Shown: positions 1 through 64,000 of the stretch, in pieces | Layout: the number at the start of each line of letters is the position of its first letter | Position numbering within the stretch: position 1 is the stretch's first letter | DNA from: Oceanospirillum beijerinckii DSM 7166 | GTDB taxonomy: Bacteria; Pseudomonadota; Gammaproteobacteria; Pseudomonadales; Halomonadaceae | Reading direction: 5' to 3' | DNA length: 64,000 nt | Assembly: GCF_000422425.1 (NCBI RefSeq) | Contig: NZ_AULT01000015.1 | Span: forward strand, 62,001-126,000 | Position numbers and translations under genes: made by a program | Notes under the pieces: generated by a model | Seen by the model: the letters and a program-made list of their open reading frames with translations, nothing else | What the model was told of the DNA's origin: nothing | The model's database searches: none

Positions 1-294
1 CTCAACGGAATCAATTTCCGGTACCTGAGAGATTGCTTGAATACGCTGCTCAATAGAACGATCCTCCAAGCGCATCAGAGTCTCAGCAATTAGGTGAGTT
101 CGTTCCGAGATCTCCAGCAACAGATCATGCTGCCGTTTGTTATAAGAAGGGATTAGGATGATAGCTTCAATAACAAGTATCCCCAAAAGGACACCGAGTA
201 GCACCTTTACAGTTAGTGGAGATTTCACCATCTCCAGATAACCACCTAGTTGCGTAATAATACGATATCTCAGAGCCTTCATACCGGCATCCAT
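1..294 (-). CDS. Membrane-anchored sensor/signalling protein, N-terminal fragment
   Basis: The reading frame starts with ATG at 294 and stays open for 98 codons to the window edge, so only the N-terminus is seen. A cytoplasmic stretch of about 27 residues is followed by one hydrophobic segment (about residues 28-46, VKVLLGVLLGILVIEAIILI). A helical, charged region follows (KRQHDLLLEISERTHLIAETLMRLEDRS), as expected for the periplasmic start or linker of a sensor kinase, cyclase or diguanylate cyclase. No catalytic domain is in view, so the enzyme class cannot be assigned. A second ATG four codons downstream is an alternative start. It is co-directional with the peptidase gene downstream of it in coordinates, but separated by about 120 bp. 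Confidence 0.6.
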   Translation of the reverse strand, partial: MDAGMKALRYRIITQLGGYLEMVKSPLTVKVLLGVLLGILVIEAIILIPSYNKRQHDLLLEISERTHLIAETLMRLEDRSIEQRIQAISQVPEIDSVE

Positions 295-417
295 TCTGGC
301 TGAATAATCATGACGTTTGTTAATAACGAGAAGTGATTGCTACGCCATAATTACTCAGCAAAATTAAAACAAAGTTGACGTTTCAGTAGAATCAGAGCGG
401 CACAGTAATATAAAACT

Positions 418-1245
418 CTAGTGGTCTAAAAACAGCGCCGGGTCTACACGGGCTTTATTCAGTGTTACAGTCCAGTGCAGATGAGGACCTGTTACCCGGC
501 CGGTCGCTCCCACATCACCAATCTGTTGACCTGCGGTCACTTGATCGCCCACTTTCAGATTTTCAGTACGGGACAAGTGACAATACAGCATCGTTAAACC
601 TTGACCGTGATCGATAATGACAGTCTTACCATTAAAATAGTAGTCACCGATTGCCGCGATCTTCCCGTTTAATGCTGACAGTACAGGGGTTCCCGTCGGC
701 GCTGCGATATCCATACCACTGTGAGGCCGACGCGGCTGACCATTAAATACCCGGCGCAAGCCAAACGAGCTACTAATACGCCCCTCTGTCGGTTGTATCA
801 GGCTTGACTGTTCGTAAACGACAGGCTTAAAGGTATCCATCGCTCCACGAATAACAGGTGTTTCTTTACGAATACGCTCAAGCTGCTTAGGGTCAGGATT
901 AACGTGTTTTTTCTTTACCGTTAAACGCTGCTCTTGATATGCCTTATGCTTCACCTGTATAGGAAAAGGCTTATCTCCTTCCTTGGTACGCCAATAGGCT
1001 TGATACTGCCCCTCTTTTAGCGATAGTGGTAGCCCAACCAAGGCGAACCATTCACCATTTTTTTTAGCTGTATAGACCCGATTTTCCTGGAAAAAAACAT
1101 GGGGCGGGGCATCCCCTTTTTGTGGCAGCGATATCACAGCAACACCACCTGGAACCCGGCTATCTTTAGGTATGAACTCAGCCAGAGCACTGGCAGAAAT
1201 AAATATCGACAGCATTAACAGGCTTGTTTTAGCAGCTCGAATCAA
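418..1245 (-). CDS. M23 family metallopeptidase (LytM-type peptidoglycan endopeptidase), exported
   Basis: Predicted zinc endopeptidase or LytM-family factor acting on peptidoglycan cross-links in the periplasm. The C-terminal LytM domain (about residues 150-275) shows the zinc-site pattern: HSGMDIAAPTGTPV (HxxxD), CHLSR, and the final GPHLHW HxH motif. The likely start is TTG at 1245. It is preceded by AGGAG with 7-nt spacing and opens directly into a signal peptide (basic LIRAAK, hydrophobic LLMLSIFISA, then SALA before the mature protein). An ATG 23 codons upstream (1314) is possible but would put about 20 polar residues in front of the signal peptide. The 275-residue length and the single domain fit stand-alone LytM proteins. 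The call is firm for family; substrate preference is unknown. Confidence 0.85.
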   Translation of the reverse strand: MIRAAKTSLLMLSIFISASALAEFIPKDSRVPGGVAVISLPQKGDAPPHVFFQENRVYTAKKNGEWFALVGLPLSLKEGQYQAYWRTKEGDKPFPIQVKHKAYQEQRLTVKKKHVNPDPKQLERIRKETPVIRGAMDTFKPVVYEQSSLIQPTEGRISSSFGLRRVFNGQPRRPHSGMDIAAPTGTPVLSALNGKIAAIGDYYFNGKTVIIDHGQGLTMLYCHLSRTENLKVGDQVTAGQQIGDVGATGRVTGPHLHWTVTLNKARVDPALFLDH

Positions 1246-1365
1246 CAGACTTCTCCTGGTATGTTCTCGAGTGTTATCAAATCGTTGTAGAACACCAGTG
1301 TGCAGCACTGGCATTAAGAGTCAAGTTGCAACTCGGCTTTTCGCTATTAAACATTAAATTTCGGA

Positions 1366-2250
1366 TCAGTCCTGACGACACAGATCAATCCAACGCTGCA
1401 CACCGGCACTGCGATACTTCTGCTTATGCAGAACAAAATAAAAGTGCCTTTGCGTATTACGCTGAGGTATTTTCAACGGTACCAGGCTCCCGCGCTTAAA
1501 GGCATCCTCCAGAGCCACTTGAGATAAACAACCCACTCCTAAACCTGCTTCAACCGCCCGCTTAATCGCTTCTGTATGCTGTAGCTCCAACAAAACATTC
1601 AGCTGAGGTAAAATCCCACTCATAATACGATCAAAGGTCTGGCGCGTACCTGAGCCGGCTTCCCGTAAGATCCAGGTTTGCTCCAGTAACTCCTCATCAC
1701 TGAGCGGCCGCTCATTACGCTGTGCCAGCGGATGCCCCGGACTGCAAAACACCACCAGCTCATCTTGCCGCCAAGGGATCACATCCAGCTCCGGCTGTTG
1801 TAACTCACCTTCAACTAAACCCAGGTCCAACTCAAAGTTGAGCACTTTTTTAGCAATAGCAGCGGTATTTTCCACATCCAGCATCACCTTAGCCTCAGGA
1901 TGCTGAGCCATATAGGACGCCATAATCTTTACCGCCAGATAATTCCCTATTGTCAGGGTTGCCCCTACTTTCAGATTGCCTGGCTGCTGATGTTGCCGAA
2001 GCACCGTCTCAAGTTCATTTGCCTGAGACAACAGAGCCTCAGCCTGAGGCCTTACCAAACGCCCCAGCTCATTCAACTGTAAGCGCTTACCGACCCGATC
2101 AAAAAGCTGAATATCAAACTGCTGCTCCAGCTCCTTCAACGCACTACTGGCCGCAGATTGAGACATCGACAGACTGTTTGCCGCCCTAGTAATGTTTTCA
2201 AAGTGCGCTGCAGCCAGAAAAACCTCAAGCTGTCTTAAACTGTATTTCAT
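1366..2250 (-). CDS. finR: LysR-family regulator, FinR-like
   Basis: A 294-residue LysR-type regulator. The N-terminal winged helix-turn-helix is at about residues 3-62 (RAANSLSMSQSAASSALKEL). A substrate-binding-like effector domain follows from about residue 90, with the GSGTRQTF segment typical of the family. It is divergently transcribed from the ferredoxin-NADP reductase gene. In Pseudomonas the same arrangement is finR-fpr, where FinR activates fpr under superoxide or other redox stress. By synteny this gene is FinR-like and probably binds the 170-bp intergenic region, which holds a LysR-type dyad. The effector and regulon cannot be read from the sequence. The LysR assignment is certain and the FinR name is inferred from position and similarity. 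Confidence 0.85.
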   Translation of the reverse strand: MKYSLRQLEVFLAAAHFENITRAANSLSMSQSAASSALKELEQQFDIQLFDRVGKRLQLNELGRLVRPQAEALLSQANELETVLRQHQQPGNLKVGATLTIGNYLAVKIMASYMAQHPEAKVMLDVENTAAIAKKVLNFELDLGLVEGELQQPELDVIPWRQDELVVFCSPGHPLAQRNERPLSDEELLEQTWILREAGSGTRQTFDRIMSGILPQLNVLLELQHTEAIKRAVEAGLGVGCLSQVALEDAFKRGSLVPLKIPQRNTQRHFYFVLHKQKYRSAGVQRWIDLCRQD

Positions 2251-2270
2251 TGCTTAATCAACAGGTTAAC

Positions 2271-2289
2271 TATACTTCACTCTAGTATA
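2271..2289. promoter_or_regulatory. Candidate LysR-type operator between finR and fpr
   Basis: TATAC and GTATA half-sites (2271-2275 and 2285-2289) form a dyad with nine bases between arms, of the T-N11-A kind bound by LysR regulators. It lies 20-40 bp upstream of the finR start and about 130 bp upstream of fpr. This is a position and symmetry argument only. Confidence 0.35.
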
Positions 2290-2422
2290 ACGATTTTTTA
2301 GATAACAAAAATCAAAATTACCCATTTCCCCGATACTGAATATTCACTCTACAATTGCCCTAATCTTATTTAATCACTCTGGTTCAAACTTATACACCAG
2401 AGCCTTTGCCCTAGGAGGCCAT

Positions 2423-3196
2423 ATGTCTGCACTGCTAAAAGAAGAGGTATTGAGCGTACACCACTGGACCGACAACCTGTTCAGTTTTACAACCAGCAGG
2501 GCATCTTCCCTACGTTTTAAAAATGGTCACTTCATTATGATCGGCCTGGAAGTTGAAGGACGCCCGCTGATGCGCGCGTACAGCATTGCCAGTGCAAATT
2601 ACGAGGATCACCTGGAGTTCTTCAGCATTAAAGTACCCGATGGCCCACTGACATCCCGCCTGCAAAATATTCAGCCGGGAGATGAAATTATGCTGAGCAG
2701 TAAACCGACAGGAACACTAGTGAATGATCACTTGCTACCCGGTAAAAATTTGTACTTGATCAGCACTGGCACCGGCCTGGCACCTTTTCTCAGCATTATT
2801 CGTGATCCTGAGATTTACGAACAATACGACAAGGTAATTCTGACCCATGGCTGTCGTTATGTTTCAGAGCTGGCTTATCAAGAGCTGATTATGGATGATC
2901 TTCCTAAGAATGAATATTTTGGCGATCTGATCCGTGAAAAATTGATCTACTACCCAACAGTCACCCGGGAAGCGTTTAAAAATACCGGGCGACTGACTGA
3001 CCTAATGCGCAGTGGCAAACTGTTTGGAGATCTCGGCATGCCTGCCTTTGATGTAGAAAATGATCGCTTTATGATCTGCGGAGGCCCAAGCATGCTGAAA
3101 GAGACCTGTGAAATTCTGAATGAGCAAGGCTTCAGCGAAGGTAAGAACAGCGGTGCTGGTCACTATGTCATTGAACGGGCTTTTGTAGAAAGCTGA
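2423..3196 (+). CDS. fpr: Ferredoxin--NADP+ reductase
   Basis: FAD enzyme of 257 residues that exchanges electrons between NADPH and ferredoxin or flavodoxin in the cytoplasm. It matches the bacterial subclass I Fpr in length and layout. The FAD-binding motif RAYSIAS is at about residues 52-58, the NADP-binding stretch STGTGLAPFLS at about 114-124, and a CGGPSML nucleotide motif near residue 219. The C-terminus ends in VIERAFVES, as in Pseudomonas/Azotobacter Fpr, which lack the plant-type terminal Tyr. The start is fixed by a strong AGGAGG ribosome site 4-9 nt upstream of the ATG. A small 6-bp hairpin (2377-2402) sits in the leader. It is divergent from finR, which is expected to control it. 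It probably supplies reduced ferredoxin for iron-sulfur repair. Confidence 0.95.
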   Translation: MSALLKEEVLSVHHWTDNLFSFTTSRASSLRFKNGHFIMIGLEVEGRPLMRAYSIASANYEDHLEFFSIKVPDGPLTSRLQNIQPGDEIMLSSKPTGTLVNDHLLPGKNLYLISTGTGLAPFLSIIRDPEIYEQYDKVILTHGCRYVSELAYQELIMDDLPKNEYFGDLIREKLIYYPTVTREAFKNTGRLTDLMRSGKLFGDLGMPAFDVENDRFMICGGPSMLKETCEILNEQGFSEGKNSGAGHYVIERAFVES

Positions 3197-3264
3197 TACG
3201 TAGCAGCTGAAAACGACAAGTATAAAGAACCTAACAAGGCTACCACTGAGTAAACCCATAAATA

Positions 3265-3304
3265 AAAACGGGAGCTTTACCGTAAAGTAAGCTCCCGTTT
3301 TTAT
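3265..3304. terminator. Bidirectional rho-independent terminator
   Basis: The inverted arms ACGGGAGCTTtAC and GTAAGCTCCCGT form a strong stem with a short loop, flanked by A-run and T-run. It can serve fpr on the plus strand and the tRNA-Pro transcript on the minus strand. Confidence 0.85.
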
Positions 3305-3315
3305 TAACGATTCGA

Positions 3316-3392
3316 TGGTCGGGATGAAAGGATTTGAACCTTCGCCCCCCTGCACCCCATGCAGGTGCGCTACCAAGCTGCGCCACATCCCG
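3316..3392 (-). tRNA. tRNA-Pro (anticodon GGG)
   Basis: Read on the minus strand it is a 77-nt cloverleaf. The acceptor stem CGGGATG pairs perfectly with CATCCCG, followed by discriminator A and an encoded CCA end. The anticodon stem CCTGC/GCAGG encloses loop ATGGGGT, giving anticodon GGG for proline. The T-arm has the GGTTCAAATCC pattern. It lies just downstream of the ihfA operon, as in many pseudomonad-like genomes. Confidence 0.97.
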
Positions 3393-3515
3393 AAACGTAC
3401 GCGTATTATACCTAAGCAGAAAATAGGTTCAACTACTTTCTACTTCAGTATCAACAGGTTAGAGGCAAATAAAGTCGAGACCTCATTTGCCCCGTTATTC
3501 TGCTGCTAAAGCAAA

Positions 3516-3833
3516 CTACGGACGATAGATCGAATCTTCAACACCGTCGTAATTTTCAACTCGGGACTTGAGCTTCTGGCCCGGCCTGAAAGTCACCACA
3601 CGGCGGGCTGAGATCGGAATCTCTTCGCCTGTTTTTGGATTACGCCCTGGACGTTCACGCTTGTCACGCAGGTCGAAATTACCAAAACCAGACAGTTTTA
3701 CCTGCTCGTTATCTTTCAGACACTCACGAATCTCTTCGAAAAACAGTTCTACCATGTCTTTCGCTTCACGCTTGGTCAGACCCAATTCCAGGTACAGCTT
3801 TTCTGCCATTTCTGCTTTAGTTAACGCGGACAT
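3516..3833 (-). CDS. ihfA: Integration host factor subunit alpha
   Basis: A 105-residue nucleoid protein of the HU/IHF family that dimerises with IhfB and bends DNA sharply at specific sites. N-terminal helices ([19 protein letters not shown]) are followed by the beta arm with the DNA-intercalating region. Landmark segments are [22 protein letters not shown] and [12 protein letters not shown], diagnostic of IHF alpha rather than HU. The gene starts 5 bp after the pheT stop. It is the last member of the thrS-infC-rpmI-rplT-pheST-ihfA operon, the usual place for ihfA in gammaproteobacteria. A MerR-family gene that follows ihfA in pseudomonads is absent; tRNA-Pro comes next. Confidence 0.97.
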
Positions 3834-3837
3834 TTTA

Positions 3838-6216
3838 TCAGCTCCTCAGGCTTGCTCCGAACTGCTCTTGTGCAGAGGATACAATCTGATCAACTAAATC
3901 GTTGATTTCCTCATCATTTAGAGTGCGCGAAGCGTCCTGCCACGTCAAGCCCAAAGCAACACTTTTTCTTTGTTCTTCAACGCCTTTGCCTTGATAAACG
4001 TCGAATAAACGCAGCTCTTTCAGGTTTTCACCGGCTTTTTCTTTGATCGCTGCCATCAGATGCGCCACAGGCGTCGCCTCGTCAACCACAAAGGCCAGAT
4101 CACGCCGAACCTCAGGGTATTTGGACAGAGACTCAAAACGTGCTACAACACCGTCCTGCAGCTCAGACAGCTTCAGTTCGAAGGTGTAGACGCTGCCTTT
4201 CAGGCCCAGCTCTTTCTGTACCAGAGGGTGCAGAGCGCCGATATAACCGATCACGTTATCGTTACGGATAATCTGTGCGGTCTGACCTGGGTGCAGAGCA
4301 GGATGCTCAGCAGGCTCAAAACGACACTGATCCAGAATACCGCTGTCCGCCAGCAGAGTTTCCAGATCACCTTTCAGATCGAAGAAATCCATCGCATCGG
4401 ATTGACCGGTCCACCCCTCAGGATCACGACTACCAGTGGCAATAACCGCCAGCATAGGGTCCTGAGCCATCTCTTCGCCCTGCTGAATAAAACACTGACC
4501 GGTTTCAAACAGACGTACACGGCTCTGTTGACGGTTCACGTTATACTGCAGTGCTTTTGTCAGACCTGCGATCAGCGTGGTACGCATCACGGACAGATCT
4601 GCAGAGATCGGGTTAGCCAAAGCAATCGGCGCATTAACCGGATCAAACAGCTTGGACAGACCAGGCTCAATAAAGCTAAAAGTGATCGCTTCCTGATAAC
4701 CACGGGCCGCCAGGGACTGACGAATCAAACGGATCGGTTTGATCGCTTCCGGATTAGCTTCGATACCCAGCGCCATGGTTGGGCTCTTAACCGGCAGATT
4801 GTCGTAGCCGTAGACGCGGGCCACTTCTTCAATCAGATCTTCTTCGATACTGATATCAAAGCGGTGACTCGGCACCTTAGCACGCCATGCGCCGTTTGCT
4901 TCGGTACTCAGTTCCAGGCCCAGACGGGTCAAAATGTCTTCCACCTTCTCCGCTGGCATCTCCATAGCCAGGATCTGGTTCAGACGCTCTGGACGCAGAA
5001 TCACGTCATCACGGGTCGGCAACTTGCCTTCAGCAACCGCTTCTACAACCGGACCGGCTTCACCACCGACGATTTCCAGCAGCAGATTGGTCGCACGCTC
5101 CATCGCTTTCGCTTGCAGCGTAAAGTCTACGCCACGCTCATAGCGGTGAGACGAATCGGTATGCAGGCCGTAGGAACGGGCACGACCAGCAATAGCGATC
5201 GGCTCAAAGAAAGCGCACTCCAGGAAGATATCACTGGACTCTTCCGCCACCTTAGTCTGCTCACCACCCATGATACCAGCCATAGCCACGGCCTTTTCAT
5301 GATCAGCAATTACCAGAGTGTCTTTGTTCAGCTCAACTTCGGAACCATCCAACAGCTCCAGCTTTTCGCCTTGCTCAGCCAGACGTACACGGATACCGCC
5401 AGACAGCTTCGCCAGATCGAAAGCGTGCATTGGCTGACCCAGCTCCAGCAGAACGTAGTTGGTTACGTCGACGACCGGATCAATAGCACGTACGCCGCTA
5501 CGGCGCAGCTTCTCAACCATCCACAGAGGCGTTGTCGCGGTCGGGTTAATCCCCTTGATCACACGGCCTAAGTAGCGAGGACAAGCGTCGTCGTTGATCA
5601 GCTCGATACCAAAAGTCTCATCGATGCCCACCGGTGCAGTCGCAACTTCCGGTACGGTGACTGCCGTTTGAGTCAGCACACCCACTTCACGAGCCAGACC
5701 TGCAATCCCCAAGCAATCACTGCGGTTAGGCGTCAGATCAACTTCCAGAATGGTATCATTCAGGTTCAGGTATTCGCGCAGATCAGCACCCACAGGCGCA
5801 TCTTCTGCCAACTCCATGATACCGCCATGGTCATCGGAAATACCCAGCTCATCTTCAGCACACAGCATGCCAAAAGACTCTACCTGACGCAGCTTGGCTT
5901 TTTTGATCTTAAAATCACCCGGCAGTACGGCACCCACTTTCGCAAAAGCGGTTTTCAGACCCGCACGTGCGTTACTGGCACCACAGACTACCTGGAAGGT
6001 TTCATTACCGTCACTGACAGAACAAACCTGCAGCTTATCGGCATTTGGGTGTTGTTCAGCGGTCAGAATTTCACCAACCACCACACCAGAGAAATCATCT
6101 GCTGCTTTTTCTACACCGTCCACTTCCAGACCGGACAGAGAAAGCAGGCTTTCCAGCTCTTCAGTTGTGATGGATGGATTCACCCATTCACGGAGCCACT
6201 GTTCACTGAATTTCAT
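3838..6216 (-). CDS. pheT: Phenylalanine--tRNA ligase beta subunit
   Basis: A 792-residue beta chain of the (alpha-beta)2 phenylalanyl-tRNA synthetase, of normal bacterial length. The order is an EMAP-II-like tRNA-binding domain at about residues 39-150 ([19 protein letters not shown]), a B3/B4 editing domain around 200-370, a B5 domain around 400-470, a catalytic-like core, and the FDX-ACB anticodon-recognition domain from about 700 ([16 protein letters not shown]). It provides editing of Tyr-tRNA(Phe) and tRNA contacts, while PheS holds the active site. It lies 124 bp downstream of pheS and directly upstream of ihfA in the same transcript. A long open frame on the opposite strand is a by-product of codon usage. 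Confidence 0.97.
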
Positions 6217-6340
6217 TTTTCTTTCCTGAATCTTGCAAAATACGTTGGTACGGCTCAGGTCTTATTATTTCTGCTGCACATTTTTCATCGGAAGCACTGC
6301 TGCTCAACAATTCAATCTCATGCAACAAAACAATATCTGA

Positions 6341-7378
<1,038 letters not shown>

Positions 7379-7379
7379 A

Positions 7380-7424
7380 AGACTCATGCTGCTGCACGGT
7401 CATCATCATTACCCTAAATGCCAT
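7380..7424 (-). other. Possible short leader ORF upstream of the pheST attenuator
   Basis: On the minus strand a frame beginning at ATG near 7424 reads MAFRVMMMTVQQHES and ends with TAA, whose last base abuts the terminator hairpin. Three consecutive ATG codons follow an AGGG sequence that could serve as a ribosome site. Position matches the PheM leader, but only one Phe codon is present, so classic Phe-codon stalling is doubtful. Translation is not shown. Confidence 0.3.
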
Positions 7425-7447
7425 TTAAGACATTCGGGAACGAGATC

Positions 7448-7804
7448 TTAAGCTAGCGCTGCTTTCGCTTTCTCAACGATGGCAGCAAATACCGCTTTCT
7501 CGTATACAGCCAGATCAGCCAGAACTTTACGGTCGATCTCGATGTTGGCTTTCTTCAGGCCCGCGATGAAGCGGCTGTAAGACAGACCATTGATACGAGC
7601 TGCAGCGTTGATACGTGCAATCCACAGAGCGCGGAATTGACGCTTACGCTGACGACGGTCACGGTAAGCGTACTGACCCGCTTTGATAACCGCTTGTTTA
7701 GCTACACGGAATACACGGCTACGAGCGCCGTAGTAACCTTTAGCTTGCTTAAGAACTTTCTTATGACGACGACGCGCCACCACACCACGTTTTACGCGAG
7801 GCAT
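7448..7804 (-). CDS. rplT: 50S ribosomal protein L20
   Basis: A 118-residue L20, full length and highly conserved: [18 protein letters not shown] at the start, the basic N-terminal extension with [17 protein letters not shown], and the globular C-terminus ending in [10 protein letters not shown]. It binds 23S rRNA early in 50S assembly. In enterobacteria L20 also represses translation of the rpmI-rplT part of this operon. It lies 30 bp after rpmI and upstream of the pheST attenuator. Confidence 0.98.
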
Positions 7805-7834
7805 AACTTACTCCTGACTTAAAGATTCAAAAAA

Positions 7835-8029
7835 TTACAGATTAGGCAGCATGCGTTGTACTAACGCCTGATCCGCAGCAGTCAGCTGCCTCATAGGACG
7901 CAGCTGACGCTTACGCTTAGTCGATTTTTTGGTCAGGATGTGGCTACGGAAAGACTGCTTGTGCTTGATTCCGTTACCAGTCTTGCGAAAACGCTTTGCA
8001 GCGCCGCTGTTTGATTTGATTTTAGGCAT
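7835..8029 (-). CDS. rpmI: 50S ribosomal protein L35
   Basis: A 64-residue L35: [18 protein letters not shown] at the N-terminus, then the basic [15 protein letters not shown] segment, ending MLPNL. The ATG at 8029 is chosen because L35 proteins begin MPKIK. An in-frame TTG three codons upstream would add MFT and sits only two bases from the GGAG ribosome site. It is located between infC and rplT as in other bacteria. Confidence 0.97.
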
Positions 8030-8082
8030 TGTAAACAATACTCCGCATTCAATTTTTCTTCATCTGAAACTATAAAACAAAG

Positions 8083-8131
8083 TGAACCACCCTCTTTAAC
8101 CAAGATATTACTCAGTCAAGACAGTGGTTCA
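8083..8131 (-). promoter_or_regulatory. Candidate L20-type operator hairpin between infC and rpmI
   Basis: Arms 8083-8090 and 8124-8131 are perfect 8-base complements (TGAACCAC/GTGGTTCA) enclosing 33 nt, just after the infC stop and ahead of rpmI. In E. coli L20 represses rpmI-rplT by binding structured mRNA in this region. The same role here is inferred from position only. Confidence 0.35.
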
Positions 8132-8148
8132 ACCTTGAAGAATCAGGA

Positions 8149-8688
8149 TTATTTTTTCTTCTTCGGTGACAACACCGTGACCATCTGACGACCTTCCATT
8201 TTCGGACGGGCCTCAACGATAGCCATTTCCCCCAGGTCTGCCTCGATGCGCTGCATCAATTTCATACCCAGTTCTTGGTGCGCCACCTCACGACCGCGGA
8301 AACGCAGCGTAATCTTGGCTTTATCACCATCTTCCAGGAAACGTATCAGGTTGCGCAGTTTTACCTGATAATCCCCATCTTCCGTGCCAGGACGGAACTT
8401 AACTTCCTTGACTTTAGTCTGGGTTTGGTTCTTTTTCTGAGCTGCCTTTTGTTTTTTCAGCTCATACTGATACCGACCATAGTCCATAATCTTACAGACA
8501 ATCGGATCAGACTTAGCGATTTGAACCAGGTCCAGACCGGCTTCTTGTGCTGCGGCCAATGCCTGTGACAGGGGTACAACACCTACCTGTTCACCATCTG
8601 CATCGATTAAACGCAGTTCCTTAGCACGAATGTTCTCATTAATCGGCGCAACTTCTACGTTGCGACCTCTAGGGTTATTCCGCTTAAT
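8149..8688 (-). CDS. infC: Translation initiation factor IF-3 (AUU start)
   Basis: The protein is 179 residues, the normal IF-3 length, only when read from the ATT codon at 8688. That codon is preceded by GGAG with 8-nt spacing. No ATG or GTG gives a full N-domain. From this start the product begins [19 protein letters not shown] and contains the N-domain signature [15 protein letters not shown]. The linker and C-domain follow ([38 protein letters not shown]), ending in SPKKKK. IF-3 binds the 30S subunit, prevents subunit joining and rejects non-standard start codons. The AUU start is the classic autoregulatory device. The start codon lies 20 bp after the thrS stop. Confidence 0.96.
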
Positions 8689-8708
8689 AGCTAAATCTCC
8701 ACTATTTT

Positions 8709-10607
8709 TTAGTCGCGGTTAAAGCTTAACAGCGCTTCAACCTGCTCAATACTCATGCTGCCCAGATCTTCACCGGATCGGGAACGCACGGCAACCGTTC
8801 CTGCCTCAACTTCCTTATCACCGATAACTGCAAGGTAAGGCACTTTATGAATCGTGTGTTCACGAATTTTAAAGCCGATCTTCTCGTTTCTCAAGTCCGA
8901 AGATGCACGGAAACCCTTATTTCTCAGAGTTTTTTCAATTTTCTGGCAATATTCTGCCTGCTTGTCGGTAATATTCATGATTACCAGCTGCTTTGGTGCC
9001 AACCAAGTTGGCAGCGCACCAGCATAGTGCTCAATCAGAATACCGATAAAGCGCTCGAAAGAACCCAGTGCTGCACGGTGCAACATTACAGGAGTCTTGC
9101 GCTCACCTTCGTGATCGACATATTCCGCCCCCAGTCGACCGGGCATTGAGAAGTCAACCTGAATAGTACCACACTGCCATACACGATCCAGACAATCACG
9201 CAAAGAGAACTCAATCTTAGGACCGTAGAAGGCCCCCTCTCCCGGCAACAGTTCAAATTCCAGGCCTTTAGCATTCAATGCATCAGACAGCGCGGCTTCT
9301 GCTTTATCCCAAACCTCATCAGAACCTACACGCTGCTCCGGACGGGTAGACAGCTTGTATTCGATACTGGTAAAGCCAAAGTCCGCATACACTTCATGCA
9401 GCAGATCGATAAACTCAGATACCTCGGATTGAATCTGATCCTCTGTACAGAAGATATGGCCATCATCCTGAGTAAAACCACGTACACGCATCAGGCCGTG
9501 CAGAGAACCGGAGTACTCATTACGGTGACAGGAGCCAAACTCAGCCATACGCAAAGGCAGCTCACGGTAAGACTTCAACCCTTGGTTAAACACTTGAATG
9601 TGGCACGGACAGTTCATTGGCTTAACAGCATAATCACGATGCTCAGAGTGAGTCGTGAACATCTGCTCATGGAACTTATCCCAGTGACCGGATTTCTCCC
9701 ACAGCGTACGCTCAACGACTTGAGGAGTTTTAACCTCTTTATAGTCATGAAGATCCAGCTTACGACGCATGTAGTTTTCAATAGTTTGGTACAAAGACCA
9801 ACCTTCCGGATGCCAGAATACCATTCCTGGCGCTTCTTCCTGCATATGAAACAGGTTCAGCTGCTTACCCAGCTTACGGTGATCACGCTTTTCAGCTTCT
9901 TCTAGGCGATGCAGATAAGCTTTTAACTCTTTTTTGTCCGCCCAGGCCGTACCATAGATGCGTTGCAGCATCTCATTCTTGGAATCACCACGCCAGTAGG
10001 CACCGGCAACCTTCATCAGTTTAAAGGCTTTTATATGACCAGTTGATGGAACATGAGGCCCCCGGCACAGGTCGATAAAGTCGCCCTGCTGGTAGAAAGA
10101 CAGCGGCTCTTCACCCGGAATATCCTGAATGATCTCAACCTTGTACTTCTCGCCTTTCTCTTCAAACAGCGCTACAGCTTCATCACGAGACAGTACGGAA
10201 CGCTCTACCTTGTAGTCATTCTTCGCCAGCTCTTTCATGCGCGCTTCAATTTTCTCCAGATCTTCCGGAGTAAACGGACGCTCAAACGCAAAGTCATAGT
10301 AGAAACCATTATCCACAACAGGACCGATGGTTACCTGAGCACTTGGGAACAGGTCTTGTACAGCCATAGCCATCAGGTGCGCACACGAGTGACGAATCGT
10401 ATCCAAACCCTCTTCATCACGAGCCGTGATGATCGCAAGCTCCACATCCTTATCGATCTGGTAAGAGGTATCTACCAGAACACCATCGACTTTACCTGCC
10501 AGTGCAGCCTTTGCCAGACCCGCACCGATATCAGCAGCTACATCATGCACTGTAACCGCTTGATTAAATGAACGCTGACTACCGTCAGGAAGAGTAATTA
10601 CCGGCAT
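8709..10607 (-). CDS. thrS: Threonine--tRNA ligase
   Basis: A 632-residue class II synthetase. An N-terminal TGS domain ([14 protein letters not shown], about residues 1-62) is followed by the editing domain with the HxxxH site HSCAHLMA. The catalytic core has the zinc cysteine in [10 protein letters not shown], motif 2 ([15 protein letters not shown]) and motif 3 ([18 protein letters not shown]). The C-terminal anticodon-binding domain begins near residue 535. It is the first gene of the operon. No T-box-like leader is evident, and gammaproteobacterial thrS is usually controlled by protein binding to its own mRNA. The upstream 316 bp are shared with the divergent GAF/HD-GYP gene. Confidence 0.98.
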
Positions 10608-10923
10608 AACTTATCCTATCTCTCTATGGCGGACCCCTACGAAAGGCCTGCCAGAGTTTAATTACATTTCAAAAAAATCTACAAAATACCAAGGCGCGAG
10701 ATCATACCATTTAGACCTCTTGGAAGCTATCATCCCATCTGAATCGTTTTTTAATTCATATGGTTTCGCTAGAATAGCTAAACTGACAATAAAGACTAGA
10801 CGCTATACAGTGACAGCTTGACGAGCAAACAAGAAGTAAGGCGTAAAAATCTCAGTTATGGAAAAAACCAGGACATGACGTCAACTAAAGGACCTTGGAA
10901 CATCAATAAAATGGCGACACGAT
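10608..10923. other. Divergent intergenic region thrS / HD-GYP gene
   Basis: A 316-bp gap that must contain the start signals of the thrS operon (minus strand) and the HD-GYP gene (plus strand). A TATGAT-like -10 element for thrS is visible near 10703-10708 on the minus strand, without a convincing -35. No ORF or strong hairpin was seen. Confidence 0.4.
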
Positions 10924-12579
10924 ATGCATGTTAAGAGCCCCGATTCATCGTTAGACCTACTCACAACACTTAACGAGATCGGGATTGCTCTGTCTTCTGA
11001 GCATGATATGGATAGCCTGCTGGAACGCATCCTGGTCAATGCAAAAGAACTGACTGGAGCCGATGGCGGCACTCTCTATCTATATAATGATAACGATAGG
11101 ACTTTAGAATTTAAGATTGTCCGCACGTTATCACTTGGCATTCACTTAGGAGGAAAAACCGGCCAACCCATCGGCGGCAACTTCAATCCTCTTAATCTTT
11201 ACCTGGAAGATGGTACACCCAACACCCAGATGATTGCCGCTTATGCAGCCATCAGCGGACAAACCATCAATATCCAGGATGCTTACGAAGTAACAGATTT
11301 CGATTTCTCAGGCACCCGTCAATTTGATGCCGCAACAGGCTATCGTTCTAAATCTTTTTTAACCGTTCCCATGAAAAACCATGAGAACGATATCATCGCC
11401 GTCCTGCAACTACTGAATAAAGTAGACAAAGATACCAGTGAAGTAATTGCCTTCTCGGAAGAAGATCAGCACCTGGCCGAATCTCTTGCCTCTCAGGCTG
11501 CCGTAGCACTGACCAATAAACGCCTGGTTGATGAACTGCAAAATCTATTTGATGCCTTTATCAAACTCATCGCAACAGCAATCGATGAAAAGTCACCGCA
11601 CACAGGCAATCACTGCCGCCGCGTGCCTGAAGCAACAATGATGATCGCAGAAGCAGCCCACCTAAGCGAGATGGACTACTTCAATGAGTTTTCCATGACT
11701 GATGCTGACCGCTATGAATTAAAGGTTGCATCCTGGCTACATGACTGCGGCAAAATAACCACTCCCGTACATGTTGTTGAAAAAGCAACCAAACTGGAAA
11801 CTATTCATGACCGAATCGAATTGGTAGCCGCCCGATTTGAAATACTGCGTCGAGATATGGAGATCACCATGTTGAAGCAGCGTATCGCCGCTTTTGAAAA
11901 AGGTGAAACAGATCACACATCCATCATCGACCATTATGAGAGACTAGCCAATTCGCTAATGGAAGACTTAGCCTATGTCAGAAAATGCAACACGGGCGGT
12001 GAGTTTATGGCTGATGAACAGGTCGCAAGAGTTGAATCTTTAGCCGAGCTCACCTGGACAGATGGTACAGGACAAAAACGACCTATTATCACTGATGATG
12101 AACTGAAAAACCTGACGATTCGCCGAGGCACTATTACTCTTGAAGAAAGAGATATCATCAACAATCACATGACATTAACTATTCGCATGCTGGAAAGACT
12201 GCCCTTCCCAAAACATCTGCGCAATGTCCCTGAATATGCCGGAGGACACCATGAGCGCATGGACGGCCGAGGCTATCCGAGGGGACTGACCAGAGACGAA
12301 ATGTCTATACCTGCACGTATTATGGCCGTAGCAGATGTTTTTGAAGCCCTCACCTCATCGGATAGGCCTTACAAAAAACCTATGTCCTTAACACAGACAC
12401 TGACGATCATGGGACGCATGGTTGAAGACAATCATCTGGACCCGGACATATTTAAATTATTTGTCGAATCCAGAGTTTACCAACAGTATGCTGATAAATT
12501 CCTGAGCCCAGAGCAGATTGACACGGTTGATCATAACACTCTGCCAGGAATGCAACATCAAACAGGCACAGAGCAATAA
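10924..12579 (+). CDS. GAF and HD-GYP domain phosphodiesterase
   Basis: A 551-residue cytoplasmic protein. A GAF domain covers about residues 10-195. The HD-GYP module has the metal-binding HDCGK at about 274-278 and HHERMDGRGYP at about 442-452. Between the HD and GYP motifs is a charged, largely helical insertion of about 115 residues, which makes the catalytic module longer than in simple HD-GYP enzymes. HD-GYP proteins hydrolyse c-di-GMP (or cGAMP), and the GAF domain probably senses a small molecule. The next gene, 11 bp downstream, encodes a putative cyclic-nucleotide phosphodiesterase, so the two are likely co-transcribed. The ribosome site before the ATG at 10924 is weak. Confidence 0.88.
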   Translation: MHVKSPDSSLDLLTTLNEIGIALSSEHDMDSLLERILVNAKELTGADGGTLYLYNDNDRTLEFKIVRTLSLGIHLGGKTGQPIGGNFNPLNLYLEDGTPNTQMIAAYAAISGQTINIQDAYEVTDFDFSGTRQFDAATGYRSKSFLTVPMKNHENDIIAVLQLLNKVDKDTSEVIAFSEEDQHLAESLASQAAVALTNKRLVDELQNLFDAFIKLIATAIDEKSPHTGNHCRRVPEATMMIAEAAHLSEMDYFNEFSMTDADRYELKVASWLHDCGKITTPVHVVEKATKLETIHDRIELVAARFEILRRDMEITMLKQRIAAFEKGETDHTSIIDHYERLANSLMEDLAYVRKCNTGGEFMADEQVARVESLAELTWTDGTGQKRPIITDDELKNLTIRRGTITLEERDIINNHMTLTIRMLERLPFPKHLRNVPEYAGGHHERMDGRGYPRGLTRDEMSIPARIMAVADVFEALTSSDRPYKKPMSLTQTLTIMGRMVEDNHLDPDIFKLFVESRVYQQYADKFLSPEQIDTVDHNTLPGMQHQTGTEQ

Positions 12580-12590
12580 GGATAACAATC

Positions 12591-13361
12591 ATGTGGATTT
12601 CGATTCTTGGCTGCAGCGGTGGTATTGGCCCCGGAAATCGTACCACCTCCATTTTGGTGGATGATGATATCCTACTTGATGCCGGTAGCGGTGTTGGAGA
12701 TCTTCAGCTACAACAAATGGGGAAAATACGCCATATATTTATCTCTCACTCACACCTTGACCATGTCGCGTTCCTACCTTTTTTAGTGGATAGTATTTTC
12801 AGCCAGATCAAAGAACCGATTCAGGTTTATGGCCTGAAAGAAACGATACAAGCCCTGAAAGACCATATTTTCAACTGGATCATCTGGCCTGATTTCTCTG
12901 AGCTTCCCAGCAAAGAAAAGCCTGTAATGCAGTTTAATGAGGTCAAGCCTTATGAAATTAAAACCATCGGTGACCGTAGCGTAGAAGTTGTGCCCGTGGA
13001 TCACATTGTGCCGGGCATCGGCTTTATTGTGACGAACAAACACAATAAAAGTTTTGCCTTTAGCGGCGACACATCGACCAATGACACGCTATGGGATGCG
13101 CTAAATAAAAAAGACAGCTTAGAAGCCTTGATGATAGAGGCAGGCTACCCCAATAGCATGCACAACCTGGGCAAGTTAGCAAAACACTATACACCACAAA
13201 GCCTGGGAGAGGATCTGAAAAAACTAAAACACAAACCTCACTTACTGATCTCCCATATAAAGCCTGGTCTGGAAATTCAGATTTCAGAAGACTTGCATAA
13301 GGACCTGAAAGACTACCAGCTCACTTGCATTAAAAGCGGTGACAGTATCTTTATCGACTAG
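12591..13361 (+). CDS. Metallo-beta-lactamase fold hydrolase, class II 3',5'-cyclic-nucleotide phosphodiesterase-like
   Basis: A 256-residue metallohydrolase. It has the zinc motif HSHLDH at about residues 50-55, preceded by the strand ILLDAGSGVGDL. FSGDTSTND (about 160-168) supplies a metal Asp, and a late LISHIKPG carries the last His. The N-terminus (MWISILGCSGGIGPGNRTTS) and spacing resemble class II cAMP phosphodiesterases (yeast PDE1, Vibrio CpdP) more than glyoxalases or beta-lactamases. There is no signal peptide, so it would act in the cytoplasm. It is coupled to the upstream GAF/HD-GYP gene. Substrate is inferred from family; cAMP is the best guess. Confidence 0.75.
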   Translation: MWISILGCSGGIGPGNRTTSILVDDDILLDAGSGVGDLQLQQMGKIRHIFISHSHLDHVAFLPFLVDSIFSQIKEPIQVYGLKETIQALKDHIFNWIIWPDFSELPSKEKPVMQFNEVKPYEIKTIGDRSVEVVPVDHIVPGIGFIVTNKHNKSFAFSGDTSTNDTLWDALNKKDSLEALMIEAGYPNSMHNLGKLAKHYTPQSLGEDLKKLKHKPHLLISHIKPGLEIQISEDLHKDLKDYQLTCIKSGDSIFID

Positions 13362-13472
13362 ACAGAATAACAGCCCTATAACAACAAAACAGGTATTCGC
13401 CTAGTTGATTGCAATAGGGCCAAATACAAGAAAAAACTTGCAGATATAATCAGTTAACAGAGCAAGCCATAA

Positions 13473-14516
13473 TCAGATTTCACTATCCTTATAGTAATCA
13501 TGCAGATGACGCAGAAAAACCATAATCACAGCCGCTACCGGCAACGCTATTAACACTCCGGTAAATCCAAATAACTGACCACCCGCCATAATCGCAAAAA
13601 TAACGGTTACTGGGTGCAGACCGATCTTGTCTCCCACCAACATAGGAGTGAAAACAAAACTCTCCAACAGCTGACCGGCAATAAACACACCGGCGATCAA
13701 GACCAGAGGAAGCCAATCACCAAACTGAAACCACCCCGCCAACAAACCTGCACCAATACCTATAATCGGCCCTAAATAAGGCACAATACTCGCCAGACCT
13801 GCAACAACCCCTACCAGCAATGCCAGCTTAAGCCCAACCAACCACAACCCCGTTGAATAAACCAAACTCAAAGCTAACATCACCATCAACTGGCCTTTAA
13901 TAAAGGCGGCCAATACCTCATCACACTCTATAGCAAGCTCTTCAACTTTGGGCTGATAGCGACGAGGAAATAGATGCAGAATCTTTATCTTCAGATGATC
14001 CCAATCCAGCAGCAAATAGAAAGTTACCACGGGTATAAGCCCCAGATTGATAACTAAACTCACCAATGCCATACCTGACTGCCCCAGCTCACGAATCAAA
14101 ACACCAGCAACAGAACCAACCTGTTTTAGATGTCCAGACAGCGCTTTTTGCAGATTATCCAACTGCAACGCCTCAACATCCATATTGGTGTACGAGGCAA
14201 AAAAAGGCACGACCTGCAAACGAAACCAATCGATAAATATCGGCAGAAACTCACGAATATGCTCTAACTGCGTTCCCAACAAAGGGATCAGGAACAACAG
14301 AAAACCGACCACAGCAACGGTTAAACAGAAGAATACAATAATAACGGAAACACGACGGGAAAACCCTTTAGCCTCGAGCCAATCAGCGATAGGATCCCCA
14401 ATATAGGCAAACAGCATGCCCGCCAGAAATGGCATCAAAATAGGCTGTAGCAGATAGATCAGAACACTGCTGACCAGTAGCACCGCAAGGATAATCTTTT
14501 GCTGCGTGGGTGACAT
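13473..14516 (-). CDS. AI-2E family / PerM-like membrane permease
   Basis: A 347-residue polytopic inner-membrane protein of the AI-2E transporter (UPF0118) family. Hydrophobic segments are spread over the N-terminal third and the C-terminal half. Landmarks are MPFLAGMLFAYIGDPIADWLE near residue 28, the conserved PYLGPIIGIGAG around 245, and GFTGVLIALPVAAVI near the C-terminus. Members export AI-2 or act as Na+/H+ antiporters, and the substrate here is not decidable. It follows the DUF2066 gene on the same strand with 23 bp spacing. The block perM-like/DUF2066 divergent from purM is common in gammaproteobacteria. Confidence 0.9.
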   Translation of the reverse strand: MSPTQQKIILAVLLVSSVLIYLLQPILMPFLAGMLFAYIGDPIADWLEAKGFSRRVSVIIVFFCLTVAVVGFLLFLIPLLGTQLEHIREFLPIFIDWFRLQVVPFFASYTNMDVEALQLDNLQKALSGHLKQVGSVAGVLIRELGQSGMALVSLVINLGLIPVVTFYLLLDWDHLKIKILHLFPRRYQPKVEELAIECDEVLAAFIKGQLMVMLALSLVYSTGLWLVGLKLALLVGVVAGLASIVPYLGPIIGIGAGLLAGWFQFGDWLPLVLIAGVFIAGQLLESFVFTPMLVGDKIGLHPVTVIFAIMAGGQLFGFTGVLIALPVAAVIMVFLRHLHDYYKDSEI

Positions 14517-14539
14517 AAATCTCGTCCCTAACTTCGATA

Positions 14540-15688
14540 CTATCGCTGACTTTGCCAGAAGAAGTTGACTTCACTGTTCACCATAGAGGATTCATCCAAT
14601 CTCAGGAAAGAGTCCAACTTCAGCACAGACAAAAACTGGTCAGAGTTGCCCTTCAGAACCACCTTATAACCAATAGCCGCATCATCCAAACGCGTGACTT
14701 CAACACGCTCTACAACCTGCAAACTATTCAGGTAGCGATTCAAGCGAGCATACCCCTCAACGGATTCGACTCCTTTAACTGCAAAACGATACTCACCGGC
14801 TTTACCGAGCTTGTTAACCACTGCATATTTATTTGCCAGTTCCTCAGCCAGCACATCGACAGAATCTCTGAACAAACCGTCTAAGCGAGCATTATTGAGG
14901 GCTATCGTTTTGCGCTCTTTACCAATCCGAAGCAACCAACGCGCCTGCCACTTACCTTTACCATCTTTATAAAAGCGACCGGTATAAGTCGCATCTGCAG
15001 AATAGCGCACGGAAGCAGCGGAGATACGATCACCAAACTGCCCCCAAATATCGCTCACCGTGATCAATTGCTCATCTTTCAGATCCATCAACGGCAGTGT
15101 AACGGGCACACCACGACGCTCAGCCGAAGACTCCAGCAGCTCAGTTAATAGAGGATTATCATCACTGTTCACAATAAAACGTCGGTTACCACCCTCTATG
15201 GCCAACCAGATCAAAACCGATGGTCTATTTGTCCCCCAAACAGCCTGCTGAGCCTGGTTTAACACCTGCATCACACTGGCACTATCAAACTGCATAGTCA
15301 GGCGATAACGTTTTGGCAAGCCGTCAGCCCCTTCACCTTCCTGGCTTGCATTGCTTACCCCAGCTGTACCAGAAACCGTCTCACTCTCGGCACTGAGTTC
15401 AACCTCAGCCAAAGGGTTGTCCTGATATGAAAACTGAACAAGATACTGTTCAGCCTGAACCAGCATAGCCTGAATAGGCTCCGACTGAAGAGTTTCTTCG
15501 TGACCAGAAACCTTAACCAGCACCTCTGCCAGACCAAGAGTCACTTCGGTAGCTCTTGCCTCTGGTGATTGATCCACCACCAGACGCTCACTCTCAAAGA
15601 GACCACTCACTTGAGCAGCCATCACCTGCATTGCCAGCAGCATACTGACAGCAACCCCCATCAACCCTCGAAAAAAGACAGCAAACAT
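14540..15688 (-). CDS. DUF2066 domain-containing exported protein
   Basis: A 382-residue protein with a clear signal peptide (FFRGLMGVAVSMLLAMQ, cleavage after VMA). Conserved DUF2066 features include ARATEVTLGLAEVLVKVSGHEE near the mature N-terminus and the PSVLIWLAIEGGNRRFIV strand in the middle. The C-terminal part has the VESVEGYARLNRYLNSLQVVERVEV pattern. The function of the family is unknown. It is nearly always found beside purM in gammaproteobacteria, as here (divergent). The ATG at 15688 is preferred over the GTG two codons upstream because an AAGGGG ribosome site lies 5 nt before it. Confidence 0.88.
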   Translation of the reverse strand: MFAVFFRGLMGVAVSMLLAMQVMAAQVSGLFESERLVVDQSPEARATEVTLGLAEVLVKVSGHEETLQSEPIQAMLVQAEQYLVQFSYQDNPLAEVELSAESETVSGTAGVSNASQEGEGADGLPKRYRLTMQFDSASVMQVLNQAQQAVWGTNRPSVLIWLAIEGGNRRFIVNSDDNPLLTELLESSAERRGVPVTLPLMDLKDEQLITVSDIWGQFGDRISAASVRYSADATYTGRFYKDGKGKWQARWLLRIGKERKTIALNNARLDGLFRDSVDVLAEELANKYAVVNKLGKAGEYRFAVKGVESVEGYARLNRYLNSLQVVERVEVTRLDDAAIGYKVVLKGNSDQFLSVLKLDSFLRLDESSMVNSEVNFFWQSQR

Positions 15689-15867
15689 CGACACCCCTTG
15701 TATCTGCCGTAAAAATAAAAAATTATTCTACCCTAATACGCTTAGGATCACAGGCAGAATCAGTGGAGCAAGCATAAATTAGCCTTAGAAAAGCCTATCA
15801 GCATGTAATCACTCATCAGCAAAAACAATATATCCCCCTCTTATACCGCTTTGATGGAACGGAGCCA

Positions 15868-15896
15868 TTTATAACTGTGCCTCGGTAGGGTACAAT
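15868..15896 (+). promoter_or_regulatory. Candidate sigma70 promoter of purMN
   Basis: A TTTATA -35-like box and a TACAAT -10 box are separated by exactly 17 bp, 44 bp upstream of the purM ATG in the divergent gap. It was found by eye and no start-site data exist. Confidence 0.5.
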
Positions 15897-15939
15897 CCGC
15901 CGCTGATTAATAGTAATCCTTTAGTTCACAGGATCCTTC

Positions 15940-16989
15940 ATGAGCACCGATAAAAAATCGATCAGTTATAAAGATGCAGGCGTTGATATTGATGCAGGTA
16001 ACGCACTGGTAGACCGTATCAAGGGCACCGCTAAGCGTACCCGTCGTCCAGAAGTTCTGGGTGGCCTGGGTGGCTTTGGTGCATTATGCGAGTTACCTAC
16101 CCGCTACCGCGAGCCTGTTCTGGTTTCCGGCACCGACGGTGTAGGTACCAAACTGCGTCTGGCGATGGATCTGAATAAACATGACACCATCGGCATTGAT
16201 CTGGTCGCCATGTGTGTTAACGATCTGGTGGTTTGTGGTGCCGAGCCACTGTTCTTCCTGGACTACTACGCGACAGGCAAACTGAACGTTGATATCGCAG
16301 CAGACGTTGTTGCAGGTATCGGTGAAGGCTGCCTGCAAGCAGGTGCCGCTCTGGTCGGCGGTGAAACAGCCGAAATGCCGGGCATGTATGAAGGTGAAGA
16401 CTACGATCTGGCTGGTTTCTGCGTGGGTGTAGCTGAAAAGAGCGAAGTAATTGATGGCAGCACGGTTCAACCGGGCCAGGCACTGATTGGCCTGGCATCC
16501 AGCGGACCACACTCTAACGGCTACTCTCTGATCCGTAAGATCATTGAAGTGACCGGTGCCGATCTGAATGAAGAAGTCGATGGTCAACCTCTGGCCGATG
16601 CCCTGCTGGCTCCGACCCGCATCTATGTCAAACCCGTACTGAAGCTGATTGAAACCCTGCCAGTGCATGCAATTTCTCACATCACCGGTGGTGGCCTACA
16701 GGAAAACCTCCCACGCGTGCTGCCTGAAAATGCTAAAGCGGTTGTGAATCTGAATAGCTGGAATCGTCCGGAAGTATTCAACTGGATCCAGCGTGGCGGC
16801 AACGTAGAAGAGTACGAAATGTACCGCACCCTGAACTGTGGTGTTGGCATGATTATCGTTGTTGATCAGGACAAGGCGGAGCAAGCCATTGAACTGCTGA
16901 ATGCAGAAGGTGAAATCACCTGGCAGATCGGCCGTATTGATACTGCTGTTGAAGGTGAAGAGCGAGTGCAACTTGAGGGCCTGAAGTAA
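15940..16989 (+). CDS. purM: Phosphoribosylformylglycinamidine cyclo-ligase (AIR synthetase)
   Basis: A 349-residue enzyme that closes the imidazole ring of AIR from FGAM and ATP in purine synthesis. It opens with [20 protein letters not shown]. The ATP/metal loop [12 protein letters not shown] is at about residues 65-76, followed by [30 protein letters not shown], all hallmarks of AIRS. The C-terminal half has [16 protein letters not shown]. Length is standard. The ATG is placed at the first conserved methionine and is preceded by an AGGA-type site (CAGGATCC). It is followed after 2 bp by purN. Confidence 0.98.
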
Positions 16990-16991
16990 TC

Positions 16992-17636
16992 ATGAGCGGC
17001 TCTATTGTTGTTCTGATTTCTGGCAGCGGCAGCAATCTGCAAGCCATTATTGATGCAGTGAAGGCCGGGGATATCCCCGGCCAGATCTCCGCTGTCATCA
17101 GTAATAAAGCAGAAGCAAAAGGTTTGCAACGTGCCAGTGACGCAGGCATCCCAACTGAGATACTGGATCATAAAGAGTTTGCCAGTCGCGACAGTTTTGA
17201 TCTCAGCCTGATTCGGAAAATCGATTCATATGAACCAGACCTGGTTGTACTGGCAGGCTTTATGCGTATCCTGACGCCTGCATTTGTACAGCGATATGCG
17301 GGACGCCTGATCAATATTCATCCTTCTCTGCTGCCGAAATATCAGGGTTTGCATACGCATAAACGTGCTATTGAAGCCTCCGATCTCCGCCACGGCGCCA
17401 GCGTACACTTTGTGACAGAAGAGCTGGATGGCGGGCCTGTATTTATCCAGGCCAGCGTACCGGTAGAAACAGATGATACCCCTGATACCCTGGCTGCCCG
17501 GGTGCTCGTACAGGAACATAAAATTTACCCAATTGCAGTAAAGTGGTTCATGGAAGGTCGTATCCAACTGAAAGACAACACTCCTTATTTGGATGGTGTG
17601 TCATTATTGGATAATATACCTCTGCTAGAATCCTAA
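16992..17636 (+). CDS. purN: Phosphoribosylglycinamide formyltransferase
   Basis: A 214-residue GAR transformylase using 10-formyltetrahydrofolate. SIVVLISGSGSNLQAIIDA is the phosphate-binding N-terminus. The catalytic Asn/His/Asp set appears as INIHPSLLPKYQG (about residues 106-118), HGASVHF, and the Asp-containing TEELDGGPVF (about 140-150). It is co-transcribed with purM (2-bp gap), catalysing an earlier step of the same pathway. Confidence 0.98.
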   Translation: MSGSIVVLISGSGSNLQAIIDAVKAGDIPGQISAVISNKAEAKGLQRASDAGIPTEILDHKEFASRDSFDLSLIRKIDSYEPDLVVLAGFMRILTPAFVQRYAGRLINIHPSLLPKYQGLHTHKRAIEASDLRHGASVHFVTEELDGGPVFIQASVPVETDDTPDTLAARVLVQEHKIYPIAVKWFMEGRIQLKDNTPYLDGVSLLDNIPLLES

Positions 17637-17647
17637 TATCTAAATTC

Positions 17648-17743
17648 CCCAAACAAAAGCCAGCCTAAACAGGTTCAGCCACCACCGGATTAAGCTGTTA
17701 TTTTTCGGCGGATCAACAAGGCAAGTCTCAGCTTTTGTTTGGG
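17648..17743. repeat. Perfect 13-bp inverted repeat framing the purN-DUF3108 gap
   Basis: CCCAAACAAAAGC (17648-17660) and GCTTTTGTTTGGG (17731-17743) are perfect complements enclosing 70 bp. The enclosed part contains further short complementary runs (CCACCACCGG/TTTCGGCGG). It ends 24 bp before the DUF3108 start. It could be a structured RNA leader, a long-loop terminator or a small repetitive element. Confidence 0.6.
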
Positions 17744-17766
17744 CATTATCCATCGGAGTATGGTCT

Positions 17767-18498
17767 ATGCTGAAACCTTTGATCACCCTGCTTATTCTGA
17801 TCAGTACAATGCCTTCTGCATATGCCGAACTATCCCTTAAACCCTTTGTTGGCTACTATCACACCAGCTATGATCTGGGCCTGACAACCTTAGATGTTGA
17901 AGGCAAGCGTAGCCTTCAACAACAAAGTGATGGCTCCTGGGTGTTGGATTTCCGTGCTAAAAACTGGTTTGCCCGTCTTAGCCAGACCAGCACCTTTCTT
18001 ATTGATGACGAGCAACAACTGAAACCTCAGCACTATCGTCGATATCAAAAAGTGTTTGGCAAAGTCAAAGACCGGTCTATTTACTTTCATTGGGACCAGC
18101 TGAAAGTCACTAACGACATTGATGGCAAGCCCTGGAAGATGGACATTCCTGCTGATGCCTTAGATTTGATCAGCTATCAATTAAAGCTACGTTATGATCT
18201 GATAACTCACCCTCAGCAAAAAGAGTTTCACTACAGAGTAGCCGATGGCGGCAAAGTTAAAGACCTTATCTTTCGGGTTATCGGCCCGGAAGTACTGAAA
18301 ACCCCAATGGGGAAACTTAATACCACAAAGCTGGAGAGCATCCGCCATAAACAGCGCGATGTACAACATCTGATATGGGTTGCGACAGACTGGGATAACT
18401 TGCTGTTACGCGTTGAACCAGTACGCAGAAAAGACAAAGAGAAGCCTATTTTTCTGGACCGAGCCACCCTTGATGGCAAAGAAGTAAAGGGCTTTTAA
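17767..18498 (+). CDS. DUF3108 domain-containing exported protein
   Basis: A 243-residue protein with a signal peptide (MLKPLITLLILISTMPSAYA). It shows the beta-rich DUF3108 pattern: PFVGYYHTSYDLGLTTLDVEGKRSL, WVLDFRAKNWFARLSQTSTF, then a YRVADGGKVKDLIFRVIGPE stretch and a late HLIWVATDWDNLLLRVE. The family is periplasmic or outer-membrane associated and of unknown function, possibly lipid-binding. It follows purMN in the common gammaproteobacterial order. The inverted repeat in the gap suggests its own regulation. Confidence 0.85.
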   Translation: MLKPLITLLILISTMPSAYAELSLKPFVGYYHTSYDLGLTTLDVEGKRSLQQQSDGSWVLDFRAKNWFARLSQTSTFLIDDEQQLKPQHYRRYQKVFGKVKDRSIYFHWDQLKVTNDIDGKPWKMDIPADALDLISYQLKLRYDLITHPQQKEFHYRVADGGKVKDLIFRVIGPEVLKTPMGKLNTTKLESIRHKQRDVQHLIWVATDWDNLLLRVEPVRRKDKEKPIFLDRATLDGKEVKGF

Positions 18499-18628
18499 TG
18501 GCATGGTTTGCGCTTAATGGCATAGCCCGCGCTGTGCCAGCTCACTTTTGCGCCACACTAATTTAATTAGAAGTATTTAAAAAACATCTACTAAACTCAT
18601 ACAGGCACACTGCGAAAGGTAACCTGTT

Positions 18629-19426
18629 ATGACTAAACAACAAGAGACTGCATCTCCTTTTTTGCCGTTAACCGTACGACTCAACACCACGGCCTTGACA
18701 GCAGCGTCAATAGTGCCTCTGTTATTAATTAGCTCTCACACTAATGCTCAGCCCGAAAAAATACTGATTGGCACCGATGCCTGGCCACCTTTCCGCTTCG
18801 TCACACAAAATAATATTTCAGGTATTGATGACGATCTCTGGCAGAAGCTTTCTCAAGCCATGAATTTTAAAATTGAATATATTCGCTGTCCTTGGAAACG
18901 CTGCCTGGATATGATGCGCTCAGGTCAGATTGATGCAATGAGTGGATTAGCCTGGCGGGAAGCAAGAGCCGTTTATATTGAGTACACCAATCCCGCTTAC
19001 TATCGCTGCTCTCCACGCTTTTACTTACGCCGAGGTGAAGAGCACATTCTGAAAAATCAGCAAGACCTCTCCAGGCTGAATATAGGTATGGTCAGAGGCT
19101 CCGCCTACTATCCAGATTTCGATAGCAATGATACCCTGCAAAAGACACAGATGACGCAAGAGCATGTGCTACTGCAACTATTGGCCGCACAACGAATCGA
19201 CACCTATATCGGCACTGACTGTCAGGCCGATTATGAGCTGACTCATAGCCAATGGAAACAATCCTTTATAAAAGCACCCTTTACCCCAGATAGCCATACA
19301 CCACTTTATATCGGGCTCTCCAAGAACCCTGCATGGCGCTCTGAACTGGAGCGACTTAACAGCAATATCGAGAAAGTATTACAGCAGGGTTTTCAAAACG
19401 AGATCGAACAGAAATACTATCGCTGA
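18629..19426 (+). CDS. Orphan periplasmic solute-binding protein (SBP_bac_3 family)
   Basis: A 265-residue protein whose N-terminus is polar for about 25 residues before the hydrophobic signal segment (TAASIVPLLLISSHTNA). It then opens like amino-acid binding proteins of the PAAT class (KILIGTDAWPPFRF, about residues 45-58). The lobe sequence SGIDDDLWQKLSQAMNFKIEYIRCPWKRCLDMMRSGQIDAMSG follows. No ABC permease or ATPase is adjacent, which is usual for the many orphan SBP_bac_3 proteins in marine gammaproteobacteria that may feed receptors or cyclases. The ligand cannot be predicted. It is followed by a flavin reductase gene and then a second, divergent SBP paralogue. Confidence 0.82.
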   Translation: MTKQQETASPFLPLTVRLNTTALTAASIVPLLLISSHTNAQPEKILIGTDAWPPFRFVTQNNISGIDDDLWQKLSQAMNFKIEYIRCPWKRCLDMMRSGQIDAMSGLAWREARAVYIEYTNPAYYRCSPRFYLRRGEEHILKNQQDLSRLNIGMVRGSAYYPDFDSNDTLQKTQMTQEHVLLQLLAAQRIDTYIGTDCQADYELTHSQWKQSFIKAPFTPDSHTPLYIGLSKNPAWRSELERLNSNIEKVLQQGFQNEIEQKYYR

Positions 19427-19495
19427 ATCACTCAACCTGTTGTGGCAATTTTGACAGCACAACACCGTAAAAAGAACACCGCAAAAGGACACCTC

Positions 19496-20110
19496 ATGCG
19501 CATCGATATTTCAGCACTTAGCGCCAACAATGTATATCACCTGATGACTCAGAGCATCATCCCCCGCCCTGTAGCCTGGGTGCTGACTGCAAACAAAGGA
19601 CCAGGTTACAACCTGGCCCCCTTCTCCTATTTCAACGCCCTAAGCAGCGAACCACCTTTAGTGATGCTATCCATGGGCAAAAAGCCTGATGGGTCATTAA
19701 AAGATACCCGCAGCAATATCCTGAACACAAAGCAACTGGTGATTCATATTCCAAATACCGCGCAAGCCGCTGAAGTCACCGAAAGTGCCCGCACACTGGA
19801 GTATGGTGACTCTGAACTGGAACATATTGATCACCCTCTCGTACAGGAAGAGGGCTGGCCACTACCCCGCTTGCAGGATGCACCTATTGCGATGCTGGCG
19901 GAACTTTATGAATTGCACGAACTAGGGCCCAACAAGCAAGCTGTCATCTACTGTGAAATTAAAGAGTTCTTCATTCAAGATGAATGTGTCATAAAAGAAG
20001 AAAACAACCGTATTAACATTGATGCCACAGCTGTCGATGCTTTAGCACGCTTAGGTGGGGGCGAATATGCCAGCTTAGGTGAGGTTTTTAAAATCGAACG
20101 GCCCAAGTAA
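19496..20110 (+). CDS. Flavin reductase family protein (FMN-binding split barrel)
   Basis: A 204-residue protein with the split-barrel flavin reductase fold. The family signature appears as SIIPRPVAWVLTANKGPGYNLAPFSYFNALSSEPPLVMLS (about residues 18-57), followed by KDTRSNILNTKQLVIHI. Such proteins bind FMN and either reduce free flavin with NAD(P)H or act as small oxidoreductases. The ATG at 19496 is chosen because an AAAGGA site precedes it by 6 nt and family members start near this methionine. A longer frame begins at 19442 but lacks a ribosome site. Its partner enzyme is unknown. Confidence 0.85.
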   Translation: MRIDISALSANNVYHLMTQSIIPRPVAWVLTANKGPGYNLAPFSYFNALSSEPPLVMLSMGKKPDGSLKDTRSNILNTKQLVIHIPNTAQAAEVTESARTLEYGDSELEHIDHPLVQEEGWPLPRLQDAPIAMLAELYELHELGPNKQAVIYCEIKEFFIQDECVIKEENNRINIDATAVDALARLGGGEYASLGEVFKIERPK

Positions 20111-20195
20111 TTACCGACGACAACCCCTGCTATTAAAGAGAGTTGAGTACGAATAAGCGTGAACATCATATAGATACTAATGCTCTGGAGGTCTT

Positions 20196-21158
20196 ATGCT
20201 GGCAACATCGATTCAACCAAGACTAAATTCAAACAAAAAGCCAAAGCAGCACCTCAGCCAGAGCTCAGCCCAACTGTTTAAGCCACTACCCGGCTTAAGC
20301 AGTATTAAAACAAACATAATAGTTTTACTTGTGTTAGCAAGTGTTACACTCTCTTTCTCTTCCTTAACCGTGCTTGCTCAACCAGTAAATCAGCAAAAAC
20401 CCCCTATCCAGCCAAAGAGCAACACCTCTGAACAAACGATCTATCTCTCAACACTCGAGTGGCCACCCTATAGCAGTCAGCAACTACCCGACGGTGGTGC
20501 AGCAGTATTTATCGCCAAAGCCGCCTTCTCCGCCATGGGGTATCAGCTTAAAGTTGACTTTTACCCCTGGGCGCGAACTATTGATGCTACTCGATCCAAC
20601 AATAGCCGCTACAGCGGTTATTTTCCTGAATATTACTCCAGCCAAACGGCACAGAAGTTTATCTATAGCGACGCGATGTTTAACAGCCCTCTGGGCTTAA
20701 TCGAGCATAAAGACCATCCTATCCGCTGGCAGGAAGTCACAGATCTCAACCCGTATGTAATAGGCACAGTGCGAAATTATATTAATACTGAGGAGTTTGA
20801 TCAAAGAGTAGCAGCAGGTCAGCAACTGATCGAAGCTGTAACAGATGACAAGACTAATATCAAAAAGGTTGCAGCCTATCGAATCCCAGCAGCCATTATG
20901 GACCTATATGTATTTTCCTATCTGGTTAATAACGACCCAAAATTAAGATCAGCAAAATACCTATTACAAGCCAATAAGCAGCTACTGGAAAGCAAAGCGC
21001 TATATATCTGTTTCAAAGACACACCAAAGGGACAACACTTCGCCAACATATACAACCAGGGTTTAGAAAAAGTCGATGTTGAGAGGCTGTTAGCAGATTA
21101 TATGAGCCGACTGATTCCAGGTGATACTGAAAACCTCAAATACAGCATAAGTCAGTAG
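20196..21158 (+). CDS. Orphan periplasmic solute-binding protein (SBP_bac_3-like)
   Basis: A 320-residue protein with a GGAGG ribosome site 6 nt before the ATG. An unusually long polar leader (about 45 residues) precedes the hydrophobic export segment (IIVLLVLASVTLSFSSLTVLA). A low-complexity QKPPIQPKSN linker comes next. The binding domain starts with IYLSTLEWPPYSSQQLPDGG, then YQLKVDFYPWARTIDATR and the NSRYSGYFPEYYSS pattern of extracellular solute-binding family 3. No transporter genes are nearby. It is a diverged paralogue of the protein encoded at 18629-19426. Confidence 0.8.
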   Translation: MLATSIQPRLNSNKKPKQHLSQSSAQLFKPLPGLSSIKTNIIVLLVLASVTLSFSSLTVLAQPVNQQKPPIQPKSNTSEQTIYLSTLEWPPYSSQQLPDGGAAVFIAKAAFSAMGYQLKVDFYPWARTIDATRSNNSRYSGYFPEYYSSQTAQKFIYSDAMFNSPLGLIEHKDHPIRWQEVTDLNPYVIGTVRNYINTEEFDQRVAAGQQLIEAVTDDKTNIKKVAAYRIPAAIMDLYVFSYLVNNDPKLRSAKYLLQANKQLLESKALYICFKDTPKGQHFANIYNQGLEKVDVERLLADYMSRLIPGDTENLKYSISQ

Positions 21159-21184
21159 GCTTCTGTTTTAGAACAAAAGCCTAG

Positions 21185-21332
21185 CAACCTGTCGGGTTTT
21201 CTTGAAAAACACCTATCTTGTCTGTTTTTTGTACATTTTTCGGCTCGCCACGTAAAAACAGAGGCACTTAGATGCAAATTTCTAAGTCAATTTCACGTAG
21301 AAACACGTTAAAACTTTAAGCCCGACAGGTTG
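21185..21332. repeat. 12-bp perfect inverted repeat framing an intergenic spacer
   Basis: CAACCTGTCGGG (21185-21196) and CCCGACAGGTTG (21321-21332) are perfect complements 124 bp apart in the convergent gap between the solute-binding gene and apbC. Inside are CTTAGA...TCTAAG and CACGTAG/CACGTTA-type short dyads. It may be a bidirectional terminator structure or a small MITE-like insertion. Confidence 0.55.
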
Positions 21333-21361
21333 ATCATCTCTCGACTCCGAGACCAGAAGTA

Positions 21362-22168
21362 TCAATCATCGCTAAATGAGATATTGGGCGTCACTTGTAC
21401 CGCGCCACCTAGCTGCTGCATCATATTATCGCCAATCTGACTGAAGAAACCGGCAATATCACCGTCCGGGTCTGCGATCACAGATGGCGTACCACTATCA
21501 GCCTGCTCACGCACTTTTAGCGCCAACGGCAGCTGCCCCAGCAATACGGTATCGTACTCCTTAGCGATGCGATCACCGCCACCCTCACCAAATACCGGCT
21601 CAGAGTGGCCACAGTTACTGCAGGTGTGCAGACTCATATTTTCGACCACACCCAGCACAGGAATTTTCACTTTACGGAACATCTCAACGCCTTTTTTAGC
21701 GTCCAGCAGAGCAATATCCTGCGGCGTTGTCACGATCACCGCACCAGCCACCTGAACCTTTTGCGCCAGTGTCAGTTGAATATCACCCGTACCCGGTGGC
21801 ATATCGATAAACAGATAATCCAGCTCGGGCCAGTCGGTCTGAGTCAGAATCTGCTGGAAAGCACCACTGACCATAGGACCACGCCATACCATTGGCGTTT
21901 TTTCTGTTACCAGATAGGCCATCGACATGGTGTACAAGCCATGGGCTTCAATCGGTAGGAAAGTGGTTTCATCTTTCATCTGTGGGCGTACGCCATCAGC
22001 AACACCCAGCATTAACGCCTGACTAGGGCCATAGATATCCGCATCCAGTACACCGACTTTAAAGCCCTTCTGCGCCATCGCCAGCGCCAGGTTAGCCGTT
22101 ACCGTGGATTTACCCACACCACCTTTACCTGAAGCCACTGCTATGACATTTTTTACCGATTCAAGCAT
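21362..22168 (-). CDS. apbC: Iron-sulfur cluster carrier protein ApbC (Mrp/NBP35), short form
   Basis: A 268-residue P-loop ATPase that carries and transfers [4Fe-4S] clusters. The deviant Walker A motif GKGGVGKST is at about residues 14-22, the switch region MPPGTGDIQL at about 124-133, and the cluster-binding CxxC in HTCSNCGHSEPVFG at about residues 182-195. Most gammaproteobacterial Mrp/ApbC proteins carry an N-terminal MIP18/DUF59 domain of about 90 residues. It is absent here, because the ATG has its own GAGAGA site and no homologous frame precedes it. It is divergent from metG, the usual neighbour. Confidence 0.93.
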   Translation of the reverse strand: MLESVKNVIAVASGKGGVGKSTVTANLALAMAQKGFKVGVLDADIYGPSQALMLGVADGVRPQMKDETTFLPIEAHGLYTMSMAYLVTEKTPMVWRGPMVSGAFQQILTQTDWPELDYLFIDMPPGTGDIQLTLAQKVQVAGAVIVTTPQDIALLDAKKGVEMFRKVKIPVLGVVENMSLHTCSNCGHSEPVFGEGGGDRIAKEYDTVLLGQLPLALKVREQADSGTPSVIADPDGDIAGFFSQIGDNMMQQLGGAVQVTPNISFSDD

Positions 22169-22412
22169 CTTTTATCTCTCTTTCATCTAAGCAGAAATTT
22201 TCTTATAGCTTAACACAGAATAACCCAGCACATTACTCAGGAAATAATCTCATATTAAAAATACCGATAAAAGCATAATCACGGGTGAAAAAAATTCTCT
22301 CTCTCGCTATAGTTAGCGGATTCATTTTGCGATTAGCATGATCTGCATGAAAAAACCTGAAAGGCCATGCAGCTCAGTGTTATCCTTTAACCTCGATCAG
22401 TAAAGAGACACC

Positions 22413-24452
22413 ATGTCATCAGCACGTAAAATCCTTGTGACCAGCGCACTGCCATATGCCAATGGCTCTATCCACCTTGGCCACCTGCTGGAATATATTC
22501 AGACCGATATCTGGGTTCGTTTTCAGAAACAACGTGGACATATGTGCTCCTACGTTTGCGCCGACGATGCTCACGGCACTGCGATCATGCTGCGCGCCGA
22601 GCTGGAAGGCATTACCTCTCAGCAGCTGATTGACAACGTCAACGCTGAACACCGTGCGGACTTTGCCAAGTTTCTGGTGAACTTTGATAACTACTACTCC
22701 ACGCATTCTGAGGAAAACCGCGAGTTTTCTGAGCTGATCTACAAACGTCTGCGTGAAAAAGGCCATATCGCCACCCGCAGTATCACTCAGATGTACGATC
22801 CCGATAAAGGTATGTTCCTGGCCGATCGTTTTATCAAGGGCACCTGCCCTAAGTGTAAAGCGGAAGATCAGTACGGTGATAACTGTGAAGCCTGCGGCGC
22901 AACCTATAGCCCGGCAGAGCTGATCGATCCTAAGTCTGCGATTTCTGGTGCGACGCCGGTTGAAAAAGACTCCGAACACTATTTCTTTAAACTGCCTGAC
23001 TTCCAGGAGATGCTGGAGCAGTGGACCCAAAGCGGCACCCTGCATGAGCAGATCGCCAACAAACTGAAAGAGTGGTTGGAAGTGGGTCTGCAGGAGTGGG
23101 ATATCAGCCGTGATGCCCCTTACTTCGGTTTTGAGATTCCAGACGCACCGGGCAAATACTTCTACGTCTGGCTGGATGCTCCGATCGGTTATATGGCGAG
23201 TTTCAAAAACCTGTGTGACCGTCGTGACGATCTGGAGTTTGATGACTACTGGAAAGAAGGCTCCGATGCCGAGCTGTACCACTTTATCGGTAAAGACATA
23301 ATCAACTTCCACGCGCTGTTCTGGCCTGCCATGCTGGAAGGTTCTAACTTCCGTAAGCCAACAGCAGTTAATGCTCACGGCTTCCTGACCGTTAATGGTC
23401 AGAAGATGTCCAAGTCTCGTGGCACCTTTATTAAGGCCCAGACTTATGCAGAATTCCTGAATCCTGAATACCTGCGTTACTACTTCGCCGCCAAGCTGAC
23501 CAGCCGTCCGGAAGATCTGGACCTGAACCTGGAAGACTTTACCGCCCGTGTAAACTCTGACCTAATCGGTAAAGTCGTCAACATCGCCAGCCGTTGTGCC
23601 GGTTTTGTGAAAAAATCCGGTGGCAAGCTGTCCGACAACTGCGCTGAGCAGGCAATGCTGGACGAAGCCGTTGCTCTGGGCGATCAGATTGCTGAGCACT
23701 TCGAAAACCGTGAATTCGGCCGTGCGATTCGCCTGATTATGGAAATCGCTGACAAAGCCAACCAATATATCGCCGATAAAGCCCCGTGGGCCCTGGCGAA
23801 AGAGGAAGGCAAAGAGCAGGAAGTGCTGGATATCTGCTCTGTAGGTATCAACCTGTTCCGTCAGCTGGTGACCTACCTGGCACCGGTTCTGCCAGATCTG
23901 TCCGCTAAAGCCGCTGAGTTCCTGAATCTGGACAACCTGGATTGGGACTCACGTAAAGAACTGCTGTTGAACCATGAGATTCAGAAGTTCAAACCCCTGA
24001 TGACCCGTATCGAAAGCGATAAAATCGAAGCGATGATCGAAGCGTCTAAAGAGGTTTTAGCTGAAGAAGAGAAGCTGAAGCAAGGCCCTGCGACAACTGG
24101 CCCTCTGGCCGACGATCCGATCAGCCCGGAAATCGAGTTTGACGATTTTGCCAAACTGGATCTGCGTGTGGCGACCATTACTGAAGCCAATCACGTTAAA
24201 GGTGCCGACAAACTGATCCAACTGACACTGGATCTGGGCGGCGAAACCCGCAACGTCTTTGCAGGTATTAAGTCGGCATACAAGCCAGAAGATCTGGTCG
24301 GTCGTCAAACCGTAATGGTGGCCAACCTGAAACCTCGCAAGATGCGTTTTGGCATGTCCGAAGGCATGGTGATGGCTGCAGGCCCTGGTGGCGAAGAGAT
24401 CTTCCTGCTGACACCAGACGAAGGCGCAGTTAACGGTATGCGCGTTAAGTAA
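22413..24452 (+). CDS. metG: Methionine--tRNA ligase
   Basis: A 679-residue class I synthetase. The N-terminal Rossmann fold has the HIGH-type motif in [14 protein letters not shown] (about residues 13-26). The four-cysteine zinc knuckle is [18 protein letters not shown] (about 146-163), and KMSKSRGT lies at about 331-338. The anticodon domain follows. A C-terminal EMAP-II-like dimerisation and tRNA-binding domain ([25 protein letters not shown]) runs from about residue 570, so this is the long, dimeric form. It is divergent from apbC. A strong terminator lies 90 bp downstream. Confidence 0.98.
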
Positions 24453-24538
24453 GATTAACGTTTGGGATTTAGCGGTTTGACCAAGCACTGCGATAGAGTT
24501 CGCAGATCACCGGGAAAAAGCGTTAAAACACCGTAAAA

Positions 24539-24566
24539 AACGGGGGCTTAGGCCCCCGTTTTTTAT
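24539..24566 (+). terminator. Terminator of metG
   Basis: AACGGGGGC and GCCCCCGTT pair around a short TTAG loop, followed by a T-run. This is a canonical rho-independent terminator 87 bp after the metG stop. Confidence 0.9.
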
Positions 24567-24969
24567 TCTGTGTTATAAAATCATTATCACTTACTTATAA
24601 CCAAACCATATAAAAACACTTTCTTTTTTTCTTGTATGGAATAATTGAAAAAAAGATAATATCCGCCATAGTGGATAGATAGCTCAGCGCTCCGTCACAG
24701 CAGCCTGCTTTTACAAGACGGCTTATCTGGGCTGACCTGCATCAGAGCAATATGCATTTCTACTGATACAATTGCGAACACTGGTAAGCAGATCAAGCAT
24801 CAAAAGATCTGCGCCAATGGCTACAACTCCGGGAGAGGCAGCCCTTATGCGACAAATTGCCGCAGGACGCTACCGGACTTAAGAGTAAAATGCAGCGTGC
24901 GACTTCGAGATCAACCAAGTTTATCCGCTGATACTTAATATATTTAGACCCAAGATTATCGATAATCAG
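24567..24969 (+). other. Long leader region upstream of rsxA
   Basis: About 400 bp without a convincing gene between the metG terminator and rsxA. A 21-codon ATG frame (from 24817, ending before 24885) has no clear ribosome site. No SoxR-type 18-bp dyad and no riboswitch consensus I know was found. There is no strong ribosome site right before the rsxA ATG either. Confidence 0.4.
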
Positions 24970-25551
24970 ATGACTGAATACATACTGCTGTTAATCAGCA
25001 CCATCCTGGTAAATAACTTTGTACTGGTGCAGTTCCTCGGCTTATGCCCTTTTATGGGTGTATCCAACAAGCTGGAATCCGCTATGGGTATGTCCCTGGC
25101 GACCACTTTCGTACTGACACTGTCATCGTCCAGTAGTTATCTGGTTTATCACTTTATTCTGGAACCTCTGGGTATTGAGTACCTGAAGACCATCGCCTTT
25201 ATCATGATGATCGCAGTGGTGGTGCAATTTACCGAAATGGTGGTACGCAAAACCAGCCCTCTGCTGTACCGGGTGCTGGGTATCTTCCTGCCGCTGATTA
25301 CCACCAACTGTGCAGTTTTGGGCGTCGCGCTCTTAAGCCTGAACCGCAATAGCGGTTTTGTTGAAGCCACTATTTATGGTTTTGGGACCTCAATTGGTTT
25401 CTCGCTGGTGCTTGTGCTGTTTGCCGCCATGCGTGAACGTATCGCCGTAGCGGATGTACCGGCACCGTTTCAGGGCTCATCTATCGCCATGATTACTGCG
25501 GGCCTGATGTCTCTGGCTTTCCTGGGCTTTAGCGGCCTGGTACAGCTCTAA
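24970..25551 (+). CDS. rsxA: Rnf/Rsx electron transport complex subunit A
   Basis: A 193-residue inner-membrane protein with six predicted transmembrane segments: [20 protein letters not shown] at the start, then the conserved [19 protein letters not shown], and the inner [15 protein letters not shown] motif. RsxA and RsxE together hold a membrane [2Fe-2S] centre via conserved Cys such as the NxC in these motifs. It is the first gene of the rsxABCDGE operon, which couples ferredoxin and NAD+ redox to ion translocation or reduces SoxR in enterobacteria. Confidence 0.97.
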
Positions 25552-25689
25552 AATATGAGCTAACGACCAGAGCAAGCGAAGCACGCTTTTCGATCAGTTA
25601 CTGAATCGATACAAAACTTGGTCGCCATGCCTAGCCACTGCTATCCGGCACTGGCACCACAGATCGCAGCAGAGTTAAAGAGCAAGATA

Positions 25690-26298
25690 ATGACGGAATT
25701 TTTCACTAATCACCCTGTACTGGCCGCCGTAATCGGCTTGCTGGTTCTGGCCAGCGCTTTTGGCGCTATGCTCGGATATGCCTCCATCCGCTTTAAGGTG
25801 GAAGGCAACCCTATTGTGGATCAGATCGACAACCTGTTGCCACAGACGCAGTGTGGTCAGTGTGGTCATCCAGGCTGTCGCCCTTATGCCGAAGCCATTG
25901 CCAACGGCGACGATATCAACAAGTGCCCTCCCGGTGGTGAAAGCACCATGGAAGCCCTGGCCGAGCTGATGGGTCGGGACCCTATGCCACTGGATGCTGA
26001 TTTAGAAGATATCGGCGTGAAAAAAGTCGCCTATATTCGAGAAGATGAGTGTATCGGTTGCACCAAGTGTATTCAGGCCTGTCCTGTAGATGCCATTGTC
26101 GGTGCGACCAAACTGATGCACACCGTTATCGCTAAAGAGTGCACAGGCTGTGACCTGTGTGTCGAACCCTGCCCTGTTGACTGTATTGATATGCTACCGG
26201 TTGAAACCACCATTAAAAACTGGAGCTGGCCGGTGCCAGAAGGCCCCAATGCCCGCTTTAGCACCCAGGTCTTTGCTACTGATGGAGGTCAGGCCTGA
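25690..26298 (+). CDS. rsxB: Rnf/Rsx electron transport complex subunit B
   Basis: A 202-residue iron-sulfur subunit. One N-terminal membrane helix ([20 protein letters not shown]) is followed by the four-Cys 4Fe-4S domain [16 protein letters not shown] near residues 53-68 and two ferredoxin-type clusters ([12 protein letters not shown] and [12 protein letters not shown]). The ATG at 25690 matches the usual start just before the membrane helix. A longer in-frame start at 25618 would add an unrelated 24 residues. The stop overlaps the rsxC ATG by one base. The protein passes electrons between ferredoxin and the rest of the complex. Confidence 0.96.
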
Positions 26299-29102
26299 TG
26301 CGTAAAACCTGGGATTTCCACGGTGGTATTCACCCGGAAGAAAATAAACATCAATCCACACAATTCCCGATCGTGGATGCGCCTCTGCCGAACAAGGTAA
26401 TTTTACCCCTGCAGCAGCATATTGGCGCTCCCGCTGAACCTGTGGTGTTAGTGGGTGAAAAAGTTAAAACCGGCCAGCTGATAGCCAAAGCAGACGGCTT
26501 TATCAGTGCGAATATCCATGCCTCCATTTCCGGTACGGTCGTGGCAATTGAAGATCACGCCATTCCTCACGCCTCAGGTATGACCGATGAGTGTATTATC
26601 ATCGAGTCCGATGGTCAGGATGAATGGGTAGAACTTGAGCCATTAGCTGACTGGGAAAGCGCCAGTGTTGATCAGCTGCTAAACAAGATCGCATCAGCCG
26701 GTATTGTCGGTATGGGGGGCGCAGGCTTCCCTACCGCAGTCAAGGCGCGCACCCGGGAACGTCATTCCATTGATACCCTGGTGATCAACGCGGCTGAGTG
26801 CGAGCCTTATATCACCTCTGATGATATGGCGATGCGCACCTACCCTGAACAGGTGATCACAGGCGCTAAGATTCTTTGCCAGCTGGTTGACCCAAGTAGC
26901 TGTTTGATCGGTATTGAAGACAATAAACCTGAAGCGATCAAAGCGCTGCAGGATGCCGCTAAGGGCACCCATATCGAAGTGGTGGTTATTCCAACCAAAT
27001 ACCCTTCCGGTGGTGAAAAACAGCTGATCCAGATTCTGACTGGGCGTGAAGTCCCATCTGGCGGTTTACCCGCTGATATCGGAGTAGTCTGTCAGAATGT
27101 CGGCACCACCATTGCCATCTATAAGGCGATAACCCAAGGGGAGCCGCTGATCAGTCGTGTAACAACATTAACGGGCAACGCCTTTAATCGCCGCCAGAAC
27201 TTTACTGTTCGCTTAGGTACACCAATCAATGAACTACTGGAGCTGGGTGACTTCGACCAAAAAGCTGCCAGTCGTTTACTGATGGGCGGCCCTATGATGG
27301 GCTTCTCACTGCAGGGCGATGAACTGCCTGTAGTGAAAACCACCAACTGTTTGTTAGCACCGACTCACGATGAGTTTCCTGATCCTGAACTGGAAAATCC
27401 ATGTATCCGCTGTGGCATGTGTGAACAGGCTTGTCCGGCAGAATTGCTGCCGCAACAGCTGCATTGGTTTGCCAAAGCCCAGGAGTTTGAAAAGGCTCAA
27501 CTGTTTAATCTCTTCGACTGTATCGAGTGCGGTGCTTGTGCCTTTGTCTGCCCAAGCCATATTCCTCTGGTACAGTACTACCGTTACGCTAAAGCGGAAA
27601 TTCGTCGCGAAGATGAGGAAGCGAAAAAAGCGGAACGGGCTAAGATTCGCTTTGAACAACGTCAGGCCCGCCTGGAACGTGAAGAAGCCGAAAAAGCGGC
27701 CAAACGTAAAGCACGCATGGCCGCTTCAGCCAAACCAAAAACAGCACCAGCGGCTACTGCTGCCTCTGCAACCAGTTCTGCGCCTGCACTTGATGAAGCT
27801 GAGCAGAAGAAGCTTAAGATTCAGCGTGCCGCTGCTGCCGTTGCTTTGAAGAAAGCCGATAAAGCACTGGCCGAAGGCAAAGAAGCCAATGCAGATAATC
27901 TGGCCGAGCCGGAGCAAGCTCAGCAACAGGCTCAGCAGAAACTGAATGATATCGATAGTAAACTGGGTACAGCTAAACCTTCTGCCTCGTCTGCAGCAGC
28001 ACCGGCAAACAGCCAGGTGTCTGAAGAGCGTGAAAAGGCTCTGAAACAGGCCAAGATTGCTGCTGCAGCCAGCAAAGCCGCCATAAAGAAAGCTGAAAAA
28101 GCATTAGCTACGGCTCAGGAAGCCGGTGATGAGGCTGAGATCAAAGCCAAAGAAGCTGATCTGGCTACCGCTAAAGCTAATGCAGACAAAGCCGCCGATA
28201 AGCTCAAAGCACTGCAAAGCGCACCCGCACCATCGGCTACCGCAACAGCACCTACTACTGACAATTCAGCCGCTCTTGCAGAACAGCAAAAAGCGGAACA
28301 TGAAAAAGCCCTGAAGCAAGCCAAGATCGCTGCTGCAGCCAGCAAAGCGGCCATTAAGAAAGCAGAAAAAGCCTTAGTTACGGCTCAGGAAGCAGGTGAT
28401 GAAGCAGATATCAAGGCGAAAGAGGAAGCGGTTGCTACGGCTAAAGCCAATGCTGAAAAAGCGGCTGATAAGCTAAAAGCACTGCAAGATACTCCACCGT
28501 CAGCTGCTCCTTCAGCAGCTGCTGGTAACGCTGCAGCTCTTGCACAACAGACAGAACAGCAAAAGGCCGAACAGGAAAAAGCGCTGAAGCAAGCGAAGAT
28601 CGCAGCTGCGGCTAGCAAGGCTGCTATTAAAAAGGCAGAGAAAGCGCTAACTGCCGCTCAGGAATCTGGCGATGCCAGCGAGATTCAAAACTGCGAGCAA
28701 GCCCTGACGACAGCCAAAGGGAAAGCAGAAGCAGCCGCTAATAAATTGGCAGACCTGCAACAGCAAGCCAACGCGACAGAGGCAAAACCTGCTGCTGATA
28801 CAAATGCTAAAACATCGTCTTCAGCACCGTCTGAAGAAGATACTGCCGCAAAAGGGAAAGCACTCAAGCAGGCCAAGATTATTCTGGCAGCAACACGCAC
28901 CGCACTGAAAAAAGCCGAAAAAGCTTTGGCTGAAGCGGAACAAAGCGGTGATGCGGATGCAATTAGCGAGCAGCAGCAAACCCTTGCCCGTTGTCAGAAG
29001 AAGTTTGCCGATGCAGAGCAGAAAATGGCCGAATTGACCGGAGATGAACAAGGCAACAACACGGTCAGCAAGGGTAACGAAGCCGATACGGCTTCCGTTT
29101 AG
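26298..29102 (+). CDS. rsxC: Rnf/Rsx electron transport complex subunit C with expanded repeat tail
   Basis: A 934-residue peripheral subunit that binds FMN and NADH. The conserved core spans about residues 1-450. It contains GMGGAGFPTAVKAR (about 139-152), the FMN/NADH-fold region, GREVPSGGLPADIGVVCQNV, and two cluster motifs CIRCGMCEQACP (about 369) and CIECGACAFVCP (about 408). A charged helix follows (about 430-480). From about residue 495 to the end is an Ala/Lys-rich tail with repeats of roughly 85-95 residues. Their core is KALKQAKIAAAASKAAIKKAEKAL, present in near-identical form three times and in diverged form at both ends. E. coli RsxC has a shorter tail of the same kind. Confidence 0.96.
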   Translation: MRKTWDFHGGIHPEENKHQSTQFPIVDAPLPNKVILPLQQHIGAPAEPVVLVGEKVKTGQLIAKADGFISANIHASISGTVVAIEDHAIPHASGMTDECIIIESDGQDEWVELEPLADWESASVDQLLNKIASAGIVGMGGAGFPTAVKARTRERHSIDTLVINAAECEPYITSDDMAMRTYPEQVITGAKILCQLVDPSSCLIGIEDNKPEAIKALQDAAKGTHIEVVVIPTKYPSGGEKQLIQILTGREVPSGGLPADIGVVCQNVGTTIAIYKAITQGEPLISRVTTLTGNAFNRRQNFTVRLGTPINELLELGDFDQKAASRLLMGGPMMGFSLQGDELPVVKTTNCLLAPTHDEFPDPELENPCIRCGMCEQACPAELLPQQLHWFAKAQEFEKAQLFNLFDCIECGACAFVCPSHIPLVQYYRYAKAEIRREDEEAKKAERAKIRFEQRQARLEREEAEKAAKRKARMAASAKPKTAPAATAASATSSAPALDEAEQKKLKIQRAAAAVALKKADKALAEGKEANADNLAEPEQAQQQAQQKLNDIDSKLGTAKPSASSAAAPANSQVSEEREKALKQAKIAAAASKAAIKKAEKALATAQEAGDEAEIKAKEADLATAKANADKAADKLKALQSAPAPSATATAPTTDNSAALAEQQKAEHEKALKQAKIAAAASKAAIKKAEKALVTAQEAGDEADIKAKEEAVATAKANAEKAADKLKALQDTPPSAAPSAAAGNAAALAQQTEQQKAEQEKALKQAKIAAAASKAAIKKAEKALTAAQESGDASEIQNCEQALTTAKGKAEAAANKLADLQQQANATEAKPAADTNAKTSSSAPSEEDTAAKGKALKQAKIILAATRTALKKAEKALAEAEQSGDADAISEQQQTLARCQKKFADAEQKMAELTGDEQGNNTVSKGNEADTASV
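27781..29060 (+). repeat. Imperfect tandem repeats encoding the RsxC C-terminal tail
   Basis: Four to five direct repeats of about 270-280 bp lie inside rsxC. The best conserved blocks begin near 28030, 28303 and 28576, with diverged copies near 27810 and 28858. Each encodes a long charged helix (KQAKIAAAASKAAIKKAEKA) plus an Ala/Pro-rich linker of variable length. Confidence 0.85.
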
Positions 29103-29122
29103 TCAATAAGGTATTAAGAGTT

Positions 29123-30172
29123 ATGGCGTTTATTCGAGTTTCATCGCCTCACTTGCATCGCCCGTTAAGCACCCATCAGGTGATGCGTTATGTGATTTTA
29201 GCCACCCTACCGGGTTTGGCTGCACTGACATGGATCTTTGGTTGGGGCTCCCTGATCAATGTAATTCTGGCCAGTGCGTTTGGTCTGGTCTTTGAAGCCC
29301 TGGTGCTGATGGCCCGTAAGCGCAATCCGGTACCGGCATTAAAAGACAACAGCGCCCTGCTAACCTGCGTGTTATTGGGTCTGGCATTGCCGCCATTAGC
29401 CCCTTTCTGGTTAGTGCTCACAGGCAGCTTTGTCGCCATTGTGATTGCCAAACAGCTGTATGGTGGCCTGGGGAATAATCCGTTTAACCCGGCGATGGTC
29501 GCTTATGCGCTACTGCTGATCTCGTTTCCAGTAGAGATGACTCAGTGGGTTATGCCTGCAGAGATGCTCAACGGTAATACCGTGTCTCTGTCTGCCAGTC
29601 TGCAAGCGGTATTTACTGGTCATCAACAGGTGGCGGATGCCTTTACCATGGCCACGCCTCTGGATGGTTTTAAGCACAAGGGCGAACTGATGGCAGACGA
29701 ATATTGGCGCCTGGATGCCTTTGCTGCGGAAAAAGTCTGGGGCGGTTGGGCCTTTGCCTCCGTGGGTTTTATGGTGGGCGGTCTTTTCCTGCTATGGAAA
29801 AAGATCTTCACCTGGCATATTCCTGTCGCCATGCTGGGTAGCCTGACACTGCTATCGGCGATGTTCTACGGCAGTGATCCAAGCAACTACGCCAGCCCTA
29901 TGGTGCACCTGTTTTCTGGTGCCACCATGCTGGGTGCTTTCTTTATCGCCACTGACCCAGTGACAGCAGCCACCAGTAACAAAGGTAAGCTGTGGTTTGG
30001 TGCCGGTATTGGTGTGCTGATCTATGTGATTCGTACCTGGGGCAACTACCCGGATGCGGTTGCTTTCTCCGTGCTGCTAATGAACTTTGCCGCACCTTTT
30101 ATCGACTATTACACCCAGCCGCGCAGCTTTGGTCATAAGAAAGCCCGCAAAGGCATTAAACACGATGCCTGA
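29123..30172 (+). CDS. rsxD: Rnf/Rsx electron transport complex subunit D
   Basis: A 349-residue polytopic membrane subunit related to NqrB. The sequence has about nine hydrophobic segments. NPFNPAMVAYALLLISFP (about 117-134) and MATPLDGFKHKG (about residues 176-187) are characteristic; the Thr in the latter is the expected site of covalent FMN attachment. FSGATMLGAFFIATDPVTA follows at about 267. The gene lies 20 bp after rsxC. Confidence 0.96.
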   Translation: MAFIRVSSPHLHRPLSTHQVMRYVILATLPGLAALTWIFGWGSLINVILASAFGLVFEALVLMARKRNPVPALKDNSALLTCVLLGLALPPLAPFWLVLTGSFVAIVIAKQLYGGLGNNPFNPAMVAYALLLISFPVEMTQWVMPAEMLNGNTVSLSASLQAVFTGHQQVADAFTMATPLDGFKHKGELMADEYWRLDAFAAEKVWGGWAFASVGFMVGGLFLLWKKIFTWHIPVAMLGSLTLLSAMFYGSDPSNYASPMVHLFSGATMLGAFFIATDPVTAATSNKGKLWFGAGIGVLIYVIRTWGNYPDAVAFSVLLMNFAAPFIDYYTQPRSFGHKKARKGIKHDA

Positions 30173-30196
30173 TCGTAAATGGTTAAGGAATTAAAG

Positions 30197-30895
30197 ATGC
30201 ACAATTCAAATAACCCCGCGAATAACAGCGCCGACGATCAGCCAGAAGAGCCAAGCCTGTCACTGGCAGAGTCGATTAAACGCAGCAGTATCGGTCTTGG
30301 CCTGTTTGCCATTGTGACTGCGGGTGTTATCGCAGTCACTCAGGTCAGCACCAAAGATGCGATCAGTGACAATATTCGTCATGCTCAGAGTCAAAGCCTG
30401 TTTGAGCTGGTACCTGCCAGCGAAATGGATAATGATCTGATCAAGGATACCTATACGTTAGAGCCCAGCGAGGTTTTGGGCAATAAAGAGCCGGTGAATA
30501 TCCATATCGCCCGTAAAGACAATCAGATTATCGCGCTGTTTTTCCCGGTCTCCACCCCACATGGCTACAGCGGTAATATTGATCTGCTGGTGGGAGTAAA
30601 ACGCAATGGTGAACTGGCGGGCGTACGGGTACTTAATCACAAGGAAACACCGGGGTTGGGCGATAAAGTTGAAACCAAGAAATCTTCCTGGATTCATAGC
30701 CTGAGTGGTTTATCCCTGGAAAACCCAGGAGCCGATAAGCTGAGAGTGAAAAAAGACGGTGGTGTGATTGACCAGTTTACCGGAGCGACTATCACCCCAA
30801 GAGCCGTTGTAAACCTCAGTCGCAACGTGCTGGAATACTTTAGTCAGCACAAAGATACTCTGCTGGAAATCCCGGCACCTGAAAGCACTCAATAA
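30197..30895 (+). CDS. rsxG: Rnf/Rsx electron transport complex subunit G
   Basis: A 232-residue subunit with one membrane anchor (SSIGLGLFAIVTAGVIAVTQ, about 37-56) and a periplasmic FMN-binding domain. The covalent flavinylation motif is seen as FTGATITPRAVV (about residues 194-205), and NHKETPGLGDKVE is the other family signature. The ATG at 30197 is preferred because AAGGA lies 7 nt before it. An in-frame ATG at 30179 would add six residues without its own site. Confidence 0.95.
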   Translation: MHNSNNPANNSADDQPEEPSLSLAESIKRSSIGLGLFAIVTAGVIAVTQVSTKDAISDNIRHAQSQSLFELVPASEMDNDLIKDTYTLEPSEVLGNKEPVNIHIARKDNQIIALFFPVSTPHGYSGNIDLLVGVKRNGELAGVRVLNHKETPGLGDKVETKKSSWIHSLSGLSLENPGADKLRVKKDGGVIDQFTGATITPRAVVNLSRNVLEYFSQHKDTLLEIPAPESTQ

Positions 30896-30925
30896 GATAG
30901 CCGGAATAGAGATAGAGAAAAGACA

Positions 30926-31627
30926 ATGAAAAGTTATCAGGAAATCTCACTGGACGGCCTGTGGCACAACAACCCTGCACTGGTACAGCTGCTGGGGCTA
31001 TGTCCGCTACTGGCTGTCACCGGCAGCGTCGTCAATGCGCTGGGGCTGGGTATCGCCTCTATTCTGGTACTGGTCGGCTCTAACCTATCGGTCTCTCTGA
31101 TCCGTAACTATGTACCAGAGCAGGTGCGTCTACCAGCGTTTGTGATGATTATCGCCAGCTTCGTAACCTGTACCGAGTTGCTGATGCAAGCCTTCACTTA
31201 CGAGCTGTATCAGATTTTGGGGATTTTTATCCCACTGATCGTTACCAACTGTGTGATCCTGGGTCGTGCCGATGCTTTTGCAAGTAAGAACCCCGTTCTG
31301 CCTTCCGTCGTGGATGGCTTGATGATGGGACTGGGCTTTACCGTAGTACTGGTGTTATTGGGTGCGATGCGTGAGCTGATTGGTCAAGGCACTCTATTTG
31401 AAAATATGCAGCTGCTGTTTGGCCCTATGGCCGAGAACTGGAAAATCGTCGTCTTCGATGACTACAGTTTCCTGTTTGCTATCCTGCCGCCAGGTGCTTT
31501 TGTTGGTATGGGATTACTGATCGCAGTGAAGAATATTGTTGATAAGCAGCTGAAAGATCGCGCAGAGAAACACAAAGATGATCAACCTAAAGAGAAAGTG
31601 GATCGTCGGGTGCGCGTAACGGGTTAA
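30926..31627 (+). CDS. rsxE: Rnf/Rsx electron transport complex subunit E
   Basis: A 233-residue polytopic subunit paralogous to Rsx[29 protein letters not shown] and [21 protein letters not shown] are the inverted-topology signature segments with the Cys residues expected to ligate the shared cluster. The hydrophilic C-terminal tail is lysine-rich. It is the last gene of the operon; nth, which follows rsxE in enterobacteria, is not here. A strong terminator follows. Confidence 0.96.
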
Positions 31628-31653
31628 ACAGAGCGCATAAGCGTTAAAAAAAC

Positions 31654-31684
31654 AAAAAGGCCATTCAGATGAATGGCCTTTTTG
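31654..31684 (+). terminator. Terminator of the rsx operon
   Basis: AAAAAGGCCATTC pairs perfectly with GAATGGCCTTTTT around an AGAT loop, giving a symmetric, probably bidirectional terminator 27 bp after rsxE. Confidence 0.93.
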
Positions 31685-31778
31685 TTATACGCTCAACACA
31701 AACCATCGCTGTTTTTTACAACAGGGATACTGGCGCTGAGATCAGATGATTTATCCAGCTTTTCTTCAAAAGCGAAAC

Positions 31779-32243
31779 TTATTTCGCTTTATAGTCTGAG
31801 TGACAACCTTTACAGGATTTACCCAGCGGGCCCATCGCCTGACGCAGATCACCCAGTCCTTGTCCTGCTACAGCAGCCATATTTTTAGATGCATCAGCCC
31901 AAGCCTGGTGCTTCTCACCCACCTTAGAATCTGCAGCCCAGATTGCAGGCTTAGCCTTGGTCTTATCGCCCAACGACTCATTATCAGAGCCCTTTGGCCA
32001 CAGAGCCATATTGTTCATACTGGCTAAGTTCAGCATATTGTTAGCAGCCGCATCTGCCAGTGCTGAGTCATACTCCCGCTTACCTTTAGCCATATCGGCC
32101 AATACACCCATGTTATACTTCACAACCTGCATGTGTGCCTTACGGGTTTCAACTTCATCCTTGAAATTTTCGGCATGTGCCACAGGAGCAACCATTGCAG
32201 AGGCCAGAGCAGTAAAAGAAACTATTTTTAGCAGTGTTTTCAT
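31779..32243 (-). CDS. Cytochrome c' / c556-type periplasmic haem protein
   Basis: A 154-residue protein with a signal peptide (MKTLLKIVSFTALASAMVAPVAHA). Its single haem-binding motif, CKGCH, lies near the C-terminus, as in the four-helix cytochrome c' family. The segment RKAHMQVVKYNMGVLADMAKG at the first helix offers a Met that could be the distal ligand, as in c556-type members. Cytochromes c' bind NO and CO and may protect against nitrosative stress. It is transcribed alone, convergent with rsxE. Confidence 0.92.
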   Translation of the reverse strand: MKTLLKIVSFTALASAMVAPVAHAENFKDEVETRKAHMQVVKYNMGVLADMAKGKREYDSALADAAANNMLNLASMNNMALWPKGSDNESLGDKTKAKPAIWAADSKVGEKHQAWADASKNMAAVAGQGLGDLRQAMGPLGKSCKGCHSDYKAK

Positions 32244-32648
32244 TATTTACATCCTGTTAAATCACGGTGTTAAATCAATATCGGGCTATGGTAACAGTAG
32301 TTGCAGTATTCAAAAACAGATACATTAAAAAAAACTTATATTGATCGTATACATAAAAATATACCATTAGGCTTTGTCACTAATAAAGATCAGAAGCTCC
32401 CAAATTAAACGCGTTGACTATCGCAACCCACTACAGCAGTTCAAATGCCAGTAAGTACTCACATAAAAGATTCTTTTAGTAAGTAGTTTCATTTTTCAGC
32501 TGTTATCCAAAAAATATCGGAAACACTTTTGTGTAAGCGTGCTTTTGTGTAAGTGAACATCAGACTGGCTTACCTTTTGCTGTACTATTTACGGCTATAG
32601 ACTTTAAGGCACGGCCTTGGCTGACAACTTAACGAAAGAGATATTATT
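32244..32648. other. AT-rich intergenic region with a 12-bp direct repeat
   Basis: About 400 bp between the divergent cytochrome c' gene and the small-protein gene. The only structure I see is a direct repeat CTTTTGTGTAAG at 32526-32537 and 32542-32553 (16-bp period), about 100 bp upstream of the small gene. This is suitable as a paired regulator site. Confidence 0.4.
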
Positions 32649-32834
32649 ATGCGTATATCCAGCCCCTCTCAGATGTTTAAATCCAATAAATACAAATCGG
32701 TAAATGCCACTGGCACCGGAATGGAAACACCTAAGGCAGCACCACGTACATCGGGCAATACAGCGGAAACTGTTACCATTAGCAGGAAAGGTTATGAAAA
32801 AGCTCAGGAGGAGAAAATGGAAACGGAGAAGTAA
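32649..32834 (+). CDS. Small hypothetical protein (61 aa)
   Basis: A short polar protein, MRISSPSQMFKSNKYKSV at the start and VTISRKGYEKAQEEKMETEK at the end. A GAAAGAGAT ribosome-site-like stretch lies about 10 nt before the ATG. The pattern 'TVTIS..G...A' near the C-terminus is common in small proteobacterial proteins of unknown role that also carry disordered N-termini. It has no signal peptide or membrane segment. No homologue is named. Coding status is likely but not certain. Confidence 0.5.
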   Translation: MRISSPSQMFKSNKYKSVNATGTGMETPKAAPRTSGNTAETVTISRKGYEKAQEEKMETEK

Positions 32835-32912
32835 AAGGGGCAAAATGGATGCTGCCCTTGTCCCTCTACCAGGACAGCCCATGCAGAGGGATAATCCAAA
32901 CATATACTGTAT

Positions 32913-33428
32913 TCAGACAGGTAACTCGTCTGCCAGCCACTTTTTCATCTTAGGAAATACGGTATCGGCCACTTCACCGCTCTCTGGCATTTGCCCTAAA
33001 CCAGAATGATCACATAATCCTAACCATTGCAGGATCGGTGAGCCTATATAATGCTCTTGAGAAAACTGATCAATCAGATTCTGAGACGCCCCTTTATAGC
33101 CCTTCGGATGGAATACAATCTCCGGTGACAACTCCAAATGCTTCAGAGCAGCCCAAGACCAGGCAATTGCAGCCATCTCTTCTGCGGGGTTCACTCCGAC
33201 ATAAGCTCCCGTTTCTGCTCTGCGAGATTTTGGAATCACCGCTAAGTGGCCGGCCTCATGCAGTAAATCACCAGGGTATTTTAGCTTATCCCGGTCAACA
33301 ACCAACTTGCCCTCACGAATCAAAATACCCGGTAAAAAAGTTTTCTCAGGCAGAGTCTCAAATTCTATTTCAAGCCCTATTTCCTGAATAAAGTCGATCA
33401 TTTTTTCAGTATATACTCGCTCTGTCAT
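32913..33428 (-). CDS. Putative HExxH metalloprotease-like protein
   Basis: A 171-residue protein starting MTERVYTEKMIDFIQEIGLE, preceded by AAGGAG with 7-nt spacing. It contains a zinc-protease-type motif LLHEAGHLAVIP (HEAGH, about residues 67-71) and a downstream AEEMAAIAWSWA segment whose Glu could be a third ligand. This arrangement recalls ImmA/IrrE-like (gluzincin) proteins, but no helix-turn-helix or phage neighbour is present. The C-terminal part (YIGSPILQWLGLCD, MKKWLADELPV) is unfamiliar. It reads as a stand-alone cytoplasmic protein of unknown role. Confidence 0.65.
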   Translation of the reverse strand: MTERVYTEKMIDFIQEIGLEIEFETLPEKTFLPGILIREGKLVVDRDKLKYPGDLLHEAGHLAVIPKSRRAETGAYVGVNPAEEMAAIAWSWAALKHLELSPEIVFHPKGYKGASQNLIDQFSQEHYIGSPILQWLGLCDHSGLGQMPESGEVADTVFPKMKKWLADELPV

Positions 33429-33545
33429 GGAAAACTCCTTTTTGTGACAGCACACTATTCTTTATTGCCAAATACCTACAACCAATATTCTAAGCGTATC
33501 ATTGTATTCAATAAGCACTGAACACAATAATAGAGAAAACCAGCT

Positions 33546-33704
33546 ATGCCACGATTTGTCAAAATATGTCGCAAACCGATAGATCTCAGCCCCTACAAGA
33601 AATACTCTCACTTTGCCCAGCGGAGCCATCTTGAGCACATGGACTCTATATTAAAAAATATCGGTGTAACAGCTCAAAGTACAGATATAGCCCTGTCAAG
33701 TTAA
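33546..33704 (+). CDS. Possible small basic protein (52 aa)
   Basis: An ATG frame of 52 codons, opening MPRFVKICRKPIDLSPYKKY and ending SSTDIALSS-like (QSTDIALSS), ends 10 bp before the stop of the convergent diguanylate cyclase gene. The first half is basic and aromatic. A GAGAAA stretch lies about 9-15 nt upstream, a poor ribosome site. It may be noise. Confidence 0.3.
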   Translation: MPRFVKICRKPIDLSPYKKYSHFAQRSHLEHMDSILKNIGVTAQSTDIALSS

Positions 33705-33713
33705 GACTCAATA

Positions 33714-35387
33714 TTAATTGACAGAGTCTAAGACATCTTTTTTATCATATAGCACTACCCTATCACGCCCCTGCTGTTTGGCTGCATATAGTGCACTGTC
33801 TGCGAGACTGAGTAAGCGCTCTGCACTATCACTGTGTTTACGCTCACATACGCCGACACTACAAGTAATCGGCACTCTTTTATCCAGCCAAACATCTTTA
33901 TGTGATCCAACATCTAACTGCACATACTCAGGAAACCCCCTGCATAAGCGTTGAGCATAATCCAACGCGTCCTGCTGCCCTGTATTCGGCAGCAACATAC
34001 AGAACTCTTCACCACCATACCGGGCTGCGACGTCATAGCTGCGGCTGTGTCTTTTTAGGTAAGCACCGACCAACCTAAGCACCTGATCCCCTGAAGTATG
34101 GCCATAGGTATCATTGATTCGCTTGAAGTGATCAAGATCCAGAATAATCATCGACAATGGTAAATTTTCTCGGGAAGCCCGACTAAACTCTTCCTCAAAA
34201 CGTTGCATTAGAAAACGCCGGTTATACAGCCCGGTTAAGGTATCTGTATTAGCCAAATGAGACAGTTCCTCATTTAATAGCTCAACTTCAGCGGTACGCC
34301 GTTTAACCTCTTGCGTTAAACGGCGATTGGTATAACGGATAGCATAGAACAGGATAAACTCAATAATGATAAAGCCGATAAAAGCGACACTAATATTCAG
34401 CCAGGTATCCTGTTTCAGATCTTCCAGCAATGAGTCTGCCTCGTGCCAGATTAATACCTGACCGACAGGCTCGGAGCGGTCTTCTTTCTGACCGATGTAA
34501 TCCTGAATGCCAAAGTACGTGAGTGCAAAGGCCCCTTCTGGTGTCGTAACCAACTCTGTTTTGGCTTGATTAATAAGGCTATCGTCACTCAAGTGCTGTC
34601 TGGTGGATAAGATTAAGCGTAAGCTATCGCTTGAGCTGGCCTCAACAAAACACCCGCAATCGGCTTTAATGGCTTCGTCAGGTCTACTCCAGGTGGCCCT
34701 CTCAACACGATCTTCTTTCAGCAGAATCGCAATATCCGCCTGAATCGCATCACTGAGCAGTTGAATGGTTGCCTGATAAGAGGTTCCCGCCTCCAAAGCC
34801 CCCAGATGCTGAGTACCACTATTATCAAAGACAGGGACAATTCCTCTTAACCCGGCATAGACACGACCCAGCTCCAGGCCCGTTCTAGGTATATGGTCCT
34901 GATTCACATCCACTACCATAAAACGCAACTGATCCATATTGTCGCCAAACTTTTCTGGCTTATGTACACGCAGAAAACTGGTCGAGCCCGGACCAAAATG
35001 GAAATGCAGCTGACGAACGTAATAATCTTCGGTCATTTTGTGCCAACTGGGAGAAACTATACGGTAGAGTTGCGTACGATAGTGATCGGTCATAATACCG
35101 TCTGTAGCACCTGACTCCTGTTTTGCTGCCTCAACAGCCTGTGAGAAAGTGTCTCTTACCCTTGGGTCATTAGCCACAAATGTGGCTAGTTGAGACATAT
35201 TAGCTAAGGTCATCTCATTCGCGACATCAAACGCCGTTTGCAGGCGTTTACCTTCCTGCTCCAGGGTTGTCTGCAGATCTTGCTTATCCTGCCAGTAGTT
35301 CAGGGCAACAAAAAGCGCATCGGCCAGTAATAAAAAAACAGAAACAAGCAGAAAAACGGGTAATCGAGTGAGCCGTGGCATTGCCAT
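33714..35387 (-). CDS. Membrane diguanylate cyclase with periplasmic sensor domain
   Basis: A 557-residue inner-membrane c-di-GMP synthase. A first transmembrane helix (about 8-27) is followed by a periplasmic Cache-like sensor domain (about 30-325; contains FHFGPGSTSFLRVHKPEKFGDN). A second helix lies at about 328-350, then a short coiled coil, then the GGDEF domain (about 385-550). The active site reads GGEEF (about residue 458), and the inhibitory I-site RSYD lies exactly five residues upstream. Enzyme activity and product feedback are therefore both expected. DTLTGLYNRRFL is the domain-opening signature. Confidence 0.95.
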   Translation of the reverse strand: MAMPRLTRLPVFLLVSVFLLLADALFVALNYWQDKQDLQTTLEQEGKRLQTAFDVANEMTLANMSQLATFVANDPRVRDTFSQAVEAAKQESGATDGIMTDHYRTQLYRIVSPSWHKMTEDYYVRQLHFHFGPGSTSFLRVHKPEKFGDNMDQLRFMVVDVNQDHIPRTGLELGRVYAGLRGIVPVFDNSGTQHLGALEAGTSYQATIQLLSDAIQADIAILLKEDRVERATWSRPDEAIKADCGCFVEASSSDSLRLILSTRQHLSDDSLINQAKTELVTTPEGAFALTYFGIQDYIGQKEDRSEPVGQVLIWHEADSLLEDLKQDTWLNISVAFIGFIIIEFILFYAIRYTNRRLTQEVKRRTAEVELLNEELSHLANTDTLTGLYNRRFLMQRFEEEFSRASRENLPLSMIILDLDHFKRINDTYGHTSGDQVLRLVGAYLKRHSRSYDVAARYGGEEFCMLLPNTGQQDALDYAQRLCRGFPEYVQLDVGSHKDVWLDKRVPITCSVGVCERKHSDSAERLLSLADSALYAAKQQGRDRVVLYDKKDVLDSVN

Positions 35388-35653
35388 CCTCCGCTATTAA
35401 GCAGCTAAGACTATTAATGCCCCCGCGCTCAACAGGGCAAAGCCGAAATAAATGATCAAACATCAGATTGATAACGGAAGTGTACCATAGCAGCTCATGA
35501 GGCTTTACTCTAAAAAGTATTGCTCCAGCTGGCACCGCCACTGTTATAAATCATGCAGCTATAAGTCATACAGCTAAGGCTTCAGTCCTTGAAATAGTGC
35601 TAACATGGCCGCAGTACAGAGAAACATTATCACTGCAACTTAAGAAGTTAACC

Positions 35654-36376
35654 ATGAATACAACTATCGAGACGATTCTATCCCATCGTTCCATCCGCAA
35701 GTTTAAAGATCAGAGCATTGACTCTGAAACCCTGAATACTCTGCTGAACTGCGCCCGTGCAGCCTCATCGTCCAGTAACCTGCAATGCGTCAGTGTGCTC
35801 CGCGTTTCTTCGGAAGAAAACCGTGCTCTGCTGGCAGAGTATGCCGGTAACCAGGCCTATGTCGCGGGTGCTTCTGAGTTTCTGGTGTTCTGCGCTGACT
35901 TTAACCGTCACCAGCAGATCGTACCCGATGCCAAACTGGGCTTTATTGAGCAAACTCTGATTGGCGCAGTGGATTGTGCGTTAATGGCGCAAAACTGCCT
36001 CGTTGCGGCTGAATCTTTGGGCCTGGGTGGTGTTTATATCGGTGGCTTAAGAAATAACCCGGATAAAGTATCAGCCCTGCTCAATCTGCCTGAGCATGTT
36101 TTCCCTATGTTTGGCCTGTGTCTGGGTTATCCGGATCAGGACCCAGGCCTGAAACCGCGTCTGCCACTGGAGCTGATCGTGCACGAAGACAGCTATCAAG
36201 AGATGGATAAAGACGTACTGGCTCAATATGACGATACAATGCGCAACTATTATCGTGAGAGAACTCAGGGTAAAAATGAGCAGTCCTGGTCTGAGCAGAT
36301 TAGCAATACTGTTAGCAAAGAAGCCCGCCCTTTTATGATGGATCGCCTGAACCAACAAGGTTTTGCCAAAAAATAA
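35654..36376 (+). CDS. nfsA: Oxygen-insensitive NADPH nitroreductase
   Basis: A 240-residue FMN flavoenzyme of the NfsA/FRP group. SHRSIRKFKDQSID is the FMN-phosphate contact region, SSSNLQCVSVLRV follows, and LGLGGVYIGGLRNNPDKVSALLNLPEHVFPMFGLCLGYP is the NfsA signature in the second half. The C-terminal ERTQGKNEQSWSEQISNTVSKEARPFM matches NfsA length and ending. It reduces nitroaromatics and quinones by two electrons. The ATG at 35654 is preceded by an AAGAAG site; upstream in-frame codons are not conserved-looking. Confidence 0.94.
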   Translation: MNTTIETILSHRSIRKFKDQSIDSETLNTLLNCARAASSSSNLQCVSVLRVSSEENRALLAEYAGNQAYVAGASEFLVFCADFNRHQQIVPDAKLGFIEQTLIGAVDCALMAQNCLVAAESLGLGGVYIGGLRNNPDKVSALLNLPEHVFPMFGLCLGYPDQDPGLKPRLPLELIVHEDSYQEMDKDVLAQYDDTMRNYYRERTQGKNEQSWSEQISNTVSKEARPFMMDRLNQQGFAKK

Positions 36377-36388
36377 TCCCCCAAGCCG

Positions 36389-36422
36389 GAAGCCGCCTGC
36401 TCGGTGGCTTCTGTCTTTTTTC
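36389..36422 (+). terminator. Terminator of nfsA
   Basis: GAAGCCGCC and GGTGGCTTC pair (one G-T wobble) around TGCTC, followed a few bases later by a T-run, 12 bp after the nfsA stop. Confidence 0.85.
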
Positions 36423-36618
36423 TCCTACACACCAACCACCAGCATTATCACTGGCAAGAATTTTACCGCCTGTATCTTGCTCCTATTCTTAATAATGCTC
36501 TATGTCCACAGATAGATGAGTAATTAATCACACTCGCTATTTATATTGCAATTACAATATAAATAGATCTATGCTACGGCATCTTCTAATAATAAAATTG
36601 CTTAAGTAAGGATTTTGT

Positions 36619-37293
36619 ATGGCTGAACACGCTTCTGTACCACTGACTGATTTTATTGAATATCCTGCCGAAGAGATGCAACAGCGCTCTGATGACTTTT
36701 ATCAGGCCATTAAACGTCGTCACAGTGTGCGTAGCTTTTCTGGTCGCTCCGTTGATAGAGCCGTGATTGAAAACTGCTTACGAGCAGCAGGTACAGCCCC
36801 CAGTGGCGCTAATCATCAGCCTTGGCACTTTGTTGCCATTAGTGATCCTGCAGTGAAAAAAGAGGTGCGGGAAAAAGCAGAGCTGGAAGAGCAGCAGTTT
36901 TACGCCGGTCGTGCCGGTGAAGAATGGTTAAACGCACTAAAGCCATTAGGTACCGATGATCAAAAACCGTTTCTGGAAACCGCTCCCTGGCTAATCGCTA
37001 TCTTTGCTCAAACTGTCGGCGGTGTGGAAAGCGGCGATAGCGGCAAAAATTACTATGTGCGGGAATCTGTGGGTATCGCGACAGGGTTTCTGATTGATGC
37101 CCTACATCACTCCGGCCTGGCGACTTTGACCCACACACCAAAACCGATGAAGTTCTTAAATGAGATCTGTAACCGGGACAGCACAGAACGCCCCTATATT
37201 CTGTTGGTGGTGGGTTACCCGGCTGACGATGCGACGATTCCGGTGCACGCGACCAAGAAAAAAGCATTAAAAGAGATCGCAACATTTATATAG
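36619..37293 (+). CDS. Nitroreductase-fold flavoprotein, iodotyrosine deiodinase (IYD)-like
   Basis: A 224-residue FMN protein with an AAGGA site 6 nt before the [39 protein letters not shown] and the late [16 protein letters not shown] align by eye with mammalian iodotyrosine deiodinase better than with NfsB or BluB. The three IYD active-site lid residues (human E157, Y161, K182) have counterparts at identical spacing: Glu and Tyr in EQQFY (about residues 94-98), and Lys 21 residues after that Tyr (DDQK). IYD reductively removes halogen from halotyrosines, and bacterial homologues exist. Substrate here is inferred. Confidence 0.85.
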
Positions 37294-37315
37294 GGCCTGT
37301 TAAAGCTAAAGTCTG

Positions 37316-37714
37316 TTAACGCTTACTGCCAGAAGAAAAAAGGGACACCTCCACTGTTATCTTATTTCTTCCGGCAGTCTCTTTGCTTTTACCCTGAGCC
37401 GATAGCCAGGCGTTATTATCATGAGTACATTGGAAATCATTGATGCCCAATAGCAGAATCACCAGATCCAGCGGTGAGTACATCTCAATCACCTGCCCAA
37501 GCCCCTCCGATCCATCACGGCCGGGCTTAAAGGGATCATTCCAAATGGTACGACGTCCATTCAGACAGTTTTCGATAATACGCACTGAAACCCCTTGCTC
37601 CAGCAACGTATTTTCAAAAACACCCGGCCAGCGTTTATCAAATGTCAGGCGTTTACGGGTGTTGGGAATAATGCCCCAGGTCAGGCTATCGGCGTATACC
37701 AGAACCTGTTTCAT
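37316..37714 (-). pseudogene. SGNH/GDSL arylesterase, C-terminally truncated
   Basis: Only the first 132 residues resemble the family. MKQVLVYADSLTWG is block I with the nucleophile Ser (Ala replaces the usual Gly of GDSL). RWPGVFENTLLEQGVSVRIIENCLNGRRTIWNDPF follows, and LVILLLGINDFQ is block III with the oxyanion Asn. The catalytic Asp/His block (DxxH) and about 80 C-terminal residues are missing; the end (KITVEVSLFSSGSKR) is unrelated. The gene stops 22 bp from the end of the IYD-like gene, so an internal deletion or frameshift has probably removed the rest. An intact AAGGA ribosome site remains. Confidence 0.7.
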
Positions 37715-37856
37715 CAGGACGTCCTTTTATCTTCCACTACTCTTTAACCATTGCAGTAGCTCTGTTTTAGCATATTCCGAGTTGTATTCATCCGTTTCTC
37801 CACCGCTACGCCAATCTATTCACATGCTTAACCTTTGCGTTCCAGTGTGCGCTTTT

Positions 37857-38447
37857 TTAACACTCACTTTTCTGGTGCTGATAGTGGATCACATCATGGA
37901 ATACCGCAGGCTGTTCGTTGAGGTTACGATAACCATGAGGTTTATCCGCAGCAAAACGAATGGCATCCCCCTGTTTCAGCTCGCGCCATTGGCCATTCAC
38001 CAGCAACTCCAGACAACCGCTTAACACCACAACATGCTCTGTTACCCCAGATTCATGGGGTTCAGCAATACGTTCATAACCGGGTAGCAGAGTCAGCTCA
38101 TACATTTCAAAACCCACACTATCCTCATAAGGGAAGAGTGATGCCACCAGCATGGAATCCTGAGCGGGTCGTCTTCGTAACTGCTCGGCAGAACGTATCC
38201 GTATATCGGCTTCCTGATAACCTGCTTCCTGTTCCTGCGCGGGCTCTATCAGGGTCGACAGCGAGATATGAAAGCCTCCGGCTATCTTCCATAAGGTTGC
38301 CACCGTCGGGCTGGATTCCCCCCGTTCAATTTGCCCCAGCATCGCCTTACTGACACCGGTTTGTTTCGAAGTCTGATCCAAACTCCAGCCTTTTTCAGCC
38401 CTGATTCTCTTTAGGGTTTGACCAATATTGCGATTAATGTCCTGCAT
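37857..38447 (-). CDS. XRE-cupin transcriptional regulator, YdcN-like
   Basis: A 196-residue regulator with a Cro/C1-type helix-turn-helix at about residues 8-62 (LKRIRAEKGWSLDQTSKQTGVSKAMLGQIERG). A C-terminal cupin effector domain runs from about 105 to 190 (PHESGVTEHVVVLSGCLELLVNGQWRELKQGDAIRFAADKPHGY). It is divergent from a BenE-family transporter, the same pairing as E. coli ydcN-ydcO. The gap holds three copies of one palindrome, likely its operators. The start is taken at 38447 where the domain begins; in-frame codons further upstream would run through the operators. Confidence 0.92.
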   Translation of the reverse strand: MQDINRNIGQTLKRIRAEKGWSLDQTSKQTGVSKAMLGQIERGESSPTVATLWKIAGGFHISLSTLIEPAQEQEAGYQEADIRIRSAEQLRRRPAQDSMLVASLFPYEDSVGFEMYELTLLPGYERIAEPHESGVTEHVVVLSGCLELLVNGQWRELKQGDAIRFAADKPHGYRNLNEQPAVFHDVIHYQHQKSEC

Positions 38448-38500
38448 AAATAAACCGGGCTTATAGCATTTTGAGAAAAGAGATAGATAAAAAAACAGTT

Positions 38501-38609
38501 GTGCGTTATAGCGCACGAAGTTAGCATTGTCTACATCGTACGCTATAACGCACAGAAAACGCTCGAAGGAGCAAAAAATTTTACCGATCTTGTGCGCTAT
38601 AACGCACAA
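38501..38609. promoter_or_regulatory. Three palindromic operators GTGCGYTATARCGCAC
   Basis: 16-bp sites lie at 38501-38516 (GTGCGTTATAGCGCAC), 38538-38553 (GTACGCTATAACGCAC) and 38592-38607 (GTGCGCTATAACGCAC), with centres 37 and 54 bp apart. The last can be extended to a 20-bp near-perfect dyad. They fill the gap between the XRE-cupin gene and the transporter gene, so the regulator is the probable ligand and both genes the probable targets. Confidence 0.85.
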
Positions 38610-38632
38610 AGAAGATATAGAAGGAGATAAGA

Positions 38633-39814
38633 ATGAAATATATACCCGCCTTGTCACATACCGTGACAGGCTTTGTGGTCGTTCTGGTAGGGTACGCCAG
38701 CTCGGCGGCAATTATTTTTCAGGCCGCAGAAAGTGCAGGAGCCACGGCAACAGAACTGACTTCATGGCTATGGGCATTAGGTGTCGGTATGGGACTAAGC
38801 AGTATCGGGCTCTCCCTCTATTATCGACAACCGGTATTAACCGCTTGGTCTACGCCAGGTGCCGCTTTGCTGGTTACCAGTCTGTCAGGGCTTAGCATGT
38901 CGGAAGCCATTGGTGCTTTTCTGGCCTGCTCTCTTCTTATTACCGTCTGTGGCATCAGCGGCTGGTTTGATCGCTTAATTTCTCTGCTGCCTCCTGCCCT
39001 GGCGGCGGCTATGCTGGCTGGAGTACTGTTTCCTTTTGGCCTACAGGCCTTCGGGGCTTTACAGTATCAACTGGAGTTAGCCGGTTTGATGCTGTTGTGT
39101 TATCTGTTACTGAAAAACAGCCTGCCCCGTTATGCTATCCCAATCACGCTGTTAGCCGGTTTAGGACTTGCTTCATTACAGGGACAGTTTGATAGCAGCG
39201 GGATAGAGTGGCAGCTGGCCATGCCCGTATTTATGATGCCCAGCTTTTCACTGAATACGCTGATCGGTGTCGCCATTCCACTGTTTGTAGTGACGATGGC
39301 CTCACAAAATATGCCAGGACTGGCAGTGCTAAGAGCCCACGGCTATCAGGCTCCTGCATCACCACTGATCAGCTGGACGGGTATTACAGGCTTGCTCCTG
39401 GCTCCTTTTGGCGGCTTTGCCTTTAACCTGTCAGCTATTACCGCCGCAATTTGTATGAGCGAAGAAGCAGACCCAGACCGGAATAAACGTTATCTAGCAT
39501 CCATCTGGGCGGGCATTTTCTATATGCTTGCGGGTTTATTTGCGGCAACAGTCGCCAGTCTGCTATTGGTGCTGCCTAAGACGTTGATTATGGTGATCGC
39601 AGGACTGGCACTATTAACCACCATAGGTAATAGCCTGGTTAGTGCGCTGGCAGAAGAAAGCGCACACGAAAGTGCATTAATTACCTTTGCGATTACTGCT
39701 TCAGGGTTATCTCTATGGGGTATTGGTAGTGCATTTTGGGGCTTAGTGGTCGGCTTAGGGGTGTATTATCTTCGCCACTATGAGCAAAGAACGACGCTGT
39801 TTACAGCAAAGTAA
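38633..39814 (+). CDS. BenE-family (YdcO-like) transporter
   Basis: A 393-residue polytopic inner-membrane protein of the benzoate:H+ symporter family. Eleven to twelve hydrophobic segments are visible, beginning with TVTGFVVVLVGYASSAAIIF. Family blocks include SWLWALGVGMGLSSIGLSLYY, TAWSTPGAALL (about residues 70-80) and ASQNMPGLAVLRAHGYQ (about 224-240). A GAAGGAGAT ribosome site precedes the ATG. Benzoate itself is not implied, because no aromatic catabolic genes are nearby. Expression is probably controlled by the divergent XRE-cupin protein through the three operators upstream. Confidence 0.92.
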   Translation: MKYIPALSHTVTGFVVVLVGYASSAAIIFQAAESAGATATELTSWLWALGVGMGLSSIGLSLYYRQPVLTAWSTPGAALLVTSLSGLSMSEAIGAFLACSLLITVCGISGWFDRLISLLPPALAAAMLAGVLFPFGLQAFGALQYQLELAGLMLLCYLLLKNSLPRYAIPITLLAGLGLASLQGQFDSSGIEWQLAMPVFMMPSFSLNTLIGVAIPLFVVTMASQNMPGLAVLRAHGYQAPASPLISWTGITGLLLAPFGGFAFNLSAITAAICMSEEADPDRNKRYLASIWAGIFYMLAGLFAATVASLLLVLPKTLIMVIAGLALLTTIGNSLVSALAEESAHESALITFAITASGLSLWGIGSAFWGLVVGLGVYYLRHYEQRTTLFTAK

Positions 39815-39897
39815 TCTCACATGATTTTCACCTTACAAGTATTTATGCTTTGCTCAGAGCCTAAGTAAGCCAAGCAGAAACAAGAAAGCGACAAAAA

Positions 39898-39923
39898 GGC
39901 TCTGACCACCACAATCAGAGCCT
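39898..39923 (-). terminator. Terminator for the minus-strand porin gene
   Basis: GGCTCTGA and TCAGAGCC pair around a 8-nt loop. On the minus strand the stem is followed by TTTTTG, so it fits the LbtU-like gene that ends at 40072. A further direct copy of TCAGAGCCTAA lies at about 39854. Confidence 0.65.
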
Positions 39924-40071
39924 AAAATGCGATTATTCGGGGCTGGTAAGCACTGTATCGCCCAACGTCCAGCTAGAAGCCAGCAGATATAGTGATCAGT
40001 CTCCGCCAGCTAAGAGGCCAGTAAAGAAAGGTATAACCTTGGCTCTTTAACAAGCACTCTGCACTCAATGT

Positions 40072-41004
40072 TTAGAATGAAACAGCCAGTACAGCATTTA
40101 CAGTATTAGAATCTTCGCCAGCGTAATCTTCTTCATTAACCAGCTCAAAAATCACTTCAGCATTCTCGCCCAGTTCACGGGCCAAGCTCGCAACCAGCAG
40201 TTGCTCAGGCAGACCCAGCTGTTCAGCGTCCGATGTCATGCTGTAACCCAATGCCAGCAGACCAAAGTCAGTGCCGATATCAATACCCATATGGGCTGCT
40301 GACGGCTTGTCACCACCCAGGTCATCAAACTCTTCTGCCTGAATAAACTCAGCAGACAGATCGATATTACCCAAGCTGTAAGCAGCATTCAGACGGAAAG
40401 CGCTGCCATCTTCAGTTTGACCAAAAGCGTCAGTATTCCCGATATTACTCAGGAAACCGGCTCCCAGACTTAAACCATTGGCTTCGTAAGCGATATTGGC
40501 ACCAAAGTTTTCAACATTGTCATCATTTTCCTGATCGCCTTTAAAGGCATACACTTCAGCGCTAAAACTATCGGCACCAAAAGACACCATAGCCAGATCA
40601 TCGGTGTTATCTGTGAAGTCATCGGTCAGAGGACCGGTCCAGGTCGAACCCCTGATCACGCCAAATGGGATACCAGTACGACCCACTGTCAGACTGATAT
40701 CCCCCTCTTCTTCGCCTACGACAATGATGGCTTCATCAACAAAGAAGTCATCTTCACCTTCAGGATCATCTTCGTATTTCAATGTGGTTGATACGCGGAT
40801 GAAGTCATTAACTGGCGCTTCTACGGTCAGCTCAACGGTATCTACGTCAATATCTGAACTGCCATCTTCAGCATCGTTATAAGTCGCCAGTACCTCAGCA
40901 ACACCGCTGATATTAATCTGTGAAAGCTTGTCATCCGCAAAAGAGTGAGGCGTTGCAAGCAGGAAACCAGTAGAGATAACAGAAGCTAACAGTGTTTTTT
41001 TCAT
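40072..41004 (-). CDS. LbtU-family outer-membrane beta-barrel porin
   Basis: A 310-residue acidic protein with a signal peptide (MKKTLLASVISTGFLLATPHSFA). Alternating-pattern beta strands end in a C-terminal Phe (AVLAVSF), the outer-membrane barrel signature. ISGVAEVLATYNDAEDGSSD, DFFVDEAIIVVGEEEGDISLTVGRTGIPFG and SLGNIDLSAEFIQAEEF match the LbtU siderophore-porin family (Legionella legiobactin uptake). The ligand here is not known. A candidate Fur box lies about 40 bp upstream of the start, consistent with iron-dependent expression. Transcribed alone. Confidence 0.82.
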   Translation of the reverse strand: MKKTLLASVISTGFLLATPHSFADDKLSQINISGVAEVLATYNDAEDGSSDIDVDTVELTVEAPVNDFIRVSTTLKYEDDPEGEDDFFVDEAIIVVGEEEGDISLTVGRTGIPFGVIRGSTWTGPLTDDFTDNTDDLAMVSFGADSFSAEVYAFKGDQENDDNVENFGANIAYEANGLSLGAGFLSNIGNTDAFGQTEDGSAFRLNAAYSLGNIDLSAEFIQAEEFDDLGGDKPSAAHMGIDIGTDFGLLALGYSMTSDAEQLGLPEQLLVASLARELGENAEVIFELVNEEDYAGEDSNTVNAVLAVSF

Positions 41005-41044
41005 TTTTCTTTACTTTTTGAATGGGTTAGAACCTTGTTATAAA

Positions 41045-41059
41045 TAACAATTATTATCA
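41045..41059. promoter_or_regulatory. Candidate Fur box upstream of the LbtU-like porin
   Basis: TAACAATTATTATCA read on the minus strand is TGATAATAATTGTTA. It matches 12 of 14 fixed positions of the 7-1-7 Fur consensus TGATAATnATTATCA. It is 41-55 bp upstream of the porin start codon, in promoter position. Confidence 0.55.
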
Positions 41060-41239
41060 CTTGCAATAACATTACTTGATTTGATGGCCATACGTATCAT
41101 CATTCTCCAATCCCTTGATCCAAACTATGGCTTTGTTACCAAGCTCTATAGGAGACCATGAAAACGCTATGAAACGAGCCCGTATCAGAGATACGTTTGC
41201 TATGCTTAAGTAAACCCTTTCGATACAGGGATAGTAGCA

Positions 41240-42559
41240 ATGCGGGATCAGCCACATTTTTTACCCCGATTACAACTGCAATCACTACTGGATCTGCTCA
41301 TAGCGGAGGACTATCAATGTATGGGCCCTCAGATTCAGTCCAATGCCATTGTGTTTAAGCCTTTTAGTCAGGTAACGGCTCTCACCCAAGGCATTACAGA
41401 TTACCAGGATGCCGGGCACTACCGCTTACAGCCCTACGATAGCCCACGAAATTTCCATTGGAATTGCAGTGCTCAACTGCTAAAACCCTATTTCTTTCAA
41501 GCCGAACAGGTATTGTGGCAGGTAGAGAAACAGCAGGATGGTCAGCTGGTGTTCTGCCAGACCCAAAGCCATCAACCCAAACGGGCCTTCTTTGGCGTAA
41601 GAGCCTGCGATATCGCAGCATTAAAACTGCAGGATCAACACTTTTTGCACTCTGAGTTTGTTGATGATCACTACGCCGAGAATAGAAGAAATAATCTCTT
41701 TATTGCGGTTACGTGCAGCAAAGCAGGTGCCAACTGTTTTTGTCATAGAACCAGTGATGGCCCAGCCATTACCGACGGTTATGATCTTTTACTGGATGAA
41801 CTGAATGAAGGTTTTTTGCTTCAAACCGGAAGCGATGAAGGTGAGCGACTGTGTCAGCAATTGCTTCAAACACAGGTTTTGGAGATCGCCAGTTCAGAGC
41901 AACAGCAACAGGCGGATCAAAGCCTGAGTCAGGTACGGCAGACATTGTTCGATAACGATGATCAGCGACTACAATCACATCAGTCTGATCAATCCCAGCC
42001 TCCCCAATTCAAAGCTCAGCAACAATCTCAGCAACAATCTCAACAACAGCACCAACAACCAAAACACCTCCCTTTTGATCCTGAGCTGATCAGACAGGTC
42101 CTGATGCAAAACCTGGATCATCCACATTGGCAAGAACTCGCTGAAACCTGTCTATCCTGCGGAAATTGTACCTCTGTTTGCCCGACCTGCTTCTGTAGCA
42201 GTCAGCGGGATATTCCCGAACTGGATGGCAGCCAAGCGCAACATGTACGCCAGTGGGATTCCTGTTTTAGTCAGGGGCACGGCTATATCCATGGTTATCA
42301 GGTGCGGGGGAAAACTCAGCTGAGATATCAGCAGTGGTTAACCCATAAGCTGGTGAACTGGTATGAGCAATATGGCCGTAGCGGCTGCGTGGGTTGCGGG
42401 CGCTGTGTGACCTGGTGCCCTGTTGGTATTGATTTCACTCAAGCCGCGATGCAGATCTGTCAGGACAACGGCCAGATTAGCGGGGACAGAGTTAGAGGGG
42501 ACAGAGTTAGAGGGGATAGAGTTAGCAAAGATAGAGAAGGAGGACACAATGATAACTAG
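41240..42559 (+). CDS. hydB: Group 3b [NiFe] hydrogenase, iron-sulfur (beta) subunit
   Basis: A 439-residue electron-transfer subunit, similar to the beta chain of archaeal sulfhydrogenase and gamma-bacterial group 3b enzymes. The N-terminal half contains FGVRACDIAALKLQDQHFL, typical of these subunits. The C-terminal part has two 4Fe-4S motifs, CLSCGNCTSVCPTCFC (about residues 303-318) and CVGCGRCVTWCPVGID (about 385-400). It is about 80 residues longer than usual. A Gln/Ser-rich insertion (about residues 215-277) interrupts the domain before the clusters, and the C-terminus has a threefold RGDRV repeat. It overlaps the next gene by 11 bp. Confidence 0.88.
   Translation: MRDQPHFLPRLQLQSLLDLLIAEDYQCMGPQIQSNAIVFKPFSQVTALTQGITDYQDAGHYRLQPYDSPRNFHWNCSAQLLKPYFFQAEQVLWQVEKQQDGQLVFCQTQSHQPKRAFFGVRACDIAALKLQDQHFLHSEFVDDHYAENRRNNLFIAVTCSKAGANCFCHRTSDGPAITDGYDLLLDELNEGFLLQTGSDEGERLCQQLLQTQVLEIASSEQQQQADQSLSQVRQTLFDNDDQRLQSHQSDQSQPPQFKAQQQSQQQSQQQHQQPKHLPFDPELIRQVLMQNLDHPHWQELAETCLSCGNCTSVCPTCFCSSQRDIPELDGSQAQHVRQWDSCFSQGHGYIHGYQVRGKTQLRYQQWLTHKLVNWYEQYGRSGCVGCGRCVTWCPVGIDFTQAAMQICQDNGQISGDRVRGDRVRGDRVSKDREGGHNDN
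42482..42526 (+). repeat. 15-bp tandem repeat (3 copies) at the 3' end of hydB
   Basis: GGGGACAGAGTTAGA at 42482-42496 and 42497-42511 is identical, and the third unit (42512-42526) differs at two bases. In frame it encodes RGDRV-type repeats at the hydB C-terminus, just before the hydG ribosome site. Confidence 0.9.
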
Positions 42560-43463
42560 TCCAACCAGTGACGTTCAGGGTACATTGACTGAGCAAAAGA
42601 CCGTGCAGGTTAAAGCTGACGCTATGATGACTAAGCTCCAGCAACAGCCTTTTAATGCCAGAATCGTCGAGCGTATTCAGGAAAGCCCGGATATTTTTAC
42701 CCTGCGTCTGACCTTCTCTGATCCTGAGCTACAGCAGGCTTACAGCTTTGCGCCGGGGCAATTTAATATGCTCTATCTCTACGGTGTCGGCGAAGTGCCT
42801 ATCTCGATTGTGTCTGATCCTGAACATCCCGGCTCTTTTGACCATACCCTTCGCGCTGTGGGTCGCATCACTCAAGCGATGGCTCAGCTAAAAACCGGTG
42901 ATTATATCGGCGTACGGGGCCCTTTTGGTCGCGGCTGGCCATTAGAGAATGCTCAAGACAGAGATCTGGTGTTGATTACCGGCGGCTTAGGCTGCGCGCC
43001 GCTGGTTTCAGTGATCCATTACGCTCTGAATCGTCGTCAACTCTATAAACGTCTGGTGATTATGCAGGGGGTAAAACACTCCAACGACCTGATCTGGCGA
43101 CAGCAATATCAGCAATGGGCAGAGAGAGAAGATATCCAGATTCTATTAGCCGCCGATGAAACCGGCGCGCACTGGCCCTGGGCCAAGGGTTATGTCACCA
43201 ATCTGATTGCTCAGGCCCAGTTTGATAGTGATAACTGTATCGCCCTACTGTGTGGCCCGGAAGTCATGATGCAAACCGCAGCAAAACAACTGCTACAACG
43301 CCAGGTTCCCGAGCAACAGATCTGGCTCAGTATGGAACGTAATATGAAGTGTGCGGTAGGCCATTGCGGTCACTGCCAGTACGGTGCACATTTTGTCTGT
43401 AAACAAGGTCCGGTGTTTAACTACCCTGAGATTAAACAGCTGCTGAGTCAGGCAGGCTTTTAG
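42549..43463 (+). CDS. hydG: Group 3b [NiFe] hydrogenase, FAD/NAD(P)-binding (gamma) subunit
   Basis: A 304-residue diaphorase subunit. The FAD domain is at about residues 35-135 with FAPGQFNMLYLYGVGEVPISI. The NAD(P)-binding domain has VRGPFGRGWPLE and LVLITGGLGCAPLVSVIHYAL (about 138-165). A C-terminal 2Fe-2S motif is seen as MKCAVGHCGHCQYGAHFVC (about residues 269-287). It passes electrons between NADP(H) and the hydrogenase clusters. The ATG at 42549 has a GGAGG site 6 nt upstream and overlaps the end of hydB. The first 30 residues (rich in Thr/Gln/Lys) are an unusual extension. Confidence 0.9.
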   Translation: MITSPTSDVQGTLTEQKTVQVKADAMMTKLQQQPFNARIVERIQESPDIFTLRLTFSDPELQQAYSFAPGQFNMLYLYGVGEVPISIVSDPEHPGSFDHTLRAVGRITQAMAQLKTGDYIGVRGPFGRGWPLENAQDRDLVLITGGLGCAPLVSVIHYALNRRQLYKRLVIMQGVKHSNDLIWRQQYQQWAEREDIQILLAADETGAHWPWAKGYVTNLIAQAQFDSDNCIALLCGPEVMMQTAAKQLLQRQVPEQQIWLSMERNMKCAVGHCGHCQYGAHFVCKQGPVFNYPEIKQLLSQAGF

Positions 43464-43514
43464 CTCCAATAAATGATTGTAGCTCCAATAAATGGTTATA
43501 GCTCTAAAACATGG
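43461..43514 (+). repeat. 19-bp tandem repeat between hydG and hydD
   Basis: TAGCTCCAATAAATGATTG (43461-43479) and TAGCTCCAATAAATGGTTA (43480-43498) are followed by a degenerate third unit (43499-43514). The first unit contains the hydG stop codon. It widens an otherwise tight operon to a 95-bp gap. Confidence 0.85.
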
Positions 43515-43558
43515 CCTTTAACCCTGGCATACGGCTTTAGTGACAACGAGGATCTTTT

Positions 43559-44512
43559 ATGGCTCAACGGATTCCTGCACAGATCTTATCCCAACACTCA
43601 GACGCTGATGTAACTGTAACGTCAAACGCAGCTACGGATGCCTATGCTGACACCACTAATAATGGTAAGGCCAACGTTGATACCAATACCCGACTAAAAG
43701 TCGCGGTACATAAGTTTGCCTCCTGTGATGGCTGTCAGCTGGCATTTTTAAACGCCGGAGCGGACCTGCTGACCGTTAATCGCTTGTTTGATATTCGCCA
43801 CTTTGCCGAAGCCGGTCTGCTTGACAACCGTCCTCTGATTGAGAGAGATATCGATGTCGCCATTATCGAAGGCAGTGTTTGTACTGCAGAAGATATCCAG
43901 CGCCTACAGCAGATTCGAGACAGCAGCCAACGGCTGATCACCATCGGAGCCTGTGCCACCAGCGGTGGTATTCAGGCACTGCGCAATATGGCCGATGCTC
44001 AGCAGTGGCTGGCAGAGATCTACGCCCGGCCTGAAAGCCTGAGTTCGCTGGATACCGCCACACCGATCAGTCAACACGTTAAGGTGGATCTGGAGCTTTG
44101 GGGTTGCCCGGTGAACACAGAGCAGCTGCTACACGCCCTGAGGAATCTGCTATGGCATAGCCTGCCGGAAAATAATAAAGATAAGGTATGTATGGAGTGT
44201 AAACGGGCAGGCAATATCTGCGTCATGGTGACCGAAAATAAACCCTGCCTGGGGCCCGTTACTCAAGGCAGTTGCGGCGCTATCTGCCCGCATCATGGTC
44301 GGGATTGCTACGGCTGTTATGGTCCAGCGGAGAATACCAATACCGATAGTCTGAGCCAACGCTTTTCAGGTTTCGGGTTATTACCAGAAGAGATCGCCCG
44401 TAAGTTTTTACTGATTAACAGCCAAAGCAAGCCTTTCCTAGAGGAAGGTAAAAAGTGGCATAACCAGCTAACGAGTCAACCGCAAACCAGCGATAAAGGA
44501 CTACGCCTATGA
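43559..44512 (+). CDS. hydD: Group 3b [NiFe] hydrogenase small (delta) subunit
   Basis: A 317-residue small subunit carrying iron-sulfur clusters next to the NiFe site. The proximal-cluster motif SCDGCQLAFLN is at about residues 58-68, with IGACATSGGIQALRN (about 130-144) and LWGCPVN (about 180). A C-terminal Cys-rich region (CMECKRAGNICVM, CLGPVTQGSCGAICPHHGRDCYGC) provides further ligands. There is no Tat signal, so the enzyme is cytoplasmic. The 50-residue N-terminal stretch before the first domain strand is Asp/Thr/Asn-rich and looks like an added tail. It overlaps hydA by 4 bp (ATGA). Confidence 0.92.
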   Translation: MAQRIPAQILSQHSDADVTVTSNAATDAYADTTNNGKANVDTNTRLKVAVHKFASCDGCQLAFLNAGADLLTVNRLFDIRHFAEAGLLDNRPLIERDIDVAIIEGSVCTAEDIQRLQQIRDSSQRLITIGACATSGGIQALRNMADAQQWLAEIYARPESLSSLDTATPISQHVKVDLELWGCPVNTEQLLHALRNLLWHSLPENNKDKVCMECKRAGNICVMVTENKPCLGPVTQGSCGAICPHHGRDCYGCYGPAENTNTDSLSQRFSGFGLLPEEIARKFLLINSQSKPFLEEGKKWHNQLTSQPQTSDKGLRL

Positions 44513-45963
44513 GTCAGAGCCGAAGAATTCAGATTGATGTGCCGACTCTGGCCCGGGTGGAAGGTGAAGGGGCATTAAAGTTCAGCGCCGAAAATGGCCG
44601 GATTACACAGCTGCAACTGCGTATCTATGAACCACCGCGAATGTTTGAAAAACTGCTGGAAGGTCGCCATTACAGCGAGGTGCCGGATATTGTCGCCCGT
44701 ATCTGCGGTATCTGCCCGGTGGCTTATCAGATCAGTGCAGTACAGGCGTTAGAAGATATCTTTCAGGTAGAGATCTCAGACTGGGCAAAAAATCTGCGCC
44801 AGATAATGTATTGCGGCGAATGGATACAGAGCCATGCCCTGCATATTCACCTATTAGCGATTCCCGATTTTTTTGGTTATGACAGTGCTATCGCCATGGC
44901 TGAAGACTATCCACTGGAAGTGACCCGAGGTTTAAAGCTACAGAGCTTGGGGAATAAGCTGATCACTTTGTGTGGTGGCCGCTCTGTACACCCTGTGGGC
45001 TTAAAGGTGGGCGGTTTTCATCACGCACCGGAGCTGGAAGCCGCTCAAACGCTTAAGGCTGAGTTGGAAGAAGCACTGCCTGATATTGAAGCCTTGATCC
45101 ATTGGCTGGACCAAATTTCCCTGCCCGATGATCACCAAGCGTTTACCTGCGTGGCCTTAGCTCCAGATCAGGCTTTAACCCCAGCTCAGGCTTTATCTCC
45201 GGTTCAGGCTACAGCTTCAACAACGACTCAAGGGAATAACCAGATCAACGCAGACTATCCCATTATGGGGCGTCAGCTGACGGCTACTACGAATACCGGA
45301 AACGGGGAAAAGAAAGAGAAAGAGGAAGGGGAAAGAAAAGAGAGCAGGACCGACAAAGAATCAAATACCTCACTTAACCTCGATATCGAACACTTTCAGG
45401 ATCACTTTAAGGAGCACCAGCAGGATTGCTCCACCGCCCTGCACTGCTTATTAGATGGCCAACCCTATCTGGTTGGGCCACTGGCCCGTATTAATCTGAA
45501 CTATGCGCTGTTATTGCCACAAGTTCAGCAGCAGATGACTCAGCTACAAACCCAGTTCCCGAGTCAGAATATGTTCCATAGCGTGATTGCCCGTGCTTTA
45601 GAGCTCTATCAGGCAATACTGCAAGCTATCGAGTGCCTGGAAAATTATCAGCCAACCAATACACCCTATGAAAAGATCACTGTTAAAGCGGGCACCGGTT
45701 TTGGCTGTAGCGAAGCACCACGGGGCATTCTCTGGCATAGCTATCAGGTGGATGAACAGGGGCTGATTAAAAAAGCGACTATCGTACCGCCTACCAGCCA
45801 AAATCAGGCGCGCATCGAACAGGATCTTGAGCAGAGTCTCTATCAATACGGTCTGGAACACAGTGATGATGAGCTGAGGCTTAGAGCTGAAAGTGTGATC
45901 AGAAACTATGATCCCTGTATCTCCTGCGCAACTCACTTTTTAAAGCTGGATATTTCCCGGTAA
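44509..45963 (+). CDS. hydA: Group 3b [NiFe] hydrogenase large (alpha) subunit
   Basis: A 484-residue catalytic subunit. The N-terminal NiFe ligand motif RICGICPVAYQ lies at about residues 64-74 and the C-terminal one, DPCISCATH, at about 468-476. All four Cys are present, and the product ends eight residues after the His, the probable cleavage point of the maturation protease. QSLGNKLITLCGGRSVHPVGLKVGGF is a group 3 signature. A low-complexity insert at about residues 217-297 (Ala/Gln/Pro/Thr, then Lys/Glu-rich) has no family counterpart and accounts for the extra length over about 430. It oxidises or evolves H2 with NADP(H) through the other subunits. Confidence 0.93.
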   Translation: MSQSRRIQIDVPTLARVEGEGALKFSAENGRITQLQLRIYEPPRMFEKLLEGRHYSEVPDIVARICGICPVAYQISAVQALEDIFQVEISDWAKNLRQIMYCGEWIQSHALHIHLLAIPDFFGYDSAIAMAEDYPLEVTRGLKLQSLGNKLITLCGGRSVHPVGLKVGGFHHAPELEAAQTLKAELEEALPDIEALIHWLDQISLPDDHQAFTCVALAPDQALTPAQALSPVQATASTTTQGNNQINADYPIMGRQLTATTNTGNGEKKEKEEGERKESRTDKESNTSLNLDIEHFQDHFKEHQQDCSTALHCLLDGQPYLVGPLARINLNYALLLPQVQQQMTQLQTQFPSQNMFHSVIARALELYQAILQAIECLENYQPTNTPYEKITVKAGTGFGCSEAPRGILWHSYQVDEQGLIKKATIVPPTSQNQARIEQDLEQSLYQYGLEHSDDELRLRAESVIRNYDPCISCATHFLKLDISR

Positions 45964-46020
45964 GCAAAGTTTGAAGCACTCAATATCTTTCACGTTAAGT
46001 ATTTTGATAGACAAAATGAG

Positions 46021-46131
46021 CAGGTTGGATAAGCGAAGCACCATCCGACAAAACGCTGCGTATCCAACAAATCGTCGGAAGGCGCCTTGCGGCTTTTCCA
46101 ACCTACAAACATTTATCGCAATTGGTATAAA
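46021..46131. repeat. Dispersed palindromic repeat, copy 1
   Basis: About 110 bp between hydA and the maturation protease gene. Outer arms AGGTTGG/CCAACCT (46022-46028, 46098-46104) and inner ATCCGAC/GTCGGAA make a folded palindrome. The segment GTCGGAAGGCGCCTTGCGGC...TACAA matches copy 2 at 55769-55873 with only a few changes, and both are followed by TTGGTATAA. Confidence 0.8.
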
Positions 46132-46164
46132 GCGTGAGAACCAAGGGTAAAGGAATTAATAGAT

Positions 46165-46758
46165 ATGCTGACGATTATCGGGATCGGCTCCCCAATGCCA
46201 GGAGATCAGCTGGGTTGGCAGGTCATTGATCAGTTACAGCAACTCAGGCAACACCGTGATATCGAACTCGATACCTATGGCTCGCTCCAGCCAGCCAATC
46301 AAATCCAGTCGATCGATCAAATCCAACTAATCAAGCTGGATCGTCCCGGCAGTGGCTTATTGGATTATCTGGACGTAGAAAACAGGGCTATTCTGATTGA
46401 TGCCATTATGAGTGAACAGCATGATTTTGGTGAAGTGATCCGCTTGGATGCTCATCAGTTAGTAGCCCCTTCAGATAGTGCAGTGACCAGAAAGCAACCC
46501 AGCTTACTTTCAAGCCATGGCTTTGGCCTACGGGAAGCATTATTGTTAGCCAGTCAATTGAAACGTTTGCCCCCTGAATGCCAGATCATAGGTTTAAATC
46601 TGTATCCTTCTCTGCAATCAAGTGGAAATCACATCGCGTATAATAGTCTGCACAAAACGCCTGCTGAGAGAGAGGCGTTCCTATCGATTGATATCAGACC
46701 ATTGATCGCGCTGGTAACAACCGAGATCAATTCCGCCGAAGCCCTTCGCAACGTCTAA
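46165..46758 (+). CDS. Hydrogenase maturation protease (HycI/HoxW type)
   Basis: A 197-residue endopeptidase expected to clip the C-terminal octapeptide of the large subunit after NiFe insertion. IIGIGSPMPGDQLGWQVID is the N-terminal metal-sensing loop, although the usual GNxxxxDD is changed to GSPMPGDQ. RAILIDAIMS supplies the second acidic ligand, and LLSSHGFGLREAL the His. An Asn/Gln/Ile repeat-like stretch (QPANQIQSIDQIQLIKL, about residues 45-61) is another low-complexity addition like those in the structural subunits. It follows hydA after a 200-bp gap occupied by a palindromic repeat. No hypABCDEF genes are in the window. Confidence 0.82.
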   Translation: MLTIIGIGSPMPGDQLGWQVIDQLQQLRQHRDIELDTYGSLQPANQIQSIDQIQLIKLDRPGSGLLDYLDVENRAILIDAIMSEQHDFGEVIRLDAHQLVAPSDSAVTRKQPSLLSSHGFGLREALLLASQLKRLPPECQIIGLNLYPSLQSSGNHIAYNSLHKTPAEREAFLSIDIRPLIALVTTEINSAEALRNV

Positions 46759-46782
46759 TTCACAGCGGCTAATTAACAATGG

Positions 46783-47349
46783 CTAATTAACTACGTCTTC
46801 TGCCTCTAACAGCTGCCTTTTACTTTCTGCTTTGGCCGTATTCAGAATCTGTTCAATCAGCTCCGGGCTATCGACTGCACGGGCCAGAGCCACACCACCT
46901 ACCATAAGAATGGACGCTATCGTTGCCGTTTCCATATCTTTACCCGTACTTTGCGCCAGACGTTTAATAAATCCCTTTAATACCTGCTGATAGCCCTGAC
47001 GACTCTCCTCATCCCGTAATGCGATATCCGATACCAGAAACGCCAGCGGGCAGGCATCTGCTACTGAATTCACATGCTCTTCAGACAGATAGAGATCCAG
47101 AATACGATCCAGATCAGGCTCCCGATCCAGCCTGTCACGGGTCATGCGTCTGGCACCATAAACAACCGCTTCGGAGTACAGCTCTTTTTTGGAGTTAAAA
47201 TGCTTATAGAACGCGCCCCGCGTCAGGCCCGCACGTTCCATAACCTGATTGATCGAGACTTTGTTAAAACCATTATGGGTAAACAGATGTGCCGCACTTT
47301 GCAGAATTTTGTCACGGGTTTGCTGTTTATGTTCCGGGGACCAGGGCAT
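46783..47349 (-). CDS. TetR-family transcriptional regulator
   Basis: A 188-residue repressor-type protein with an N-terminal TetR helix-turn-helix (about residues 10-57: TRDKILQSAAHLFTHNGFNKVSINQVMERAGLTRGAFYKHF). The C-terminal ligand domain has ACPLAFLVSDIALRDEESRQGY. The start is supported by TAGGAGTG upstream of ATG at 47349. It is divergent from the glutathione S-transferase gene 260 bp away, making that gene a plausible target. This pairing is often seen with detoxification genes. The ligand is unknown. Confidence 0.9.
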   Translation of the reverse strand: MPWSPEHKQQTRDKILQSAAHLFTHNGFNKVSINQVMERAGLTRGAFYKHFNSKKELYSEAVVYGARRMTRDRLDREPDLDRILDLYLSEEHVNSVADACPLAFLVSDIALRDEESRQGYQQVLKGFIKRLAQSTGKDMETATIASILMVGGVALARAVDSPELIEQILNTAKAESKRQLLEAEDVVN

Positions 47350-47496
47350 AATTTTAACACTCCTAAGTTAGCTCTCAGATAAACCATCTCAAAAGATGTT
47401 CTTGATCATATTGTCACCTAGCTTAAAGTAAAGCGCACCCCTAAAGTACTAACGTAGATCCGGGCAGAAAATAAGCTCACTCTATTCCGTCATTTA

Positions 47497-47590
47497 CCGG
47501 GCTATTTATCCAGCCGTGCACTTTATCCGGCTGGGCACTTTATCCAGCCGGGCATTTATACAGCCGGGGACAGTATCCAGCAGGGCACAG
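47497..47590. repeat. Degenerate 17-bp tandem repeat upstream of the GST gene
   Basis: About five imperfect units of the type GGCACTTTATCCAGCCG run from about 47497 to 47590. They include the inverted pair CCAGCCG/CGGCTGG, and end about 20 bp before the GST start codon in the TetR/GST intergenic region. Confidence 0.7.
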
Positions 47591-47609
47591 CCCATAAAAG
47601 GAAAACGAT

Positions 47610-48239
47610 ATGATCAGTATTCTTGGTATTCAGCAAAGTAACTTTGTTCGCAGCGTTGAACTGGTATGCGCGCAAAAACAACAGGCTTATCAGGTAGGTT
47701 GGCAGTTGGGCGATAAAGCGATTCCGTTTCGCTCGGATGAACATCTGGCCGTACACCCTTTTGCCAAAATGCCGGTGATTCAGGACGGTGAACTGATTGT
47801 GCAGGAAACACTGGCGATTTGCCGCTATCTGGACGCTAAATATCCCGTTCCAGCATTGCAACCCGAAGGCATCGAGCAACAAGCCGAGCATGATGCCTGG
47901 TGCTCTATGATTGTCACTCAGATCGACCAGGCCATTATGCGCAAATATCTGGTTGAGCTTGCCTTCCCAACAGGGCCGGATGGTAAACCCAATAAAGAGA
48001 AGCTGATGAAAAATAAACCTCAGCCACTACGTGCAGTTGAAGTGGTTGAACAGCGACTGGCCGGTAAAGACTATATCTGCGGCGATCAATTAACCCTGGC
48101 TGATCTCCTATTAGTGCCCATGCTGCACCATGCGGCCAAGCTAAAATATGATCTGCAACTGATTTCTGATGATAGTCTGATTCACGACTATATTGAGCGG
48201 ATTATGGCTCAGCCTGGTGCTAAGGATATCTTGCTATAA
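47610..48239 (+). CDS. Glutathione S-transferase family protein
   Basis: A 209-residue GST. The thioredoxin-like N-domain contains SNFVRSVELVCAQKQ and the glutathione-contact FAKMPVIQDGELIVQETLAICRYLD (cis-Pro and ES/ET motif, about residues 48-72). The all-helical C-domain holds the family segment YICGDQLTLADLLLVPML (about 151-168). It has an AAAGGA site 6-7 nt before the ATG. It probably detoxifies electrophiles and may be controlled by the divergent TetR gene. Confidence 0.9.
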   Translation: MISILGIQQSNFVRSVELVCAQKQQAYQVGWQLGDKAIPFRSDEHLAVHPFAKMPVIQDGELIVQETLAICRYLDAKYPVPALQPEGIEQQAEHDAWCSMIVTQIDQAIMRKYLVELAFPTGPDGKPNKEKLMKNKPQPLRAVEVVEQRLAGKDYICGDQLTLADLLLVPMLHHAAKLKYDLQLISDDSLIHDYIERIMAQPGAKDILL

Positions 48240-48279
48240 AGCTCCGCTCGCAACTCAGTGCTCTTTATCGTTCGATTAT

Positions 48280-48317
48280 GACCGGGACAGGTTTTAACCA
48301 TTAAAACGGCCCCGGTC
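48280..48317 (+). terminator. Candidate terminator after the GST gene
   Basis: GACCGGG/CCCGGTC outer stem and GTTTT/AAAAC inner stem form a hairpin 40 bp after the GST stop. The T-run afterwards is weak, so efficiency is uncertain. The rest of the 400-bp gap to the chemoreceptor gene shows nothing recognisable. Confidence 0.5.
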
Positions 48318-48638
48318 TTAACTTAGCCGCTCAGCTCTCTTAACCTTGCAATACATAACCTTGCAGTACCAGCCCTCTTCAACACAGATACCGACTCAAG
48401 TACTGCCTGTCCCCTTAAAAGCATTTCATGCTGTTCATTAAAAAAACCCGGTTTTACTCACTCAATACTTTATTTCGCTAAAAACCCAGTGTTTGTCTAT
48501 GATTTAGAAAACACCTGCTTGTAAAACATGAATTTCCATGACACCTTTAGACCATCTGACTGTTCAGAACAATAACTACCCATTCTATCCACTGGATGGC
48601 TCGTAAGCAGCAAACGGAATGCTTTGGAGTCTCATCAT

Positions 48639-50594
48639 ATGCTAAAAAATCTTAAACTCAGTACTCAGTTAAACCTCGGATTTGGGGCCATAGTGTTGCT
48701 AATGGCTATTATTTCAATCATTTCGTACAGCGGTCTGAATAGCACCTATAAAGGCTTTACCGAGTACAGAGATTTAGCCAGGGATACGAACTTATCTAGC
48801 CGGGTTCAAGCCAATATGCTTTCCATGAGGCTCGCCGTTTTAAGCTTTATAAATACACGTTCTGATGCTGATATACAGGTTTTTAGTGAGCGCCGGGACA
48901 CTATGAATGAATATCTGGACAAAGCAATCATTGAAATTCAGCAACCCAGTCGACTTAGTCTGATTAAAGAAGTTAAACAGGAAGTTCTAAGCTATGAGAA
49001 GGCCTTCAGCGAAGTGATTAAGCTATTCCAGCAGAGAAATAATATTGTTGCGGCACAGCTTGATCCTTCCGGTCTGGCCATGCGCAAAGCACTGACCGAT
49101 ATTATGCTATCAGCTAATAGAGATAATGATACTTCAGCGGCAGTGCTTGCAGGTATCGCTCAGGAGCACCTGTTACTGGGCCGCCTCTATGTGACTAAAT
49201 ATCTAGTCACAAACTCCGTCACCGACGCCAACCGGGCAAAAGAAGAGCTGCAGCAGAAGTTACCTCCTTTAATCGAACAACTTGATCAAGAACTGCAGAA
49301 CCCAGGTCGCCGCCAGCTACTACAGGATATGCAGAAACACTTTCAGCAATACAATCAAGCTGTTGCTCAGGTGCAAAATATTATTACCCAGCGCAACGAC
49401 CTGATCGACAATACGCTGAATAAAGTCGGACCTATCGTCGCAGATAAGATTGAGCAGGTTAAACTCTCAGTTAAAAAGGATCAGGATACACTGGGACCTG
49501 CTCTTCAGGCAGATACTGAACAAGCAGTGACACTGGTCAGCACCATCGCCCTATTGGCAACACTGACAGGCCTGTTTATCGCCTGGTATATGGCCAAAAC
49601 GATCCGCACACCGATTGGTGGCGAGCCTGTCATCATTGCAAACATCACTCACGCTATCGCTTCCGGTGACCTGAGCCAACCCCTCAACACCAGCGCCAAA
49701 GATACCGGTATCTATCGCTCGGTCTGCGATATGGCAGAAAAGCTCAGAGAGCTGATTGGAGGCATCATTGCGACAAATAAACAACTGGTGAATGCTGCTC
49801 AGGTTGGCTCCGAAGCCGCACGCCACAATACCGAAACCATCCAACAACAGCAGTTGATGACCGATCAGGTTGCCGCTTCGATGAATGAAATGACCTACAG
49901 TATTCAGGAAGTTGTTTCCCACGCCGCTGAGTCTGCAGAGAAGTCGGCTCAGGGGAAAACCGAAACCCAACGAGGCAGAGACAGCGTTCGCCTTACCGTT
50001 GATGCGATCAATGATCTGGCCGACAACCTGAACCAATCTATGATCACCATCAGGGAACTGGAACAGAAAAGTATCGAGATCGGATCAGTTGTTGAAGTGA
50101 TTCAGAATATTTCCGAACAAACCAACCTGCTGGCACTGAACGCAGCCATTGAAGCGGCACGGGCTGGCGAACAGGGCAGAGGCTTTGCCGTTGTTGCTGA
50201 TGAAGTACGTACACTGGCACAACGCACCCAGGAGTCTACCACTGAGATCCAGGAGATGATTCAGGATCTGCAACAGCGCACCGTCCAGACCGTAAACGCC
50301 ATAGAAGAAAGCTCTAAAAAAGCAAACGATACAGTTGAATGCTCCCAGGAAACGGATACCGCGTTAAGCTCTATCGCACAGGCGATAGATCAAATTGCCA
50401 GCATGAATGAGCATGTGGCCAGTGCTGTAGAGCAGCAATCTGTCGTGGCTCAAAGTATTACTGAGAATATGGAGGAGCTTTCCGGTATGCTGGAAGCGAC
50501 CACCCAAGGCGTTCAAAAAGCAGAACATGCCAGCCAGGAAGTTAATAATATGACTCACAAACTGACACAGCTGGTATCAGGCTTTAAGGTATAA
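48639..50594 (+). CDS. Methyl-accepting chemotaxis protein
   Basis: A 651-residue transmembrane chemoreceptor. TM1 is at about residues 11-32 ([20 protein letters not shown]). A helical-bundle periplasmic sensor of about 260 residues follows, then TM2 at about 295-317 ([18 protein letters not shown]) and a HAMP-like region. The cytoplasmic coiled coil has the signalling tip [20 protein letters not shown] (about 488-507) and [17 protein letters not shown]. The start is the ATG at 48639, preceded by GGAG at 9-nt spacing. The sensor is of the long helical-bundle type, ligand unknown. No CheW-binding pentapeptide tail is present. Confidence 0.95.
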
Positions 50595-50602
50595 CGATAG
50601 AG

Positions 50603-50672
50603 CTGGAGGCTGGAGGCTGGAGGCTGGAGGCTGGAGGCTGGAGGCTGGAGGCTGGAGGCTGGAGGCTGGAGG
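50603..50672 (+). repeat. Perfect 7-bp minisatellite, ten copies of CTGGAGG
   Basis: The heptamer CTGGAGG is repeated exactly ten times without a mismatch (70 bp), starting 8 bp after the chemoreceptor stop codon. The rest of the gap to the DMT gene (50673-50902) shows no gene. Confidence 0.97.
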
Positions 50673-50902
50673 CCATCAAACCAGACTGATACTTAATCAG
50701 ATACAAAGGGTATGTAAAAAATCGAAAGAAAAGCCAGAAAGCGCTGCCATTTTCAGTTAAATTAGCCGGTGATTATCAACAGGGCATTGAGTTTTACTAT
50801 ACGACGCCCTGATTCAGTGGAAAACAATCGGCTTCGGTACTGTACTCTGCACAGAGCACAAACAGGAAACAGCCGCACATAGGCCGTAAATAAGGATAGA
50901 CA

Positions 50903-51796
50903 ATGCAGCAGCGTTTTCAGGCGCTTTCCCGCTCCAGTCAGGCGGATATTCTACTGATTATTACGACCCTGCTGGCTGGAGCTGGTTGGATCTTTTCTAA
51001 AGAGGCGCTACAGGGTTTAGAGCCGATCTTTTTTATCAGTATTCGTTTTACCCTAGCGGGTTTGGTATTAGTCTTACTGGGCCAGGGAGTGTTGCGTCGA
51101 TTAACAGGGTTAGAGTTTAAACAAGCTTGCCTGGTCGGCAGTATTTTTTCAGTCGCCATGATTCTATGGATTCTGGGCCTACACTACGCCCATCATGTGG
51201 GTATTGGCGCTTTTCTCACCAGTTTAGGTGTGGTTTTAGTGCCCTTCGTTGGTCTTTTATTTGGCGACAGACCGGATAAATCACTCTGGCTGTCCCTGCC
51301 GGTGGTCATTGGCGGTTTAGCTTGTTTATCTCTGGATAGTCAGTTTGCCTTTGGCTGGGGCGAAGTGTTTTTCCTACTAGCCGCACTGTTGTTTGCTTTC
51401 TTTTTTGTTTTGAATAGCCGCTATTCCGCCAAGATTGCCACTCTGCCACTCACCGCCATTCAGCTACTGATTACGGGTGCAGTTGCCTTTGTCGTTTCTC
51501 TATTGCTGGAAGAGCAGCAATGGTCACAACCGGCATCAATCTGGGGCTGGCTGCTGGCCAGTGCCTTTATCGCTACCAGTTTGCGCTTTTATGTTCAGAC
51601 CAAAGCGCAAGGCATGGCACCCTCCAGCCACACCGCCATAATTATGACACTGGAGCCTGTCTGGACTGCGCTATTTGCCGCCTTCTGGTTAAATGAACAG
51701 ATGACCTTACTTCAGTTCTCAGGCTGTATGCTGATCTTTATGGCGATGTTGATCAATCGCTGGCGAGTGATTATGCAGTTGCTAAAGAGAAACTAA
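50903..51796 (+). CDS. EamA/DMT-family transporter
   Basis: A 297-residue inner-membrane protein with ten hydrophobic segments in two EamA halves. LLIITTLLAGAGWIFSKEAL opens the first and FLLAALLFAFFFVLNSRYSA the second. QTKAQGMAPSSHTAIIMTLEPVWTALFAAFWLNE near the C-terminus is a DMT signature. It has an AAGGA site 7 nt before the ATG. The substrate (metabolite or drug exporter) cannot be predicted. It is a single-gene unit ended by a strong hairpin. Confidence 0.92.
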   Translation: MQQRFQALSRSSQADILLIITTLLAGAGWIFSKEALQGLEPIFFISIRFTLAGLVLVLLGQGVLRRLTGLEFKQACLVGSIFSVAMILWILGLHYAHHVGIGAFLTSLGVVLVPFVGLLFGDRPDKSLWLSLPVVIGGLACLSLDSQFAFGWGEVFFLLAALLFAFFFVLNSRYSAKIATLPLTAIQLLITGAVAFVVSLLLEEQQWSQPASIWGWLLASAFIATSLRFYVQTKAQGMAPSSHTAIIMTLEPVWTALFAAFWLNEQMTLLQFSGCMLIFMAMLINRWRVIMQLLKRN

Positions 51797-51811
51797 GTCC
51801 TTTTTCTACCC

Positions 51812-51850
51812 AAAATCTGAAGCCATTGATTCACTATGGCTTCAGATTTT
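51812..51850 (+). terminator. Terminator of the DMT transporter gene
   Basis: AAAATCTGAAGCCAT and ATGGCTTCAGATTTT form a perfect 15-bp stem with a 9-nt loop, symmetric and likely bidirectional, 15 bp after the stop. The rest of the 330-bp gap is AT-rich and carries the betI promoter region. Confidence 0.92.
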
Positions 51851-52090
51851 CTCTTCACTTTCACCTTCCCTACCCCATCTTCTCTTCTCCCGTGTAACGC
51901 AAGCCTTACAAAATCATACGGACAGTAAACATTACACCAATAACCAGAAAAAATAGATATTACAGACAAATAACCACATTTTTAGGCTGATTTCACAGAT
52001 TTTAGCTAACACCTACTTTTAAAAAGCCTTCTTTCTATTAGAGCACTAATCATTTTATCCTTGATATATTCCGCCTACTCTGCCATTTTA

Positions 52091-52108
52091 ATTTAAACGT
52101 TCATTTAA
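52091..52108. promoter_or_regulatory. Candidate BetI operator upstream of betI
   Basis: The segment around AACGTT (52096-52101), flanked by TTTAA and CATTTAA, resembles proteobacterial BetI sites built on TTGAACGTTCAA. It sits about 28 bp before the betI ATG, suitable for autorepression. The dyad is imperfect. Confidence 0.4.
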
Positions 52109-52128
52109 GAAAAAATTTGGAGAGTCCG

Positions 52129-52749
52129 ATGCCTAAAGTCGGCATGCCAGAAATCCGCAAACCTCAACTGATCAACGCCACCATGGAAGCCGTCAACGAC
52201 GCAGGCCTACATAAAGCCAGTGTTGCCATGATCAGCAGTTATGCCGGTGTATCCCCCGCTATTATTAACCACTACTTCGGCGGTAAAGACGGTTTACTGG
52301 AAGCCACTATGCGTTCCGTACTCAAAGACTTGTCGGATGCCGTTCGCAAACAATTGGAAGCGGTTGAACCTGATAATACTGCGGCCCGTATTATCGCGGT
52401 GGTGAAAGGTAATTTTGACCCTAAACAATTAGACAGCAAGGTGGTAAAGACCTGGCTGACCTTCTGGTCACACTCCATGCATAAACCCCAACTGCATCGT
52501 TTACAGCGGGTCAATGAGCAACGCCCGCTCTCCTATCTGCGCCGTGAACTCAAACAGGTCGTGCCTCATGAAAAAGCGGCGTTTATCGCTCAAGGGGTAG
52601 CCGCATTGATTGATGGCATCTGGCTCAGGGGCGCGCTATCACCGGAAGGCATCAATACAACCCTGGCCGAAGCGTTGATTATTGATTATCTGCAACATCA
52701 GCTACCGGAACTTAATTGGCATGATTTTCAATCGACCAAGAGCAGTTAG
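52129..52749 (+). CDS. betI: Choline-responsive repressor BetI
   Basis: A 206-residue TetR-family regulator matching BetI closely. It begins MPKVGMPEIRKPQLINATMEAV. The HTH is at about residues 25-56 (SVAMISSYAGVSPAIINHYFGGKDGLLEATMR), and the C-domain has WLTFWSHSMHKPQLHRLQRVNEQR. It represses choline uptake and oxidation genes until choline binds. The ATG at 52129 follows a GGAGAG site. It heads a run of choline genes (betA, choX, choW, choV). In most relatives betB stands between betI and betA, but here it does not. Confidence 0.95.
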   Translation: MPKVGMPEIRKPQLINATMEAVNDAGLHKASVAMISSYAGVSPAIINHYFGGKDGLLEATMRSVLKDLSDAVRKQLEAVEPDNTAARIIAVVKGNFDPKQLDSKVVKTWLTFWSHSMHKPQLHRLQRVNEQRPLSYLRRELKQVVPHEKAAFIAQGVAALIDGIWLRGALSPEGINTTLAEALIIDYLQHQLPELNWHDFQSTKSS

Positions 52750-52828
52750 CCGTTAATAGATCACTAACAACTCAAGACTCGCGTGGTTTAAGCAAACAGC
52801 GCAGAAATCACCAGACCCGGATCAGGTT

Positions 52829-54505
52829 ATGAAACAGGAATACGACTACATTATTATCGGTGCAGGCTCAGCGGGCTGTGTGCTCGCAGATCGCCTGAGT
52901 GAAAGCGGTGAACACAGCGTACTGCTGCTGGAAAAGGGTGGCAGTGATCGCAGCATCTTTATTCAGATGCCGACAGCCCTGTCCTATCCAATGAATACCG
53001 AACATCTGTGCTGGCAGTTCCATACCCAGCCTGAACCGGGCGTAAATAACCGTTCACTGCACACCCCGCGGGGTAAAACCCTGGGTGGCTCCTCTTCCAT
53101 CAACGGTATGGTTTATGTGCGTGGTCACGCCTGTGATTTTGATCAGTGGCAAGAGCAAGGAGCTGAGGGCTGGGACTACCAAAGCTGCCTACCCTATTTC
53201 CAGCGCGCAGAAACCTGGGAAAACGGGGCCGATGATTATCGTGGCGGTAACGGTCCGGTAGGCACCTGTAACGGCAATAAGATGTCGCTGAATCCACTGT
53301 ACCAAGCCTTTATTGATGCCGGTGTTGATGCGGGCTATGGCTATACCCAGGATTACAACGGTTACCGTCAGGAGGGTTTTGGCCCTATGCATATGACGGT
53401 GAAAAATGGCGTGCGCAGCTCCACTTCAAACGCCTATCTGCGTCGTGCTATGCAGCGTCCTAATCTGACGGTGCTGACCCATGTGATGAGCCGCAAAGTG
53501 ATCACAGAGCAAATCGATAACCAAATCAACGCCACGGGTGTGGAGTTTGAACATAAAGGCCAGATCCACACTATCCATGCTTACCGTGAAGTGATCTCAG
53601 CCGCAGGTTCGATAGGTTCGCCACAATTATTGCAACTGTCCGGTATTGGCCCGGCAGAAGTGCTGCAGAAAGCCGGTGTCGAAGTGGTAAAGGATCTGCC
53701 GGGCGTAGGTGAGAACCTGCAGGATCACCTGGAAGTCTATTTCCAATACAAGTGTCAGCAGCCGATCTCTCTGAACAGCAAGCTGAACCTGATCAGTAAA
53801 GGTCTGATCGGTGCGCGCTGGATACTGCTAAAGGACGGCCTGGGGGCCACCAACCACTTTGAATCCTGTGCCTTTATCCGCTCCCGTGCGGGTCTGAAAT
53901 GGCCAAATATTCAGTACCACTTCCTGCCTGCGGCGATGCGTTATGACGGTAATGCGGCGTTTAAAGGTCATGGTTTTCAAGTCCATGTGGGTCCGAATAA
54001 ACCTTCCAGCCGGGGCTATATCCGTATCACCAGCGCTGATCCCGAGCAGCCGCCTGAGATTCTATTCAACTACCTGAGCACTCAGCAGGATATTGAAGAT
54101 TGGCGCGCCTGTATCCGCCTGACCCGTGAGATCTTAAACCAGAAATCACTGGATGCTTTCCGGGGTGATGAGATTCAGCCAGGTTACGCCGTTGAAAGCG
54201 ATGAACAGATCGATGCCTGGGTGCGTGACAATGTAGAGAGCGCTTACCACCCCTCCTGCTCATGCAAGATGGGCGCAGATGATGATCCTATGGCGGTGCT
54301 GGATAGCCAGTGCCGGGTACGGGGCGTGAATAAGCTACGGGTCGTAGACTCATCTATTTTCCCGACTATTACCAACGGCAACCTGAATGCACCGACCATT
54401 ATGGTGGCGGAAAAAGCGGCGGATATGATTCTGGGCAAAGCGCCGTTACCAAAGACCAATGTTCCGGTTTGGATTCACCCGGATTACCAGACAGAGCAAC
54501 GATAG
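52829..54505 (+). CDS. betA: Choline dehydrogenase
   Basis: A 558-residue FAD-dependent GMC oxidoreductase that oxidises choline to betaine aldehyde at the membrane. The ADP-binding fold [18 protein letters not shown] is at about residues 6-23. The GMC signature regions [21 protein letters not shown] (about 77-97) and [16 protein letters not shown] (about 258) are present. The active-site His is in [12 protein letters not shown] (about 471-482), and the C-terminal [22 protein letters not shown] closes the fold. It lies 79 bp after betI. Betaine-aldehyde dehydrogenase (BetB), needed for the next step, is not adjacent. Confidence 0.96.
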
Positions 54506-54790
54506 AGAAAAATAACAGCGGCTAATGGCAGGTTAAACGTATAAGCCATTAACCGTTTTGCTGTTACCAATAACCCAAGCAGGCGGAGCGATCTGCCTGT
54601 TAGCGCTTTGACCAGATACATAAAGCGTTATGTATTTCCAAGCCAGTCCAGCGGCGTCAGTGTTTTTATTGAATACCGTACAAATATTACGCTTGATCGT
54701 AACCAACACGGGTAAGAAACACTGCGTCTCGGCCGGACTGCCTTGGAAGTACAGCCAAGACAATAAACTGACTGTACTCAAGGAGATACC

Positions 54791-55726
54791 ATGATCTTTC
54801 CTAAACTGAAAACTCTGACCACCGCCTTGGCGCTGACCATCAGCGGCAGTGCTCTGGCTAATAGCTGTGAAACCGTGCGTTTCTCAGATGTCGGCTGGAC
54901 CGATATTACAGCCACCACAGCGATCACCTCTGAGATCGTTAAAGGCTTGGGTTATAAGCCCAAAACTCAGCTGCTATCGGTGCCTGTCACCTATACCTCA
55001 CTGGCTTCCGGTGAGTTAGATATTTTCCTGGGCAACTGGATGCCCACCATGGAAGGGGATATCGCCAAATACCGTGAAGCGGGTACGGTAGAAACCGTTC
55101 GTGCCAACCTGCAAGGTGCGAAATACACCCTGGCGGTTAACCAAGCCGCTTATGATGCGGGTGTACGCAACTTTGCGGATATCGCCAAACACGCGCGCAA
55201 ATTTAATAAGCGCATTTACGGTATTGAGCCGGGCAACGACGGTAACCGTCTGATCCAGGATATGATCGATAAAAACGCTTTTGGTCTGAAAGATTTCCGT
55301 CTGGTGGAATCCTCAGAAGCGGGCATGCTATCGGAAGTCAAACGTTCTGAGCGTCGTAACAAGTGGGTTGTATTCCTGGGCTGGGAACCACACCCGATGA
55401 ACAGCAACTTTGATATCGCTTATCTGGACGGTGGTGATGACTGGTTTGGCCCTAACTACGGCGGTGCAACCGTTTACACCAACACCCGACAGAACTACAG
55501 CAAAGAGTGCCCAAATATGGGCAAACTGCTAAGTAATCTGGAGTTCACCCTGAGCATGGAAAACCAGGTAATGGCTTCCATTCTGGATAAGGGCATGAAG
55601 CCAGAAAAAGCCGCGACCCAGTGGCTGCAAGCCAATCCTCAGGTGCTTGAACAATGGCTGGACGGTGTTAAAACGCTGGACGGCAAACCGGGCCTGACAG
55701 CGGTTAAGCAACACTTAAAGCTTTAA
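54791..55726 (+). CDS. choX: Choline ABC transporter, periplasmic binding protein
   Basis: A 311-residue binding protein of the OpuAC family with a signal peptide (LTTALALTISGSALA). Features match ChoX: CETVRFSDVGWTDITATTA after the signal, the SVPVTYTSLASGELDIFLGNWMPTM region (about 65-90) with the aromatic ligand box, and KWVVFLGWEPHPMN (about 194-207). It has an AAGGAG site 5-6 nt upstream of the ATG. It delivers choline to ChoW/ChoV. The 400-bp gap to choW, filled with repeats and hairpins, is unusual for this operon. Confidence 0.94.
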   Translation: MIFPKLKTLTTALALTISGSALANSCETVRFSDVGWTDITATTAITSEIVKGLGYKPKTQLLSVPVTYTSLASGELDIFLGNWMPTMEGDIAKYREAGTVETVRANLQGAKYTLAVNQAAYDAGVRNFADIAKHARKFNKRIYGIEPGNDGNRLIQDMIDKNAFGLKDFRLVESSEAGMLSEVKRSERRNKWVVFLGWEPHPMNSNFDIAYLDGGDDWFGPNYGGATVYTNTRQNYSKECPNMGKLLSNLEFTLSMENQVMASILDKGMKPEKAATQWLQANPQVLEQWLDGVKTLDGKPGLTAVKQHLKL

Positions 55727-55768
55727 TACAACTGATACCATTACCGATAAATTTATTGGTATCAAAGT

Positions 55769-55873
55769 CGGCTGGGTAAGCAAAGCGCTATCCAACACTG
55801 ACTCTGATACCTGATTGTCGGAAGACGCCTTGCGGCTTTTCCGACCTACAACCACTTATCTGGTTTGGTATAA
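55769..55873. repeat. Dispersed palindromic repeat, copy 2
   Basis: It shares with copy 1 (46021-46131) the block GTCGGAAGACGCCTTGCGGC followed by TTTTCC-ACCTACAA and TTGGTATAA, plus the first arm GGGTAAGCAAAGC. It is inserted between choX and choW. Confidence 0.8.
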
Positions 55874-55886
55874 GTTTTAGCTTTAA

Positions 55887-55986
55887 CACGCTCAAGTACT
55901 GATTCGCACTCAGCGACTAATTCAGATTAAGGCTTGAGCGTGACTTAACGCTTTGATGTTCTAAAGCCCATAACGGCTTTAGAACA
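55887..55986. other. Two perfect hairpins between choX and choW
   Basis: CACGCTCAAG (55887-55896) pairs with CTTGAGCGTG (55933-55942), and TGTTCTAAAGCC (55957-55968) with GGCTTTAGAACA (55975-55986). Neither has a clear T-run. They lie just downstream of the palindromic repeat and may stabilise the choX mRNA or cause partial termination, giving more binding protein than permease. Confidence 0.6.
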
Positions 55987-56125
55987 TGTGTTATCAGATG
56001 AGAGCAAGCAGGCTGTAAGCTACACATCACCTGTGACAGGTCATAAAAAATCGGCCCTGTACTCCGTCTTTCTTTTTCTGCCCGAACATCGCTTTGGGCC
56101 ATGCTTTACTATCGAGTAATCCGTT

Positions 56126-56968
56126 ATGAATTGGATAACCAAACATAAAATCCCTTTGGGCCAATGGATGGAAAATTTTGTCGATTGGTTAATCGGCAAC
56201 GCGTCAGGTTTTTTTGATGCCATCGCCTATTCTCTGGAATGGCTGATTCTGGGTGCAACCGATCTATTACTGCTGTGCCCGGCCTTTATTCTGATCGCGG
56301 CAACAGCAGGTCTGGCCTGGTGGTTACATCGGTCGCTGGGGCTGGTCGCTTTTGTAACGGCATCCCTGTTATTAATTGCCAACCTGGGCTACTGGACCGA
56401 GATGATAGAAACCTTGGTGTTAGTGCTCTCGGCCACGGTACTCTGTGTGCTGATCGGTATTCCCATTGGCATTATGGCGGCCCATTATCCTAAATTTTAT
56501 ACCGCGATCCGTCCGGTATTGGATCTGATGCAGACCATTCCAACCTTTGTTTATCTAATCCCAACCCTGATTCTGTTTGGCCTGGGCGTTGTACCGGGGC
56601 TGATCTCCACCATTATCTTTGCTATCGCAGCCCCTATTCGCCTGACCGCACTGGGTATCAGTAGCGTACCGGCAGAATTATTAGAAGCAGGTAAAGCCTT
56701 TGGCGCTACTCGTACCAAACTGCTGTTTAAGGTCGAACTGCCTGCGGCGATGCCCAATATTATGGCTGGGGTGACACAGTGCATTATGTTATCGCTATCC
56801 ATGGTAGTGATTGCCGCTCTCGTGGGTGCCGATGGTCTGGGCAAACCTGTGGTACGCGCCCTAAATACCGTCAATATCTCTCAGGGTTTTGAAGCGGGTC
56901 TGGCCATTGTATTGGTGGCGATTATTTTGGACCGTCTGTGTAAACAACCAAACCAGAAGGAGGTGTAA
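56126..56968 (+). CDS. choW: Choline ABC transporter, permease
   Basis: A 280-residue ABC permease of the OpuAB/ProW type. An N-terminal hydrophilic segment (GQWMENFVDWLIGNASGFF) is followed by six hydrophobic helices. The permease EAA loop is PAELLEAGKAFGATRTKLLFKVELPAAMPNIMAGV (about residues 188-222), which couples to the ATPase. DLMQTIPTFVYLIPTLILFGLGVVPGL is the family block before it. It is followed after 2 bp by choV. Confidence 0.94.
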   Translation: MNWITKHKIPLGQWMENFVDWLIGNASGFFDAIAYSLEWLILGATDLLLLCPAFILIAATAGLAWWLHRSLGLVAFVTASLLLIANLGYWTEMIETLVLVLSATVLCVLIGIPIGIMAAHYPKFYTAIRPVLDLMQTIPTFVYLIPTLILFGLGVVPGLISTIIFAIAAPIRLTALGISSVPAELLEAGKAFGATRTKLLFKVELPAAMPNIMAGVTQCIMLSLSMVVIAALVGADGLGKPVVRALNTVNISQGFEAGLAIVLVAIILDRLCKQPNQKEV

Positions 56969-56970
56969 GC

Positions 56971-58176
56971 ATGAGCGTGATTGATATTCAGAATCTGGAT
57001 GTAGTGTTCAGCGATAAACCTCAACAAGCGCTGCAACTGCTGGATCAGGGCTTAAGTCGTCAGGAAATTATCGACCAGACCAAGGCAGTGGTTGGCGTTC
57101 ATAACGCCTCGCTTAAAGTCGCTGAAGGTGAGATCTGTGTACTGATGGGCTTATCCGGTTCCGGCAAGTCCAGCTTGTTACGTACCGTGAATGGCCTGAA
57201 CCCGATTTCACGGGGTAATCTGCTGGTAAAAGACGGTGATCGTACCGTTGACCTGGCCAACTGTGACGAAGCCACTCTACGCCATCTGCGGACAAATCGT
57301 ATCTCCATGGTGTTCCAGAAGTTTGCCTTAATGCCTTGGCTGAGCGTGCTGGATAATGTCGCCTTTGGGCTGGAGATGAAAGGGATCGACAAGAAAACCC
57401 GCCAAGCCAGCGCAATGGAAAAGCTGGAGATGGTGGGCCTTCAGGAATGGGCTCACTCGCTGCCTCACGAACTTTCCGGCGGCATGCAGCAAAGGGTTGG
57501 CCTGGCCCGAGCCTTTGCTATGGATACCGATATTCTGCTGATGGACGAACCCTTCTCCGCACTGGACCCATTGATTCGGGCGCAGCTGCAGGATGAACTG
57601 ATCGAGCTGCAGAAGAATCTTAAAAAGACCATTATCTTCGTCAGTCATGATCTGGATGAGGCACTGAAGATTGGCTCCCATATCGCCATTATGGAATCCG
57701 CCCAGATTATTCAACACGGTGAACCGGAGCAGATTGTACTCAACCCTCAAACCGCTTACGTAGAAGACTTTGTTGCCCATACCAACCCGCTCAATGTGCT
57801 CGGTGGTCGAACCCTGATGACACCGGCCCATAAGCTGGAACAGCAGGGCAATAAGGTGATTCTGGATAGCAACCACAACCTTTGGGTAGAGCTGGAACAG
57901 GGCAAAATCGTACAAGCGGGCAAAGGGGAACAAACCCTACCACAACAAGAGTGGCAGCAGCTTTCCAAGGCGGAAAAAGCAGAAGGTAAAGCACAGAGTA
58001 TTGCTAAAGGCAGCTTCTCGATTGCCTCACCAGAAATCAATATGCGCGAGGCAATCAACCTAAGATACACCAGCCAGTTGCCTGTATTGCTCCAGGAAAA
58101 TGGTAGGTTCGCAGGTGTATTGAATGACAACAACTTCTATTACGCCCTGTTGGGCAAACATTTTGTTGCAGACTGA
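56971..58176 (+). CDS. choV: Choline ABC transporter, ATP-binding subunit
   Basis: A 401-residue ATPase. Walker A GLSGSGKSS is at about residues 55-63, the Q-loop at MVFQKFALMPWLSV, the signature LSGGMQQRVGLARAFA at about 168-183, and Walker B ILLMDEPFSALDP at about 188-200. The D-loop and switch His (VSHDLDEALKIG) follow. The C-terminal 120 residues form the regulatory extension typical of ChoV/OpuAA/ProV (CBS-like, e.g. MREAINLRYTSQLPVLLQENGRFAGVLNDNNFY). It probably drives choline uptake in response to osmotic or nutritional need. Last gene of the choline cluster. Confidence 0.95.
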   Translation: MSVIDIQNLDVVFSDKPQQALQLLDQGLSRQEIIDQTKAVVGVHNASLKVAEGEICVLMGLSGSGKSSLLRTVNGLNPISRGNLLVKDGDRTVDLANCDEATLRHLRTNRISMVFQKFALMPWLSVLDNVAFGLEMKGIDKKTRQASAMEKLEMVGLQEWAHSLPHELSGGMQQRVGLARAFAMDTDILLMDEPFSALDPLIRAQLQDELIELQKNLKKTIIFVSHDLDEALKIGSHIAIMESAQIIQHGEPEQIVLNPQTAYVEDFVAHTNPLNVLGGRTLMTPAHKLEQQGNKVILDSNHNLWVELEQGKIVQAGKGEQTLPQQEWQQLSKAEKAEGKAQSIAKGSFSIASPEINMREAINLRYTSQLPVLLQENGRFAGVLNDNNFYYALLGKHFVAD

Positions 58177-58735
58177 CCAGAGTACCCCCTGATAGAGCAG
58201 AGGGCTGAAGCACATGCTTAGGCCCTCTGGTAGTCCAGCTATTGACTATCCTTTACTTTCTTTAGCAGCTAAATCAACTTATTATTCGGCCACTCTATTT
58301 TCTTCCCTTACCATCCACTGGTCTGTCCCAAATATATTGATGCGATCTACTTTATAGACCCTCTACCTCTTAATCCGAGCCGAGATCTACTGACCCGAGA
58401 ACGGCTGTCTGGATAGGCTCTATAAAATTCCATGCACAACCCCTGAATTAGACCTTAACAATATGACTAACATCCTGATAAAATGGCAAATTACTTACAT
58501 CAATAAACCGATGTGACGCATCAGTCATGCGACTTGTAATGTCATGTAATATTTTTTCTAAAACGCTCAAGATAGAATACAAGCTCTAAGGAAAAGTACA
58601 CGACCCATCGAAAAGAATCGGGAGTGTGTACGTTGCCAGGATATAAAAATCAATCCGGCAACGTTGACCCAGCTACACAGAAGGAACTTGAACAAACGTA
58701 CCGGGGGTTTAACTGCATCCGTCCAGGAACCCGAT
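58177..58735. other. Long intergenic region between choV and the HD-GYP gene
   Basis: About 560 bp without a supportable gene. AGAGGGC and GCCCTCT at about 58199-58228 with inner TGAAGCA/TGCTTA form a hairpin that may terminate the cho operon, although no T-run follows. The region is AT-rich near 58540-58560 (TAATATTTTTTCTAAA), where a promoter for the next gene would be expected. Confidence 0.45.
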
Positions 58736-60100
58736 ATGTTAAAAAGAGTCCCTATTAATCAGCTACTACCAGGAATGAAGGTTGCTAAAACCGATGTCGG
58801 CTGGGAAAAAATCAGATATTGGCAGGGCCCTTTTACCATCCAAACCGCAAACGACATCGTGCGCCTGTTTGAATCCTGTAAAAGTGTTTTTATCGAGATT
58901 GAAGGCGACGATTCTGAAGCATCAACAGATGACAAGACAGCATCTGTCACACCAAAAACTCAATCGCCAGCGCCTGAAGCAGAAGAAAAACAAGCGGTCA
59001 CTCAGCCAATAGAGAAGCCTGTAGAGAAGCCAGCAGAGCCGAAGATCGCCGAAAAGCCGGTAGCGTCTCAAGCACAAGCACAGCCAATCGCAACCAAACC
59101 GACACTGGTTAAAACAGAGTCTGTAAAAGAAAGTCTTCAGCGCAAGATATCCGCAGAGTTCGCCATTGCCAGCTACCACAACACCTTAAATACGCTAAGT
59201 GAGTGTTTTCAGAAACTGCATCAAGGCCAGGACATTGATGACAAACCTCTGCAAGAGAGTGTAAAAAACCTGACACTGTCTTCCATGGCACATCCTGAAA
59301 CCCTGAGCATGATCTGCAACCTGAAAGAGAATAACCAGTCTCTTGAGCAGAAGTCTCTGGATGTCGCAGTACTCAGCCTGATGTTTGGTCAAGCCCTGGG
59401 CATGAAAGGCAAAGCTTTACAGCGCTTAGCTATGGCCGCTCTGCTTCATGATATCGGCATGCTAAAAATTCCCGATGAAATTCTGAACCAGAAGCAACCA
59501 CTATCCGTCAGACAACGACAGTTGATTCAAAAGCATATCGAGTTAGGCTGCGGTATTCTTAAGCGCCATCCGGGGCTCAGCCACTTGCGCAGCATTGTTG
59601 CCTTTCATCATGAACGTCATGATGGCAACGGCTACCCCAGCCGGATTTCTGGCAGAAAAATTCCTCTGGAAGCGCGCATTCTCAGTATTGTGACCACATA
59701 CGAAGCCCTGACCCGTAGCCGCCACTTTTCTGAGCAGCACAGCACCACTCACGCCCTGAGCAAACTTTATGCACTGCGAAATAAAGCCTTTGATGGTTCA
59801 CTGGTCGAACAATTTATTAAGGCTCTAGGTGTTTATCCGGTAGGAACTCTGGTTAAACTGAATAACGGTTACACAGGATTAGTCACTGAGATTAATCCAA
59901 GCCACAGATCACGCCCCATTGTACAACTGCTCTATAAACCCGATGGCAGAGCATTGAATAATGGCAGCAATCTGGATCTGAAAAACAGCCGTTACAGTAA
60001 AATCCAGGTCACCACAACACTGCAACCTGAAAGCTTAACTGCCAATACCCTGGCTAAACTGAGACAAAACCTTGGCTTTAATCGTCAGGAAGCGGCTTAA
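58736..60100 (+). CDS. HD-GYP domain phosphodiesterase with DUF3391
   Basis: A 454-residue cytoplasmic protein. An N-terminal DUF3391-like domain (LKRVPINQLLPGMKVAKTDVGWEKI, about residues 1-55) is followed by a Pro/Glu/Lys/Ala-rich linker (about 60-130). The HD-GYP domain has AALLHDIGMLKIP with the HD pair at about 238, and HHERHDGNGYP at about 290-300. The expected activity is c-di-GMP hydrolysis. The ATG at 58736 is chosen for its AGGA site at 7-nt spacing; an upstream TTG at 58664 would add 24 unlike residues. It is the last apparently core gene before the cassette array. Confidence 0.9.
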   Translation: MLKRVPINQLLPGMKVAKTDVGWEKIRYWQGPFTIQTANDIVRLFESCKSVFIEIEGDDSEASTDDKTASVTPKTQSPAPEAEEKQAVTQPIEKPVEKPAEPKIAEKPVASQAQAQPIATKPTLVKTESVKESLQRKISAEFAIASYHNTLNTLSECFQKLHQGQDIDDKPLQESVKNLTLSSMAHPETLSMICNLKENNQSLEQKSLDVAVLSLMFGQALGMKGKALQRLAMAALLHDIGMLKIPDEILNQKQPLSVRQRQLIQKHIELGCGILKRHPGLSHLRSIVAFHHERHDGNGYPSRISGRKIPLEARILSIVTTYEALTRSRHFSEQHSTTHALSKLYALRNKAFDGSLVEQFIKALGVYPVGTLVKLNNGYTGLVTEINPSHRSRPIVQLLYKPDGRALNNGSNLDLKNSRYSKIQVTTTLQPESLTANTLAKLRQNLGFNRQEAA

Positions 60101-60181
60101 AGCCTCAATAGCAAAGCCGCCTTTCAACAGCGATTGAACGCCACAGTTTGCATACTTCTCATTCTACAAACGTTCTCTGAC

Positions 60182-60258
60182 GCCTAATTTAGAGGCCGAA
60201 AAAGCATAGCTTTTAAGGCCTCAGCCGCGATAGCGGGCCACTACAATTTTTGTTACAT
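60182..60258 (-). other. attC-like recombination site 3 (distal end of the cassette array)
   Basis: On the minus strand it begins with ACATGC/GCATGTAAC (R''), contains GAGGCC...AAAAGC and GCTTTT...GGCCTC foldback arms, and ends in ATTAGGC (R'-like). The stop codon of the YggL-like gene lies inside R''. The R'' arm matches the 5' end of its own cassette (TTATATGC at 60603) with one mismatch. Less regular than sites 1 and 2. Confidence 0.5.
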
Positions 60259-60585
60259 GCTATACATTGCATCAACCAGTGAACCAACCTTCACCTCATA
60301 GCATTTTGGATGGTTATTAAGCCAAGAATCTATAGCCTTTCGATCTTTTTCTGATGGCGAATCGTAGCGACCTTCCGATACCACGAAACCTTCAAATTCT
60401 TTAGAGTTTGCCCCACCCCCCATAACTAAACCATGACTCTCGATGAACTCAATAAACTCATCTAGTAGAGAATCATGTTCAGACGCATCCTCTATATTCA
60501 AACGGCAAAAAAACTCAAATCCATATACCGTAAATTCATCTACGTAAAGCTTTTTTCTAAGACGTCTACTTCTATTTTTAGCCAT
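60253..60585 (-). CDS. yggL: YggL-like ribosome-associated protein in a gene cassette
   Basis: A 110-residue protein beginning MAKNRSRRLRKKLYVDEF, essentially the invariant N-terminus of the YggL (DUF469) family. The middle has NIEDASEHDSLLDEFIEFIESHGL and the end MSEKDRKAIDSWL-like (SEKDRKAIDSWLNNHP). YggL binds the 50S subunit in E. coli. The ATG has an AGGA site at 6-nt spacing. Its reading frame runs attC2-to-attC3 with almost no spare DNA and its stop lies within the R'' arm. This is a one-gene integron cassette, an unusual setting for a ribosome-related gene. Confidence 0.82.
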   Translation of the reverse strand: MAKNRSRRLRKKLYVDEFTVYGFEFFCRLNIEDASEHDSLLDEFIEFIESHGLVMGGGANSKEFEGFVVSEGRYDSPSEKDRKAIDSWLNNHPKCYEVKVGSLVDAMYSM

Positions 60586-60597
60586 TACAATTCCTGC

Positions 60598-60669
60598 ATA
60601 TAAGGCCCGCATTTGCGGCTGGTTTGGAGCGCAGCGGAAAACTAGTCCGATAACATGCGCTTGTTACAT
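60598..60669 (-). other. attC-like recombination site 2
   Basis: Minus strand: ATGTAACAAGC (R'') to GGGCCTTATAT (R'), 72 bp. The foldback arms are of the kind ACTAGTTTTCCGCTGCG / CGCTCCAAACCAGCCGC. R'' GCATGTAAC is the exact complement of the 5' end of the same cassette (TTACATGC at 61772-61765), the textbook relation for an excisable cassette. Confidence 0.75.
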
Positions 60670-60675
60670 GCTTCT

Positions 60676-60880
60676 TCACGTCTTTGCCGCTTTTATTAAT
60701 TTCCCTATTTGCTCCATACCATCAAATGTTGATGGTAGGTTTCCATCATCTGTGACTATCCCAGAAAATATAATGCTTTCGAACTTATCTAAGGAGTTCG
60801 CATCTTTCTTCTTTATATCGCTAGAATATTCCGAGTAATTCTGGATAAATCTACACAATGTTTTTCTAAGATCTATCTGT
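60676..60880 (-). pseudogene. Frameshifted 3' part of the coiled-coil membrane protein
   Basis: A second frame, continuous with the previous gene if one T is added at the run at 60881-60883, reads LQIDLRKTLCRFIQNYSEY and continues IIFSGIVTDDGNLPSTFDG to IGKLIKAAKT before the attC site. It has no start signal of its own (the first TTG is internal). The natural wording of the join (KSQL-LQIDLRKTL) indicates it was the C-terminus of the same protein of about 355 residues. Confidence 0.7.
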
Positions 60881-61745
60881 AAAGTTGTGACTTTACAGAC
60901 TTATAATTAAATAGAAGAACTCTAAAATAGTAAACAGAAATAGCAACCAGTGAAACTGTAGGGAAAATTGAAACCAAAAGACCGTCTCTAACCGCGGCAA
61001 TGTTATCTAGATGCAGATATACAAAAAATAGTTCTGCAACTATAGGAGATACGATCACAACCGACAAAACCCGAAGCCAAATTAGTATTCCATCTCGCTC
61101 TGCCTTCTTCTCTGTCGCAAGTTCGTCAAACCCCTGATACAAGCCAACAAAGTTGAAAGCATTTTCATATTTAGATAAGGACTCTTTTAGTGAATCGACT
61201 TTAGCTTCTCTTTCAGCCAAGTCTGCATTCCAGTCATCTTTTAGTTTTTCTGCTTTAGCAGACACTGCATTGAATTTTTTCAAACTTTCGATAGCGTCAC
61301 TATTAGCTATAGCCTTAAAAATATTGATCGGCATATCACGAATAGCATATTCGATTTGCTCTTTAGCATTGTGCTCAAATAAATCAACATTATTAAAAAC
61401 AAATTGTCTTGCAGCTTCAAACTCCATTGCCAAATCATTTTTCATGGAAAGATAAAGTTCGAATAGGAAGCGGAAGCACATTGAACAAATATCATCCAAC
61501 TTTTCCTTTGTTAGTTCTTTCTCCTCACCAGCCAGTCGATTAATAAAGTGGTCGCCAATCCATTGAATATTGATTTCACAAAGCTCATCCCATTGGTCGG
61601 GCTTGTTTTCCATGGAGCCAACAACTAATCGAATAAGACTATTGCGTTGCTTTTCAAAATCGTCAGAGGGAACCAAACCATCAATTTTGTGTTTAAACTT
61701 CGCGAGAATAGTTTTGCTCTGGTTCGTACTAAAAAGTTCTGCCAT
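60873..61745 (-). CDS. Coiled-coil membrane protein of unknown function (frameshifted at 3' end)
   Basis: A 290-residue product starting MAELFSTNQSKTILAKFK after a GGGAG site. The first 150 residues are helical and acidic. Residues about 165-205 form a coiled coil (AKAEKLKDDWNADLAEREAKVDSLKESLSKYENA). Two hydrophobic segments (about 226-247 and 256-278; VLSVVIVSPIVAELFFVYL and LLVSIFPTVSLVAISVYYF) anchor it in the membrane. The frame ends at TAG in 60873-60875, but a better continuation lies in the next frame. I do not recognise the family; the layout suggests a membrane-associated cassette protein. It occupies its own cassette between attC1 and attC2. Confidence 0.75.
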   Translation of the reverse strand: MAELFSTNQSKTILAKFKHKIDGLVPSDDFEKQRNSLIRLVVGSMENKPDQWDELCEINIQWIGDHFINRLAGEEKELTKEKLDDICSMCFRFLFELYLSMKNDLAMEFEAARQFVFNNVDLFEHNAKEQIEYAIRDMPINIFKAIANSDAIESLKKFNAVSAKAEKLKDDWNADLAEREAKVDSLKESLSKYENAFNFVGLYQGFDELATEKKAERDGILIWLRVLSVVIVSPIVAELFFVYLHLDNIAAVRDGLLVSIFPTVSLVAISVYYFRVLLFNYKSVKSQLYR

Positions 61746-61766
61746 GTGACTCCCTACTTATGATGC

Positions 61767-61821
61767 ATGTAACGCCCAAATCAGGTGCACCGTAGGTGTC
61801 ACCTGGATTTGCTTGTTATGT
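61767..61821 (-). other. attC recombination site 1
   Basis: Minus strand: ACATAACAAGC (R''), AAATCCAGGTG (L''), a short loop, CACCTGATTT (L'), GGGCGTTACAT (R'); 55 bp. The arms pair nearly perfectly with the usual extra bases. R'' plus flank (TTGCCACATAAC) is the exact complement of the start of the same cassette (GTTATGTGGCAA, 63480-63469 on the minus strand). The clearest attC of the array. Confidence 0.88.
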
Positions 61822-62118
61822 GGCAACTGCACGATCTATGTTTATTGCATTTGTTCGCATTATAAATTTTAGTTCTCTCTCTTCCTGTCTAGTCATAAAG
61901 CAGAGATCAACTGGGATTTTATAAAATAAATCATTCAGAATGTAACGAATTATCTGCACATCGTCATCTTTATGGTAAATAACTAAAATATCGACATCAC
62001 TATAAAGAGCACCTTTGGTTAAGATGGAACCAAAAATATAGAAGTCAGCGTTTACCCCTTTTCGATCCAATGTAGCCTTTGCGGTGAATATGATTCCAGC
62101 AATGTTTTCTAGTTCCAT
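61816..62118 (-). CDS. Minimal nucleotidyltransferase domain protein
   Basis: A 100-residue stand-alone NTP-transferase (MNT-like). Its catalytic pattern is seen as FGSILTKGALYSDVDILVIY (GS, then DVD; about residues 29-48), with the third acidic residue in IPVDLCFM (about 72). The triad is therefore intact. Such domains transfer AMP or other nucleotides onto partners or tRNA in toxin-antitoxin and defence systems. No HEPN partner is present. It overlaps the preceding gene by 10 bp and is the last of four genes in the cassette. Its stop codon lies in the R'' arm of attC1. Confidence 0.85.
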   Translation of the reverse strand: MELENIAGIIFTAKATLDRKGVNADFYIFGSILTKGALYSDVDILVIYHKDDDVQIIRYILNDLFYKIPVDLCFMTRQEERELKFIMRTNAINIDRAVAT

Positions 62119-62747
62119 TTTTTATTCAAGTTGCCCATAAGCTCACCCCAAGACATGATTTTTCTTCCACTGTTCTCTGCTGCTTTCTCCGCATTACTTG
62201 ACCTGCGACAGTTAGGATTAGATGTAAGAATACTATCAAAGTCACCATATTTATCGATTCCAGACCTTACAGATTCTGCTGTAAGGTCATAGTCATTTAA
62301 AACCAAGATGGTGACATCTGGTAACAGCTTTCTCTCGATTTCAAACCTACGATTATCGAGGCGATAAATACGTTTAACTTTATTATGTTGAGATAATCCG
62401 CGAATAACAAACTGCATCTCTTTTGAGATATAATTTGATAGGTTTCCACTTCCTAACGCACTATATAAATCTCCTAAGCCTCCGATAGAAAAATCAGCCG
62501 ATTCCATTAGTTGCATCAGTTTTCCACTAATATATGCATCTTTCTTGATATTTAAAATGAAGTCTACTTTCTGTATGTCGATATCAGAAATTGACTTTAG
62601 ATTCATTCTTTCACATGAAAAAACTGAAACTGCATAAGTATTAGTGTTCTGATGTGTCAGTTCTAACGTTGTGCTATCTATCTTCGAGATTGATTCAACT
62701 TTTCCATGTCCGGAAATTTTATCAATGCACCAGTCTATCAAACTCAA
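62109..62747 (-). CDS. Unknown protein, third gene of the cassette operon
   Basis: A 212-residue soluble protein starting at a TTG (62747) with GGAG 7 nt upstream. The N-terminal half is beta-rich (VESISKIDSTTLELTH, TYAVSVFSCERMNLKSI). The C-terminal half looks like an alpha/beta domain (LPDVTILVLNDYDLTAESV, then FDSILTSNPNCRRSSNAEKA and KIMSWGELMGNL). I do not recognise the family. An Arg/Ser-rich SNPNCRRSSNAEKAAE loop could be an active or nucleic-acid-contacting site. It is sandwiched between the NYMAG-motif gene (4-bp gap) and the nucleotidyltransferase (10-bp overlap), so it is translated as part of one unit. Confidence 0.75.
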   Translation of the reverse strand: MSLIDWCIDKISGHGKVESISKIDSTTLELTHQNTNTYAVSVFSCERMNLKSISDIDIQKVDFILNIKKDAYISGKLMQLMESADFSIGGLGDLYSALGSGNLSNYISKEMQFVIRGLSQHNKVKRIYRLDNRRFEIERKLLPDVTILVLNDYDLTAESVRSGIDKYGDFDSILTSNPNCRRSSNAEKAAENSGRKIMSWGELMGNLNKKWN

Positions 62748-62751
62748 TTTA

Positions 62752-63237
62752 TTACTCCAAAATTAGCAAAATATCTTCTGGGAAAGTTGTTCCATTTGCT
62801 TTGGTTTTGCCAGTGTGCTTTGCCTCAAAATCATCTACGTGCTGCTTGAATTTTGTGAATATATCATTTTCAAAATCCAATAATAATTTTTTGTTTCTTT
62901 CTATTGTTTCTACAATTTTTCTATTGTTGGGCAAAATGAAATCTTGTATTTTTCTGAGCCACTGCTCTGGCATTTCACTTTCAGGATTGAATCTTTCCTC
63001 TGTCATTGGGCCATACGTGTGAAAAATATGACTATTTTCCTCGAACAATGGAGCTATGACTTCCTTTACATCTTCTCTTGTCGAAAGAAGCTCTTCTTGA
63101 GGTATTGCTTCTCTTTTAGAGTGCTCTTCAAGGAGAGAAAGTAATTCCTCTCTAGTTAGGCCGTTTATGACAATGTCACCACCGGCCATATAATTGACTG
63201 AGTGATCACCAGATGTTTGTTTCTGATTTTTAATCAT
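62752..63237 (-). CDS. Unknown protein with N-terminal NYMAGGD motif
   Basis: A 161-residue soluble protein. The first 25 residues carry SGDHSVNYMAGGDIVING, a short motif near-identical to the C-terminus of the upstream membrane protein (KNYMAGRDMKIG). The rest is helical and charged (TREELLSLLEEHSKRE, EDVKEVIAPLFEENSH, IVETIERNKKLLLDFENDIFTKFKQHVDDFEAKH). N-terminal GDxSxNxxAGxDI-type motifs occur in families of accessory-island proteins of unknown role. The ATG at 63237 (GGGA at 6 nt) overlaps the end of the previous gene by 8 bp; a TTG at 63249 is an alternative. Confidence 0.75.
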   Translation of the reverse strand: MIKNQKQTSGDHSVNYMAGGDIVINGLTREELLSLLEEHSKREAIPQEELLSTREDVKEVIAPLFEENSHIFHTYGPMTEERFNPESEMPEQWLRKIQDFILPNNRKIVETIERNKKLLLDFENDIFTKFKQHVDDFEAKHTGKTKANGTTFPEDILLILE

Positions 63238-63430
63238 CACTTTTCCCAATTTTCATATCACGACCAGCCATGTAATTTTTAGATCTCTTACCTGACCTCT
63301 GAGATTGGGATGGTTGATTGTTACGAAATACAATTGTTGAGATTATTGTCAGAATAAATATTCCGGCTCCACTAAAAACCCACTCTTTGTTGTCGATCAT
63401 CCACTTTATGATGGAATTTACTACTTCCAC
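63230..63430 (-). CDS. Small membrane protein with C-terminal NYMAGRD motif
   Basis: A 66-residue protein with a GTG start at 63430 preceded by AAGGA at 6-nt spacing. A single transmembrane helix (about residues 18-35, VFSGAGIFILTIISTIVF) is followed by a basic, Ser/Gln-rich linker. The C-terminal motif KNYMAGRDMKIG is shared with the next gene's N-terminus. It is the first gene of the four-gene cassette. Its topology (short outside, motif inside) suggests a membrane effector or anchor that recruits the second protein through the shared motif; this is inference. Confidence 0.7.
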   Translation of the reverse strand: MEVVNSIIKWMIDNKEWVFSGAGIFILTIISTIVFRNNQPSQSQRSGKRSKNYMAGRDMKIGKSDD

Positions 63431-63468
63431 AACGTTTCCTTTTCTTGATGTTTAATTGAAATGTTTGA

Positions 63469-63480
63469 TTGCCACATAAC
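63469..63480 (-). other. Leading boundary of the four-gene cassette
   Basis: TTGCCACATAAC here (GTTATGTGGCAA on the minus strand) is the perfect complement of 61815-61826. The core GTTATGT marks the 5' edge of the cassette, giving it a span of 61773-63479 (about 1.7 kb). The sequence further right is either attI or the attC of another cassette; I cannot tell which. Confidence 0.7.
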
Positions 63481-63528
63481 ATTTTATTCATCCGCCCGTG
63501 CAAGCTTCACAAACTTGCAAGGTTGGTC

Positions 63529-63542
63529 TACCTTATAAGGTA
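63529..63542. promoter_or_regulatory. 14-bp palindrome TACCTTATAAGGTA, possible operator
   Basis: A perfect 14-bp palindrome lying 16 bp before the start codon of the right-edge gene and about 100 bp upstream of the cassette operon. A second dyad TGCAAG/CTTGCA flanks it at about 63500-63520. It could be an operator for the right-edge gene. Confidence 0.4.
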
Positions 63543-63558
63543 ATCAAGGAAGATAACC

Positions 63559-64000
63559 ATGTATCGGCGAACAAAAAAGTATCAAAATAATGTAGAGTAC
63601 CGAGCCAAGCAGCGCATAATACAAGAACAGAAACTTGACCCAAATACTGAGGATCATTCTTTTTCGGAACTACCTGACCTGCGCCGTATCATTGATATAA
63701 CAGATCTCAACTCTGGCACTCCCGTTAAACATAGAATGGAACTATACCGCACAGATCGCATTGATTGCTATGATGTTTTTGTCGATAACCGATTATGGAA
63801 GAGGAGAATAGGCTGGAGTAAAATACTTGAAGGGCTGCTAAATCTTTACCACGCCAGAGAGCTGAATAGCATTTATTTTATTTGCTATAAAAACAATATA
63901 ATAGCAAACAAATGCGACTTTATTAGTCGCGCAAATACATACACTCTCAATTTTTACCTATTGATTTCTATCCGCTATTCCATGGATACCCCGTATTCCT
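63559..64000 (+). CDS. Unknown protein, 3' end beyond the window
   Basis: An ATG with AAGGA at 8-nt spacing opens a frame that stays open for 147 codons to the edge. The N-terminus is basic and Tyr/Gln/Lys-rich (MYRRTKKYQNNVEYRAKQR). An acidic segment follows (DPNTEDHSFSELPDLRRIID), then RTDRIDCYDVFVDNRLWKRRIGWSK. It does not show tyrosine-recombinase motifs, so it is not the integron integrase although it lies where one might be expected. The AT-rich composition resembles the cassette genes more than the core genes. Function unknown. Confidence 0.6.
   Translation, partial: MYRRTKKYQNNVEYRAKQRIIQEQKLDPNTEDHSFSELPDLRRIIDITDLNSGTPVKHRMELYRTDRIDCYDVFVDNRLWKRRIGWSKILEGLLNLYHARELNSIYFICYKNNIIANKCDFISRANTYTLNFYLLISIRYSMDTPYS

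What the first reader, a model, noticed from the sequence alone, without database searches (positions are those of the whole stretch)
36619..37293. Bacterial iodotyrosine-deiodinase homologue with the full active-site lid triad
Glu, Tyr and Lys occur at the exact spacing of human IYD E157/Y161/K182, and flanking blocks (AGTAPSGA, late VGYP) match. Seawater is rich in halogenated aromatics, so dehalogenation of halotyrosines is a plausible role. It sits near nfsA and a broken esterase, without other degradation genes.
Basis: partly seen in the sequence, partly recalled or inferred. Interest (0 to 1): 0.6.

Follow-up and report, generated by a model that had tools for sequence, protein, structure and literature searches.

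The report
Bacterial iodotyrosine deiodinase family gene
A marine bacterium carries an intact gene of the enzyme family that strips iodine from iodotyrosine in the human thyroid; bacterial members with solved structures are already known, so this is a well-supported but ordinary new member, whose natural substrate in the cell is still unknown.

Summary
Window 36619-37293 (+) is an intact 224-aa gene of the iodotyrosine deiodinase (IYD) family. The lid triad Glu91/Tyr95/Lys116 aligns without gaps to human E157/Y161/K182. It is 50% identical to Haliscomenobacter hydrossis IYD and 44-45% to human and mouse IYD. The predicted fold (pLDDT 91) matches iodotyrosine-bound IYD crystals at Z 27, against 18.9 for BluB. 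The tree puts it in a clade (100/99) with the human, mouse and Haliscomenobacter enzymes, apart from BluB and NfsA. The triad is kept in 97 of 97 homologues aligned.

The gene is patchy (4 of 58 genomes of the relatives sample, own included; 15 of 369 of the class sample) and no neighbour gene recurred widely. Co-occurrence with tyrosine catabolism is no stronger than with a histidine-catabolism control. One difference: human, mouse and Haliscomenobacter IYD have Trp two residues before the lid Lys; 96 of 97 rows here, the window's included, do not.

Verdict: a new member of a known family. Dehalogenation of halotyrosines is the best-supported activity but is untested; the role in the cell is unknown.

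The parts
36619..37293 (+). Iodotyrosine deiodinase (IYD) family gene, 224 aa, FMN-dependent nitroreductase superfamily
   Evidence: ORF; PF00881 70.2 bits; best PDB match 5ko7 Haliscomenobacter IYD 1.2e-64; fold Z 27.3 to 5ko8; tree
36889..36891 (+). codon of lid Glu91 (human E157)
   Evidence: alignment; E in 97 of 97 rows
36901..36903 (+). codon of lid Tyr95 (human Y161)
   Evidence: alignment; Y in 97 of 97 rows
36964..36966 (+). codon of lid Lys116 (human K182)
   Evidence: alignment; K in 97 of 97 rows
37135..37137 (+). codon of Thr173, equivalent of mouse T235 / human T239 (FMN contact)
   Evidence: alignment; T in 97 of 97 rows; mouse FMN contacts from a passage of PMC3930498
36387..36413 (+). 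terminator-like hairpin between nfsA and the IYD gene, suggesting separate transcription
   Evidence: 11-pair stem with T tail; a consensus match only (4 terminator-like sites found in the scanned region, 2.5 expected from shuffles); no promoter-like site was found between it and the gene
36607..36612 (+). ribosome-binding-site-like TAAGGA before the ATG
   Evidence: read from the sequence

Best explanation
The gene encodes a soluble bacterial iodotyrosine deiodinase: an FMN enzyme of the nitroreductase superfamily that reductively removes iodide or bromide (chloride less surely) from 3-halotyrosines, returning tyrosine. Proposed steps. (1) FMN is held by the R34/S36/R38 stretch, the PSGA loop and T173 (inferred from alignment to mouse contacts). 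(2) A halotyrosine stacks on the flavin; its amino-acid head is clamped by E91, Y95 and K116, which close the lid (inferred by homology). (3) Reduced FMN passes electrons singly, T173 helping to stabilise the semiquinone, and halide leaves (mechanism recalled for human IYD). (4) Tyrosine goes to protein synthesis or to catabolism; the genome has a 4-hydroxyphenylpyruvate dioxygenase. Family membership is shown here; the activity is inferred; the electron donor and the natural substrate are unknown. It probably works as a stand-alone salvage or detoxification enzyme, not as part of a degradation operon.
For: Sequence: the top five PDB sequences are all IYDs (5ko7 is called nitroreductase but its entry title is Haliscomenobacter IYD), the sixth is IYD 6pz0 (7.1e-23), the next is 2.1e-12. 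Triad and T173 are invariant in 97 of 97 rows (96 distinct sequences), including 16 of 16 loci found by whole-protein or profile search rather than by a short motif. Six of eight mouse FMN contacts are identical: R34, S36, R38, P61, S62, T173. Fold: mean pLDDT 91.0; Foldseek TM by query length 0.88-0.94 to chains with bound halotyrosine, 0.76-0.82 to FMN-only or iodophenol-bound IYD chains, 0.71-0.73 to 6pz0, 0.66-0.68 to 4dn2 and BluB 2isj; Z 27.3 to Haliscomenobacter IYD with iodotyrosine, 27.2 to mouse IYD with iodotyrosine, 22.8 to 6pz0, 18.9 to BluB. Tree: clade of 66 rows, 100/99. Separate transcription is suggested by a terminator-like hairpin after nfsA. Human DEHAL1 debrominates bromotyrosine as well as deiodinating iodotyrosine in vitro (PMC4708624, passages).
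Against: No activity, ligand or metabolite data exist here for this protein. Two of the eight mouse FMN contacts differ (R97 is H35; R275 aligns with K214, a gap-dependent pairing). The Trp two residues before the lid Lys in human, mouse and Haliscomenobacter IYD is Asp114 here. Neighbouring genes give no consistent link to tyrosine or halogen metabolism. Co-occurrence with HPD (10 of 15 IYD genomes against 51 of 354 others) is equalled by hutU (10 of 15 against 38 of 354); within hutU-positive genomes the HPD link vanishes (9 of 10 against 32 of 38, p = 1), and within hutU-negative ones it is not significant (1 of 5 against 19 of 316, p = 0.28). C. elegans SUP-18, an IYD orthologue, regulates a potassium channel and its substrate is unknown (PMC3930498, passages), so orthology does not fix the substrate.
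Confidence: 0.7

Rival explanations
1. It is an IYD-fold reductase whose natural substrate is not a halotyrosine but another zwitterionic or phenolic compound (for example halogenated peptide-derived phenols, halophenols, nitrotyrosine, or a non-halogenated aromatic), with halotyrosine dehalogenation only incidental.
For: The position two before Lys116 is not Trp in 96 of 97 rows aligned (mostly Ala, Asp or Glu), unlike the human, mouse and Haliscomenobacter IYDs. No gene context or specific co-occurrence points to tyrosine. SUP-18 shows that IYD orthologues can have unknown substrates.
Against: E91, Y95, K116 and T173 are invariant in 97 of 97 rows, which argues for a kept amino-acid clamp. 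The model resembles the halotyrosine-bound crystals best.
Confidence: 0.22
2. It is a general NAD(P)H nitroreductase or flavin reductase of the NfsA/NfsB type, resembling IYD only through superfamily kinship.
For: It is in PF00881 and lies next to a true nfsA.
Against: It scores 18.9 bits on the NfsA model (cut-off 223) and 26.7 on the NfsB model (cut-off 227). It lies apart from the own NfsA in the tree. T173, kept in 97 of 97 rows, is the residue whose change in human IYD is recalled to favour nitroreductase chemistry.
Confidence: 0.05
3. It is a BluB-type 5,6-dimethylbenzimidazole synthase.
For: BluB is its best NCBIfam hit by E-value (4.5e-14, 52.3 bits).
Against: The score is far below the 150-bit cut-off; the genome has a separate BluB (256.8 bits); fold Z 18.9 against 27.3 for IYD; apart from the BluB rows in the tree.
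Confidence: 0.01
4. The gene is a recently acquired passenger with little selective value.
For: Patchy: present in 1 of 5 other genomes of the genus; there, none of 13 other window proteins is found within the 20 kb held around it; it lies beside a truncated esterase-like ORF.
Against: The reading frame is intact; 80% protein identity to the congener with the catalytic residues kept, with only 73.7% DNA identity, points to selection on the protein; GC 0.493 is like that of its neighbours (0.476-0.506).
Confidence: 0.02

Closest known systems
Haliscomenobacter hydrossis IYD (PDB 5ko7, 5ko8, 5krd)
   Same: 50.0% identity over 204 aligned residues, same triad at the same positions of the aligned chain, fold Z 27.3 to the iodotyrosine-bound form, bacterial
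   Different: Has Trp at the position of Asp114 and groups with animal IYDs and L118 (set of 4 rows, 100/97); the window lies in another set of 19 proteobacterial rows (97/92)
Human and mouse IYD / DEHAL1 (PDB 4ttb, 4ttc, 3gb5, 3gfd, 3gh8)
   Same: 43.7% and 45.2% identity; E157/Y161/K182 triad; T239/T235; same fold (Z 26.9-27.2 to the iodotyrosine-bound forms)
   Different: Mammalian enzymes have an N-terminal membrane anchor (recalled); here no such stretch (maximum 19-residue hydropathy 1.28); Trp is replaced by Asp114; two FMN contacts are replaced
IYD of PDB 6pz0 (organism recalled as Thermotoga neapolitana)
   Same: IYD fold, Z 22.8
   Different: 31% identity; shorter chain, 192 aa
BluB (PDB 2isj) and NfsA of the same genome
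   Same: Nitroreductase superfamily fold with FMN
   Different: 17% identity to BluB, Z 18.9; separate branches

Membership tests
Iodotyrosine deiodinase (IYD) | Nitroreductase-superfamily FMN fold closest to IYD structures | tested here: met
   Z 27.3 to 5ko8; best non-IYD entry shown, BluB, 18.9
Iodotyrosine deiodinase (IYD) | Lid triad Glu/Tyr/Lys at human E157/Y161/K182 | tested here: met
   E91, Y95, K116; invariant in 97 of 97 rows
Iodotyrosine deiodinase (IYD) | FMN-contact residues of mouse IYD (R96 R97 S98 R100 P123 S124 T235 R275) | tested here: inconclusive
   6 of 8 identical; R97 is H35 and R275 aligns with K214. Haliscomenobacter IYD, crystallised with FMN, itself has T at S98, and this alignment could not place its R275 equivalent reliably
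Iodotyrosine deiodinase (IYD) | Phylogenetic grouping with characterised IYDs, apart from BluB and NfsA | tested here: met
   clade of 66 rows 100/99 with human, mouse and Haliscomenobacter IYD; the outgroup branches are very long, so the root is not placed; 6pz0 and an NfsB were not in the tree
Iodotyrosine deiodinase (IYD) | Reductive dehalogenation of iodo-/bromo-/chlorotyrosine | not testable with these tools
   needs purified protein
Iodotyrosine deiodinase (IYD) | Homodimer (recalled as domain-swapped) | not tested
   only a monomer was predicted
BluB (TIGR02476) | Score above curated cut-off of 150 bits | tested here: not met
   52.3 bits
NfsA (NF008033) | Score above curated cut-off of 223 bits | tested here: not met
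   18.9 bits
NfsB (NF008275) | Score above curated cut-off of 227 bits | tested here: not met
   26.7 bits

The most novel reading that the evidence does not exclude
The bacterial branch to which this protein belongs, which keeps the amino-acid clamp and Thr173 but lacks the Trp beside the lid Lys, is a functionally distinct IYD subfamily with a substrate range different from the animal/Haliscomenobacter branch (for example more bulky or more polar halogenated tyrosine derivatives).
Probability: 0.2. Interest if true: 0.45.

Novelty: new member of a known kind. Interest (0 to 1): 0.2.

Why it matters
Bacterial IYDs with solved structures exist, but their natural role is, to my recall, unsettled. 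This case adds a clear, intact member (the genus is inferred to be Oceanospirillum: the same-genus genome G002 and the named O. sediminis D5 locus lie on contigs of the same length with the same protein). It shows that the gene is patchy and without widely shared gene partners in the loci examined, which argues for a stand-alone salvage or detoxification role rather than a dedicated pathway. It also offers a testable residue difference (Trp against mostly Ala, Asp or Glu next to the lid Lys) between the structurally characterised branch and this one.

Tried and rejected
Gene neighbourhood. Open frames of 83 loci (the window, L023, L024 and L026-L105) were clustered by blastp at 30% identity or more, so more distant shared families could be missed. 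In that pass 73 of 83 loci had the IYD frame picked; 10 lost it to overlapping frames. The most widely shared neighbour cluster within six genes was found under 5 of my genus labels, all Alphaproteobacteria; the copy in L068 is a zinc alcohol dehydrogenase. I then chose 20 close, same-strand neighbours and scanned them with Pfam: 17 of 20 had a hit and no family recurred. Two single cases could matter and were not followed: a TauD/TfdA-family dioxygenase (L103), a family that includes herbicide-degrading enzymes by recall, and a flavodoxin-fold/FMN-reductase protein (L083), a possible electron donor. nfsA is not a constant partner: it is present in 6 of 6 genomes of the genus searched, but in the four congeners whose nfsA region was fetched none of the other 13 window proteins tested was found there (two of those stretches end within 300 bases after nfsA because the contig ends).

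Tyrosine pathway. In the class sample of 369 genomes (matches at E up to 1e-40, a few below the curated cut-offs), HPD and hmgA co-occur with IYD (10 of 15 against 51 of 354, p 1.2e-5; 6 of 15 against 35 of 354, p 0.003), but the control hutU does so at least as strongly (10 of 15 against 38 of 354, p 1.0e-6). The link is read as lifestyle or genome content, not as a pathway. Relatedness was not corrected for, and one control gene was used.

Empty site. An insertion of the gene beside the esterase could not be shown: the esterase-like ORF has no match in the 5 congeners. Base composition gave no sign of foreign origin.

Bias. The 16 loci from the whole-protein and profile searches are less biased, though the query itself carries the triad, the profile cut-off (1e-40) keeps close relatives only, and L003 is the same gene as L026. 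All 16 keep the triad and Thr173. One fragment, L119, was dropped before the count. The tree used 72 rows, thinned to one per genus label among the named loci.

Literature. Eight text searches. I read passages of five papers (PMC3930498; PMC4708624; PMC7538488; PMC6017928; PMC8076288); the rest were seen as listings only, and of the 165 papers only 20 were listed. None of the five studies a bacterial IYD, as far as the passages show; the reference list of PMC8076288 names a thesis on the Haliscomenobacter enzyme and that of PMC6017928 a review of IYD distribution. Four key papers or reviews are not held.

Full report
What is there. The finding's coordinates hold an intact ORF of 224 aa starting with ATG at 36619 and stopping at 37293 on the plus strand. 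It belongs to the nitroreductase superfamily (PF00881, 70.2 bits). Among PDB sequences its best matches are, in order, the IYD of Haliscomenobacter hydrossis (5ko7, 1.2e-64), mouse IYD (1.5e-48, 2.6e-48), human IYD (3.2e-45, 1.5e-44) and IYD 6pz0 (7.1e-23). The next is 4g8s, a putative Geobacter nitroreductase, at 2.1e-12 (names of 5ko7 and 4g8s). Identity over aligned residues is 50.0% to Haliscomenobacter, 45.2% to mouse and 43.7% to human IYD.

The triad. In the alignment to the human chain E91, Y95 and K116 fall exactly on the residues numbered E157, Y161 and K182 by the finder. All three are identical in 97 of 97 homologous rows (96 distinct sequences), window included. One collection was scanned with a motif containing the Lys, so the loci found by whole-protein or profile search matter more: 16 of 16 keep all three, though that query also carried the triad. 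The spacing alone appears in 584 of 20000 shuffles, so the case rests on the full-length match. Mouse IYD's eight FMN contacts are listed in PMC3930498 (passage read). Six are identical here (R34, S36, R38, P61, S62, T173); R97 is H35 and R275 aligns with K214.

Fold and tree. AlphaFold2 on 30 sequences of the window and its loci gave mean pLDDT 91.0 and pTM 0.87. The model matches the halotyrosine-bound IYD crystals best: TM by query length 0.88-0.94, against 0.76-0.82 for FMN-only or iodophenol-bound IYD chains and 0.66-0.68 for 4dn2 and BluB. Z is 27.3, 27.2 and 26.9 to Haliscomenobacter, mouse and human IYD with iodotyrosine, 22.8 to 6pz0, then 18.9 for BluB. In a maximum-likelihood tree of 72 rows, 66 rows including human, mouse and Haliscomenobacter IYD form a clade (100/99) apart from BluB 2isj, the genome's own BluB, NfsA, two other own nitroreductases and 4dn2. 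The outgroup branches are very long, so the root is unknown. The animal and Haliscomenobacter enzymes form a set of four rows with L118 (100/97) among the bacterial rows. The window lies with its congener (100/99; two rows of the same genome) inside a set of 19 proteobacterial rows, mostly Gammaproteobacteria of genera I recall as marine (97/92).

A difference from the characterised enzymes. Human, mouse and Haliscomenobacter IYD all have Trp two residues before the lid Lys. The window has Asp114; of the 97 rows 60 have Ala, 11 Asp, 10 Glu, 15 another residue, and only L118, which groups with Haliscomenobacter, has Trp. One of the motifs admitted only Asp, Ala or Trp here, so these proportions are skewed; in the 16 loci from the other searches 9 have Ala, 4 Glu, 1 Asp, 1 Ser and 1 Trp. 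What this residue does is not known to me; it is a handle for a test, not evidence of a new function.

Distribution. The own genome has one copy; its BluB is the only other match. It has six PF00881 matches in all. Orthologue-level matches (58% identity or more over most of the length) occur in 4 of 58 genomes of the relatives sample, the own included (G000, G002, G045, G051), and in 15 of 369 genomes of the class sample, the own included, at E up to 1e-40, one of them a fragment at a contig end. In the genus 1 of 5 others has it. The 80 kept include Oceanospirillum sediminis (80%), Alteromonas, Colwellia, Thalassotalea, Pseudoalteromonas, Vibrio, Shewanella, many Alphaproteobacteria, Burkholderiales, and metagenome-assembled genomes of Chloroflexota, Gemmatimonadota and Calditrichota.

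Context. nfsA upstream is real (386 bits) but is separated by a terminator-like hairpin at 36387-36413 and is not near the IYD gene in the congener. Downstream is a truncated GDSL-esterase-like ORF on the other strand whose stop lies 22 bases after the IYD stop; it has no match in five congeners. Next come an HTH-cupin regulator and benE. In the congener with the gene, none of 13 other window proteins is found within the 20 kb held. Among 73 loci usable in the clustering no neighbour cluster recurs beyond 5 genus labels, and 20 chosen neighbours scanned with Pfam show unrelated families, with one TauD/TfdA dioxygenase and one flavodoxin-fold protein as single cases that might bear on dehalogenation or electron supply. 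The gene thus appears to persist or travel alone.

Pathway test. If the enzyme fed tyrosine catabolism, it should co-occur with HPD more than with unrelated catabolism. In the class sample HPD is in 10 of 15 IYD genomes and 51 of 354 others; hmgA in 6 of 15 and 35 of 354; but the histidine-pathway control hutU is in 10 of 15 and 38 of 354. Within hutU-positive genomes HPD is in 9 of 10 with IYD and 32 of 38 without (p = 1); within hutU-negative ones in 1 of 5 and 19 of 316 (p = 0.28). The association is thus unspecific, pointing at most to genomes with broad amino-acid catabolism. The genomes are not phylogenetically independent.

How it most likely works. By homology, FMN reduced by an unidentified donor transfers single electrons to a halotyrosine phenolate stacked on it. 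The amino-acid head is clamped by E91, Y95 and K116, which closes the lid, and Thr173 supports the semiquinone (mechanism recalled from work on human IYD, not read here). Human DEHAL1 converted 83% of iodotyrosine and 18% of bromotyrosine in one assay, and the same authors had earlier been unable to show significant dechlorination (PMC4708624, passages). Iodo- and bromotyrosine are therefore the likelier substrates. Shown here: family membership, fold by prediction, triad, distribution in the samples, lack of a widely shared context in the loci examined. Inferred: FMN binding, activity. Unknown: electron donor, natural substrate, benefit to the cell.

Novelty. Bacterial IYDs with crystal structures are known (5ko7, 5ko8, 5krd; 6pz0, organism recalled), so this is a new member of a known kind. 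The eight text searches listed no paper whose title names bacterial IYD, but none searched for the genus Oceanospirillum and the main papers of the field are not in the library, so this says little.

Noticed in passing
window 41240-45963 (+): Four-gene cluster: 4Fe-4S protein, NAD-binding/DHODB-type subunit, small subunit (PF01058) and NiFe hydrogenase large subunit (PF00374), looking like a bidirectional NAD(P)-linked [NiFe] hydrogenase (group 3b by recall).
   Followed up: partly
window about 42420-42560: The C-terminal end of the first hydrogenase-cluster ORF holds an in-frame repeat (GDRVRGDRVRGDRVSKDR) where it overlaps the next ORF as listed.
   Followed up: no
window 37316-37714 (-): Truncated GDSL-esterase-like ORF, only the N-terminal part of the profile matched, its stop 22 bases from the convergent IYD stop; no match in five congeners.
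   Followed up: partly
window 37857-39814: HTH-cupin regulator gene and benE (benzoate transporter family) in divergent orientation with overlapping listed 5' ends; resembles the E. coli ydcN-ydcO arrangement (recalled).
   Followed up: no
L126 3220-4254 (own genome, contig C78): The own genome has a 4-hydroxyphenylpyruvate dioxygenase but no TIGR01015 homogentisate dioxygenase hit at E up to 1e-40; a divergent one was not sought. The 4789-base contig ends soon after the gene.
   Followed up: partly
L106 and L109: IYD homologues lie in open frames of 419 and 416 aa, possibly fusions or just long open frames.
   Followed up: no
L083 9341-9940 and L103 8828-9949: Immediately upstream of IYD homologues: a flavodoxin-fold/FMN-reductase protein (L083, possible electron donor) and a TauD/TfdA-family dioxygenase (L103).
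   Followed up: no
L135 (own genome, contig C14): A second NfsA-like protein (142.9 bits on the NfsA model, cut-off 223; 34% identical to the window's NfsA) with a counterpart in G002.
   Followed up: no
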